A stretch of 43,706 nucleotides of DNA from Vulcanimicrobiota bacterium (GCA_019235715.1 JAFAKE010000050.1:1-43706); one strand, 5' to 3'. Shown: positions 1 through 43,706, counted from the first letter of the stretch. Numbers and translations: made by a program. Notes: generated from the letters alone by a model not told the origin.

Positions 1-404
1 GCGAGTTGCTTGCGCAGACGGTCGCGGCGCGCGCGCTGCGCTTCGGGAATCGCATAGGTCAGCACGCACCAGCGACGGTTCCACGCGCCGCGCCGCGGAC
101 GATAGATACGTTCCGTCCCCTCCTCGATCAACGCGCGCCCGCGCTCGGTCAGCGCATAGTACGATCGATTGGCTTCACGCCGCGCGACAAGCCAGCCGTC
201 CCGTGACAGCCGCGCGACTGCAGAACGGACCGCCACTTCTGAAATATGGAAGCGCGCGCCCAGCGCCACGAGGCTGCCCAACCACAGGTCGACGCCGCGC
301 GGATATGCGTAATCGCCGTACAGCGTGAACAGCATCGAACGCGGCCGCAGCCGTGCGATTCCAGGGAATTCCGTGTGACGCGCGCGAGGGGTGGCCCCGG
401 CCAT
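1..404 (-). CDS. paaX: PaaX-family transcriptional repressor, N-terminal part (cut by window edge)
   Basis: About 134 codons are visible, reading from an ATG at 404 leftwards off the window. After a short polar N-terminus comes the block RPRSMLFTLYGDYA, then a winged-helix region containing FHISEVAVRSAVARLSRDG and a wing with SYYALTERG. The central domain then starts around WNRRWCVLTYAIPE. This order is that of PaaX, the GntR-like repressor of phenylacetyl-CoA catabolism, whose effector is an aryl-CoA thioester. The gene is divergent from the BoxB/PaaA-like oxygenase at 483, with 78 bases between, so it most likely controls that operon and itself. The effector may differ from phenylacetyl-CoA. 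Family assignment is fairly firm; the C-terminal half cannot be seen. Confidence 0.82.
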   Translation of the reverse strand, partial: MAGATPRARHTEFPGIARLRPRSMLFTLYGDYAYPRGVDLWLGSLVALGARFHISEVAVRSAVARLSRDGWLVARREANRSYYALTERGRALIEEGTERIYRPRRGAWNRRWCVLTYAIPEAQRARRDRLRKQL

Positions 405-418
405 GCCGTTGAATCCTT

Positions 419-461
419 ACGGTCTATGTGGCAAATTTTGCCCGACCGTGCGAATTATAAC
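419..461. promoter_or_regulatory. Probable operator and promoter between paaX-like gene and oxygenase operon
   Basis: A 13-base perfect inverted repeat, GGCAAATTTTGCC (430-442, central T), lies inside a second inverted repeat, ACGGTC (419-424) and GACCGT (444-449). A -10-like TATAAC follows at 456-461, facing the oxygenase gene; I see no convincing -35. Nested dyads in a divergent regulator/target gap are typical of an autoregulated operator. It does not match the published E. coli PaaX box. Binding by the neighbouring regulator is inferred. Confidence 0.5.
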
Positions 462-482
462 ACAGTAAGAGAGATCTAGGAA

Positions 483-1595
483 ATGGCGCGCATCAAGACG
501 TTCGAAGATTGGGTGGAAGTCTTCCGCCACTGGCAAAAGGACCTCGATATCGATCCCGAGGTCTTCGAGCGCGTGCTCGGCGGCTATACGCTCGAGGCCA
601 AGTATGCCGAGGCGAAGAGCGATGAGATCGAGTTCGGCGAGTTCGCCGGCCAGCGCAAGTGGGATAAGGTCATGGAGATCCCCGACCAGCGCATGCGCGA
701 CGCCGTGCTCAACATGATCATCTATCAGGGCGACACGGAGTTCGCTTCCAACGAGCAGCAGCGCAAGCTGCTTGCGACCGCGCCGTCAGACTACGACATG
801 TATTCGATCTGCCGCGTGTTCATCGAGGAGACGCGCCACGGCTACCAGATGTGCCATCTGCTCGTCAACCACTTCGGCAACGACGGCCGCATCGAAGCCG
901 AGAAGATGCTCGAGCGGCGCGCGGACCAGGGCACGCGCCTGCTCAATGCGTTCAACAATCCGGTCAAGCACTGGCTCGACCTGTACGCATATCAGAACTA
1001 CATGGATCGCGACGGCAAATTCCAACTGCAGATGCTCTCGCACTCAGGCTTCCGGCCGCTCTCGATGAGCATGGGACCGATGCTGCGCGAAGAGTCGTTC
1101 CATCTCGGCACGGGCCTCACCGGGCTCAAGCGCGTCGCCAAAGCGGGCGTCGTGCCCGTCAAAGTCCAGCAGAAATATCACAACAAGTGGCTGTCGGGAT
1201 CGCTCGACTTGTTCGGTAACGATCATTCGTCCAGCGCGGTGTGGGCGTACATCTGGGGCATCAAGGGCAGGCCCGAAGAAGACAAAGAGCAGGACGAAGC
1301 CGACAAGGAGCTGCTCAACGACTACGCGCGCCGCCAGTACTATCAAGAGTGCGCGAAGCTGGTGGACCAGGTGAACGCGCTCATCCCCGGCGACGAGAAG
1401 CTCTACGTCGCCGACATCCGCTTCAACCGCCAGATCGGAGAATTCGCCGGCAAGCCGTATTCGGTCGACGGCCGCCTGCTCGACCGCGACGAACACGAAG
1501 CGCATCTCAAAGAAGTGCTGCCGACCGAAGACGACGAAAAATTACTGGCAGAGCTGTTCAAGCAAGAGGATTGGGTCGCGCCGAAAGCGGCGTAA
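483..1595 (+). CDS. BoxB/PaaA-family diiron oxygenase subunit (ring-epoxidase-like)
   Basis: A 370-residue ferritin-like diiron protein. Two ExxH iron motifs are visible: E116-T-R-H119 and E204-S-F-H207; an earlier Glu near residue 86 could be a further ligand. The segment from FGNDGRIEAEKMLERR through DRDGKFQLQ and HSGFRPL resembles BoxB, the benzoyl-CoA 2,3-epoxidase oxygenase, more than PaaA. At 370 residues it is shorter than BoxB (about 470) and longer than PaaA (about 310-330). It is the first gene after a divergent PaaX-like regulator and is followed after 9 bases by an enoyl-CoA hydratase, so an aryl-CoA or related acyl-CoA substrate is likely. No reductase (BoxA, PaaE) or small subunits (PaaBCD) occur in the window. 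The exact substrate is unknown. Confidence 0.78.
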   Translation: MARIKTFEDWVEVFRHWQKDLDIDPEVFERVLGGYTLEAKYAEAKSDEIEFGEFAGQRKWDKVMEIPDQRMRDAVLNMIIYQGDTEFASNEQQRKLLATAPSDYDMYSICRVFIEETRHGYQMCHLLVNHFGNDGRIEAEKMLERRADQGTRLLNAFNNPVKHWLDLYAYQNYMDRDGKFQLQMLSHSGFRPLSMSMGPMLREESFHLGTGLTGLKRVAKAGVVPVKVQQKYHNKWLSGSLDLFGNDHSSSAVWAYIWGIKGRPEEDKEQDEADKELLNDYARRQYYQECAKLVDQVNALIPGDEKLYVADIRFNRQIGEFAGKPYSVDGRLLDRDEHEAHLKEVLPTEDDEKLLAELFKQEDWVAPKAA

Positions 1596-1604
1596 GGAGA
1601 ATCG

Positions 1605-2447
1605 ATGGCCACCAAGATCGAGACCGACGGCAAAACCGCGACGTCGGAGAACGCTAAGACGCTGGTCACCTACCGCAAGGAAGGCGACCACATCGCGGTC
1701 GTGACGCTGGAAGATCCGCCGGCGAACACGTACACGCACGACATGATGCGCCAGCTCGACGAGTGCATTCTGCGAGCGCGTTTTGACAAGGATGTGCAGG
1801 TCATCATCCTCACAGGCGCGGGTGAGAAGTTCTTCTGCGCGGGCGCGAACATCGGCATGCTGCAGAAAGTCGATCCCACGTTCAAATATTACTTCTGCTT
1901 GCACGCCAACGAGACGCTCACGCGTCTCGAACAGACGCCGAAGCTCGTGATCGCGGCGCTCAACGGACACACGGTCGGCGGTGGTCTGGAGATCGCGCTC
2001 GCGTGCGACATCCGCCTTGCGCGCAAGAACGCGGGCAAGATCGGGCTGCCCGAGGTCGCCCTCGGCGTCCTGCCGGGGACTGGCGGCACGCAGCGCCTGA
2101 CTCGTGCGGTCGGCCGCGGCAAAGCGCTCGAGCTGATGGTCACCGGCCGGACGTTCTCGTTCGAAGAGGCGCAAGAGCTCGGCCTGGTCACCGACATCTA
2201 TGAAGGCGACGTCGCGTCGTTCTTCAAGGACGTGCTCTCTTACGCCAAGCAGTTCACGACGCCGAACAAGGCCGCGAAGGCGGTCGGCAACATCAAGCGC
2301 TCCGTCGTTTCGGGCGGCGAGGTGCCGTTCTCCGAGGCGCTCGCGATCGAACGCGAGCTGCAACAGCTGCTCTTCCAGAGCAGCGACGCGAAGGAAGGCC
2401 TCAACGCGTACGTCGAGAAGCGCATGGCCAAATTCACGAACACGTAA
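1605..2447 (+). CDS. Enoyl-CoA hydratase/isomerase (crotonase family)
   Basis: A 280-residue crotonase. The oxyanion-hole segments are FFCAGANIGML (near residue 69) and NGHTVGGGLEIA (near 120), followed by LPEVALGVLPGTGGTQRL with the usual catalytic Glu. A polar extension of about 20 residues precedes the fold. The start is ATG at 1605 with an AGGAG site just upstream. It sits 9 bases after the oxygenase gene and ends before a strong terminator, so the two form one transcript. It probably hydrates or isomerises the ring-opened or ring-epoxide CoA ester made by the oxygenase, as BoxC or PaaF/PaaG do, although it is far shorter than BoxC. The precise step cannot be told from sequence. Confidence 0.85.
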   Translation: MATKIETDGKTATSENAKTLVTYRKEGDHIAVVTLEDPPANTYTHDMMRQLDECILRARFDKDVQVIILTGAGEKFFCAGANIGMLQKVDPTFKYYFCLHANETLTRLEQTPKLVIAALNGHTVGGGLEIALACDIRLARKNAGKIGLPEVALGVLPGTGGTQRLTRAVGRGKALELMVTGRTFSFEEAQELGLVTDIYEGDVASFFKDVLSYAKQFTTPNKAAKAVGNIKRSVVSGGEVPFSEALAIERELQQLLFQSSDAKEGLNAYVEKRMAKFTNT

Positions 2448-2474
2448 CGGTTTGGTCGAAACACGAGAACGCGC

Positions 2475-2508
2475 GAGCGGTCGAATGATTTCGACCGCTC
2501 CATTTTTT
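2475..2508 (+). terminator. Rho-independent terminator after the oxygenase/hydratase operon
   Basis: A perfect 11-base stem (2475-2485 with 2490-2500) closes a TGAT loop and is followed by CATTTTTT. It is the best intrinsic terminator in the window. It separates the two-gene operon from the CoA-transferase genes 25 bases downstream, which therefore may have their own promoter or depend on read-through. Confidence 0.9.
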
Positions 2509-2532
2509 GGCGAGCGTCGCCGCTGATTCTAG

Positions 2533-3459
2533 GTGAGCGTGGCTTCTAAGATCATGACGATGCGCGACGCGATCGCGCAGCACGTGCCGGACGGCTCGTC
2601 TGTCGCGCTCGGACTTGCATTGGAAGCGCTCATCCCGTTTGCCGCCGGTCACGAGCTTATCCGCCAGAACAGACGCGACCTGACGCTGATCGGCCCGATC
2701 TCCGACATCCTTTTCGATCAGCTCATCGGCGCCGGCTGCGTGAAAGCGATCGTCGCCGCCTGGGTTGGGAATGTCAGCGCCGGGTTGGGTTACAACTATC
2801 GGCGCGCCGCGGAGACCGGCGTTCCCAATAAGATCCACATCGAGGATCACTCCAACTTCACGATGGCGCTCAGCCTGCTTGCCGGAGGCCTTGGCGCGCC
2901 CTTCATTCCGGCGCGCACGCTGCTAGGCTCAGACATCCTCAAGACCAACGCGAACCTACGCGCGGCCGCCTCGCCGCTCGACGGCGAGCAAGTCTTGCTC
3001 GTGCCGGCGCTTGTTCCCGACGTCGCGGTGTTGCACGTCCAGCGCGCAGACGAAACCGGCGGCAATCATTGCTGGGGCAACCTCGGCGTGAGCGAAGAAG
3101 GCGGGCTGGCGGCGACCAAAGTGATCGTCGTCGCCGAAGAGATCGTCGGCGTCGACGTCATCAAGAGCGATCCGAACCGCGTGCTCGTGCCCGCGCATCG
3201 CGTGACCGCGATCGTGCACGAGCCCGGCGGCGCACATCCCTCGCCCGTGCAGGGCTACTACGGGCGCGACACCGACTTCTACCAAGAGTACCACACGCAG
3301 TCGCAGACGGCCGAGGCCTTCGAGCAGTGGCGGCAGCGCTGGATCGGCGCGATCGGTTCGCGTGCGGTCTACCTGAAGCTGTTGGGAGCCGAGCGCTGGC
3401 GCGCGCTCGCGGTCAAGGACAAGAAGCTCGCCGCGCCCGCGAACTTCAGCGCGACATGA
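2533..3459 (+). CDS. CoA-transferase family I, subunit A (glutaconate CoA-transferase type)
   Basis: A 308-residue protein with a GTG start at 2533 (an alternative GTG lies two codons in). The N-terminal region, DGSSVALGLALEALIPFAAGHELIRQ followed by DLTLIGPISD, is that of the alpha subunit of family I CoA-transferases such as GctA. The mid-region has GGLGAPFIPARTLLGSD. It overlaps the beta subunit by ATGA, which is standard for these two-subunit enzymes. The likely role is moving CoA between a dicarboxylic or oxo acid and an acyl-CoA in the same catabolic path as the upstream oxygenase. The family also includes the ring-cleaving hydrolases IpdAB, of similar size, so a hydrolase role is possible. 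Confidence 0.75.
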   Translation: MSVASKIMTMRDAIAQHVPDGSSVALGLALEALIPFAAGHELIRQNRRDLTLIGPISDILFDQLIGAGCVKAIVAAWVGNVSAGLGYNYRRAAETGVPNKIHIEDHSNFTMALSLLAGGLGAPFIPARTLLGSDILKTNANLRAAASPLDGEQVLLVPALVPDVAVLHVQRADETGGNHCWGNLGVSEEGGLAATKVIVVAEEIVGVDVIKSDPNRVLVPAHRVTAIVHEPGGAHPSPVQGYYGRDTDFYQEYHTQSQTAEAFEQWRQRWIGAIGSRAVYLKLLGAERWRALAVKDKKLAAPANFSAT

Positions 3460-4220
3460 AGCAGGCTTACACACCCGCCGAACTGATGGTGGTGGTCGCT
3501 GCGCGCGAGATCAAGGACCGCGAGGTCGTCTTCGTCGGCATGCGCTTGCCGCTCATCGCGTTCGCGGTCGCAAAGCGGCTGCACGCCCCGAATGCGATCG
3601 GCTTCTTCGAAAATGGCGTGGTGCGCGACACGCCGTCTGCGTCGCTGCTCTACACAATGGGCGATCCGCCCAACATCGAAGACGCGCTGCAATGCTGCCG
3701 CATGACGACGGTGATGGGGCTCATGCAAAAGGGCGAGGTGGATCTTGGGTTTCTTGGCGGCGCTGAAGTCGATAGGAACGGCAACATCAACACTTCGTAT
3801 GTCGGCGATCCGTCTGCGCCGCGCGTCAAGCTGCCCGGCAGCGGCGGCGCGGCCGACATCGCGTCGCTCGCAAGACGCTTTGTCGTGATCATCGAGCACA
3901 ACGATCGGCGTTTGGTGGAACGCGTCGGGTACCTGACCTCGCCCGGCAACGGCGATGGCGCGCATTGGCGCGCGAACGAAGGCCTACCGCGCGGCGGCCC
4001 TGCTGCGATCATCACCACGATGGGCGTGTTGCGCTTCGGATTCGAATCGGGCGAAGCGTACCTCGACACGATCCATCCCGGCGTCAAACTTGAAGACGTC
4101 AAGGCCAAAACCGGCTGGCCGCTGATGGTGACGCCCGTGCTCAAGCCCACGCCCGAGCCGACGGATGAAGAGCTGCGCATCATCCGGGAGGTCGACCCAA
4201 AGCGCTTCTGGACGTCCTAG
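3456..4220 (+). CDS. CoA-transferase family I, subunit B (glutaconate CoA-transferase type)
   Basis: A 254-residue beta subunit whose ATG overlaps the stop codon of subunit A. A longer open frame upstream is only a shadow of subunit A. The Glu in FFENG (about residue 52) sits where GctB-type transferases carry the Glu that forms the CoA thioester. The stretch GEVDLGFLGGAEVDRNGNINT and the C-terminal HPGVKLEDVKAKTGWP followed by PTDEELRIIREVDP are family signatures. Keeping this Glu favours true CoA transfer over the IpdAB hydrolase variant. The gene ends convergently, overlapping the marC-like gene by 4 bases. The acid substrate is not predictable. Confidence 0.78.
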   Translation: MKQAYTPAELMVVVAAREIKDREVVFVGMRLPLIAFAVAKRLHAPNAIGFFENGVVRDTPSASLLYTMGDPPNIEDALQCCRMTTVMGLMQKGEVDLGFLGGAEVDRNGNINTSYVGDPSAPRVKLPGSGGAADIASLARRFVVIIEHNDRRLVERVGYLTSPGNGDGAHWRANEGLPRGGPAAIITTMGVLRFGFESGEAYLDTIHPGVKLEDVKAKTGWPLMVTPVLKPTPEPTDEELRIIREVDPKRFWTS

Positions 4221-4849
4221 TGACGGAAGAGCGGCGTTTGGACCAGTCCGTTGATCATGAATTGGATCGCGAGCGCTGAAAGGATGATGCCCAGCAAGCG
4301 CGTCAGGACGCCGACGCCCGTGCGTCCGATGCCCTTGAGCACCATGTCCGCGCCGCGCATGCACAGCCACGTCGCGAGCAGCGCGAACGCGTATGCCGCG
4401 TAGACGATGACCGTTCGCGTCGTGTCACCACGGCTGAGATTGACGAGCAGCAGCACGGTCGCGATCGTGCCCGGACCCGCGATCATAGGTATCGCCAGCG
4501 GGAATACGGCGGCGTTCTCGCGCTCGATCGCTTCGCGTTCTTCCTCTGGCTTGGCGCGCGTGCCGGACTGCCGTGCGAAGAGCATGTCGATGGAGATGAG
4601 CAGCAACAAGATGCCGCCGGCGATCGAGAACGCCGGCAGCGTGATGTTGAGATACGTGAGCACGTAGCGGCCGACGAGGGCCATGAAGACGATCACGGCC
4701 GCCGCGACGATCACCGCGCGGTCGATCGTGCGCCGGCGCGCGTCGGGCGTCGCCGAGGCGGTCACTGCGAGCGACAAGGGTACCATGCCGACGGGATCGA
4801 TGATCGTCAGCGCGGTGGCAAACGCTGTGATCGCGAAGTGCAGCTCCAC
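4217..4849 (-). CDS. MarC/UPF0056 family integral membrane protein
   Basis: A 210-residue hydrophobic protein with about six membrane helices. Its N-terminus, FATALTIIDPVGMVPL, and the second-half motif AIPMIAGPGTIATV are the two DPxG/GPG repeats of the MarC (YchE/YhgN) family. A charged cytoplasmic loop rich in Glu and Arg follows TM3. The biochemical role of the family is not established; early links to multiple antibiotic resistance were not upheld. It starts 26 bases after the large c-di-GMP gene on the same strand, so they may share a transcript. It ends convergently with the CoA-transferase gene. Confidence 0.88.
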   Translation of the reverse strand: MELHFAITAFATALTIIDPVGMVPLSLAVTASATPDARRRTIDRAVIVAAAVIVFMALVGRYVLTYLNITLPAFSIAGGILLLLISIDMLFARQSGTRAKPEEEREAIERENAAVFPLAIPMIAGPGTIATVLLLVNLSRGDTTRTVIVYAAYAFALLATWLCMRGADMVLKGIGRTGVGVLTRLLGIILSALAIQFMINGLVQTPLFRH

Positions 4850-4875
4850 GCGCGATTGCTTCGCGGCGAAGCTAG

Positions 4876-7581
4876 CTAGCGGCCTCCACCCGACTCGACA
4901 AGCGCGACGAACTTATCCACCAACTTGGGGTCGAACTGTGAACCGGCGCGCGCACGCAGCTCGCGCACGGCCTGCTCGTACTCGATGCGCTTGTGGTATG
5001 GACGGTCGATGACCATCGCCGAGTAAGCGTCGATGAGCGCGACAATGCGCGCGAGCAGCGGGATTTTCTCTCCCTTGAGCCCATCGGGATAGCCTTTGCC
5101 GTCGAAGCGCTCGTGGTGATACTTGACCGCGAGGGCAGCATTGGCGAAGCCCGGGATGTTCTCGATGAGCATCGCGCCGATCGTGACGTGACGCTTGACC
5201 AATTCGTATTCTTCTGGCGCCAAGCGGCCTGGTTTGGCAAGCAGGTGCGCGGGCAGCGCGATCTTGCCGACGTCGTGCAGTACGGACGCACGCAGCAGCG
5301 AATCCATGTCCTCTCTGGACAGCGCCAGAACGTTGCCGAACTCGCGCGCCACGCGGTTGACGTGCTCGAGATGGCTGCGCGTAGAGCGGTCGCGCGCGAG
5401 CAGCGCTGCGAGCAGCTCAGACACCGGCGCGAAGTCGCCTTCCAAGCGCAGCTGCGTCGTGCCGATGCGCTGCAGGCGCGTCGCGGGCCGGCCCATACGC
5501 TTGCTCTGATACAAAGCCGCGTCCGCCTTGGCGATGAGGTCCGCCGGAGATTCTGCGTCCTGCGGGAACAGCGCGTAGCCGATCGAGCATTTGACCGGGA
5601 TGACCGCGCCGTCAGCCAAGCGCAGGTCGCGTTCTTCGAGGCCGGCGGTCACGCGGTTTATGATCGCCTCGGTCTGTTCGCGCGTGGTGTCGGGCAGCAC
5701 GAGCATGAACTCGTCGCCGCCGTAGCGGCCGACGACGTCGGTCGAACGCACCGCGCCCATGACGACGCCGGTGACCATCTTGAGCGCATCGTCGCCGACC
5801 AGGTGGCCGTAGGTATCGTTGACGTTCTTGAAATTGTCGAGGTCCATCATGACGGCGGCGACGGCTTGACCGCTCGTGCGCGAGCGGCGCAATTCTTCTT
5901 CGAGGCGCGTCTTGAGGTAGCGGTGGTGGAAGACGCCGGTCAGTGGATCGCGGTCGGCGCGCGATTCGGCCTGGTCGTACAGCTGCGCGTTCTGCACGGC
6001 GACGGCCAGCTGTTCCGCGATCGCGGTCAGCAGGCGCACGCTCGAGTCGTCGTACGCACTCTCGCGATAGGCCTGCGCCGACATCACGCCGATGCAGCGG
6101 TTGCCGAGACGCAGCGGCGCCATCGCCAGCGACCGCACGTTCGAGACATTATCCGTGCCGATGATGCCGTGCGGCTGGTTATTGATCTCCTCAAGGGTTT
6201 GGAAGACGAGCGTGCGATTGGACGTCATCACGCGCTCGGCGATCGAGCTCTTGAGGGGCGTGTCGCGCGGCTCGATGACGTTGTTGCCCTCGATGAAGTA
6301 CTCGAGGCGCATCGCGCTGCCGTCTTCGGTGCGCAACGCCACGAAGAAGGCAGGCGCCTCGATCACGCGGCGCACCTCTTCGCACACGGTCTGATAGAGC
6401 GTCCGCAAGCTGAGCTGCGCGGCCAACGCACGCGACACTTCGGCGAGCATCTTCAATTCGCGCGCACGCTGGTCGGCCTGCACGACCGCCTGCGAATTTT
6501 CGACCGCGATCGCAGCCTGCTCGGCGACGGCGACGACCAGGTCGCGGTCGCGTTCGGTATAGGCGTGCGGGCGCGAGCTTTGCACTGAGATGACGCCGAT
6601 CGTACGCGCGCCGATGCTCATCGGCACGACGAGCGCCGACACGACGTCGTCGCTGTTGGTGTCGCCGTGCATGATGACCGGGAACGGCTTCCAATCCTCC
6701 GGCGTGCGCATCAGCAAGGGAACGCCCTCGCGGAACACCTGGCCGCACAACGAGCCTTGCAGCGGCATCGGATCGACGACATCGAGCACGCGGTAGTGGT
6801 CGACGCAATATGGGATCGTCATCAGGCCCTGTTCCCATGAGCCGAGCGCGACCCAGAACGTCGACGCGTCGAGCACGCCGCCCAGCAGGCGGTGCAGCCG
6901 ATGGAACAGGCGGCGCAAATCGCGTTCGGATGCGAGGGCGCGCGCGGTCTCAAGCATCAAGCGCAGCTCTTGGCTGCGCGCACGCGCCTCTTCGGCCGAA
7001 TTCTTGTTGCGCACGACCAGCGCGCCGACGTCCGCCGCGGCCGCCACGAACTCCAGCTCTTTTTCGCCGTACACGCCATCGCGCGGGTTGCGCGTCGCGA
7101 TGTAGCCGAGATTGCGGCCGTCGTGACGGATCGGCGCGATGATGACGGAACCGATGTTGGTCATCATGTTGCCGCGGCTGGCCAGCGTCTGCTGCGTGCC
7201 CGCCGGCCGGCCGAACTGCAGTGCCCGGCCTGCGCGCATCGCTTGTGCGACGAATCCGCGCTCGATGACGGGCAACGAATTGCGGTCGTCAAGATTGCGC
7301 TGATAGCGGATGCGGAAGCCGTCGCGCGCCGTCGGATCGGCGGTGGCGGCGACGAGGATCGGTGTCTCGATATACGAGCGTAGCGCCGTGTGGACGTGGC
7401 TGAAGAACTGCTCTTCCGGATGCCCTGCGGCGATCGAGAGCAGCTGCGCGTAAAACGAAGAGTCCCAGGGGAGCGTTCCCGACTCGGAGCGGAGCAGCGG
7501 GTTGAAGCCCGTTGTCGCCGGCGGCGTCGCCGGCCTCCACGCCGCGGGTACGCCTTTCCCGGGCTGCGGCAGATTTTTAAT
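4876..7581 (-). CDS. Multi-GAF sensor with GGDEF and HD-GYP domains (c-di-GMP turnover)
   Basis: A soluble protein of about 900 residues. Three GAF-type regions fill the first two thirds. A GGDEF domain follows with intact YGGDEF and an RSTD inhibitory I-site five residues before it. The C-terminal HD-GYP domain carries HDVGK, HHERFDGKGYP and further metal ligands. Both synthesis and breakdown of cyclic di-GMP are therefore possible, with the GAF domains as sensors. The first usual start codon in frame is TTG at 7275, but that falls inside the first GAF domain. The frame stays open and GAF-like up to a stop at 7587-7585. The best-placed start is ATT at 7581, 8 bases after a GGAGGA (7590-7595); CTG at 7572 is another option. 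A sequencing frameshift linking it to GTG at 7588 cannot be excluded. Confidence 0.88.
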   Translation of the reverse strand: MKNLPQPGKGVPAAWRPATPPATTGFNPLLRSESGTLPWDSSFYAQLLSIAAGHPEEQFFSHVHTALRSYIETPILVAATADPTARDGFRIRYQRNLDDRNSLPVIERGFVAQAMRAGRALQFGRPAGTQQTLASRGNMMTNIGSVIIAPIRHDGRNLGYIATRNPRDGVYGEKELEFVAAAADVGALVVRNKNSAEEARARSQELRLMLETARALASERDLRRLFHRLHRLLGGVLDASTFWVALGSWEQGLMTIPYCVDHYRVLDVVDPMPLQGSLCGQVFREGVPLLMRTPEDWKPFPVIMHGDTNSDDVVSALVVPMSIGARTIGVISVQSSRPHAYTERDRDLVVAVAEQAAIAVENSQAVVQADQRARELKMLAEVSRALAAQLSLRTLYQTVCEEVRRVIEAPAFFVALRTEDGSAMRLEYFIEGNNVIEPRDTPLKSSIAERVMTSNRTLVFQTLEEINNQPHGIIGTDNVSNVRSLAMAPLRLGNRCIGVMSAQAYRESAYDDSSVRLLTAIAEQLAVAVQNAQLYDQAESRADRDPLTGVFHHRYLKTRLEEELRRSRTSGQAVAAVMMDLDNFKNVNDTYGHLVGDDALKMVTGVVMGAVRSTDVVGRYGGDEFMLVLPDTTREQTEAIINRVTAGLEERDLRLADGAVIPVKCSIGYALFPQDAESPADLIAKADAALYQSKRMGRPATRLQRIGTTQLRLEGDFAPVSELLAALLARDRSTRSHLEHVNRVAREFGNVLALSREDMDSLLRASVLHDVGKIALPAHLLAKPGRLAPEEYELVKRHVTIGAMLIENIPGFANAALAVKYHHERFDGKGYPDGLKGEKIPLLARIVALIDAYSAMVIDRPYHKRIEYEQAVRELRARAGSQFDPKLVDKFVALVESGGGR

Positions 7582-7707
7582 CGCTCACGTCCTCCGGTTT
7601 ACCGGTATTCATCGTATGACCGGCCCATGACCCGAAATGTGACATCTTCGATCGGCCGCGGAGCGGGCCAAGGGGGCCCCTAGGGGCTGACCGAATCGGG
7701 AGCCGCT

Positions 7708-8043
7708 GTGTTCCGCTCTATTGGACTTATCGTCATAGCGGTGGTGTTGGCTACAGGTTGCAACACCAATCCGCCCTCGTCGACGCCCAAACCCGGGACG
7801 CTGCAGGGCGTGGTTAGCGGCCCGACTGGGCCAATTGGCGGAGCGAGCATCGTCGTCACGCCGACGGACAACTCGTATCACACGGGAACGGCCGACGCGA
7901 ACGGTTTCTATCAGATCACCGGCATCCCGGCCGGATCGATCGTGTACACCGTTTCGGCGCCAGGCTTCCAGACGTACACGGGAAGCGCGACGATAAATCC
8001 GGACGCGGCGACGGTGCAAAACGTCAGTCTAAGTAATGGATGA
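7708..8043 (+). CDS. Small lipoprotein with carboxypeptidase-regulatory-like (beta-sandwich) domain
   Basis: A 111-residue protein with a GTG start at 7708. A short hydrophobic signal ends in the lipobox LATGC (Cys18), so it should be lipid-anchored. A Pro/Ser-rich spacer follows. The rest reads as a CarboxypepD_reg-type fold: LQGVVSGPTGPIGGASIVV, GTADANGFYQITGIPAGS and VYTVSAPGFQ. Such domains act as surface or periplasmic structural modules; no catalytic residues are seen. It ends 12 bases before the next lipoprotein gene, so the two are probably made and displayed together. It is divergent from the c-di-GMP protein, with 126 bases between. Confidence 0.75.
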   Translation: MFRSIGLIVIAVVLATGCNTNPPSSTPKPGTLQGVVSGPTGPIGGASIVVTPTDNSYHTGTADANGFYQITGIPAGSIVYTVSAPGFQTYTGSATINPDAATVQNVSLSNG

Positions 8044-8054
8044 AAGGGAGAGCC

Positions 8055-8948
8055 ATGATCCCGATGCGTAAACTCATCTCGATCCTGTCGATCGCTGTAG
8101 TGCCGATTCTTGCGGCGTGCAGCAGCTCGTCGACGTCGACAACCCCAACGCCGCCACCACAGCGGCTCTACGTCTCCAACGATGGCGGATCGGGCCTCGT
8201 GCAGATCTTCGCCCCGCCGTTTGCCGCATCGTCGTTGCCGGCGGTCTCCTTCCAAGACGGCACGTCGACCGATGTCGATGACGTCGCGTTCGATGCAGCG
8301 GGCAAGCTGTACGTCGGCAACTTCGGTCAAAATAAAGTCGACGTTTTCACACCGCCATTCACGAACAGCAGCACGGCGACGTTCTCCATCTCAACAGGGG
8401 CGGGCTCACCAGAGGGCGTGGACATCGATGCGTCGGGCAACTTGTGGGCGGCGACAGGCAATGTGGTGATCTTCGATGCGCCCTTGTCGGCTGCAAGCAC
8501 GCCGGCCGTCACGATCACAACCGGACTGACCAATCCCATCGGCGTCAAGCACGACGCGTCGGGCAACATGTACGTGTGCGACGACAGCCACGGTTATGTC
8601 GCGATCTACAACCCGCCGTTCACGAACGCGAGTGCGCCGGCGGTCACGGTTCCTGAAGTGGGCTGCTGGGGCTTGTTCCTCGACGGCGCAGGCAACCTGT
8701 GGGCTGTCGATCGCAGCGCGAAACAGGTTATGAAATTCGTACCGCCATTCACGAACACCAGCACGCCGGCGTTCACGATCACGACCGGTCTTACGGACGC
8801 GCTGTATCCAACGCTCGATTCATCTGGTAACCTCTACGTCTCCAGTGGGACCGGCGTTGCGGTATTCCTCGCCCCGCTAAGCGCAGCGAGCACCGCGTCC
8901 TTCACGATGGCGACAGTAGCGTCGAACGGCATTCGCTTCGGGCCGTAG
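8055..8948 (+). CDS. NHL-like beta-propeller lipoprotein
   Basis: A 297-residue protein. ATG at 8055 is chosen because GGGAG lies 5 bases upstream; an in-frame ATG at 8040 is less well placed. The signal peptide ends in the lipobox ILAAC (Cys22), followed by a Ser/Thr/Pro-rich spacer. The body holds about six repeats of some 45 residues. Each has a DASGNLW/MYV-type strand, a VxxFxPPFTN segment and a strand such as TPAFTITTG, as in NHL/SMP-30-type propellers. Repeats are close in sequence, suggesting internal duplication. Probably a surface-exposed binding or scaffold protein; no enzyme residues are evident. It is paired with the lipoprotein gene just upstream. Confidence 0.75.
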   Translation: MIPMRKLISILSIAVVPILAACSSSSTSTTPTPPPQRLYVSNDGGSGLVQIFAPPFAASSLPAVSFQDGTSTDVDDVAFDAAGKLYVGNFGQNKVDVFTPPFTNSSTATFSISTGAGSPEGVDIDASGNLWAATGNVVIFDAPLSAASTPAVTITTGLTNPIGVKHDASGNMYVCDDSHGYVAIYNPPFTNASAPAVTVPEVGCWGLFLDGAGNLWAVDRSAKQVMKFVPPFTNTSTPAFTITTGLTDALYPTLDSSGNLYVSSGTGVAVFLAPLSAASTASFTMATVASNGIRFGP

Positions 8949-8977
8949 CGAGTGCTATTGGGTCAGTCGAGTGATAA

Positions 8978-9001
8978 AGGGCGCCCTCAAGGGGGCGCCC
9001 T
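8978..9001. terminator. Hairpin between convergent genes (terminator-like)
   Basis: AGGGCGCCC (8978-8986) pairs with GGGCGCCCT (8993-9001) around a 6-base loop. There is no good T-run on either side. It lies between the plus-strand lipoprotein and the convergent glcF gene, whose stop codon overlaps its right arm. Probably a two-way transcription barrier. Confidence 0.55.
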
Positions 9002-10313
9002 ACATATCTTTCGGTTGGCTGTACGCTTCGTCGAGCACTTCGACGAGATGCTTCACTTTGGTGCGCAGCCCGCGCCGTTTAAGCCCGGCTTGGATCTGCA
9101 TGTGGCATCCGGGGTTGCCCGTCACCAGATAGTCGGCGTTGGTCTCTTCGATCGCATCGAGCTTCTCTTCTAAGATCTTCGCTGACAGTTCCGGCTGCGT
9201 GAGATTGTAGACGCCCGCCGCGCCGCAGCAGCGGTCCGCGTACTGCAATTCGATGTAATCGAGGCCAGGGATCTGAGCGAGCAGGGCACGCGGCTGCATG
9301 CGCACGCGCTGTGCGTGCGCGAGATGGCAGGCGTCCTGATACGTCACGCGCCGTTTCAACGTTCCGAAGTCCGTTCGAATGCCTAGATCGTGGAGCAATT
9401 CGCTGACGTCTTTCACTTTGGCGCCGAAGTCGTGCGCGCGCTGCGCGTACTGGGGGTCGTCGCGCAGCAGTTCGCCATACTCTTTCATGGCCGCACCGCA
9501 GCCGGCTGAGTCGAGCACGATGAAGTCGACGCCGGCTCGTTCGAATGCGTCGATGTTGCGCTTGGCCATCGCGCGCGCGTGCGTGCGCTCTCCTGCATGG
9601 AGATTGAGCGCGCCGCAGCACCATTGCGCGCGCGCGACGATGACGTCGCAGCCGTTGTGGCGTAGCACGCGCGCCAGCGACTCATGGACGTGCGCGAAGA
9701 GCGAACCCATGACGCAGCCGGTGAATAAGCCGGCGCGTGCGCGCCGTTCGCCTTCCGCAGGGATCTCAAATGGCAGCGCGCCGTGGGTCGCGCCGTTGCG
9801 CGGGATCATGTCGAGCAAGCGGCGCAGGCGGCCCGGCGCGATCGCAGCCGCCAGCGAGGCCAACCAGGGAACGCGCTGCAGCGCCTGCGCGGGAGCCATA
9901 GCGAGCTTGAAAAGCCTTTCGTTCGGCAGCAGTTGTTCGAACGCGAAATGCCGGAAGCGGCGCCAGCCGCGCCGCTCGGGTGCGATCTCGCCGCGCTCTT
10001 CGATCTGATAGCGCGCAAGCTCGAGCAGCCGTCCGTAGGGCACGCCTGACGGACAGGCCGTCTCACACGCGCGGCATCCGAGACAGAGGTACAGGTGCTC
10101 GGCAAGGTGAGCGTCGATGCCGGCAGCGCCGTCCGCCACCTGCTTCATAAGGAAGACGCGACCGCGCGGGGAGTCGGGCTCGACGCGCAGCTCGCGATAC
10201 GTCGGGCACGCTTGTTCGCATAGCCCGCAGCGCGTGCACCGGCTTAGATCGTCGTCGGCCGGCCGGTCGGGACCCGCGTAACCCTGCGTTTCGGAAGTCT
10301 CGATCATCGTCAA
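9000..10313 (-). CDS. glcF: Glycolate oxidase iron-sulfur subunit
   Basis: A 437-residue protein with two ferredoxin-type 4Fe-4S motifs: Cys26/29/32/36 (CTRCGLCEQACP) and Cys77/80/83/87 (CLGCRACETACP). Two cysteine-rich CCG domains follow; their ends read QWCCGALN and DRCCGAAGVYN. This is the GlcF layout: it passes electrons from the flavin subunits to the quinone pool at the inner face of the membrane. It is the last gene of glcDEF, overlapping glcE by ATGA. Related LldE/LutA-type proteins share the CCG domains, but the glcD and glcE neighbours decide the call. Confidence 0.92.
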   Translation of the reverse strand: MTMIETSETQGYAGPDRPADDDLSRCTRCGLCEQACPTYRELRVEPDSPRGRVFLMKQVADGAAGIDAHLAEHLYLCLGCRACETACPSGVPYGRLLELARYQIEERGEIAPERRGWRRFRHFAFEQLLPNERLFKLAMAPAQALQRVPWLASLAAAIAPGRLRRLLDMIPRNGATHGALPFEIPAEGERRARAGLFTGCVMGSLFAHVHESLARVLRHNGCDVIVARAQWCCGALNLHAGERTHARAMAKRNIDAFERAGVDFIVLDSAGCGAAMKEYGELLRDDPQYAQRAHDFGAKVKDVSELLHDLGIRTDFGTLKRRVTYQDACHLAHAQRVRMQPRALLAQIPGLDYIELQYADRCCGAAGVYNLTQPELSAKILEEKLDAIEETNADYLVTGNPGCHMQIQAGLKRRGLRTKVKHLVEVLDEAYSQPKDM

Positions 10314-11632
10314 ATGCCGCCGAGGAAGCCGCCCGGGTCGAGCGTGCCGCCCGGATCGAGCGCCGCCTTCAGGCGGCGCTGCAATTTGATGGCGAGCCCT
10401 GCTGGAAGCGGCGCGATGAACTCTTCGCCGCGCACGTGCGGTGCCGACAAAAACTCAGCGGTCCAGCCACCCGCCGCGCACGCCTGCCATAGTGCGCCTG
10501 GCTGCGACGTCGCGCCGGCAGCCGGGATATTCGCGAACAGGACCCCTACATGCGGGTGCGCCGTCATTTCGGCGTCCGGCCATGCGTTGCGCGCGGCGGC
10601 GATCAGCTCGTGCAAACGCGCGGGCGGCGCGACGAGCTTCGCGACGACGAACGAATCAGAATCGTATGCCGCGCCACCCGCAAGCTCCGCGATCTGCGAC
10701 CACACTGTCTCGACAAGGTCGTCGCCCACGTCGCGCACCGTTGCCGCGCCGGCTTCTTTGCACAGCGCGGCGGCACCCTCGAATTGCTCGCTCGTCGCCG
10801 AACGCGAGCCTCCGCAACGCACCACCAGCGACCAGACCGCGGCGCTGCTCGTGCGCAGCGCCGGCACGCGGCCGGCAGCCCGCGAATCGTGCAGCGTCAG
10901 CGCAAGCGGGAAAAGCGGCGAAGCGGAAATCGTCCCGGCTGCAGCGCGCGCGCTCGCGCAATCTTCAAATGTCGCGATGAGGACGCGCTGCACTGCCGGC
11001 AGCGGCGCGACCTTGATCGTCAGCTCGCCGATCAAGCCGAGCGTCCCACGCGAGCCGATGAACGCCTTATGCGTGTCGTAACCCGCGACGCTTTTGACCA
11101 CCTTGGCACCGCTGAAGGCGATCGCGCCGTCGGCGAGCACGAAGCGCATGCCCAGGACGTTGTCGCGCAGCGAGCCGTAACGCTGGCGCAGCGCCCCGTT
11201 CGCGTTGGCGCCCAGCGTACCGCCCAGCGTTGCCGTTGCGGCGAATGGTGCGTCGCTCGGGAAGAACTGTTCGTGTTTGCGCAGCGCGAACTGCAACTCG
11301 TGCAGCGGCGTGCCCCCTGCGATCGTCGCGGTGAGATCGCCCGGCTTGTGCTCGAGCACTCCGCGCAGCTCGCTCGTATCGAGCACGGCGTCGACGTCGC
11401 CGCGCGGCGGCGGACGCCGTGATTTCGTACCCGCGCCGCGCAGGACGACCGTCGCGCGTTCGCCCGAGACGATATTCAGCGCGCGCGCCGCTTCGTCCAA
11501 CGAGCGCGGCGAGAGCACGAGTTTGGGCGCTGCGCCGTCGACCTTGAACTGCGCGCATTCGTCGGGATGCACGCGAAAGCGTTCGCCGAGGACGTCGCGC
11601 AGCGCGATCGTGAAGGGCGTCGACGCGAGCAT
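10310..11632 (-). CDS. glcE: Glycolate oxidase FAD-binding subunit
   Basis: A 440-residue FAD-binding protein of the PCMH/VAO type. The start is ATG at 11632, 2 bases after the glcD stop; the open frame runs further upstream but only inside glcD. Visible flavin-fold segments are VVLRGAGTKS, GDLTATIAGGTPLHEL, TLGGTLGANANG and KVVKSVAGYDTHKAFIGSRGTLG, the last characteristic of GlcE. E. coli GlcE is about 350 residues, so this one carries a longer C-terminal part. It works with GlcD and GlcF to oxidise glycolate to glyoxylate. Confidence 0.9.
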   Translation of the reverse strand: MLASTPFTIALRDVLGERFRVHPDECAQFKVDGAAPKLVLSPRSLDEAARALNIVSGERATVVLRGAGTKSRRPPPRGDVDAVLDTSELRGVLEHKPGDLTATIAGGTPLHELQFALRKHEQFFPSDAPFAATATLGGTLGANANGALRQRYGSLRDNVLGMRFVLADGAIAFSGAKVVKSVAGYDTHKAFIGSRGTLGLIGELTIKVAPLPAVQRVLIATFEDCASARAAAGTISASPLFPLALTLHDSRAAGRVPALRTSSAAVWSLVVRCGGSRSATSEQFEGAAALCKEAGAATVRDVGDDLVETVWSQIAELAGGAAYDSDSFVVAKLVAPPARLHELIAAARNAWPDAEMTAHPHVGVLFANIPAAGATSQPGALWQACAAGGWTAEFLSAPHVRGEEFIAPLPAGLAIKLQRRLKAALDPGGTLDPGGFLGGI

Positions 11633-11634
11633 CG

Positions 11635-13086
11635 CTAGAACGCCGGGCCTGTCGCCGCGGCCGTCTCGGGCGCGAGATGCTGCATGCGTCGCGATGACTC
11701 GCCGCAGCGGCGCGACGTCGGGAAGATCTTGTGCGGATTGCAAAGGCCGCGGTTGCCGAACGCCGCCTTCACGCGCGCCATCACGTCGAGGTCCGACGGC
11801 GAGAACTGCACCGCCATGCAGTCGCGCTTCTCGGTGCCGACGCCGTGTTCTCCGGACACGCTGCCGCCGCGCTCGATGCACGCGCGCAGGATCGCCTCAC
11901 CCGCAACGACGGCCTTCTCGACATCGCCGGGCTTCTTCTCGTCGAACAAGATCAACGGGTGCAGGTTGCCGTCGCCGGCATGGAAGACGTTGCAGATCTG
12001 CAGGCCGTTCTGCTCGCTGATGGCGGCGATCTCGCGCAGCATCTCGGGCAAGAGGCTGCGCGGTATGACGCCGTCCTGCACATAGAAGTTGCGGCTCAGC
12101 CGCCCCATGGCGCCGAACGCGCTCTTGCGTCCCTTCCAAATGCGTTCGCGCTCGTCTTGCGTCTGCGCGAAGCGCACCTCGCGCGCGTGGTTGCGCCGGC
12201 AGACATCGCGCACGTCGGCCGCGACCTCGTCGACCGACGCGCGCAGTCCGTCGACCTCGATGATGAGGATCGCCTCCGCATCGGTCGGAAAACCAGCGTG
12301 CGCGAACTCCTCGATCGCCTGCGTCGACACGCGATCCATCATCTCCAAGGCGCCGGGGATGATGCCGGCCGCGATGATCCCAGAAACCGCTTGCGACGCA
12401 TCCTCGACCGAGTTGAACACCGCAAGCATCGTGCGCGCGGCTTCCTGGATCGGCGTCAATTTGACGATCACCTTGGTCGCGATGCCGAGCGTGCCTTCGG
12501 AACCGACGAACAGCCCGAGCAGGTCGTAGCCGGGCATGTCGACCGTCCTACCGCCCAACCACACGAGCTCGCCTTCAGGTGTGACGATCTCGACGCCCAG
12601 CGTATGATTCGTCGTCACGCCATATGCTAAGCAGTGCAGGCCGCCGGAGTTTTCGGCGACGTTGCCGCCGATCGTGCACGCCGCTTGACTCGACGGATCC
12701 GGGATGAAGCACAAACCGTGCTGCTTGACGGCGGCGCTGATGTCCGCGTTGACGACGCCGGGCTCGACGACGGCAAGACGATTGGCGACATCGATATCGA
12801 GAATGCGGTGCAGCCTGCCGGTCGAGATGACGACCCCGCCCGTTTCCGGGACCGCACCGCCTGAAAGCCCGGTGCCCGCGCCGCGCGCGACATAGCTATA
12901 GCCGCGATCGTTGCACGCCGCGACCACCTGCGCGACCTCGGATGCGCTGCCGGGCAGCACCACGACCTCGGGCAGCGCCTGATCGATCGAACCATCATAC
13001 TGATAGTTGCGCAGGTCGCCGGGCGAGCGCAGGACGTGCGCGGCGCCCACGATACCTTCCAGGCGTCTGATGAACGCTGCGTCCAT
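11635..13086 (-). CDS. glcD: Glycolate oxidase catalytic subunit (FAD-linked)
   Basis: A 483-residue protein; ATG at 13086 fits the family N-terminus, and the open frame extending upstream has no homology-like sequence. The FAD PP-loop region is YVARGAGTGLSGGAVPE, followed by CTIGGNVAENSGGLH and LFVGSEGTLGIATK. The C-terminal FAD-oxidase part has VFHAGDGNLHPLILFD and SVSGEHGVGTEKRD with the conserved active-site His residues. It heads the operon glcD-glcE-glcF. Glycolate may arise from 2-phosphoglycolate salvage or be taken up. A D-2-hydroxyacid such as D-lactate is an alternative substrate for this family. Confidence 0.93.
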   Translation of the reverse strand: MDAAFIRRLEGIVGAAHVLRSPGDLRNYQYDGSIDQALPEVVVLPGSASEVAQVVAACNDRGYSYVARGAGTGLSGGAVPETGGVVISTGRLHRILDIDVANRLAVVEPGVVNADISAAVKQHGLCFIPDPSSQAACTIGGNVAENSGGLHCLAYGVTTNHTLGVEIVTPEGELVWLGGRTVDMPGYDLLGLFVGSEGTLGIATKVIVKLTPIQEAARTMLAVFNSVEDASQAVSGIIAAGIIPGALEMMDRVSTQAIEEFAHAGFPTDAEAILIIEVDGLRASVDEVAADVRDVCRRNHAREVRFAQTQDERERIWKGRKSAFGAMGRLSRNFYVQDGVIPRSLLPEMLREIAAISEQNGLQICNVFHAGDGNLHPLILFDEKKPGDVEKAVVAGEAILRACIERGGSVSGEHGVGTEKRDCMAVQFSPSDLDVMARVKAAFGNRGLCNPHKIFPTSRRCGESSRRMQHLAPETAAATGPAF

Positions 13087-13170
13087 GAGCCTTTTAGACT
13101 TCGCGCACACGCACGCATCAGCCCTCCGCAGGGCACGCCGGTGGCGGAGCGAACGTTGGGCGCGCGCTTT

Positions 13171-13494
13171 ATGCAGATAGAACGCGTCGAATGCACGCCG
13201 CGCCGCGAAGTGTATAACCCAGGCGATGTGATAAACGTCGCCGTGCGTTTCCGCGATGGCTTCGTCGGGCAATGCGAAGCCGGTCTCGTGCGGCGCAACG
13301 GGGCCCTGCCTGAGGATTTCCGGCGCAACGTCCTCGCACGCAGCAACGACCGGCTCTACGAAGGGCAAGTGCAGGTGCGCGAGGACCTGGTGGGCTCGTG
13401 CATCCTTGTGCTGCGCCTCACGCCCGTCAAGGGCGCCGCGACGACCGTGCCCGCGGGCGAGCAGATCATCGAGGTTCGACCGCTGCGCCCGTGA
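13171..13494 (+). CDS. Small protein of unknown function
   Basis: About 107 residues from ATG at 13171, or 117 from an in-frame GTG at 13141; neither has a clear ribosome site. I do not recognise the family. The sequence is rich in alternating hydrophobic and charged residues (VINVAVRFRDGF, SCILVLRLTPV, EQIIEVRPLRP), which suggests a small beta-sandwich. There is no signal peptide, membrane segment or metal motif. It is divergent from glcD, with 84 bases between, and lies upstream of the histone-like gene. Composition matches its neighbours and no competing frame is better, so it is probably real. Confidence 0.55.
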   Translation: MQIERVECTPRREVYNPGDVINVAVRFRDGFVGQCEAGLVRRNGALPEDFRRNVLARSNDRLYEGQVQVREDLVGSCILVLRLTPVKGAATTVPAGEQIIEVRPLRP

Positions 13495-13607
13495 GCGCCG
13501 CCGGGGAAGGATACGCCCCCGCGACCCACAAACGCCGCGCCACGATTCGAGCGGGCAGCGAAAAAAAACAATTTTAAACGGCACTGCAAGACCTGGAGGA
13601 CGAGACG

Positions 13608-13958
13608 ATGAGGCGGAAATCGAAAAAAGGCGCCGCCAAGAAGAAGGCGCCGGCAAGAAAGAAGAGCGCGAAGAAGCCGGCGAAGCGGTCCGCGGGCAAG
13701 GGCGCGCGTCGCGCCGCAGCGCCGAAGAAGCGCGCTGCCAAGACCACCAAATCTGCCAAGAAGAAGGCACCGGCAAAGGCGTCGCGCGCTAGCAAAGCGC
13801 CGGCTCCCGCGCGCCAAGTGCCGACGACCGTGATCGACGAGACCGGCGGCAACAATGGCGATCTTGTGATCGAAGAGTACGAAGACGAGGAATTCGACGA
13901 AGAGCCCTACGGCGAGGAAGAGGAAGAATTCAATCCCGAGCAGTCGGAGGAATTCTGA
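13608..13958 (+). CDS. Histone H1-like basic protein with acidic C-terminal tail
   Basis: A 116-residue low-complexity protein with a GGAGGA site before its ATG. Residues 1-68 are almost only Lys, Arg, Ala, Pro and Ser, with AKK/PAKK-type repeats like bacterial histone H1/HctB-like or AlgP-like tails. Residues 78-116 are strongly acidic (runs of Glu and Asp). The basic part should bind DNA or RNA; the acidic tail may fold back and moderate binding, or recruit partners. No folded domain is evident. The gene stands alone, preceded by an A/T-rich stretch (A8 at 13561, then ATTTTAAA) that may hold its promoter, and is followed by a strong hairpin terminator. Function is inferred from composition only. 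Confidence 0.7.
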   Translation: MRRKSKKGAAKKKAPARKKSAKKPAKRSAGKGARRAAAPKKRAAKTTKSAKKKAPAKASRASKAPAPARQVPTTVIDETGGNNGDLVIEEYEDEEFDEEPYGEEEEEFNPEQSEEF

Positions 13959-13989
13959 CCGACGCCGGCGCGGTTATCTGAAGCGAGCG

Positions 13990-14020
13990 GGAGCGGAGCC
14001 GATGGCTCCGCTCCTTCCTT
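13990..14020 (+). terminator. Terminator hairpin after the histone-like gene
   Basis: GGAGCGGAGCC (13990-14000) pairs perfectly with GGCTCCGCTCC (14004-14014) around a GAT loop and is followed by TTCCTT. It lies 32 bases after the stop codon, and just before the convergent CPBP protease gene ends. Confidence 0.75.
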
Positions 14021-14024
14021 ATGT

Positions 14025-14981
14025 TCACGCCGCTGTCAAGGCGTATTGCTCACGCGAGTCGGGCGCGTGTGCGAACGCGCCGCACCTATATAAGAAGTAG
14101 AGCGCCAGCAGACCGACCGCCTCGGCGAGCAGAACGATCGCGCCTCCTTCGGGTCCGAAGCGTCCGCCCGTCAGCAGCGGATTTCCCGAAACGCCCTGTA
14201 GGACGATCGAGGCTCCGGTGTGGATGCCGCTGACAGGCGTGCCCAGCACCGGTCCTTCGAACACGTTCCATGCGAAGTGCGCCGCCCATGCAAGCCACAA
14301 GGATCGCGTCCACAGCACCGCGAGGCATGCCCATAAGCCGTCCGCGGCGATGTTGATCAGCGTCATCCACGGCAGATCGCCGAAATACGGGTTCTTGAAA
14401 TGAATCAGTGCGAACATGACCGACGTGACGATCGCGCCCGGCCAGAATCCCCACTCTTCCCATAAGTTCTGCAAGATGTAGCCGCGCAACGGATACTCTT
14501 CAGCGAGTGCTGCGACGAAGAAGATAACCATCCAGGCCAGCACGATGTATCCGACAGCTGCATCGAAGTGGAGGGCGAAGACGTTCGTCTGATGCAGCGC
14601 GAGCAGGATCGCGAAGACGAGCAGCTGCATGCCCGCGCCCAGCAAGATGCCCCAGCCGAAAAGCGCGAGCACGCTCGTGTAGCGCCGCGCTCTTGAATCC
14701 GCCATCTTGGCGCCAAGCGTTATGCCAAGCGACGCGACGCTGCGCCGATCGAGAAAGATGCGCAGCACGACCGCTATGCCGACTACGGCCATAGCGGCGA
14801 TCGTCTCGTCGAGAAGCACGGGCGTACGCATGAACATCGCGCGCGGGCCGTAGATCGCTTGATAGACCGCGCCCACGAAAATGCCGAGCGCGATTTGCGC
14901 GCAAACCGCCGCCACGATGTAGACAAGCACGCGCAACAGCGGTCGCAGCCGGTGGTCTTTGAACAGCACGCGCGCCAGCAT
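14025..14981 (-). CDS. CPBP-family intramembrane metalloprotease
   Basis: A 318-residue membrane protein from ATG at 14981; the longer open frame upstream overlaps the iron exporter gene and is not protein-like. It has about eight hydrophobic segments. The three CPBP (Abi/CAAX protease-like) motifs are present in order: EEYPLRG (EExxxR), FALIH (FxxxH) and HFAWN (HxxxN). Members cleave or process membrane-embedded substrates, from prenylated CAAX proteins to signalling proteins; the bacterial substrate here is unknown. It is divergent from the ferritin-VIT1 gene, with 60 bases between. No strong ribosome site is visible. Confidence 0.88.
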   Translation of the reverse strand: MLARVLFKDHRLRPLLRVLVYIVAAVCAQIALGIFVGAVYQAIYGPRAMFMRTPVLLDETIAAMAVVGIAVVLRIFLDRRSVASLGITLGAKMADSRARRYTSVLALFGWGILLGAGMQLLVFAILLALHQTNVFALHFDAAVGYIVLAWMVIFFVAALAEEYPLRGYILQNLWEEWGFWPGAIVTSVMFALIHFKNPYFGDLPWMTLINIAADGLWACLAVLWTRSLWLAWAAHFAWNVFEGPVLGTPVSGIHTGASIVLQGVSGNPLLTGGRFGPEGGAIVLLAEAVGLLALYFLYRCGAFAHAPDSREQYALTAA

Positions 14982-15041
14982 GACGTGCGCGTTTGGGCGT
15001 GTCCGGAGGTCGCGCCTGCCGCATATGGAAACAGACGTCTC

Positions 15042-16286
15042 ATGCGCACAGACCTGTCCAAAACCGAGCTCAATCTGTGGACGGCGTTCATGGACGAGGC
15101 CAAGACGCATCGGTTGTACAGCGCATACGCGCTCAAAGCGTTGAGCGAGGGATATCCTGAGGCGGCTGAAGCGTTCATGCAAGCCGCCGGCGATGAGATC
15201 GTGCACGCGCTGTTGCATTTGCGCGCGCTGGGCGCGGTGAAGAGCACGCGGGAAAACTTGCGCGACGTGATCCGCCATGAGGCGACGGAGACCCAAGCGA
15301 CGTATCCGCGCTATATCGCCGACGCGCGTGCCGAGGGGCGCACTGACGCTGCGGAAGGTTTCGAAGTCGCGATGGCGCGCGAACACGCGCACGTCAAGCT
15401 CTTTGAGGACGCGCTTGCGCGCGTCGAAGCCGCTGCGCCGGCAGACGGCGCGAAAAAGACCGCGGCGGCGGCGGCGCCCGATGTCCTCTCGTTCGAGCGA
15501 GCTTTGTTCGAGCCCGACGGCGGTCTGACGCGTACCGCCCGCGGCATCGAGAAGATGAGCGGTCCGGCTGAGGTGGGCGAGGAGCGCGAACGCGTCGCGT
15601 CGCGCACGCGCATTCGCGAGTTCGTTTTCGGCGCGCAGGACGGCTTACTGACCACGGTCAGCGTCGTCTCGGCATTCTTCGGTGCGCACGAGCCGAACAC
15701 GACGATCTTGTTGGCGGGCGTCGCGACGGGCGTCGCCGGCATGGTGGCCATGACGGCGGGCCAGTACCTCTCTTCAAAGGCGGAATCCGAAGTGCATCGC
15801 GCCGAGATCGACCGCGAGCTGCGCGAGATCATCGAACATCCAGCAGAAGAGCTCGCAGAACTCGCCGAGATCTATCGTTTACAAGGCATGAGCGCACAAC
15901 AGGCGCGCGATGCTGCGCTTGCCGTATCAAAAGATCCGCATAAGGTGCTCGAGGTCATGGCGCGGGCCGAGCTCGGGCTCGATACCGAAGCGGCCGGCAG
16001 CCCGCTCAAAGACGCCGCCGTGATGGCGCCGTCGTTCTTGCTCGGCGCGATCGCGCCGATTCTGCCATACATCTTCACCAACGGCAATGCCGCGTTGTGG
16101 CTTTCCATCGGCCTTGCGTGCCTGGCGCTGTTCGGCATCGGCATCGTCAAAGCGCGCGTGACGGGCGGCAATCCGTGGCGCTCAGGACTCGAACAATTCG
16201 TCATCGGTGCCGGGGCAGGCGTGATCGGCTACGTCGTCGGCACGTTTGTGCCGAGCCTGTTCGGCGTCAAATTCGTCGGCGGCTGA
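15042..16286 (+). CDS. mbfA: Ferritin-like/VIT1 fusion, membrane-bound ferritin (MbfA-type iron exporter)
   Basis: A 414-residue protein from ATG at 15042. Residues 1-130 form a rubrerythrin/ferritin-like helical domain with Glu/His metal motifs such as DEIVHALLH and REHAHVKLFED. A linker of about 50 residues leads to a VIT1/CCC1-type transporter beginning RIREFVFGAQDGLLTT and ending with two to three further membrane helices. This two-part design is that of MbfA from Bradyrhizobium and Agrobacterium, an inner-membrane protein that exports iron and protects from peroxide. I see no Irr or Fur box upstream. Superoxide dismutase lies 0.8 kb downstream, in keeping with oxidative stress defence, although moaE and moaD separate them. 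Confidence 0.87.
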   Translation: MRTDLSKTELNLWTAFMDEAKTHRLYSAYALKALSEGYPEAAEAFMQAAGDEIVHALLHLRALGAVKSTRENLRDVIRHEATETQATYPRYIADARAEGRTDAAEGFEVAMAREHAHVKLFEDALARVEAAAPADGAKKTAAAAAPDVLSFERALFEPDGGLTRTARGIEKMSGPAEVGEERERVASRTRIREFVFGAQDGLLTTVSVVSAFFGAHEPNTTILLAGVATGVAGMVAMTAGQYLSSKAESEVHRAEIDRELREIIEHPAEELAELAEIYRLQGMSAQQARDAALAVSKDPHKVLEVMARAELGLDTEAAGSPLKDAAVMAPSFLLGAIAPILPYIFTNGNAALWLSIGLACLALFGIGIVKARVTGGNPWRSGLEQFVIGAGAGVIGYVVGTFVPSLFGVKFVGG

Positions 16287-16288
16287 CG

Positions 16289-16711
16289 CTACGGCCGGTC
16301 GTCGACCCAGACCGCGCCTTCGGGCGTGTGTTCCTTCTTCCAGATAGGCGCGATGTGCTTGAGGCGGTCGATCGCATAGTGGCACGCATCGAACGCCGCG
16401 CCGCGATGCGGTGCCGACACCGCGATCACGACGCTGACGTCGCCGACCTCGAGCGCACCGACGCGATGGTGGATCGCGATATCGGTGATCGCGAACTGCT
16501 TGCGCGCTTCAGCGGCGATGTCGGCGAAAACGCGCTCGACCATTTCGGGATACGCCTCGTACTCTAAGAGCGTCACTTCGTGTCCGCGCGCTTCATTGCG
16601 CACGCGCCCCACGAACGACACGATGCCGCCGGCGCCGTCGACCGAGATGATCTGCGCGGGAAGCTGTTCGTCGAGCGGTTCGTTGGTGAGCACGAAGTGG
16701 CGCGTGCTCAT
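16289..16711 (-). CDS. moaE: Molybdopterin synthase catalytic subunit MoaE
   Basis: A 140-residue MoaE. Family marks are GGIVSFVGRVRNEARGHEV, LEYEAYPEM, IHHRVGALEVGDVSVVIAV and the catalytic-site block RLKHIAPIWKKEHTPEG with its Lys residues. With MoaD it adds two sulfurs to precursor Z to give molybdopterin. It overlaps moaD by 4 bases and is convergent with the iron exporter, 2 bases away. The molybdopterin oxidoreductase at 29540 in this same window is a potential user of the cofactor. Other moa/moe genes are not seen here. Confidence 0.95.
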   Translation of the reverse strand: MSTRHFVLTNEPLDEQLPAQIISVDGAGGIVSFVGRVRNEARGHEVTLLEYEAYPEMVERVFADIAAEARKQFAITDIAIHHRVGALEVGDVSVVIAVSAPHRGAAFDACHYAIDRLKHIAPIWKKEHTPEGAVWVDDRP

Positions 16712-16953
16712 CCGCCGGCCACCGGAGGCAGCAGCGCCAGTTCGTCGCCATCGTTGAGCGGCGTTTCCGGCGCGGCGTGTTCGCGGTTCACGGCGAAGGC
16801 GAGCGATTCGGATGCGGCCGCAAGATCGGGGTACTGAGCAGCCAGCGCGCGCAGTGCCGACGCCGCTGTCGAGCCATCGGGGACATCGGCGTTGATCGCC
16901 GACTGGCCGATACTCTCGCGTTGGGAAGCGAACAGCCGCACGTGTATGCGCAC
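16708..16953 (-). CDS. moaD: Molybdopterin synthase sulfur-carrier subunit MoaD
   Basis: An 81-residue ubiquitin-fold protein with a GTG start at 16953. It ends in PPVAGG; the C-terminal Gly-Gly is adenylated and then thiocarboxylated by MoeB. The ending DGDELALLPPVAGG is characteristic. It is translationally coupled to moaE by a 4-base overlap. No moeB or thiF activating enzyme is present in the window, so it and ThiS (28675) must use one encoded elsewhere. Confidence 0.93.
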   Translation of the reverse strand: MRIHVRLFASQRESIGQSAINADVPDGSTAASALRALAAQYPDLAAASESLAFAVNREHAAPETPLNDGDELALLPPVAGG

Positions 16954-17057
16954 AAATACGGATTACGGCGCAGCTACCGCCGGCCTCCTGGGTACGCTGA
17001 CTAGGAGTTGCCGGATACGATACTGTAGTGGCCGGGGCTCAAGGAGGAAACGACGCT

Positions 17058-17672
<615 letters not shown>

Positions 17673-17676
17673 ACGA

Positions 17677-18447
17677 GTGCCGGGGCTGCTGGACGGCAAG
17701 ACCGCCGTCGTCATGGGCGTCGCGAATCGCTGGAGCATCGCGACGTCCATTGCAAAAGCGCTGCACGGGCACGGCGCGCGCCTCGCGCTCACATACGAAG
17801 GCGAGCGCACCAAGGATGAAGTCGAAAAACTCGCGCGCGAACTCGGGCAAGGCCTCGCGCTGCATTGCGACGTCGCGAGTGACGACAGCATCGCATCGCT
17901 GCGCGCCGTACTCGAGTCCGAATACAAGCGCATCGACGTGATCGTGCACTCTCTTGCATTCGCCCGCAAGGAGGAGCTCGCCGGTAAGTACTTCGCCACC
18001 ACGCGTGACGGCTTTCGCATCGCGCTCGACATCAGCGCCTATTCGCTCGTCGCGCTGTGCCGGGAACTGGCACCCATCGTCGCGAGCGGCGGCTCGGTCA
18101 TGGCGATGACATATCTTGGCTCCGTGCGCGCGGTGTCGAACTACAATGTGATGGGCGTGGCCAAAGCGGCGCTTGAGGCCAGCGTACGCTATTGCGCGGT
18201 CGACATGGGCGAGCAAGGCGTGCGCGTGAATGCCATTTCGGCCGGGCCGATCAAGACCGCGTCAGCGCGTGCGGTCAGCGGTTTCAGCAACATCTTAGGA
18301 GAGGTCGCGCAGCGCGCGCCATTGCGGCGCAACGTCGGCGCAGAGGATGTCGGCAACGTCGCGGTGTTCCTGTCAAGCGATCTATCAAGCGCCGTCACCG
18401 GTCAAGTGATCTATGTCGATGCGGGCTACAGCATTGTCGGCGTCTGA
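17677..18447 (+). CDS. fabI: Enoyl-ACP reductase FabI
   Basis: A 256-residue SDR-family enzyme from GTG at 17677, which gives the usual GLLDGKTAVVMGVANRWSIA N-terminus. The active-site Tyr146, Tyr156 and Lys163 fall exactly at the E. coli FabI positions (MTYLG; SNYNVMGVAK). It performs the last reduction of each fatty-acid elongation cycle with NADH or NADPH. It starts 4 bases after the sod stop. The C-terminal DAGYSIVGV is typical. No other fatty-acid synthesis gene is nearby. Confidence 0.94.
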   Translation: MPGLLDGKTAVVMGVANRWSIATSIAKALHGHGARLALTYEGERTKDEVEKLARELGQGLALHCDVASDDSIASLRAVLESEYKRIDVIVHSLAFARKEELAGKYFATTRDGFRIALDISAYSLVALCRELAPIVASGGSVMAMTYLGSVRAVSNYNVMGVAKAALEASVRYCAVDMGEQGVRVNAISAGPIKTASARAVSGFSNILGEVAQRAPLRRNVGAEDVGNVAVFLSSDLSSAVTGQVIYVDAGYSIVGV

Positions 18448-18510
18448 ACGAGAGGGTGAACGCTGCCCGATGGACAACCTGAGGTGTCCGCGGGAGGGGA
18501 GTGATCGCTG

Positions 18511-18720
18511 ATGGGCCTGACGTGGCAAGATGTCGAAGACATCGGGTTCGAGCTCGCGCAGGCTCACCCGGACGAGAATCCGGATCAAGTGCCGATGCCG
18601 GAGCTGTTGCAGCTCGTGACCGACCTTGACGATTTCGAAGACGATCCCGAACGCGTCGACGAACCCACCTTGCAGCGCATCGCCGCCGCATGGCGCGAGG
18701 AGTTCGCGCAAAAGGCGTAA
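18511..18720 (+). CDS. iscX: Fe-S assembly protein IscX
   Basis: A 69-residue acidic protein matching IscX (YfhJ) along its length: MGLTWQDVEDIGFELA, then HPDENPDQVPMPELLQ and DLDDFEDDPERVDEPTL. IscX binds IscS and iron and tunes sulfur transfer during cluster assembly. In proteobacteria it ends the isc operon, but no other isc or suf gene is in this window. It sits between fabI and a Lon-N gene, with 3 bases to the latter. A GGGAGGGGAG site precedes it. Confidence 0.88.
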   Translation: MGLTWQDVEDIGFELAQAHPDENPDQVPMPELLQLVTDLDDFEDDPERVDEPTLQRIAAAWREEFAQKA

Positions 18721-18723
18721 CCC

Positions 18724-19392
18724 ATGACGCGCATCGGCCTCTTTCCGTTGCGCACGGTGCTCGTACCCGGCGCATCGCTGCGGCTGCACATTTTCGAAGA
18801 TAGGTATAAGAAGCTCATCGGCGGCTGTATCGAATCCGGCCAGCCGTTCGGCGTCCTCTTGGACCGCAATGGCAACGAAGTCGGCGATGACCTGGATCCC
18901 GCCCCGGTCGGAACGACGGCGAGTATCGCCGAGGTCGTCCACCTGGCGGACGGCCGTATGAACATCGTCACCCGCGGCGAGCAGCGCTTTCGCGTCGAGC
19001 GGGTCCTCACGAAGAAACCTTTTTGGACCGCTGCGGTATCCTATCTTGACGAACCGATCGGGCGTGGCGCCGCCGCGGCCATCCGCGCCATCGCCGCCGA
19101 GCGCTTCACGGATTACCTGCAGGCATTGCTCGCGCTGTTCGGACGCGAACTCGAAGACCTGCGGATGCCAGAGGACATCACCGCGTCATCGTACCTCATC
19201 GCCGATACGCTCCAAGTCGAGGGAGCCGTCAAACAGTCGCTGCTCGAAGCGCCGACGGCAGTCGAGCGCCTGCGCGCCGAGATCGTGCTGCTGGAAAGCG
19301 AGACGCAAAGGTTGCGCGCGACGGGCGCGTCGGGCCGGCGCTTAGCGCCCAGCGGCGACGAGCCGCTGCCCGTGCGCTTTTCTCTGAACTGA
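18724..19392 (+). CDS. Lon-N (LON substrate-binding) domain protein
   Basis: A 222-residue stand-alone Lon N-terminal domain: IGLFPLRTVLVPGASLRLHIFEDRYKKL at the start, then FGVLLDRNG, GTTASIAEV and RGEQRFRVER, and a helical bundle with SSYLIADTLQ and LLEAPTAVERL. There is no ATPase or protease domain. Such proteins are widespread and may bind unfolded substrates; no firm function is known. It begins 3 bases after iscX and a Nudix gene follows 11 bases on. The C-terminal 25 residues are Arg/Ser-rich and probably disordered. Confidence 0.87.
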   Translation: MTRIGLFPLRTVLVPGASLRLHIFEDRYKKLIGGCIESGQPFGVLLDRNGNEVGDDLDPAPVGTTASIAEVVHLADGRMNIVTRGEQRFRVERVLTKKPFWTAAVSYLDEPIGRGAAAAIRAIAAERFTDYLQALLALFGRELEDLRMPEDITASSYLIADTLQVEGAVKQSLLEAPTAVERLRAEIVLLESETQRLRATGASGRRLAPSGDEPLPVRFSLN

Positions 19393-19403
19393 TCGCCCTG
19401 CCT

Positions 19404-19973
19404 ATGCACGAGGTGACGATCGCGGGGTTGCGCGAGCGCCTGCGCGCGCGCGCGTCGACGCGCTTGCATGAACCGGGGACGCGCAGCGCCGCGGTGCTGG
19501 TGACGCTCGCCGGCGCAGACGGCGATCTGTCCCTTGTATGCTTCGAGCGCACGCACGAAGTCGCCGAGCATAAGGGCGAGATCTGTTTCCCGGGAGGTTC
19601 GGTCGAGTTGGCGGACGCCGACGCGATCGACGCTGCGCTGCGCGAGGCGCACGAAGAACTCGGATTGCCGCGCGACCAAGTCGATGTATTAGGCACGCTC
19701 GATGACGTGCACACATCGGTTTCGAATTACGTGATCACGCCGGTCGTGGGACACTTGACGCACCTGCCGGCGCTCGTTCCCGACCCCCTCGAGGTCGCGC
19801 GGCCCGTCGTCGTGGCGTTGGCGGAGCTGATGAAGCCCGGCGTCGAAGGAGTCGAATGGCGCGAATGGCGCGGAGTGCAGCGCAAGATCTACTATTATCC
19901 CGTTGCCGGTGGGCGCATTTGGGGGGCGACGGCGCGCATCGTACACAACTTGTTGGCGGTATGGAGACGATGA
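19404..19973 (+). CDS. Nudix hydrolase, CoA pyrophosphatase type (NudL-like)
   Basis: A 189-residue Nudix protein. The CoA-type signature GEICFPGGSVE precedes the Nudix box that ends LREAHEELGLP. HEVAEHKGEICFPGG is the layout seen in NudL/UPF0035 CoA pyrophosphatases. These split CoA or oxidised CoA to 4'-phosphopantetheine and 3',5'-ADP. It lies in the close-packed run after the Lon-N gene, 17 bases before the Clp ATPase. The exact substrate within the Nudix family is an inference. Confidence 0.88.
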   Translation: MHEVTIAGLRERLRARASTRLHEPGTRSAAVLVTLAGADGDLSLVCFERTHEVAEHKGEICFPGGSVELADADAIDAALREAHEELGLPRDQVDVLGTLDDVHTSVSNYVITPVVGHLTHLPALVPDPLEVARPVVVALAELMKPGVEGVEWREWRGVQRKIYYYPVAGGRIWGATARIVHNLLAVWRR

Positions 19974-19990
19974 AGAAGGTCAGCATCTAG

Positions 19991-21991
19991 ATGAGTGCGC
20001 TCAAGCTGTGCGAGCGCTGCGGCAAGCAGCCGGCGTCGGGCGCGACGCCGACATTTCGCAACGGACGCTTTACCGTGACGAGTCTGTGCGCGCAGTGCAT
20101 GGCCGCGAACAACAAGGACGCGATGCAATGGATGGGTGGCGCGGCGCTCGCGGCGCTCGCCCTGGGCGTCGGCGCGGTACTCGTCGGCGACCAAATCGCG
20201 CGCGCTAAACGGGACGAATCAGGCACGCCTGTCATGGGCTCGCCGCAGCCGGCGCGCACGATGGGCTTCGGCGGAGCAGGCCGCACGCCGACACTCAATG
20301 CGTTCTCGCGCGATCTCAGCCGGCAAGCGGTTGAAGGCCGTCTCGATCCGGTGATCGGCCGCGATGTCGAGATCAATCGCATCGTACGCATCCTCGCGCG
20401 GCGCACTAAGAACAATCCGGTGCTCATCGGCGACGCCGGCGTCGGCAAGACCGCGATCGTTGAGGGACTGGCGCAGCGCATCGTGCGCGGCGACGTGCCG
20501 CGTGCGCTTGCCGGAAAGCGCATCCTCGCGCTGACGCTCGCCGGCGTGGTCGCCGGCACGAAGTATCGCGGCGAATTCGAAGCGCGGCTGCATCGCATGC
20601 TCGAAGAGCTGGCGCGCGCGAGCGACGTGATCGTCTTCATCGACGAGCTGCACACGATCGTCGGCGCCGGCAGCGCCGAAGGCTCGACCGTCGACGCCGC
20701 CAACATGCTCAAGCCCGCGCTCGCACGCGGAGAGATCCGTTGCATCGGCGCGACGACGTTTGACGAGTACCGCCGCTACATCGAAAGCGATGAGGCGCTG
20801 GAGCGCCGCTTCGCGCCGATCGTCATCGACGAGCCGTCGCCCGAGAGCGCGCTTGCGATGCTGCGCGGCAGCCGCGCGCGCTACGAGACGCACCACGGCG
20901 TACGCATCGCGGACTCGGCGCTCGCTTCGGCGATTTCGCTATCGTCACGTTACATCGCCGATCGCAACCTGCCTGACAAGGCGTTCGACGTGCTCGATGA
21001 GGCCTCTGCGCTGGTCGCGCTGCGCGGCGGCACCGATGTCGGCCCGAACGACATCGCGCGCGTCGTGGCAGGCTGGACGGGCATTCCGGTCGAGACGGTC
21101 GCCGGCGCAGAAGCGGCGCGTCTGGTGAATTTCGAGGCGCTGCTACGCGAGCGCGTCGTCGGACAAGACGACGCCGTGCGCGCTGTCGCCGAAGCGGTGC
21201 GCCGCGGGCGCGCCGGCATGAAAGAGCATCGCGGGCCGATGGGCGCGTTGCTGCTCGTCGGCCCCAGCGGCGTCGGCAAGACCGAACTCGCGCGCGCGAC
21301 CGCGGCGGCGCTGTTCGGCAGCGACGACGCGCTCGTGCGCTTCGACATGTCCGAATTCGCCGCCGCGCAGTCGGCGACGCGCTTGATCGGCGCGCCGCGC
21401 GGATATGCCGGGCACGAGCGCGCCGGCGAGCTGACCGAGGCCGTCCGCCGCAGACCCTATAGCGTGCTGCTCTTCGACGACATCGATCGCGCGCACCCTG
21501 AAGTGCTCGACCTGCTGCTGCAGCTGCTCGACGACGGCCGTCTGACCGATTCCAATTCGCGCACGGTGGATTTCCGCAACACGTTGGTGATCTTGACCGC
21601 GAATGCGCCGGCCGGCAGCGACCTCTCCCAGCTCGGCGCACAGTTCTCGCACGAGCTCGTCAACCGGCTTGACGACGCCGTCGCGTTCCATCAGCTCGGA
21701 CGTGAAGACATCCGCGCGATCGCTGCGCGCCACGTGAAGAACGTCATCGCGGCCGCAGCCGAAAAGGGCATCAGCGTGCAGATGTCGGACGCCGCCCTGG
21801 ACGCGATCGCCGCTGAGGCTGACGATCAGCGTCAAGGCGCGCGCTTGGTCCGCCGTGTGATCGAGCGGCGCTTGAGCGCGCCGCTCGCTAAAGGCGTGCT
21901 CGCCGGCGACTTCGCGCGCGGTAAGACCGTGCGCGTCGACGTCGCACCACGCGGTGAGCTGGATCTGAAGCTATGCGATTCGCCGTCCTGA
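19991..21991 (+). CDS. Clp-type double AAA+ ATPase with N-terminal zinc finger and membrane helix
   Basis: A 666-residue protein. Instead of a Clp-N domain it begins with two CxxC pairs (Cys7/10 and Cys33/36, a likely zinc knuckle) and a hydrophobic helix at about 48-68. Both AAA+ modules follow. NBD1 has GDAGVGKT (147-154), pore loop KYRG (191-194), Walker B Asp218-Glu219 and ERRF. NBD2 has GPSGVGKT (424-431), pore loop GYAG (471-474) and LNR-type finger VNRLDD. In NBD2 the Walker B Glu is Asp (Asp496-Asp497). There is no ClpB/ClpC middle domain between the modules, and no clear IGF/IGL/LGF loop for ClpP docking in NBD2. Probably a membrane-tethered unfoldase; whether it feeds ClpP is doubtful. 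It overlaps yciI by 19 bases. Confidence 0.85.
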   Translation: MSALKLCERCGKQPASGATPTFRNGRFTVTSLCAQCMAANNKDAMQWMGGAALAALALGVGAVLVGDQIARAKRDESGTPVMGSPQPARTMGFGGAGRTPTLNAFSRDLSRQAVEGRLDPVIGRDVEINRIVRILARRTKNNPVLIGDAGVGKTAIVEGLAQRIVRGDVPRALAGKRILALTLAGVVAGTKYRGEFEARLHRMLEELARASDVIVFIDELHTIVGAGSAEGSTVDAANMLKPALARGEIRCIGATTFDEYRRYIESDEALERRFAPIVIDEPSPESALAMLRGSRARYETHHGVRIADSALASAISLSSRYIADRNLPDKAFDVLDEASALVALRGGTDVGPNDIARVVAGWTGIPVETVAGAEAARLVNFEALLRERVVGQDDAVRAVAEAVRRGRAGMKEHRGPMGALLLVGPSGVGKTELARATAAALFGSDDALVRFDMSEFAAAQSATRLIGAPRGYAGHERAGELTEAVRRRPYSVLLFDDIDRAHPEVLDLLLQLLDDGRLTDSNSRTVDFRNTLVILTANAPAGSDLSQLGAQFSHELVNRLDDAVAFHQLGREDIRAIAARHVKNVIAAAAEKGISVQMSDAALDAIAAEADDQRQGARLVRRVIERRLSAPLAKGVLAGDFARGKTVRVDVAPRGELDLKLCDSPS

Positions 21992-22242
21992 TCAATTACA
22001 CCGACCCGGCCGGCCGCGAGCGCGCGCTGCCGGCACATCGCGAATACCTTGCCAAAGGGCGCGAGCAGGGCATCGTCATCGAGTCCGGTCCGTTCGCCGA
22101 CGGTAAGGGCGGCATGTATCTGTTAGAAGTCGCGGACAGCTCCGCTGCGCACGCCTTCGTCGAGGCCGACCCCTACCGCACCGACGGCAAGCTTGAGCTC
22201 ATCGTGCGTGAGTGGAACAGCGTGCAAGGACCCAAGCGCTGA
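21973..22242 (+). CDS. YciI-like protein
   Basis: An 89-residue protein of the YciI ferredoxin-like (alpha-beta barrel) family: MRFAVLINYTDPAGRERALPAHREYL, then GIVIESGPFADGKGG, VADSSAAHAFVEADPY and a final REW. The His in AHREYL and the Asp in DPY are the conserved polar pair of the family, proposed as catalytic in dehalogenase-like members. It overlaps the Clp gene by 19 bases in another frame and ends 1 base before the next ATG, so it is part of the same transcript. Substrate unknown. Confidence 0.87.
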   Translation: MRFAVLINYTDPAGRERALPAHREYLAKGREQGIVIESGPFADGKGGMYLLEVADSSAAHAFVEADPYRTDGKLELIVREWNSVQGPKR

Positions 22243-22243
22243 C

Positions 22244-23026
22244 ATGATCGCTCAGTTCGACGCGGTCAAAGAAGTGACCGACTCGTTCAACAAACTGTTC
22301 AAGGGGTACAACTGGCTGCTGGGCGGGCCATCAGTCGCGGGCGGCTTCCTGCTCGGAATCATCTTTTTCGTGGCGATCGCGGCGACCGTGTTGCCCACGT
22401 TTTGGAAAGCGATCATTTCGCAAGGACAAGTGCCGGAGATGTCGCCGGCACAAGTCGTCTTCATGGCGGTCGGTTTCACGATCGCGATCATCGGAGCGAT
22501 CATCGTAAGCGCGTTCACCTACGGTTGGACGCTGGCCGCCGCCGAGCCGGTGTGGTTAGGACGCGAGCCCGCTTTCGATCGAGGCTTCAACCGTGCTGCG
22601 GCGAAACTGCTGACGCTCGTCGCGTTCTTGTTGGTGGTCGCGTTCATCAGCCTGCTGACGGTGATCACCGTGGTCGGCCCGGTCATCATCGCCGTGCTGA
22701 CCATCTACGGCCCGTGCTTCATTCTGTTTCGAAACCGCTCAGCGTTCGAAGCGCTCGGCGACACCTTCAAGCTCGCGAGCGAGAACATCGGACCCACGAT
22801 CGTGCTGGTGCTCGCGTTCGTCGCCGTCTATATGGCGGGCTTTATGGCGATCTTCATCGTCAGCCTCGTGCCGCTGATGGGACTCATCGGCATTCCGCTG
22901 CAGTTCGCTTTCCAGTGGCTGGCCAGCGGATGGGTCGCGCTCGCAATCGTCCGCTTCTACGATCTGCTTCTGACCGGCAGAGGGAGCGAGCCGCCGTATC
23001 CGCTCGTTCCCCAGACGCGCGTCTAG
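22244..23026 (+). CDS. Polytopic membrane protein, unknown (paralog of the gene at 25754)
   Basis: A 260-residue protein with about five to six membrane helices, from ATG at 22244. It begins with a soluble amphipathic stretch (AQFDAVKEVTDSFNKLF) before the first helix, and has the cytosolic motif AAAEPVWLGREPAFDRGFNRA between helices. The same blocks recur in the minus-strand protein at 25754-26563 (AQFDAVAELTGTFKTLF; AAAEPVWKGGDP with GGGFNRA), so the two are paralogs about 2.7 kb apart. I do not recognise the family. It is the last gene of the run that includes fabI, iscX and the Clp ATPase, and overlaps the aldolase gene end by 4 bases. Confidence 0.7.
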   Translation: MIAQFDAVKEVTDSFNKLFKGYNWLLGGPSVAGGFLLGIIFFVAIAATVLPTFWKAIISQGQVPEMSPAQVVFMAVGFTIAIIGAIIVSAFTYGWTLAAAEPVWLGREPAFDRGFNRAAAKLLTLVAFLLVVAFISLLTVITVVGPVIIAVLTIYGPCFILFRNRSAFEALGDTFKLASENIGPTIVLVLAFVAVYMAGFMAIFIVSLVPLMGLIGIPLQFAFQWLASGWVALAIVRFYDLLLTGRGSEPPYPLVPQTRV

Positions 23027-23928
23027 GCCGAGTACGCCTCGAGCATCTTGTGGATGCGCGACGTGATCTCCAGTGAGTCATCCCACTTGCGCTGCCACAG
23101 ATTGCGTCCGAAGATCAGTCCGGTCACGCCGGCGTCCATCGCGAGGCGCGCCTTGTGCAGCAGATCCTCATCGCCGACCTTGCTGCCGCCCGAGATCAAG
23201 ACGAGGGTACGACCGGCCGACTTGACCACCTTGCGTATCGCATCTTCCTCTGAGAGGTTAAGCGTGTTGTAGGGCTTGGGTTGCTTCTCGAGATTGTCGC
23301 CGACCTTGGGGACGTTGAGTTTGACGACATCCGCGCCGAATTCGCAAGCCAGTCGCGCCGCATAATCGACGGCGTAGAGCGAGTCCTGACCGCCCTTTTC
23401 TTTGATCGCTTTGCCGCGCGGGTACGACCAGACCACGAGCGGCATTCCGTAGCGCTCGCAATCCTGACGCACACCGTCCAGCTGCGCGATATCTTCGGCC
23501 TGTCGCGGACTGCCGACGTAGAGCGTGTAGCCGACCGCATCGGCGCCCAAGCGCACCGCATCCTCGACGCTCGAGGTCATCGGCGAGAACGGGTCCTCAT
23601 CGGATGGGATGTTCGTCTTGCCATTGATTTTAAGCAGCAACGGTATTTTGCCGGCGTACGGCCCGAAATATTTCTCGGCAAGCCCGATGTGGCACGCTAC
23701 GCCCGAGTATTTGCCCTCAATCGCGAGGCGGAAGATATAATCTTGGTCGATGCTGTCCGGATTATCGAAGAAGTCCACGGGGCCGTGCTCGATGCCTTGA
23801 TCGATCGGCAAGAACAGCAAGGTGCCATTGGCGGGGCCGTATTCGTAAAGGAGACGATACAGCCGCGCGCGCTTTCCCGGTGACAGGCGAAGATCGTCGA
23901 TCGTCGGACGGCGGACCAAGGTCTGCAT
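23023..23928 (-). CDS. Fructose-bisphosphate aldolase, class I (DhnA/archaeal type)
   Basis: A 301-residue TIM-barrel enzyme of the DeoC/LacD-like class I aldolases. LLFLPIDQGIEHGP near the N-terminus, VVWSYPRG, the Schiff-base Lys203 in DVVKLNVPK, and LISGGSKVGDEDLL with TGLIFGRNLWQR are all present. GGAGG lies 6 bases before the ATG. It cleaves or forms fructose 1,6-bisphosphate in glycolysis or gluconeogenesis. It stands alone on the minus strand, divergent from the ferredoxin-NADP reductase gene (81 bases between). Confidence 0.9.
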   Translation of the reverse strand: MQTLVRRPTIDDLRLSPGKRARLYRLLYEYGPANGTLLFLPIDQGIEHGPVDFFDNPDSIDQDYIFRLAIEGKYSGVACHIGLAEKYFGPYAGKIPLLLKINGKTNIPSDEDPFSPMTSSVEDAVRLGADAVGYTLYVGSPRQAEDIAQLDGVRQDCERYGMPLVVWSYPRGKAIKEKGGQDSLYAVDYAARLACEFGADVVKLNVPKVGDNLEKQPKPYNTLNLSEEDAIRKVVKSAGRTLVLISGGSKVGDEDLLHKARLAMDAGVTGLIFGRNLWQRKWDDSLEITSRIHKMLEAYSA

Positions 23929-24009
23929 GGGTGGCCTCCAAGAGCTCGGAATGAAGCGGTCAGATGAATTCGCCTGCTACCGGCTCGGGCCTGCGACGCG
24001 GCGAGAAGA

Positions 24010-25053
24010 ATGCGGCTTGCCGCGTCAAAACAATCATTCGTGGAACTTTACGATATCACCGTCATTGGCGGCGGTCCGACGGGGCTCTTCGCGCTGTTCT
24101 ACGCCGGCATGCGCGGCGCGAAAGCGAAGGTCATCGATGCGCTGCCCGAGCTCGGAGGCCAGCTGTACGCGCTCTACCCTGAAAAGTATATCTATGACAT
24201 GCCCGGCATTCCGGCGATCACGGGCCAGGCGCTCGTCGATGCGTGCGTCGAGCAAGCCTTTCAGTGGCCGCATACCAAGTGTCTTGAAGAGCGTGTCGTG
24301 CACGTCGAACGCTTGCCCGATAACACGATCAAGATCATCACCGACAGGGCGGAGCATGCGAGCCGCACCGTGATTCTCGCGAGCGGCATCGGCGCGTTCA
24401 AACCGCGCAAGCTCGCAGCGCCGACCGCAGAGGCGTTCGAAAACAAGGGGCTTTCGTATTACGCGCGCAGTTTCGATGAGTATTCGGGCAAACACGTCGT
24501 CGTCGTCGGCGGCGGCGACTCCGCAGTCGACTACGCACTGGCGATCGGGCCCAAAGCGGCGTCGCTGGCTGTCGTGCACCGCTCGGCTTTCCGGGCGCAT
24601 CCGCACTCGGTCGAGCAGTTGCGTGCATCCGGCGCAAAACTCTATCAGCCCGAGTACGAGATCAAGGAAGTGCATGGAGACGGGACGCTTGCGGGCGTCA
24701 CCATCCATCAGACCAAGACAAAAGAAGAGTTGCTGCTCGAATGCGACGCCGTGCTGTGCGCGCTCGGCTTCGTTTCCGACCTGGGCGAGCTTAAGAAATG
24801 GGGCATCGAGCTTGACGGCAACGGCATCAAGGTGGATACCGACACGCAAGAGACGAGCGTGAAAGGCATTTACGCCGCGGGCGACGTCGTGCAACATCCG
24901 GGTAAGCTGAAGCTGATCGCATGCGGCACGTCTGAGGCGGCCATCGCGGTCAATCAAGCGATGAACTACATGGATCCAACGCAGAAAGTCCAGCCGGTGC
25001 ATTCGAGCAATCTCACGCTTCCCATATCTGCAAAGGTCGGCGCCCAGCCATGA
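24010..25053 (+). CDS. Ferredoxin--NADP(+) reductase, thioredoxin-reductase-like type
   Basis: A 347-residue two-dinucleotide-domain flavoprotein. The FAD loop is TVIGGGPTGLFALFYAG and the NAD(P)H loop VVVVGGGDSAVDYAL; FAD-end GIYAAGDV is near the C-terminus. The CxxC of thioredoxin reductase is absent; that region reads YYARSFD. This identifies the FNR2 type found in Bacillus YumC and green sulfur bacteria, which moves electrons between ferredoxin and NADP. The start may instead be GTG at 24040, which better matches the family N-terminus. It overlaps the next gene by ATGA. The ferredoxin partner is not in the window. Confidence 0.88.
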   Translation: MRLAASKQSFVELYDITVIGGGPTGLFALFYAGMRGAKAKVIDALPELGGQLYALYPEKYIYDMPGIPAITGQALVDACVEQAFQWPHTKCLEERVVHVERLPDNTIKIITDRAEHASRTVILASGIGAFKPRKLAAPTAEAFENKGLSYYARSFDEYSGKHVVVVGGGDSAVDYALAIGPKAASLAVVHRSAFRAHPHSVEQLRASGAKLYQPEYEIKEVHGDGTLAGVTIHQTKTKEELLLECDAVLCALGFVSDLGELKKWGIELDGNGIKVDTDTQETSVKGIYAAGDVVQHPGKLKLIACGTSEAAIAVNQAMNYMDPTQKVQPVHSSNLTLPISAKVGAQP

Positions 25054-25685
25054 TCGTGTTCGCCCCGCTCATCCTCGCCGCGGCGCTGCATGCGGCACCG
25101 AGCAGCGGCGCGGCGGCCGTGCTGCACAAGATGGCGGCGGCCAACTCGTGGGTGAAGACCTACAAAGTACGCATCCACTTCGATGCCAAGGTGCACAGCT
25201 TCGTCAGCCTGCCGTTGCAGCTCAACGCGACGCTCTACTACAAGCAGCCCGACAAGATGCAGATCGTCTTCGATTCGGTGCCATCACTGGCCAAGCAATT
25301 CCAAAACTTCTATGCATCCACCGGCACGCCGCAGACCTGGCCCAAAACGTACGTCGTCACCTTGGAGCCGAGCGATTCGCCCGACACGAATACCGTCACG
25401 CTGCGCCTGCGGCCGCGTTCGGACAGCAACCTCGATTATGCGCTCATGACCGTCGACACCACGTCATACGGCGTCATCACGCAGCAATGGATGTACAAGG
25501 ACGGCTCGAACATCAACGTCTCGCAATCCAACGAGAGCGGTCCGAAGTACGTGTTGCCCGATCGCCAGGAAGGCGATTTCCATTTTCCCCGATATCGTGC
25601 GCACGTGATCGCGGACTACGACGAGTACGATATCAACGTTCCGATCCCCGATTCGGTCTTCAACAAGCAGACGCAGCAGCAATAG
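25050..25685 (+). CDS. LolA-like secreted protein
   Basis: A 211-residue protein with a short signal peptide (about 18-22 residues, ending near HAAPSSGA). The mature part has VLHKMAAANSWVKTYKVRIHFDAKV, LNATLYYKQPDKMQIVF and further beta strands, like the half-barrel of LolA/LppX outer-membrane lipoprotein carriers. It may carry a lipid or lipoprotein in the periplasm. It is translationally coupled (ATGA) to the ferredoxin reductase gene, an odd pairing. It lacks the extra marks needed to call it LolA itself. Confidence 0.62.
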   Translation: MIVFAPLILAAALHAAPSSGAAAVLHKMAAANSWVKTYKVRIHFDAKVHSFVSLPLQLNATLYYKQPDKMQIVFDSVPSLAKQFQNFYASTGTPQTWPKTYVVTLEPSDSPDTNTVTLRLRPRSDSNLDYALMTVDTTSYGVITQQWMYKDGSNINVSQSNESGPKYVLPDRQEGDFHFPRYRAHVIADYDEYDINVPIPDSVFNKQTQQQ

Positions 25686-25707
25686 AGAGTCCAGCAGAAA
25701 AGAAGAA

Positions 25708-25729
25708 CCCCGCCCTCGAGAGGGCGGGG
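25708..25729. terminator. Hairpin between convergent genes
   Basis: CCCCGCCCT (25708-25716) pairs with AGGGCGGGG (25721-25729) around CGAG. There is no T-run. It lies between two convergent genes and is likely a two-way terminator of the weak, U-poor kind seen at 8978. Confidence 0.55.
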
Positions 25730-25753
25730 CTACAACCCCTTAGCCGGACGCTC

Positions 25754-26563
25754 TCACGGAGTCGGCGCCGCGGGCGGCGGGGCTGGTGGCGCTGGCGCAG
25801 CCGTCGCCACCGCCGAACCAGTCAGCAGCGTGTACCAGCGCATGATGGCAAGCGTGCTGTATGCGCCGATCAGCGACGCGACGACGATCGCGACGATTTG
25901 ACCGAGCACCGGGATCAGCCCCAGGATCGCGTTGATGATGCCCGCGACGATGCCGACGATGATCAGCCCCAAGAACAGCATCGCGGTGGGACCGAAGTTG
26001 TCCTTGACGAGGTTGATCGACGCACCGATCGCACCGGTGCCGCTCTGATTGCCTTGCATCACGTACGGGATCGTGTACAAGCAGAAGAAGAACACCGCGA
26101 GCGGAACGATGATCGTCCACGACAGCAAACCTGCGACGAGCACGACGATGATGCCGAGGACGACCAGTGGAGCGAGCTTAGACAGCGCTCGATTGAAACC
26201 GCCGCCGATGTCCGGATCGCCGCCCTTCCAGACCGGCTCGGCTGCCGCATACGCCCATGCGTATCCGAAAACCGAGACGAGAACGCCCACCAAGGCGCAG
26301 ATCAAGAAGAGCAGGCCGGCTCCGCTGAAGATACCCGCCGCAAGCGCGGCCGGACCACGGCCGCCTTCTCCGGCTCCCGCCATGCCGGCCAGTCCCCCCG
26401 CTGCGAAGAGCGATCCGAAACCCACCATGACGCCGATGGCGATGAGGATGGCGGTGACAAGCGCCGTCACCAAGACGGGCACCGCCAGCATCCAATTGCG
26501 TTTTTCGAAAAGTGTTTTGAACGTCCCAGTGAGTTCTGCGACGGCGTCGAATTGAGCGGCCAT
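25754..26563 (-). CDS. Polytopic membrane protein, unknown (paralog of the gene at 22244)
   Basis: A 269-residue protein, from ATG at 26563 with GGAGG 5 bases upstream; the open frame extends 13 codons further but without a better start. Five to six membrane helices are visible, with an amphipathic N-terminus (AQFDAVAELTGTFKTLF) and AAAEPVWKGGDPDIGGGFNRA between helices, as in its paralog. It differs by a Gly/Ala-rich loop (GAGEGGRGPAALAAG) between helices 1 and 2 and by an Ala/Pro-rich C-terminal tail. It is divergent from thiG, with 142 bases between. Function unknown. Confidence 0.68.
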   Translation of the reverse strand: MAAQFDAVAELTGTFKTLFEKRNWMLAVPVLVTALVTAILIAIGVMVGFGSLFAAGGLAGMAGAGEGGRGPAALAAGIFSGAGLLFLICALVGVLVSVFGYAWAYAAAEPVWKGGDPDIGGGFNRALSKLAPLVVLGIIVVLVAGLLSWTIIVPLAVFFFCLYTIPYVMQGNQSGTGAIGASINLVKDNFGPTAMLFLGLIIVGIVAGIINAILGLIPVLGQIVAIVVASLIGAYSTLAIMRWYTLLTGSAVATAAPAPPAPPPAAPTP

Positions 26564-26705
26564 TGCGCCTCCTAGCGGACAGTGCGGCAACGAACGAACC
26601 AATCATGGCTCGTTCAACGGAAGGAGCCTGCGGCGAGGGTTCCGCGGCGGCGCACCCGCACCTGCGTTCTGTCCCCGGCCGGGGAATCACTAAATATCCC
26701 GCAGA

Positions 26706-27530
26706 ATGGAAACAACCCAAGCCCTTGGAGTCACACTTTTGACCGACCACCTCTCGCTCGGCGGCCGCACTTTCGAATCGCGCCTCATCGTCGGCACCGG
26801 CAAGTTCTCGAGCCCCGAGATCATGGCAGATGCGCTGGCCGCCGCAAAGACGCAGCTCGTCACCGTCGCAGTGCGCCGCGTCGATTTGGAAGCGCCAAGC
26901 AATCCGATCACCGATTTCATCGATCGCGAACGCTATCTCATCATGCCTAATACGTCGGGCGCAGTCGATGCGGCGCAAGCCGTGCGACTCGCCAAGCTGG
27001 CTCGCTCCGCCGGCTTGCCTGACTGGATCAAGGTCGAAGTCATCCCAGATCCACGCTACTTGATGCCCGATCCGGTCGAGACGCTCAAAGCCTGCGAGCT
27101 TCTGGTCGCCGAGGGTTTCACCGTGCTGCCGTACATCCACGCGGACCCGGTGCTCGCCAAACGGCTCGAGGAAGTCGGCGTCGCCGCCGTGATGCCGTTG
27201 GCGGCGCCGATCGGTTCGGGCCGCGGTCTCAAGATGGAAGCTGCGATCGCGATCATCATCGAGCAGGCAACCGTACCGGTCGTTGTCGATGCCGGCCTGG
27301 GCGTGCCCTCGCACGCGGCGGCTGCGATGGAGATGGGCGCTGACGCCGTGCTCGTCAACACCGCGATCGCCGCAGCAGCAAATCCGGCGCGCATGGCGCG
27401 CGCATTCGCGCTGGGCGTTGAGGCCGGCCGTAGTGCATTTCTGGCCGGCCGCGCGCACGAGCTTCCGACTGCTGCAGCGTCGAGTCCGCTCACCGGGTTC
27501 CTGGACCAGACCGAATCGCGCACGCTGTGA
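26706..27530 (+). CDS. thiG: Thiazole synthase ThiG
   Basis: A TIM-barrel enzyme of up to 274 residues. [14 protein letters not shown], the Schiff-base Lys in [17 protein letters not shown], and [12 protein letters not shown] are standard. ThiG joins 1-deoxyxylulose 5-phosphate, dehydroglycine and ThiS thiocarboxylate to make the thiazole of thiamine. The ATG at 26706 adds about 11 residues to the family N-terminus and has no ribosome site. TTG at 26739 has GGAG 8 bases upstream and may be the true start. A -10-like TAAATA (26690) lies before the gene. No TPP riboswitch is visible in the 142-base upstream gap. It heads thiG-thiH-thiS-thiE. Confidence 0.95.
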
Positions 27531-28675
27531 GTTTTTCCGAAGTTTTCGATCCGCAGACCATCAGCGATCTCGTCGCGCGCAGCGCTTGCATGTCGACGGC
27601 GGACGTGCGCGCCGCAGTCGAGCGCAAGGCACGCACATTGGACGACGCCGCGGCGTTGCTCTCTCCTGCGGCAGACTCGCTATTGGAAGAGCTGGCGAAC
27701 CTCTCTCATCGTTCAACGGTCGAGCGCTTCGGCAAGACGATGGCGCTCTACGCGCCGCTGTATCTGTCGAACGAATGCGTCTGCACGTGTACGTACTGCG
27801 GCTTTTCCATGGGGCTGCCGATCAAACGGCGCACGTTGCGCATCGACGAAGTCGTGCGCGAGGCGCGCACGCTGGCGGCGCGCGGCATCCGCAATATTTT
27901 GCTTGTCTCCGCGGAACATCCCAAACACGTCAACGCGCCGTACGTGGCTCTTTGCGTGCGCGAATCCAAGCGCATTGCTCCCTACGTCGCGCTGGAGATC
28001 GCCGCTGCGGATGAGGAGACGTACCGCGAATACGTCGACGCCGGCTGCGACGGCGTCGTGCTCTATCAAGAGACCTACGATCGTGCCGCGTACGCCGGAT
28101 ACCACGTCGGTGGTCCGAAGAAGAAGTATGCCTGGCGCCTTGACGCGCCCGAGCGGGCCGCGCGCGCCGGAGTGCAGCACTTGGGCATCGGCGCTTTGCT
28201 TGGGCTCGCCGACTGGCGCTTCGAGGCGCTCTCGCTCGTGCAGCACGCGCGTTGGCTCGAGCGTCATTGCTGGCGCAGTCAGATCAATGTATCGCTGCCG
28301 CGCATCAATCGCGCCGAGGGCGGTTTCGTGCCGGCGCACCCGGTCAATGACCGCGATTTCGTCCACTTTCTCGTCTTCCTGCGGCTCGCGCTGCCCTCAG
28401 CCGGCATCACCTTGTCGACGCGCGAAACGGCGACGATGCGCGACAACCTCGCCCCCTTGGGCGTCACGATGATGAGCGCGGGCTCGAGTTCGGCGCCCGG
28501 AGGATACGGCGAGCCTGGCCAAGCCGGCGAGCAATTCGAGCTTGAGGACCATCGTACGCCGGCCGACGTGGCGTGCGGCCTGCGCGCCATGGGATACGAA
28601 CCGGTTTTCAAGGATTGGGAAGTTATGCAGGCGCGCTCGCAGCGCGACGTGCTCGGCAGCGCCGCGGCAAGCTGA
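27527..28675 (+). CDS. thiH: 2-iminoacetate synthase ThiH (radical SAM)
   Basis: A 382-residue radical-SAM enzyme with the cluster motif Cys84-x3-Cys88-x2-Cys91 (CVCTCTYC). It splits tyrosine to p-cresol and 2-iminoacetate (dehydroglycine), the nitrogen-carbon source for ThiG. Typical blocks are [35 protein letters not shown] and [18 protein letters not shown]. The GTG start at 27527 overlaps the thiG stop (GTGA). Use of ThiH rather than the oxygen-dependent glycine oxidase ThiO is notable in a cell that otherwise looks aerobic, since ThiH is oxygen-sensitive. Confidence 0.95.
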
Positions 28676-28884
28676 TGACGACGCTCACCTTCTTCGCGAA
28701 TGGGAAGTCGCGTGAAATAGCGAGCGGCACGACGATCGCCGACATGCTGGCACAGGCCGGACTGCAGACGATGCAAGTCGTCGTCGAGTATAACGGCCAG
28801 CCTTTGGCGCGCGAGCGGTTCGCGCACACGCACATCGCCGCGGGGGATCGCGTCGAGATCGCGCAGATGGTCGGCGGCGGTTGA
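28675..28884 (+). CDS. thiS: Sulfur-carrier protein ThiS
   Basis: A 69-residue ubiquitin-fold protein; ATG at 28675 overlaps the thiH stop (TGATG). It opens TTLTFFANGKSREIASGTTI and ends VEIAQMVGGG, the C-terminal glycines being the site of thiocarboxylate formation. It gives sulfur to the thiazole ring. Its activating enzyme ThiF/MoeB is not in the window. It also overlaps thiE by 4 bases. Confidence 0.93.
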   Translation: MTTLTFFANGKSREIASGTTIADMLAQAGLQTMQVVVEYNGQPLARERFAHTHIAAGDRVEIAQMVGGG

Positions 28885-29543
28885 GCGCTGTGCGGCGCGC
28901 GGCAGTTGCGGACCGCAGGCTTTACCTTATCACCGGCGCATCGCCGCGAGTCGGTCTTCTCAACCTCATCGAACGCGCGGTGCAGGGCGGGGTCGACATG
29001 GTTCAACTGCGCGAGAAAAACATGAGCGACCGCGAACTGCTCGCGCTGGCGATCGACTGCGTCCGATTGTGTCGCCGCCTTGGTGTGCCATTCATCGTCA
29101 ACGACCGGGTCAACATCGCGCTGGCGGCCAACGCCGACGGCGTGCATCTCGGACAAGATGATTTGCCCGTAGGCGATGCTCGTATAATCTTGGGGCCCGG
29201 TGCGATCATCGGGTTCTCGACGCACTCGCCCGAACAGATCGATGTCGCCGGAGATGTCGACTACATCGGCGTCGGGCCGATCCATGAGACGCCTACCAAA
29301 CCCGGCCGGCCGGCGGTGGGAGCTGAGCTCGTCCGCTACGCCGCTGATCACGCGGCGCAGCCGTTCTTCGCGATCGGCGGCCTCAACCCGACCAACGTCG
29401 CCGAGGTCGTGCGCGCCGGTGCCCGCGGCGTTTCCGTGCTGCGTTATATCAGCGACTCCCAAGATCCGAACGCTGCCGCGCGTGCGATGATCGCCGCGAT
29501 GGATGCGGCGCAGACGCGCACATCGGCGGCCGACATCACATGA
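28881..29543 (+). CDS. thiE: Thiamine-phosphate synthase ThiE
   Basis: A 220-residue TIM-barrel enzyme that joins the pyrimidine and thiazole units. Signatures are YLITGASP, VDMVQLREKNMSDRELL, FIVNDRVNIALAANADGVHLGQDDLP, GFSTHSPEQ, DYIGVGPIHETPTKPG and FAIGGLNPTNV. The start is TTG at 28881 (overlapping the thiS stop) or GTG at 28890 in the same frame. It is followed, with an ATGA overlap, by a molybdopterin oxidoreductase gene that has no known part in thiamine synthesis. Confidence 0.94.
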   Translation: MSAVRRAAVADRRLYLITGASPRVGLLNLIERAVQGGVDMVQLREKNMSDRELLALAIDCVRLCRRLGVPFIVNDRVNIALAANADGVHLGQDDLPVGDARIILGPGAIIGFSTHSPEQIDVAGDVDYIGVGPIHETPTKPGRPAVGAELVRYAADHAAQPFFAIGGLNPTNVAEVVRAGARGVSVLRYISDSQDPNAAARAMIAAMDAAQTRTSAADIT

Positions 29544-30103
29544 GCAAAGACGCGCGCCTTCCGCCAGGGCAGTACTCCGTGCGCGATTTTCCCGTGCTGC
29601 ACGTGGGTGCGATCCCGCAATTCGATCCGCAGCGCTGGCGTTTCCGCATCTTCGGAGCGGTCGAGACGCCGCACGAGTTGACGTGGCAGCAATTCACGGC
29701 CTTGCCCGGCAAGACAGTGAAGACCGATATCCACTGCGTCACGCGCTGGACGAAATTCGATACGAACTGGTTCGGCGTTCCCTTCGCGGAAATCGTCAAG
29801 ATCGCCAAACCGCAGAGCGACGCGAAATTCGTCATCACCCACGGCGCGCACGGCTACAGCGCGAACGTGCCGTTGTCGGTCGCAGACGACGACGACGTTC
29901 TCTTCGCCTATCAGTATGAAGGCAAGCCGCTCGAGCCGATCCACGGCGGCCCGATGCGCATGTTCATCCCCAAACGTTATTTCTGGAAGAGCACGAAGTG
30001 GTGCGACGGCGTCGAGTTCAGCACCGAAGATAAGCCTGGATTCTGGGAGGTGCGGGGATACAACAACGATGCCGACCCGTGGAAAGAAGAGCGCTACTGG
30101 TGA
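29540..30103 (+). CDS. Molybdopterin-dependent oxidoreductase (sulfite-oxidase fold, MsrP/YedY-like)
   Basis: A 187-residue protein with the sulfite-oxidase molybdopterin-binding fold: FRIFGAVETPHELTWQQF, then DIHCVTRWTKFDTNWFGV, where Cys66 is the expected molybdenum ligand, and HGGPMRMFIPKRYFWKSTKW. It has no Tat signal and no heme or dimerisation domain, so it is a minimal cytoplasmic member of the group. Its ATG overlaps the thiE stop, so it is translated with the thiamine operon. The substrate is unknown. MoaD and MoaE for its cofactor are encoded at 16289-16953. Confidence 0.85.
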   Translation: MSKDARLPPGQYSVRDFPVLHVGAIPQFDPQRWRFRIFGAVETPHELTWQQFTALPGKTVKTDIHCVTRWTKFDTNWFGVPFAEIVKIAKPQSDAKFVITHGAHGYSANVPLSVADDDDVLFAYQYEGKPLEPIHGGPMRMFIPKRYFWKSTKWCDGVEFSTEDKPGFWEVRGYNNDADPWKEERYW

Positions 30104-30110
30104 GCCCGCC

Positions 30111-30305
30111 CTAGGGCGGCGTGACCCCTAGTTCTTCCTCGCTGGTCGCGGGTTCGCGCTCGGCCACCGTATAGCCGGCATGGCGCGCCGCGGACTCGCA
30201 GCCCTCGCAGACTTTCACCGTCTCGAGCTTGCGCTGCGAGTACCGGTGGGCAAAAAAATGGTGGCCGAGACGTTGCTCGCAGCCACAAAAGGCGCATCTG
30301 GACAT
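30111..30305 (-). CDS. Small zinc-ribbon-like protein
   Basis: A 64-residue protein from ATG at 30305. Four to five cysteines sit as CAFCGC near the N-terminus and CEGC about 30 residues later, a pattern that would bind one zinc. The middle is basic and aromatic (HHFFAHRYSQRKLETVKV) and the C-terminus acidic (SEEELGV). The open frame continues far upstream, opposite the next gene, but that part is not protein-like. It lies tail-to-tail with the molybdopterin oxidoreductase (7 bases) and divergent from the gene at 30346. Not recognised as a known family; the spaced cysteines are why I believe it. Confidence 0.55.
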   Translation of the reverse strand: MSRCAFCGCEQRLGHHFFAHRYSQRKLETVKVCEGCESAARHAGYTVAEREPATSEEELGVTPP

Positions 30306-30345
30306 CCTGTCTATATGACCGGATTTCTGCCGGAACGTTACAAAG

Positions 30346-31305
30346 ATGGCGTTCATGCGGACGGGCATGACGACGCTTATCACCGCTATCATCGCGGCCG
30401 GCGTTGCGATCATCTTCGCAAACCAGCCGTTTGACGCGCTGTTCCACCAGTGGCAATTCACCGTCGCGGTGGCGATCGCCGGTCTTGGCCTTTTCGCGAC
30501 GGCAGCCGTGGCGCTGCGCGCGCGCGACGGCGAAGAGCGTTTTGCTGCGCTGGCGGGATTGGGCGGCGGATTGTTGTGCGCGGCGATGGTTTCAGCGGCA
30601 TTTTCAGTGGGGCCACCGCACGCGCTTGGCGGCTCCCCAGGGCAGATCAGCCCGTTGCGGCGCGGCGGGGCGGTCGCGGTGCGCTTCCCGGCGGTGGAAA
30701 GCGCGGGCGCGGGCGTCTTGAATGCGCCCCAGGCGGTGGAACTGCTCAACGGCGCCCACCCGCCCGAAACGCTGGTGTCCGGCCAGACGCGCAGCATCGG
30801 CCAATACGTCCTGCGCGTTTCGTCGGGCCCGATCGCGTTTGTGCGGGCGACGACGCCCGACGGCCGCCCGGTGACCGTCACTCAACCGGAAGGCGCGACA
30901 TTTATCTCGCCATATCTTCTCTTTCCATATAAGCAAGGCGCGCAGCAGCTCGACTACTTCGCCGTGCCCCCGCTGCATCGCACGGTCAACGTCGCATACT
31001 TTTCGTCATATCATGATGCGGCCAAAGGGATCGACATTCCCGAGCCGTTCGTCCTCGTGCAGATCGCCGAGGAGAACGGCGCCGAGCTGTACCGTGGTGC
31101 TACGATAGGCGGCCGGCCGATCCGCAAGGGCGGCGTCGTGCTGACCTTCCAGCTGGGAACGTATCCAGATGTCATCGTGACATCCGCGCCGGCGCGATTG
31201 GCGCTGGGCGCAGGGCTCGCGATGATCGCCGTAGGTTTGATCGGGTTCATCTGGCTAAACGTGCGTGCAGGGCGGACGGAACGGCGTCGTGCGAACGCCA
31301 AGTGA
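30346..31305 (+). CDS. Membrane protein of unknown function with large extracytoplasmic domain
   Basis: A 319-residue protein. Three hydrophobic helices near the N-terminus (about 10-25, 38-57, 68-86) lead into a beta-rich domain of about 190 residues, and a last helix lies near 283-304 with an Arg-rich tail. The domain includes GGAVAVRFPAVES, YVLRVSSGPIAFV and VVLTFQLGTYPDVIV. The layout faintly recalls ResB-type cytochrome c assembly proteins, but no conserved residue supports that. It precedes the aspartyl protease gene by 6 bases, so it probably belongs to the operon running to 35770. Confidence 0.65.
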   Translation: MAFMRTGMTTLITAIIAAGVAIIFANQPFDALFHQWQFTVAVAIAGLGLFATAAVALRARDGEERFAALAGLGGGLLCAAMVSAAFSVGPPHALGGSPGQISPLRRGGAVAVRFPAVESAGAGVLNAPQAVELLNGAHPPETLVSGQTRSIGQYVLRVSSGPIAFVRATTPDGRPVTVTQPEGATFISPYLLFPYKQGAQQLDYFAVPPLHRTVNVAYFSSYHDAAKGIDIPEPFVLVQIAEENGAELYRGATIGGRPIRKGGVVLTFQLGTYPDVIVTSAPARLALGAGLAMIAVGLIGFIWLNVRAGRTERRRANAK

Positions 31306-31311
31306 GCGCGC

Positions 31312-32907
31312 ATGAACCGTGTTGTCCGCGCTGTTCTCATCGCGTGCATCGCAGCCGGCATCGCATATCCGACGCCGGCGGGCGCGCGTTCGCTTGAGGA
31401 CCCGCCGGCCGGCTTGCACAGCGCGTCCGAAAACCTGGCGCAGGTGCTGCAGCACTACAACGCGTCGGAAGGCGGGCACCGCTTTCATACACGCATCGCG
31501 ACGTGGCGCGTCAACGAACACGGCTTGAGCGGTACGTATATGGAGACGACGTCGGGCGAGGATTTTCGCGCCTCGCTGACATTGGGTCCACTGGTCACCC
31601 TCAACGGACGCTGGCATGGACAGAGCTGGCGCCAAGACGAGAACGGGCTGACCGTGTTCACTCAAGACATCCATCAGAAGACCGCCATCAGCGAGAAGGC
31701 GATCGATTACGCTTTCGATCATCCGCAGTCGCCCGGCGACGGCGTCGAGCTTGCGGGCGAAGTGTCCGCTCCGGTCGATGCCTACGTCGTGCGCATCCAT
31801 CCGCGCGGCGGCCGCCTGGTATGGCTGTTCTTCGATGCGGCCAGCGGCCTCATCGACCGCGAGGAAGACGTCGTCGCGGAACGGCGCAGCGTCACGCAGT
31901 ACGACGACTACCGCCCGGTCGACGGCGAGATGTACGCATGGCACCGCACGACGACCGACGGCCATCCCAACAACGACGAAGAGTGGACGCTCATTTCCCT
32001 GCGCAACGACGTGCCCGTCAATCCGACTGACCTTGAGATCCCGGCCGATCGGCGCGTGCTGGTCGAATTTCCCGGCGGCGAGCCGCAAGTGCGCCTGCCG
32101 GCGCGCGTCATCGACGGCCGCGTCGTCGTACGCGTCAACATCGCAGGACGAGGGCTCGACTTCATGCTCGATTCGGGCGCAGGCGATATCGCGCTGGACT
32201 CCGGACTCGTGCCCGTCCTCCATTTGCAAACGATCGGCAAGTCCACGCAGGTCGTCGCGGGGCAGTTCGATCGATCCAACGCGATCGTACCGGAGATGCA
32301 AGTCGGCGATCTGCGTCTGCGCGACGTCGTCGTCTCGACGCTGCCGTTCCAAGCCCAAGCGCTGCCCGACGTCAAGATCGTCGGCTTGCTCGGCTTCGAT
32401 TTCTTTCGCGGTGCGGTGGTGCGCATCGACTACACCGCAGGCACCGTTGACGCCATCGAGCCGGCGCGCTTTTCGGCGCCCGACGGCGTGACGTCGCTGC
32501 CCATCGCATTGGATGACGGCGTGCCGCTCGTCAAGGCGACGGTCGGCGACGCGACCGGCGACCATTTCATCCTTGATACCGGATCGGTATTCACGATCGT
32601 GTTCTCCGGCTTTGCATCCGATCATCCGGATGCCGTAGCGGATCAAGGCGCCGGCTCGCTAAGCAGACGCGACGAGGCGACGATGGCGCAAGGCGTTGGC
32701 GGCGAGATCCTGCTCGTGCCGACCGAGCTGCGCTCGCTCACATTTGGCGGCGAGCGTTTCGAGTATTTCCAAGCGTACGTGACGCAATCCGCGCGCGCGC
32801 TCGAGCGTGAGGACGAAGACGGCTTGATCGGATCGCCGACGCTCGCACATTTCATCGTCTATCTCGACTATCAGCGCCAGCGCGTCGACCTGGTGCGCAA
32901 CGGATGA
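31312..32907 (+). CDS. Secreted protein with two retropepsin-like aspartyl protease domains
   Basis: A 531-residue protein with an N-terminal signal peptide (cleavage near AGARS). Residues 30-240 form a beta-rich region resembling LolA/YedA-like or lipoprotein-carrier folds. Two pepsin-like lobes follow: the first has FMLDSGAGD (Asp287) and the hydrophobic-hydrophobic-Gly strand IVGLLGFDFF; the second has FILDTGSVF (Asp422) and DGLIGSPTL. In such single-chain proteins the two Asp residues together make one active site, or each lobe may dimerise. It probably cleaves peptides in the periplasm. Its stop overlaps the amidohydrolase ATG, and a peptide-binding lipoprotein follows, which supports a peptide-using module. 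Confidence 0.78.
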   Translation: MNRVVRAVLIACIAAGIAYPTPAGARSLEDPPAGLHSASENLAQVLQHYNASEGGHRFHTRIATWRVNEHGLSGTYMETTSGEDFRASLTLGPLVTLNGRWHGQSWRQDENGLTVFTQDIHQKTAISEKAIDYAFDHPQSPGDGVELAGEVSAPVDAYVVRIHPRGGRLVWLFFDAASGLIDREEDVVAERRSVTQYDDYRPVDGEMYAWHRTTTDGHPNNDEEWTLISLRNDVPVNPTDLEIPADRRVLVEFPGGEPQVRLPARVIDGRVVVRVNIAGRGLDFMLDSGAGDIALDSGLVPVLHLQTIGKSTQVVAGQFDRSNAIVPEMQVGDLRLRDVVVSTLPFQAQALPDVKIVGLLGFDFFRGAVVRIDYTAGTVDAIEPARFSAPDGVTSLPIALDDGVPLVKATVGDATGDHFILDTGSVFTIVFSGFASDHPDAVADQGAGSLSRRDEATMAQGVGGEILLVPTELRSLTFGGERFEYFQAYVTQSARALEREDEDGLIGSPTLAHFIVYLDYQRQRVDLVRNG

Positions 32908-34109
32908 AGAAAGGAGCCGCGACGGGGCGACGCACAATGGTGCGCGCGAGGTCCGTTCTCACTCGGATCGGAACGAGGGCGATCGCCAACGGCGCGGTGC
33001 TCGTCGAGGAGGGCAAGATCGTCGCCGTCGGACCGCGCGCCACGATCGAGCGCGCCGGCAAACGCGCGATCGTCATCGATGCGCCCGGCACCATCATGCC
33101 GGGCATGATCAATCTGCACGCGCACCTCGATTCCCAATGCGGGCCGGATTTCTTGACGCAAGCGCTGCTGATCAGCGAGGCAAACGCCGTGATGGTGTGC
33201 GTCGACAGCGCGCGGCGCACGCTCCTTGCCGGCGTCACCACGGTGCGCGACTTGGGCACCAAGTACGCGGCTGCGATCGCCGTGCGCGATGCCGTCGCTG
33301 CCGGCTGGGTTCCCGGACCGCGCATATTGAGCGCCGGCCAGCTGGTGTGCATGACCGGCGGACACGGTTGGTTCATCGCCGACGAGGCGGACGGCCCTGA
33401 CGGCATGCGCAAGAAGGTGCGCAAGAACCTCAAGCGCGGCGCGGACTGCATCAAGGTGATCGCGACGGGCGGCGTGCTCTCGCCGGGCGTCGAGGTGGGC
33501 AGCGCGCAGCTCGACCCGGACGAGCTTGAGACGGCGGTGCGCGAGGCGCACAAGGCCGACAAGCGCGTCGCCGCACATGCGATCGGCAACCAGGGCATCA
33601 AGAACGCATTGCGCGCCGGCGTCGACACGATCGAGCACGGCTGCTATCTCGACGACGAGGCGATAAAACTCTTCAAGAAGACCGGCGCGACTTGGGTGCC
33701 GACCTTGTGCGCGCCGCATTTCCTGCACGAGCACCTCGCCGAAGTCCCGGCGTACGTGCGGCGCAAGACCGAGCAGGTCTACGACGCGCACCGCGCCAGC
33801 TTCCGTCTTGCGCTGCGCGCCGGCGTGAAGATCGCCGCCGGCACCGACGCGGGAACGCCGTTCAACAACCACGAGTTTTTCGCCACGGAGTTGTCGCTGA
33901 TGGCCGCGCTCGGCATGAGCAGCGAAGAAGCATTGGAAGCGGCGACCGCGGAGGCGGCGCGCGCGGCCGGCCTCGAACGCGAAACCGGAACAGTCGAAGC
34001 CGGCAAGTCCGCCGACTTGATCGCGGTGGACGGCGATCCGCGCAAAGACATCACCGCGACGATGCGTGTGCGCGGCGTTATGACCCGCGGCCTCTGGATG
34101 ACGTCGTGA
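32904..34109 (+). CDS. Metal-dependent amidohydrolase (imidazolonepropionase/prolidase-like)
   Basis: A 401-residue amidohydrolase-superfamily enzyme. Metal-site residues are His72 and His74 (NLHAHLD), Lys184 (CIKVIATGG, likely carboxylated), His225 (AAHAIG), His245 (IEHGCYLD) and Asp315 (AAGTDAGTP). This set matches the subgroup of L-aminoacyl-proline and carboxypeptidase-type Xaa-Pro/Xaa-Arg dipeptidases. No signal peptide, so cytoplasmic. The start at 32904 overlaps the protease stop (ATGA); an ATG at 32937 is also plausible. It overlaps the peptide-binding lipoprotein gene by GTGA. It may finish peptides taken up by that system; the substrate is inferred. Confidence 0.85.
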   Translation: MKKGAATGRRTMVRARSVLTRIGTRAIANGAVLVEEGKIVAVGPRATIERAGKRAIVIDAPGTIMPGMINLHAHLDSQCGPDFLTQALLISEANAVMVCVDSARRTLLAGVTTVRDLGTKYAAAIAVRDAVAAGWVPGPRILSAGQLVCMTGGHGWFIADEADGPDGMRKKVRKNLKRGADCIKVIATGGVLSPGVEVGSAQLDPDELETAVREAHKADKRVAAHAIGNQGIKNALRAGVDTIEHGCYLDDEAIKLFKKTGATWVPTLCAPHFLHEHLAEVPAYVRRKTEQVYDAHRASFRLALRAGVKIAAGTDAGTPFNNHEFFATELSLMAALGMSSEEALEAATAEAARAAGLERETGTVEAGKSADLIAVDGDPRKDITATMRVRGVMTRGLWMTS

Positions 34110-35770
34110 CCCCAGGCGCCGGCGGCCGAAGACGCTCGCTGGCCCTATTCGCGGCCGCCCTCGCTTGTGCGCTCTGCGGCAGCGCATGCACCAAGATAGC
34201 GACCAGCACGGCGCCCGGCGGCAACCAATCGTGGACGCGTCATGGCACGCTGCGCATCGGCTCGTACGAAGAGCTCGACAACCTGGATCCAATCCTCTCC
34301 ACCGAACTGTTCGTCAGCGACGTGTGCCAGTTGCTGTATTCAGGCTTGATCGACTACAACGACAACGGCGAACCGATCCCCGACGTGGCGCTCGCAGTGC
34401 CGACGCTCGCCAACCATGGCGTCTCGCCGGACGGCAAAACGATAACGTACCATCTGCGCCGCAACGTCAAGTTTTCGGACGGCGTGCCGCTTACCGCTGC
34501 CGACGTCAAGTTCACCTGGCAGCAGATCATGAACCCGGACAACAACTCCTCGACGCGTTACCCGTACGATCACGTCGCCTCGATCGACACCCCCGATCCC
34601 TACACGGTGATCGTGCACCTGAAAACGCCGCTCTCACCGTTTGTCGGCTTTTTCATGCGCAACGGCATCCTCGGCTCGATCATCCCCAAGCACCTGCTCG
34701 ATACGTATCCGAATCTGAACCGTCTTGCGTTCAGCACCGCGCCCGTGGGCAGCGGGCCGTTTGTGGTGGCGCATTACCAGCCGGGTGTCGAGCTCGATCT
34801 GCGCGCAAATCCGGACTACTGGCGCGGGCCACCGAAGCTGAAGGCGATCGAGTATCACATCATTCCGAATCAGAACACGCTGCTGACGCAGATCTCGACC
34901 CACGAGATCGATTTTTACTTCGATGCGCCCGAGGTGCAGTACGCGCTGCTCAAATCGCTCAAGGGCGTGCGCGTGACCGCGCGCCCGAACCAGACGTTCG
35001 AGCACATCAGCTTCAACTGCCGGCGCGCGCCGCTCGACGACGTGCGCGTGCGCCAAGCGATCGCATATTCGATCCACTGGGATGCACTCGCGCGCAATGT
35101 CTATCTCGGACTTGGGTTGCCTGGGATGGCGGATATCGCCCCATCGTCGTGGGCATACGATCCAAGCATCAGCGCCTACCCATTCGACCCCGCGCGCGCA
35201 CGAGAGCTCTTCGCGGGTGCCGGCTGGAAGGCGGGTTCGGATGGCATGCTCGCCAAGGACGGCCAGCCGCTGCAGTTGACGATCACGACGGTTGCCGGCG
35301 TCACGACGCGCGAAAAAGCCGAAGAGCTGATCCAGCAAGATCTGCGCCACGCCGGCATCGATCTTTCAGTCAAAAACGATCACGCCAATATGCTGTTCGC
35401 GACCTATGGCGCGAACGGCATATTCGCGCGCGGGCGCTTCGACATCGGCCTGTACGCGTGGAGCTATACCGTGCCGGAGCCGGACGATACGCAAACGCTC
35501 GGCCCCGACCAAGTGCCGCCAGACGGCCAGAACTACACGTTTTGCGCGGACTCGCTTATCGGACAGTACCAGCGCGAAGCGCGCACGAGCTACGATCGAG
35601 CCGTACGGCGCGCCGCGCTCCTGAAGCTGCAGCGGCGCGAGCACGAGATCGTACCGCGTCACACGATCATTTGGCGCGCGAACATCGATGCGGTCAACAC
35701 AGATATGAAGGGGTTCAGGCCGGCGCCTGCCGTCAGCGACTTCTGGAACGCGTACGACTGGAGCATCTAG
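34106..35770 (+). CDS. ABC transporter substrate-binding lipoprotein, oligopeptide (OppA/SBP_bac_5) family
   Basis: A 554-residue protein from GTG at 34106, overlapping the amidohydrolase stop; the open frame upstream is a shadow of that gene. A signal peptide ends in a lipobox GSAC (Cys28). SBP_bac_5 marks include LRIGSYEELDNLDPILS, VALAVPTLANHGVSPDGKTITYHLRRNVKFSDGVPLTAADVKFTW, IPKHLLDTY and GSGPFVVAHYQPG. It should bind peptides or similar solutes outside the membrane. No permease or ATPase genes are nearby, so its transporter is elsewhere or shared. It ends convergently with the small membrane protein gene, overlapping by 4 bases. Confidence 0.9.
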   Translation: MTPGAGGRRRSLALFAAALACALCGSACTKIATSTAPGGNQSWTRHGTLRIGSYEELDNLDPILSTELFVSDVCQLLYSGLIDYNDNGEPIPDVALAVPTLANHGVSPDGKTITYHLRRNVKFSDGVPLTAADVKFTWQQIMNPDNNSSTRYPYDHVASIDTPDPYTVIVHLKTPLSPFVGFFMRNGILGSIIPKHLLDTYPNLNRLAFSTAPVGSGPFVVAHYQPGVELDLRANPDYWRGPPKLKAIEYHIIPNQNTLLTQISTHEIDFYFDAPEVQYALLKSLKGVRVTARPNQTFEHISFNCRRAPLDDVRVRQAIAYSIHWDALARNVYLGLGLPGMADIAPSSWAYDPSISAYPFDPARARELFAGAGWKAGSDGMLAKDGQPLQLTITTVAGVTTREKAEELIQQDLRHAGIDLSVKNDHANMLFATYGANGIFARGRFDIGLYAWSYTVPEPDDTQTLGPDQVPPDGQNYTFCADSLIGQYQREARTSYDRAVRRAALLKLQRREHEIVPRHTIIWRANIDAVNTDMKGFRPAPAVSDFWNAYDWSI

Positions 35771-35970
35771 CCTAAATGCACGGTGCGAGCCCATGCAAGC
35801 AGCATTCCCGCAAGAATCCCGATGCAAGCCATGCCGATGAAGTACAGTCGCCGTTGCGCGACGTTCGAATTCACGTAAGCATCGAGGCCTGCGCCCCACT
35901 TCACTCGACCGAAAGCGATTGCGAGAGAGACAAGGGCGCCGATACAAGCATAGACTAGGTATTCGTACAT
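35767..35970 (-). CDS. Small two-helix membrane protein
   Basis: A 67-residue protein with two hydrophobic helices (about 4-20 and 43-60) joined by a loop with RVKWGAGLDAYVNSNVAQRR. Its ATG overlaps the stop of the MDR dehydrogenase by one base (TGATG), which argues that it is real and co-translated. The family is not recognised. The N-terminus could face either side; positive residues in the loop favour a cytoplasmic loop. Confidence 0.62.
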   Translation of the reverse strand: MYEYLVYACIGALVSLAIAFGRVKWGAGLDAYVNSNVAQRRLYFIGMACIGILAGMLLAWARTVHLG

Positions 35971-37013
35971 CAAAGGACGATCGCGAGTTTGCCGAGCAGC
36001 TCGCCTGCTGCCATGCGCTCGAAGGCTTTGGCCGCGTCCTCTAACCTGTATTCCTTTTCGATCGGCGGCTTGATGCCGGCGACCTCGACGAAATTGACTA
36101 AAGCCGCGAACTCGCTCGGCGTGCCCATCGTCGAGCCGGCGATCGTGATCTGCCGCCAGAAGATGCGTGCGAGATCGGCGGGGGGATTCGGACCGGCCGT
36201 CGCGCCGGCAACCACCACAGTGCCGCCCTGACGCACGGCGCGCAGCGACGTGCCCCACGTCGGCTCGCCGACGGATTCGATCACGGCGTCAACGCCGTCG
36301 CCGCCGGTGATCTTGAGCACGGCCTTCGCAGCGTCTTTGCCGGCGACGACCGTATCGCGCGCGCCGAGTCTTTTCGCGAAGTCAAGCTTGTCCGCATTGC
36401 GCGACGACGCGATCACCCGCAGTCCTGAGGCGCTGCCCAGCTGGATGGCCGCGGTCGCCAATCCGCCGCTCGCGCCTTGCACGAGCACCGAGTCGCCCGG
36501 CCGCAAGCGTGCCTTCGTATAGAGCATGCGGTACGCGGTCAGATAGGTGACGCCGAGCGCGGCGGCTTGCGCGAACGTGAGATCCGCAGGTTTCGGAAGC
36601 ACTGCTCCAGCCGGCACGATGACGTATTCGGCGAACGAGCCCTCGCGATCGCCGTCGCTCAGCATCGTGAACGTCCGGCACAGCATGAAGTCGCCGGATG
36701 CGCAACCACGGCAATGCCCGCACGAACGCACTGAATAAACGACGACCTCACTGCCCTCTGGCGGCGCTCCCTCTGGCGGCTCGCTTCCATATGACTCGAC
36801 GATGCCGGCCGCGTCGCAGCCCAGGATGCGCGGCGGCGTGATCGGATACCCGACGATTCCGCGCAGCGTGAAATAGTCGTGATGATTGAGCGTCGCCGCC
36901 AACACTCTGACGCACACTTCTCCGGGTCCAGGCCGCGGCGTGGGCCGCTCGCCGAGCTCCAGGTTGGCTAGGGGCGCATCGCCGCCGAGCTTCGCGGCAT
37001 AGAGAGCTCGCAT
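35970..37013 (-). CDS. Zinc-type medium-chain dehydrogenase/reductase (quinone-reductase-like)
   Basis: A 347-residue MDR-superfamily enzyme. The structural zinc loop is complete (Cys98/101/104/112). The nucleotide-binding loop is VLVQGASGGLATAA. The catalytic-zinc site looks incomplete: the usual Cys after the N-terminal strand is replaced in ATLNHHDYFTLRG, and the GHE motif reads GCDAAG. So it resembles quinone oxidoreductase or crotonyl-CoA reductase-type members that kept the structural zinc. It lies 2 bases after a beta-propeller gene and overlaps a small membrane protein gene. Substrate unknown. Confidence 0.85.
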   Translation of the reverse strand: MRALYAAKLGGDAPLANLELGERPTPRPGPGEVCVRVLAATLNHHDYFTLRGIVGYPITPPRILGCDAAGIVESYGSEPPEGAPPEGSEVVVYSVRSCGHCRGCASGDFMLCRTFTMLSDGDREGSFAEYVIVPAGAVLPKPADLTFAQAAALGVTYLTAYRMLYTKARLRPGDSVLVQGASGGLATAAIQLGSASGLRVIASSRNADKLDFAKRLGARDTVVAGKDAAKAVLKITGGDGVDAVIESVGEPTWGTSLRAVRQGGTVVVAGATAGPNPPADLARIFWRQITIAGSTMGTPSEFAALVNFVEVAGIKPPIEKEYRLEDAAKAFERMAAGELLGKLAIVL

Positions 37014-37015
37014 CG

Positions 37016-38341
37016 TCAGCGGGTCCTTCCCGGCGCGTACGTCATCACGTTGGTCGGATATCCGCAGGTCTGCAGCGGCGCATGCGCCTGCTGCAGGCTG
37101 CGCGTGTCGAACACATCCACCGCATCGTCGTGCGCGCTCGGCACGTACAGCCGTGACGCACGTGCGTCGAACGTCGGCGTCCACGGCCACTTGCCGGTGG
37201 GCAGCGTCGCCACGTGCCGCAGTGACGGCACCTCGTAAACGACGACATTCGAATCGCCTTCGTCGGTGACGAACACGCGGCCCGCTGCGGAATCGACTGC
37301 GACGCCGATGGGCAACGCTTCCTTCGAGCCTGTGTTCAGCGGCGATCCGACGCGACGCAGTGCTGGCAATTGGAACATCTCGAGGCCAGGATGCGAGCGA
37401 TCGCCGCTGACGGTCGGCGTATCGTTGTCGGTGACGAATAAGAGCCCGCGCGGCCCATCGAGCGCGATCCCATACGGCCGATGACCCGTCTGCGCACGCC
37501 CGGTTTCGCGGGCGCCGCCACGCCCGTCGAACGCGTAGCGGATCACTTCGTCGCTGTTCACGTTGGTCACGTAGAACGTGCGTCCATCGGCATCCGCGAC
37601 GATGCCTTCCGGCGTCTCGCCCGCGCTCACGCTGGCGACGAGCTGTGGTGTAGCGCCGGCGCCGATGCGGAAGATAAAGACGCCGGGGCCGCCGCGGCCG
37701 GCATTGTTGTCAGTCGCCGCGAAATAGCCGCCGGCCAACTCAGCTGCGCCCGAGAAACGCGAGTTACGCAACGGTGCGGATAGATGGGCCGTCATCGTGC
37801 GCAGGTCGACCGCCATCACGCGTTCCTTTGCGGACACGAATGCGAGGCGCCGCGCATCATCAACCGCCATGCCCGCCGCATCTTCGGGCGCACCGATGAT
37901 GCCCGCGCGCGTCAGCGATGAAAGGTCGCGCACATCGACGCCCGACGCTTGATAACAGGCGACGAGCAGCAACCCTACATCGCCCGGCGGCGCGCTGATG
38001 CGCACCCGCGCCGCGCCGGAGATGCCGGCCGCATGCGCGACGACGATCGCGCTGCCGCCGCTCTCGAGCGGCGCCGTGTACACGCCTGCGGCAGACACGC
38101 TGCCCGGTCCGACCAGCGTCCATTGGACCTGCGTCGAGGGATCGCCGCCGACAAGGCGCGCTTGCAGCGCGATCGACGAGCCCGCGAATACGGATGCGTC
38201 GGCGGGCAGCACGTCGACACGAGACGGCAGCGTGAGGTCGTGCTGATGTTTGACATACGCGCCGATGCCTGCGGCGATGACGACGATCGCGATCAACGCG
38301 ATCACCCACGACGGTTTCAGTGCAGCAGTCCGACGACGCAA
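37016..38341 (-). CDS. Membrane-anchored beta-propeller protein with Ig-like domain
   Basis: A 441-residue protein. One N-terminal helix (about 12-29) anchors it, followed by an Ig-like/Big-type domain (LPADASVFAGSSIALQARL and VQWTLVGPGSVSAAGVYTAP). A YVTN/lactonase-like propeller follows, with repeats such as TPEGIVADADGRTFYVTNVNSDEVI, RPYGIALDGPRGLLFVTDND and IGVAVDSAAGRVFVTDEGDSNVVVYE. No lactonase catalytic set is obvious. Probably exported and active outside the cytoplasm as a binding scaffold. It overlaps the upstream DUF4337-like gene by 25 bases and precedes the MDR gene by 2 bases. Confidence 0.78.
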   Translation of the reverse strand: MRRRTAALKPSWVIALIAIVVIAAGIGAYVKHQHDLTLPSRVDVLPADASVFAGSSIALQARLVGGDPSTQVQWTLVGPGSVSAAGVYTAPLESGGSAIVVAHAAGISGAARVRISAPPGDVGLLLVACYQASGVDVRDLSSLTRAGIIGAPEDAAGMAVDDARRLAFVSAKERVMAVDLRTMTAHLSAPLRNSRFSGAAELAGGYFAATDNNAGRGGPGVFIFRIGAGATPQLVASVSAGETPEGIVADADGRTFYVTNVNSDEVIRYAFDGRGGARETGRAQTGHRPYGIALDGPRGLLFVTDNDTPTVSGDRSHPGLEMFQLPALRRVGSPLNTGSKEALPIGVAVDSAAGRVFVTDEGDSNVVVYEVPSLRHVATLPTGKWPWTPTFDARASRLYVPSAHDDAVDVFDTRSLQQAHAPLQTCGYPTNVMTYAPGRTR

Positions 38342-38901
38342 GATACGATGCCGAGCACGAAACCCACCAGCGCGGCTATGAAGAGCGGCGGGCGTTTGGT
38401 CATAGCGGAGATGGACGCGAGCACGATCGAGATCTGGAAGACCGCGGTCGCGACATCGAACCTCAGCTTCTTCGCCTCCGCGACCTCCATCGCTTCGACC
38501 GAGGCTGTGGTCGCGCTCTCCAGTTGCCGCGCCTCGGCGTACAGCGGGACCTGACGAGTCCGATAGTTGCGCACATCGCCCTCGAGTTGCTTGCGGATCT
38601 TCGGGTCGCTCGTCGTCGTCGCGAAGGACGCCGCGACGTGCGCCTTGAGGCTTTGCGCTTCATATTCGGCCCAGGTGTCCGAGGCTTGGGTTTGGCTTAA
38701 GACCGAGCTGCTACCGAGCTTGAGCATGCGCTCCGCGAGGCGATTGCCATACAGGCTCGAAAGGCCCGCACACACGGCGAGTACTGCCGCAGCGATAGGG
38801 ACGAATCGCATGAACGGATCCGAGGTGCCTTGGACATGTTCGTGTGCGCGTTCGGCGTGTTCCAGGCCCTCGTGCGCGAGATAGTCGGGCACGGGCGCCA
38901 T
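38317..38901 (-). CDS. DUF4337-like membrane protein
   Basis: A 194-residue protein that appears to belong to the DUF4337 group. A His/Glu-rich N-terminus (HEGLEHAERAHEHVQG) leads to one helix (about 33-50). A soluble helical stretch with TWAEYEAQSLKAH and a coiled-coil-like segment follow, then two C-terminal helices (about 150-190). The function of the family is unknown. It is the first gene of the minus-strand operon 38901-35767. It is divergent from the DEYFG gene at 39009, with 107 bases between that carry a TATAAT box and an inverted repeat. Confidence 0.7.
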   Translation of the reverse strand: MAPVPDYLAHEGLEHAERAHEHVQGTSDPFMRFVPIAAAVLAVCAGLSSLYGNRLAERMLKLGSSSVLSQTQASDTWAEYEAQSLKAHVAASFATTTSDPKIRKQLEGDVRNYRTRQVPLYAEARQLESATTASVEAMEVAEAKKLRFDVATAVFQISIVLASISAMTKRPPLFIAALVGFVLGIVSCVVGLLH

Positions 38902-38949
38902 CTTTCAGGACGGGCTTTACGAGAGCCTTTCGTGATATGCGCCACCGCT

Positions 38950-38974
38950 GATTATGCCGATACCCCATATAATC
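38950..38974 (+). promoter_or_regulatory. Promoter -10 box inside an inverted repeat, before the DEYFG genes
   Basis: TATAAT, a perfect -10 hexamer, is at 38968-38973 and faces the gene at 39009. It is overlapped by the right arm of an inverted repeat, GATTAT (38950-38955) and ATAATC (38969-38974), 13 bases apart. No good -35 is seen. A repressor bound here would cover the -10; the binding protein is unknown. Confidence 0.5.
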
Positions 38975-39008
38975 AGAGCACGACGTCTTTCATGAGGGTG
39001 ACAAAGCC

Positions 39009-39500
39009 ATGCAGCGCGCGTTCCGTCTCATCATCTCACTGGGCTGTGCGATGGCATTCGCGCTGCCCGTTCTCGCCGACCAGAAGCTCGCGGTCGCGCC
39101 GGCTGATGAATATTTCGGCCGCCAAAAGCTCAGCACGCTGGGCATCGACAATATGATCCGCGACACCGAGCAGCGCGAGAACTTCGATCCCACGCTGGCA
39201 TCGCGCTTGGTCGGCTCGCTGTCGACCGCCGAAGACGCCCTTGAGGATTGGGCGCACAAGTATCCACACGACTCCTGGATCCCCAAGCGCGCGTACCAGA
39301 TGTCGCATCTGTTCTGGCGCATGCACACGCCCGACGCGAACAGCCTCGCCGACCGCTGCCGGTCGATCCTGTTCAATCAATTCCCGAAGACGAAGTACGC
39401 GGTGCTCGCACGCGTCGAGACGCAGGCGATGATCGCGCCCGACCCGAGCGCGCAGACGCAAGTCGATCCCGCGCCGGGAGCCACTCCGGCAGCGAAGTAG
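39009..39500 (+). CDS. Secreted DEYFG-motif protein, copy 1
   Basis: A 163-residue protein with a signal peptide (about 23 residues, cleavage near VLADQK). The mature N-terminus has PADEYFGRQKLSTLGIDNMIRD, then AEDALEDWAHKYPHDSWIPK, a helical region, and a disordered tail rich in Pro, Ala and Thr. The same two blocks are in the next gene, so these are tandem paralogs. Family not recognised. The repeated aromatic/acidic motif and helices with YPxDxWxP suggest a small helical periplasmic protein of the TPR-like kind. A GAGGG site lies before the ATG. Confidence 0.7.
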   Translation: MQRAFRLIISLGCAMAFALPVLADQKLAVAPADEYFGRQKLSTLGIDNMIRDTEQRENFDPTLASRLVGSLSTAEDALEDWAHKYPHDSWIPKRAYQMSHLFWRMHTPDANSLADRCRSILFNQFPKTKYAVLARVETQAMIAPDPSAQTQVDPAPGATPAAK

Positions 39501-39546
39501 CGCGGCAGGCCGCTTCGGACAGCGCTAAGAAGCGCGCATCGGCCAC

Positions 39547-40143
39547 ATGCGCGCTTTTCATTTGGATCGGCCCCTCATCGTGCCGGGCGTACTCATTGCA
39601 CTGAGTCTCGCCACAGCATGTTCGCCCGTCTTGGCATCGGCCGGCGCGCCGCACGACAACGATGTCTGGACGCCGGTGAAGGTCACGGCTGCGCCGATCG
39701 CGCCGCCCCGCCAAGCGCCGGCCGACGAATATTTCGGTCCGGAGCGCCTGAGCAATCTCGGCGTGCGCAACGCGTTGCGCGATATGCAGTTGGAGGGAGA
39801 CTCGCCCCTCGCGCTGCCCCAGCAACTCGATCGCATACGGGCGATCGAGGACGCGCTCGGTATTTGGGCCGACCGCTATCCGTATGACACCTGGCTGCCC
39901 GGCGCTACGCTGGATTTCGCCAAGTTCTTGCAGCGCAAGGACCAGCCGTTTGCCGACGATCTCGCGCACGGCTATTTGATCTTTCTCGACGAGCGCTATC
40001 CGGGAACGCGCGCAGGCTTTGAGGCGCACGCGCTCTTGGGATCGTACCGCCCGTTACCCGCGTTTGACATGTCGAGCGCGCCGTCATTCGGAGATCCGCG
40101 CGCGAGCGTTGGCACGTACCTCTATCCGAAAACTCGGCGCTAG
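39547..40143 (+). CDS. Secreted DEYFG-motif protein, copy 2 (possible lipoprotein)
   Basis: A 198-residue paralog of the preceding gene. Its signal segment contains LATAC (Cys25), a possible lipobox, whereas copy 1 has none there. The motif PADEYFGPERLSNLGVRNALRD is followed by IEDALGIWADRYPYDTWLPG and a helix-rich part ending YLYPKTRR. It differs from copy 1 by about 30 extra residues before the motif and a longer C-terminus. It begins 46 bases after copy 1. A shared, duplicated role at the cell surface is inferred; no enzyme residues are evident. Confidence 0.68.
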   Translation: MRAFHLDRPLIVPGVLIALSLATACSPVLASAGAPHDNDVWTPVKVTAAPIAPPRQAPADEYFGPERLSNLGVRNALRDMQLEGDSPLALPQQLDRIRAIEDALGIWADRYPYDTWLPGATLDFAKFLQRKDQPFADDLAHGYLIFLDERYPGTRAGFEAHALLGSYRPLPAFDMSSAPSFGDPRASVGTYLYPKTRR

Positions 40144-40170
40144 ATCGCAAAGCCGCGATCGATCGCGGGG

Positions 40171-40203
40171 AAAAATAAAAGGGCGCCTCCGGGAGAGGCG
40201 CCC
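40171..40203 (-). terminator. Terminator for the first stalk/barrel gene
   Basis: Read on the minus strand, a 9-base stem (40203-40195 with 40189-40181) around a 5-base loop is followed by TTTTATTTTT (40180-40171). It lies 22 bases after the stop of the gene at 40225. It may also serve the convergent DEYFG gene on the plus strand. Confidence 0.85.
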
Positions 40204-40224
40204 TGTCGTTGTGCGGTTTCCCGG

Positions 40225-41673
40225 CTAGAACTTGAAGCCAAGTCCCCCGTAGAAGCCTGAGTGCGAGTGGCCGAACACCGTGCCTGGAACGGGCGGGCAT
40301 CCGACACTGTTGGGGCCTGTCCCCACCGGTTGGCACGTCGATACGACGATCGAGTTGCCGTGCTGGTTGTCGCCGCCCCAGCCCGCGTACAGGTAGAGCG
40401 GGTTGGCGAACGTCCAGTTGACGCCTACGTCGTACTTCACGACGTTGTACTGCAAGCGATAGACGTTGCCAAAGTTGCTGCTGTTCGCATCGCTTACCGT
40501 GTAGTTGCCCTGGTTCGACGGGAAGTCGAGAACCGAGGCGTAGTACGTGAAGTCCTGATCGAGACGCGGCAGGATCTCAAGGCCGCCACCCCAGCCGTGC
40601 AAGCTCGGGAAGCCGCTGTTGAAGCTGTCCTGGCCGTACGCCGCGAGCAGATACATGTTCGCAGGCTTCCAGATCTTGTACTCAAGGCGGACGTCGACGT
40701 TGGAATCGCGCCCCTTGAACGGCGGTGTGAAGCACGTACCGCCATCGATCGTGTTGAAGTACGTCGTTCCTGCGCCCGCCGGTTGCGCTCCGGGCGAGCC
40801 CTGGAAGCCCGGTGTGCAGACCGGCTGGCCGGTCACGCTTGCGGGCACGACGCCGTTGACCGTCGAGTTGTACGTGTCTTGCACCCAATCGACTTTGAAC
40901 GCCCACTCGCCGGCCTCATACGCGCCTGCCGCGACGTACGACTGTCCGACGTCGGTCTGGCCGGCGGCGTACTCGTTATACGTCTTGCCTGAGCGCAGAC
41001 CAGCCTCGACGAAGCCACGATGCACGATCGGCTTCGGTGTCGGCGTCGGCGTCGGTGCTAATGTCGGCGGCGGCGGTGGTGCCGTCGGCGGCTGTGTCGG
41101 CACCGGCGTCGGCGGGATGTAACGCACCACCGTGATGCGCCGGTCGGGCACCCACTGGACGTAGGCGCCGAGCGCTTCGGACATCACGCGCACGGGCACG
41201 AGCAGCACACCTTTGTAGATCTCGGGCGGCACGTCGAGCGGACGCGCTTCGCCGTTGATCACCGCGGTGTTCTTGCCGAGCGTCACTTGAACCGAGGCGC
41301 CGGGCTTTTGCGCGGTCGCCGTCTTGCTCGCGGCATCGTAGCTTACGGTTGCGCCCATCTCCTCGAACATGCTGCGCAACGGAACCAAGATGACGCCGTT
41401 CTTCACAAGAGCCGCAAGCGTACGGTTCTGCTTAAGGATGCTCGGATTGGCGTATACGTGGTGGTCATTGTAAAGGATCGGGATCTCGCCCGACGGCGGC
41501 GATCCGAAGTCAGCTGCGATCTGGGTCCCGGACGTTGCCAGAGTTGCCGTTCCGGAAGCGATCGTCGCATTGACCGCGGCGTCGTTGACGGCCGTGCCAT
41601 CAGCGAAGCTGGGTGCGATCCCCGCGGCGACAAACAGTGCTGCTGCGAAGGCCGCGACGTGGAGTTTTCTCAA
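40225..41673 (-). CDS. Stalk-domain (Cu amine oxidase N-like) outer-membrane barrel protein, copy 1
   Basis: A 482-residue protein. TTG at 41673 is chosen: AGGAGG lies 8 bases upstream in a block that is nearly identical before copy 2, and it gives a clean signal peptide (cleavage near SFADG). Next come a conserved segment (PPSGEIPILYNDHHVYANP) and two copper-amine-oxidase-N/stalk repeats (NGVILVPLRSMFEEMGA; GVLLVPVRVMSEALGAYVQW). A Pro/Thr linker (about 41030-41115) leads to a beta-rich C-terminal half of about 270 residues ending GGLGFKF. The terminal Phe and alternating strands fit an outer-membrane barrel inserted by BAM, with the stalk domain in the periplasm or at the wall. Confidence 0.78.
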   Translation of the reverse strand: MRKLHVAAFAAALFVAAGIAPSFADGTAVNDAAVNATIASGTATLATSGTQIAADFGSPPSGEIPILYNDHHVYANPSILKQNRTLAALVKNGVILVPLRSMFEEMGATVSYDAASKTATAQKPGASVQVTLGKNTAVINGEARPLDVPPEIYKGVLLVPVRVMSEALGAYVQWVPDRRITVVRYIPPTPVPTQPPTAPPPPPTLAPTPTPTPKPIVHRGFVEAGLRSGKTYNEYAAGQTDVGQSYVAAGAYEAGEWAFKVDWVQDTYNSTVNGVVPASVTGQPVCTPGFQGSPGAQPAGAGTTYFNTIDGGTCFTPPFKGRDSNVDVRLEYKIWKPANMYLLAAYGQDSFNSGFPSLHGWGGGLEILPRLDQDFTYYASVLDFPSNQGNYTVSDANSSNFGNVYRLQYNVVKYDVGVNWTFANPLYLYAGWGGDNQHGNSIVVSTCQPVGTGPNSVGCPPVPGTVFGHSHSGFYGGLGFKF

Positions 41674-42009
41674 CCTGTTACCCTCCTGGCGCGAAGTGAA
41701 TAAGATGATCAATTCATTTTGCTCCACGGGTAACGATCGACCGCCACATTTCCCGAGAGCCGGAGACTACAAGCGGTCTCGCGTCCCCAAAAAAGCAACC
41801 TTCAACGATACGGAAGCTCGCATGAAGGCCGCACATCAAAGGACCTTTCTTTTGCGGAACGGCAAGCCCTCCCGCAGGGCGGGTTCATGACACACGCCGG
41901 CCCGCGAATGCGGGACAGCGTAGTTGCGGCAAAACGTCAGCGGTCGAGTCGTGCGACTCGACCGCTTGTCATGCCGGCGCGTCGTTTCACACGCCTGTCG
42001 ATGTCGTCG
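41674..42009. other. Intergenic region between barrel copies 1 and 2
   Basis: This 336-base gap holds the 13-base terminator stem of copy 2 (41939-41966) and two short G/C hairpins (near 41871-41883 and 41901-41914). It also holds a GAGAC/GTCTC inverted repeat (41763-41767, 41776-41780) that would lie in the leader of copy 1. I see no protein-like frame and no convincing promoter. The leader of copy 1 could be over 100 bases long. Confidence 0.5.
41939..41966 (-). terminator. Terminator for stalk/barrel copy 2
   Basis: AGCGGTCGAGTCG (41939-41951) pairs with CGACTCGACCGCT (41954-41966), a 12- to 13-base stem with a very short loop. On the minus strand TTTT follows a few bases later (41934-41931). 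It lies 43 bases after the stop of the gene at 42010. Confidence 0.7.
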
Positions 42010-43359
42010 TTAGAATCGGAATCCCAACCCGACGTACGGACCCGAGTGAGTTTGGTTGATCGGCGCGTTCGCGCGTGCGACCATCACATCGCCATCCCAA
42101 CCAGCGTAGAGATAGACTGGGAAGTTCTTGCTGAACACATAGTCGATACCGACGTCGTACACTTGCGTCGCGTAACGCTGCGTGTAGACGGTGTTGAAGT
42201 TCGGGCTGTTCGGATCGTTGACCGTGTACTGGGCGCTCGAGTTCCAGTAGTAGTAGTACGATCCGTGGAACGTGAAGTTCTGATCGAGATCCGGCAGCTT
42301 CGACAGGCCGGCGCCGAAGCCGTTGAGCTTCGGATAGCCGTAGTTGGTCGCCTGGCCGAGGTAGCTCACGCCGATGTAGAAGTGCGGATCGAAGATCTTG
42401 TACATCAGCTTGGCATACCCGAGCGTCTGGCGCGCCTTGAACTGCGGCACGTAGCACTGGCCGCCGTCGATGGTGTTGAAGAACGTCACCGGAGTGCCCG
42501 GCGCTTGCGGATTGGGCGAGAGCGACGGGTTGCAGACCGTCGGCAGCGCGGGCACCACGCCGTTGACCGTCGTGTTGTACTGGTCGCTGCGCAGACCCGC
42601 TTCGATCGCGAACGGGTTGAACAGCAGCGCGGCGTCGTACTGATAGCTGCCGGTCGTCGTCGCTTGCGCGGCGAACTCATTCGACACGCGGTGGAAGACG
42701 TATGCGCCTTCAGCGAATCCGAGATAGCCCGTCGCGGCTGGCGCAGGCGTCGGCGTCGCGGTCGGAGCCGGAGTGGGCGGCGTCGTCGGCACGGGCGTCG
42801 GCGGCGGCGTCGGCACCGGCGTGGGCGGGATATAACGTACGACGGTGATGCGCCGGTCCGGCACCCACTGGACGTACGCGCCGAGCGCTTCGGACATGAC
42901 GCGCACCGGCACGAGCACATTGCCCTGGTACATCATCGGCGGAACGTCCAGCGGACGGCTCTCGCCGTTGATCACCGCCGTGGACTTGCCGAGCGTCACT
43001 TGGACCGACGCGCCCGGCTTTTGCGCCGTGGCGGTCTTGCTGCCGGCATCCCAGCTCACGCTGGCGCCCATCGCTTCGAACATGCTGCGCAAAGGCACCA
43101 GGATCACGCCGTTCTTGACCAGCGCGGCGAGCGTGCGGTTCTGCTTCAGGATGCTCGGGTTTGCGTAGACGTGATGATCATTATAAAGGATAGGAATCTC
43201 GCCCGATGGCGGAGATCCGAAGTTCATCGACCCCGAATCGGCCGCGATCACGAGTGGGCCGAACGTTGCCGATGTATCCGTTCCGGCGGCCAAACTCGGC
43301 GCGACCCCGCCGAGCGCCATGACGGCGCAGGCAAGAATCGTACAGAAGTGCCTTGTCAA
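42010..43359 (-). CDS. Stalk-domain (Cu amine oxidase N-like) outer-membrane barrel protein, copy 2
   Basis: A 449-residue paralog of copy 1. The start is TTG at 43359, 8 bases after AGGAGG. The signal peptide ends near SLAAG. The stalk region is nearly identical to copy 1 (NGVILVPLRSMFEAMGA; NVLVPVRVMSEALGAYVQW), while the Pro/Thr/Ala linker (about 42728-42829) and the barrel differ much more. The barrel ends YVGLGFRF with Phe at the C-terminus. A hairpin abuts its ribosome site. Probably a surface porin-like or adhesive protein; whether the barrel conducts solutes is unknown. Confidence 0.78.
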   Translation of the reverse strand: MTRHFCTILACAVMALGGVAPSLAAGTDTSATFGPLVIAADSGSMNFGSPPSGEIPILYNDHHVYANPSILKQNRTLAALVKNGVILVPLRSMFEAMGASVSWDAGSKTATAQKPGASVQVTLGKSTAVINGESRPLDVPPMMYQGNVLVPVRVMSEALGAYVQWVPDRRITVVRYIPPTPVPTPPPTPVPTTPPTPAPTATPTPAPAATGYLGFAEGAYVFHRVSNEFAAQATTTGSYQYDAALLFNPFAIEAGLRSDQYNTTVNGVVPALPTVCNPSLSPNPQAPGTPVTFFNTIDGGQCYVPQFKARQTLGYAKLMYKIFDPHFYIGVSYLGQATNYGYPKLNGFGAGLSKLPDLDQNFTFHGSYYYYWNSSAQYTVNDPNSPNFNTVYTQRYATQVYDVGIDYVFSKNFPVYLYAGWDGDVMVARANAPINQTHSGPYVGLGFRF

Positions 43360-43372
43360 TCGGTTACCCTCC

Positions 43373-43392
43373 TGGCACCGTGTGCGGTGCCA
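43373..43392 (-). promoter_or_regulatory. Hairpin abutting the ribosome site of barrel copy 2
   Basis: TGGCACCG and CGGTGCCA form an 8-base stem with a 4-base loop directly before the AGGAGG and TTG start of copy 2 on the minus strand; its last base is the first A of the ribosome site. Copy 1 lacks it although the ribosome site is conserved. It could modulate translation or mRNA stability. Confidence 0.4.
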
Positions 43393-43426
43393 TAGCCGCC
43401 TTCCTTATGCCCACGTACCGCCAGCC

Positions 43427-43465
43427 GAAAACGCGAAGCGGCGCCCCTGCGGGCGCCGCTTCGCG
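43427..43465 (-). terminator. Terminator for stalk/barrel copy 3
   Basis: A perfect 15-base stem (43432-43446 with 43451-43465) closes a CTGC loop; on the minus strand it is followed by GTTTTC. It starts 23 bases after the stop codon of the partial gene at 43489. Confidence 0.82.
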
Positions 43466-43488
43466 CTGTGTGCGCTACGAAGGGTCGC

Positions 43489-43706
43489 TTAGAACTTGAA
43501 CCCGAGACCGACGTACGGTCCGGAGTGTGTCTGGTTGATCGGTGCGTTCGCCCGTGCGACCATCACGTCGCCATCCCAACCAGCGTAGAGATAGACCGGG
43601 AACTGCTTGCTGAATATGTAGTCGATACCGACGTCGTACACTTGCGTCGCGTAACGCTGCGTGTAGACGGTGTTGAAGTTCGGGCTGTTCGGATCGTTGA
43701 CCGTGT
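43489..43706 (-). CDS. Outer-membrane barrel protein, copy 3 (C-terminal end only)
   Basis: The last 71 or so residues of a third paralog, cut by the window end. They read as the barrel end of copy 2 with only a few changes (DYIFSKQFPVYLYAG here, DYVFSKNFPVYLYAG in copy 2) and finish YVGLGFKF. The first 88 visible bases of coding sequence (43619-43706) are identical to copy 2 at 42140-42227. That implies a recent duplication or gene conversion. The stalk domain is expected beyond the window. Confidence 0.85.
   Translation of the reverse strand, partial: TVNDPNSPNFNTVYTQRYATQVYDVGIDYIFSKQFPVYLYAGWDGDVMVARANAPINQTHSGPYVGLGFKF
43619..43706. repeat. 88-base exact repeat of 42140-42227
   Basis: This stretch of copy 3 matches 42140-42227 in copy 2 base for base, including third codon positions, while the flanking part of the same barrel differs at several sites. 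The repeat runs to the window edge, so its full length is not known. Confidence 0.85.

Follow-up and report, generated by a model that had tools for sequence, protein, structure and literature searches.

The window analysed here is the entire contig C31 (43,706 nucleotides) of genome G000, a 2.5-Mb Eremiobacterota metagenome-assembled genome (MAG) in 107 contigs that is 96% complete and whose close relatives are nearly all Candidatus Eremiobacterota MAGs. Three paralogs lie head to tail at its right end (40225-43706), as the first-pass annotation had described. All three are on the minus strand, which that annotation had left unstated, and the order of transcription is 3, 2, 1. Copies 1 and 2 are complete, and only the 3' end of copy 3 falls within the contig. 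Copy 1 (40225-41673, minus strand) has a TTG start with an AGGAGG ribosome site, a signal peptide, a PF07833 stalk, a Pro/Thr linker, and a barrel whose last residues are GFKF; its start was read from the sequence, and the open reading frame could be extended to 41727. Copy 2 (42010-43359, minus strand) has the same start codon, ribosome site, and order of parts, with a barrel of approximately 10 strands ending in GFRF. The signal peptides of both copies were also read from the sequence. The stalks match Cu_amine_oxidN1 (PF07833) at 41137-41421 in copy 1 (minus strand; 99.2 bits) and at 42850-43134 in copy 2 (minus strand; 100.9 bits), and in a Pfam scan both copies exceed the curated cut-off of 24.2 bits, with 96.5 bits (E = 1e-27) and 98.1 bits (E = 4e-28), respectively. 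Profile and sequence together thus bear out the layout claimed for each complete copy, in which the stalk is followed by a Pro/Thr linker and then by a C-terminal barrel with Phe as its last residue. Pfam profiles for SLH (PF00395), OmpA_C (PF00691), and an oxidase catalytic domain find no match in copies 1 and 2.

Downstream of copy 1 lies a terminator-like hairpin with a T run behind it (40180-40204); copies 2 and 3 are trailed by perfect inverted repeats of 13 bp (41939-41966) and 15 bp (43432-43465), respectively, all assigned to the minus strand. Because a separate perfect inverted repeat thus stands behind each copy (10 bp long in the case of copy 1), each gene of the array is probably its own transcription unit. 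A sigma-70 promoter scan gave no match. Convergent with the array on the plus strand are N2 (39009-39500) and its paralog N (39547-40143), which occupies the same conserved position; both encode small exported proteins with an APADEYFG motif. Homologues of N and N2 are found in that position beside stalk-barrel genes across the class. Neither protein matches a Pfam family above threshold, and the pair could conceivably be a partner in the envelope.

The portion of copy 3 on C31 (43489-43706, minus strand) encodes the barrel C-terminus and is cut by the contig end. Its 5' part, which encodes the stalk and 58 residues from the start of the barrel, is found on a second contig (G000:C26:1-807, minus strand). 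Position C26:1 aligns at window position 42550 and the end of C31 at 42234; approximately 315 bases of copy 3 are therefore missing between the contigs. A thyX-like gene, named from its sequence, adjoins this part of copy 3 on the opposite strand, and the same neighbour lies beside the array in relatives. An in-frame TAG is present at C26:175-177, at the linker/barrel junction, where copy 2 of G000 and copy 2 of the related genome G002 have Tyr. Copy 3 may therefore be a broken gene, or the TAG may be an assembly error. These three are the only stalk-barrel genes among the five PF07833 loci of G000.

Stalk, barrel, and a candidate link to the cell wall

Mature copy 2 was modelled as a single chain with AlphaFold2, using an alignment of 100 family members. 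In the model (mean pLDDT 82.5), the stalk is built of two alpha/beta repeats and is joined to the barrel by a disordered linker. The pLDDT exceeds 90 over most of the barrel and lies at roughly 70-95 in the stalk core (residues 51-150), and the Pro/Thr linker is without helix and has low pLDDT. The first 50 residues are also modelled with low confidence and include the motif FGxPPSGxIPILYND..VY, which is near-invariant at the N-terminus of the stalk in the family alignment; such a segment would fit folding upon binding or in an oligomer. A Foldseek search with copy 2 matches the barrel to Pla/OmpT and OpcA (E = 4e-5 to 5e-4) and has the E. coli copper amine oxidase among its matches; a profile search also recovers the amine oxidase stalk domain. 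The PF07833 match, AlphaFold2, and Foldseek support the architecture of a stalk and a C-terminal barrel. However, the predicted barrel has approximately 10 strands, as counted from the secondary-structure list, rather than the 12 to 16 initially proposed.

The stalk-barrel family was found in all 61 genomes of the class that were searched, with 3-11 matches each, so that every one of these soil bacteria has several copies, and each genome has exactly one Omp85/BamA match. Tandem pairs of stalk-barrel genes are common across the class. The same stalk is also joined to other C-terminal domains (L145, L146, L147, L150, L151, L160, and L139). One of these, L146, has a sub-threshold OprD match by Pfam and has homologues in L145, L147, L150, and L151; the AlphaFold2 model of this stalk and OprD-like fusion, made with an alignment of six sequences, has a pLDDT of 31, and its barrel therefore rests on the sub-threshold Pfam match. 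Pentapeptide repeats precede stalk and barrel in L148 and L149 (by Pfam) and in L152 (by architecture). Complete barrels of the same family without a stalk (L154 and L156) indicate that a barrel can sometimes do without a stalk.

Known outer-membrane tethers were searched by domain in the 61 genomes. OmpA_C (PF00691) occurs in 36 of them and has no match in G000. SLH occurs in 34, and in 22 as part of an open reading frame of 500 aa or more. Fifteen genomes have neither OmpA_C nor an SLH open reading frame of that size, and nine, with completeness of 92-98%, have neither SLH nor OmpA_C at all. OmpM-size SLH proteins and OmpA domains show no inverse relation across the 61 genomes (Fisher p = 0.60). 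The sole SLH match of G000 lies outside the array, on contig C30. This protein (L171:508-3432) resembles OmpM/SlpA in layout, with a stretch that looks like a coiled coil and a large C-terminal part whose last residue is Phe; the array is therefore not the only candidate tether of G000. In the cultured member of the phylum, an outer membrane has been seen by electron microscopy (PMC9758169).

Copper-amine-oxidase-like domains have been described as cell-wall-interacting, non-SLH anchors tied to secondary wall polymers in cellulosome bacteria (PMC11557425). PF07833 is carried by the C. thermocellum cell-surface protein OlpC (PMC3413522) and is often contained in wall hydrolases (PMC4137172). 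In OmpM/SlpA proteins, one anchor domain serves barrels of 8 to 30 strands, combining tethering with uptake (PMC9388160, PMC10628300), and OmpM with SLH has been proposed as the ancestral tether of diderm Terrabacteria (PMC10628300). No paper linking PF07833 to outer-membrane barrels was found in the literature searched. Taken together, the domain survey, the PF07833 literature, and the OmpM/SlpA precedent make a wall-connecting porin the best explanation of the array proteins. We put the probability at about 0.55 that they are porin-like connectors between the outer membrane and the wall, similar to OmpM/SlpA, with the PF07833 stalk in place of SLH. The barrel would act as a channel, or in a porin-like manner, in the outer membrane, and the periplasmic stalk would hold that membrane to the wall, through peptidoglycan or through a wall polymer, in the role that SLH has in OmpM/SlpA. 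The architecture, the predicted fold, the occurrence in every sampled genome, the reuse of the stalk, the tree conflict, and the recombination tract are computational results; wall binding, channel activity, and the oligomeric state of the array proteins are elements of this proposal that we infer.

The array proteins could instead be ordinary porin-like paralogs whose stalk has no part in wall binding and only aids assembly or the formation of oligomers. A dimerisation role of PF07833 has been examined in a superoxide dismutase, Paenibacillus PaSOD (PMC10432803), stalk-less barrels of the same family exist, and most genomes have SLH or OmpA-type domains. It is nonetheless unlikely, if by no means negligible: the nine genomes with neither SLH nor OmpA_C are diderm and nearly complete, C-terminal domains of other kinds carry the same stalk, and in Firmicutes PF07833 is taken to be a wall anchor (PMC11557425).

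Divergence and recombination among the copies

Synonymous and nonsynonymous divergence was estimated by Nei-Gojobori counts for stalk and barrel separately. The stalks of copies 1 and 2 had been called nearly identical; they are 91.5% identical in amino acids but 83.6% identical in nucleotides, with a dS of 0.78 and a dN of 0.06. The corresponding values for the barrel are 0.75 and 0.58. The equal dS values indicate that both halves diverged together, and the contrast between stalk and barrel in this pair reflects stronger constraint (purifying selection) on the stalk. Divergence between copies 1 and 2 is thus uniform at synonymous sites and differs only in dN, the very outcome that the first-pass annotation had named as refuting its mosaic, and this pair shows none. 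Gene conversion as the source of the contrast is ruled out by the equal dS.

Copies 2 and 3 present a different picture. Their stalks have a dS of 0.59, whereas the start of the barrel has a dS of 0 over 58 codons, with one nonsynonymous change. The 88-base identity reported earlier is exact: bases 43619-43706 of copy 3 (minus strand) equal 42147-42234 of copy 2, with clear divergence thereafter, and form the 3' edge of a shared tract. The 5' part of the same tract is a stretch of copy 2 in the N-terminal part of the barrel (42550-42686, minus strand) that is identical to C26:1-137; past these 137 bases, one mismatch is followed by 36 more bases identical to copy 2. When the differences between copies 2 and 3 were shuffled, a run of 88 bases was reached in 7 of 20,000 shuffles and a run of 137 bases in none of 20,000. 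The left edge of the tract lies at the linker/barrel junction, where the linker DNA is of low complexity. These observations suggest that the 88-base identity is the visible end of a longer, recent recombination tract between copies 2 and 3. Recombination between copies, as first proposed, therefore holds for copies 2 and 3, on the strength of the tract and the shuffles, and fails for copies 1 and 2.

Both identical runs stop at contig ends, which leaves room for an effect of assembly, in which the ends of copy 3 would have been filled by copy 2 reads. The runs end exactly where the contigs do, and in G002 the contigs C52 and C34 share an overlap of exactly 141 bases, a length typical of k-mers. 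That overlap means that the two contigs carry one gene, ruling out a third copy in G002. In G000, however, the overlaps are 88 and 137 bases, not a single fixed length, and similarity continues through the mismatch and the further 36 identical bases. In addition, the whole 3' fragment of copy 3 is nearer to copy 2 (90.6%) than to its G002 orthologue (76%). An artefact is therefore improbable as the source of the identity between copies 2 and 3.

Trees of stalk and barrel were built from copies of the genus, the family, and the class. The stalk DNA tree groups all G000 and G002 copies (support 100/99). In the barrel tree, the types of copy 1 group with G006_c (100/99) and those of copy 2 with G006_b (99/97). 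AU tests on the stalk data reject a clade of the c1 type (p = 1.3e-7) and one of the c2 type (p = 4.1e-4), and those on the barrel data reject a genus clade (p = 0.0036) and a G006 tandem clade (p = 5.3e-4); these p values are optimistic, the tested groups having been picked after the trees had been seen. A d-type stalk clade is not rejected (p = 0.14). The idea of a conserved base with divergent barrels is thus borne out by the conflict between the two trees. Stalks and barrels have had different histories, whether because stalks were homogenised within lineages, because barrels were swapped, or through both processes. The barrel types are old and common to different genera, and the stalks follow lineage. 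Nearest-neighbour counts over 66 copies of the wider set give only a slight surplus of stalk neighbours from the same genome (15 vs 5). Homogenisation of the stalks is evident in family f1; as a class-wide process it was set aside, its nearest-neighbour support across the 66 copies being weak.

In our proposal of a wall-connecting porin, recombination has acted over time within the linker or the barrel, the stalks remaining lineage-typical, old barrel types persisting side by side in tandem, and copies 2 and 3 having exchanged barrel sequence recently. The first-pass annotation had suggested antigen-like diversification of a surface barrel by gene conversion among tandem copies, for which the tandem arrangement, the recent tract, and the low-complexity linker DNA at its edge could be cited. 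This suggestion is very unlikely to be correct. The barrel types are kept as orthologues between genera, contrary to what rapid antigenic turnover would produce, and the exchange between copies 2 and 3 increased the likeness of their barrels. G000 has no silent cassette bank, its stalk-barrel genes being these three only, and the free-living setting of named relatives would bring no obvious immune pressure. A role in copper or metal uptake, or in amine oxidation, for which the domain name is the sole argument, is hardly credible given that there is no oxidase catalytic domain and that neither His of NDHHVY is conserved in the family (variants NDRH and NDHT), whereas N36, D37, V40, and Y41 are near-invariant or invariant.

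Possible tethering in the class and comparison with known systems

The wall-connecting porin can be extended to the class, and we do so tentatively, at somewhat less than even odds. Eremiobacterota might tether their outer membrane mainly by the PF07833 stalk, which in some members of the class would stand in for SLH, Pal, and OmpA, and would serve as a cassette recombining with several unrelated barrels, joining nutrient uptake to tethering. The presence of OmpA-family domains in many relatives counts against the tether reading, as does the low model confidence of the N-terminal stalk motif. The mode of attachment between outer membrane and wall separates large bacterial groups, and a phylum with a different anchor on its barrels, including some genomes without SLH and OmpA, would show in nature how one tether can take the place of another. 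PF07833 is widespread but bears the name of an enzyme to which it usually does not belong, and the proposal provides a specific function that can be tested for it.

The barrels of the array proteins resemble omptins (OmpT and Pla) and OpcA in their predicted ten-strand fold class. At 10-12% identity and a TM-score of at most 0.54 by target, however, the likeness is one of fold only. Like E. coli OmpA and Pal, in which a barrel or a lipoprotein is joined to a periplasmic wall-binding domain, the array proteins combine a barrel with a domain of that kind, here putative; unlike them, neither the array proteins nor G000 has OmpA_C. The PF07833 surface proteins of Firmicutes, such as C. thermocellum OlpC and A. 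cellulolyticus ScaG, carry the same domain on exported envelope proteins, where it is regarded as a non-SLH wall anchor, but these are surface proteins of monoderms and have no outer-membrane barrel.

The closest parallel in layout is provided by OmpM/SlpA of Veillonella, Deinococcus, and Thermus. The array proteins have PF07833 where those proteins have SLH, a disordered Pro/Thr linker where they have a trimeric coiled coil, and a small barrel of approximately 10 strands. With a predicted barrel but neither SLH nor a coiled-coil spacer, the array proteins are OmpM-like in design and are not OmpM. What they have in common with OmpM/SlpA is an N-terminal periplasmic domain, a spacer, and a C-terminal outer-membrane barrel, the reuse of an anchor domain on barrels of different size, and a setting in diderm Terrabacteria.

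Copy 3 and a divided gene in a relative

The third array gene, copy 3, carries an in-frame TAG at the junction of linker and barrel (L009:175-177, on contig C26 of the window's genome, G000). The corresponding position is Tyr both in copy 2 and in the orthologue from the related genome G002. In G002, the end of locus L125 (contig C52) and the start of L126 (contig C34) share an exact 141-base overlap within a stalk-barrel gene; the two are a single gene divided by the assembler.

Convergent small exported proteins

The window encodes, at 39009-39500 and 39547-40143, two members of a family of short secreted-type proteins that share an APADEYFG...LG motif; no Pfam family matched above threshold. 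Homologues occur at about 45 loci, including L125, L127, L131, L134, and L162, and across the class their genes stand convergent to stalk-barrel genes.

Stalk and barrel in other settings

Each domain also occurs in other arrangements. An ORF of 501 aa (L057:1802-3304) contains the family barrel twice and lacks the stalk, and the remaining two PF07833 proteins of G000 (L010:856-1923 and L014:1390-2952) apparently lack a barrel. In the proteins at L148:4325-6526 and L149:3540-5738, both identified by Pfam scan, a pentapeptide-repeat domain precedes stalk and barrel; L152:3540-5729 was assigned by architecture, as its length and layout match theirs. At L145, L146, L147, L150, and L151, the array-type stalk is joined to a C-terminal domain of ~480 residues ending in YDF. 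For L146, the one of these five scanned against Pfam, this domain gave an OprD match (E 0.0025) that fell below the cut-off.

An SLH protein in the same genome

Contig C30 of G000 encodes a 974-aa SLH-domain ORF (L171:508-3432) and, ~14 kb away, BamA, identified by profile match. ORFs adjoining the former resemble permease and OstA-type LPS export proteins. Besides the SLH domain, the ORF has a coiled-coil-like stretch and a large C-terminal part ending in Phe; on inspection of its sequence, the protein resembles the OmpM/SlpA connectors between outer membrane and wall.
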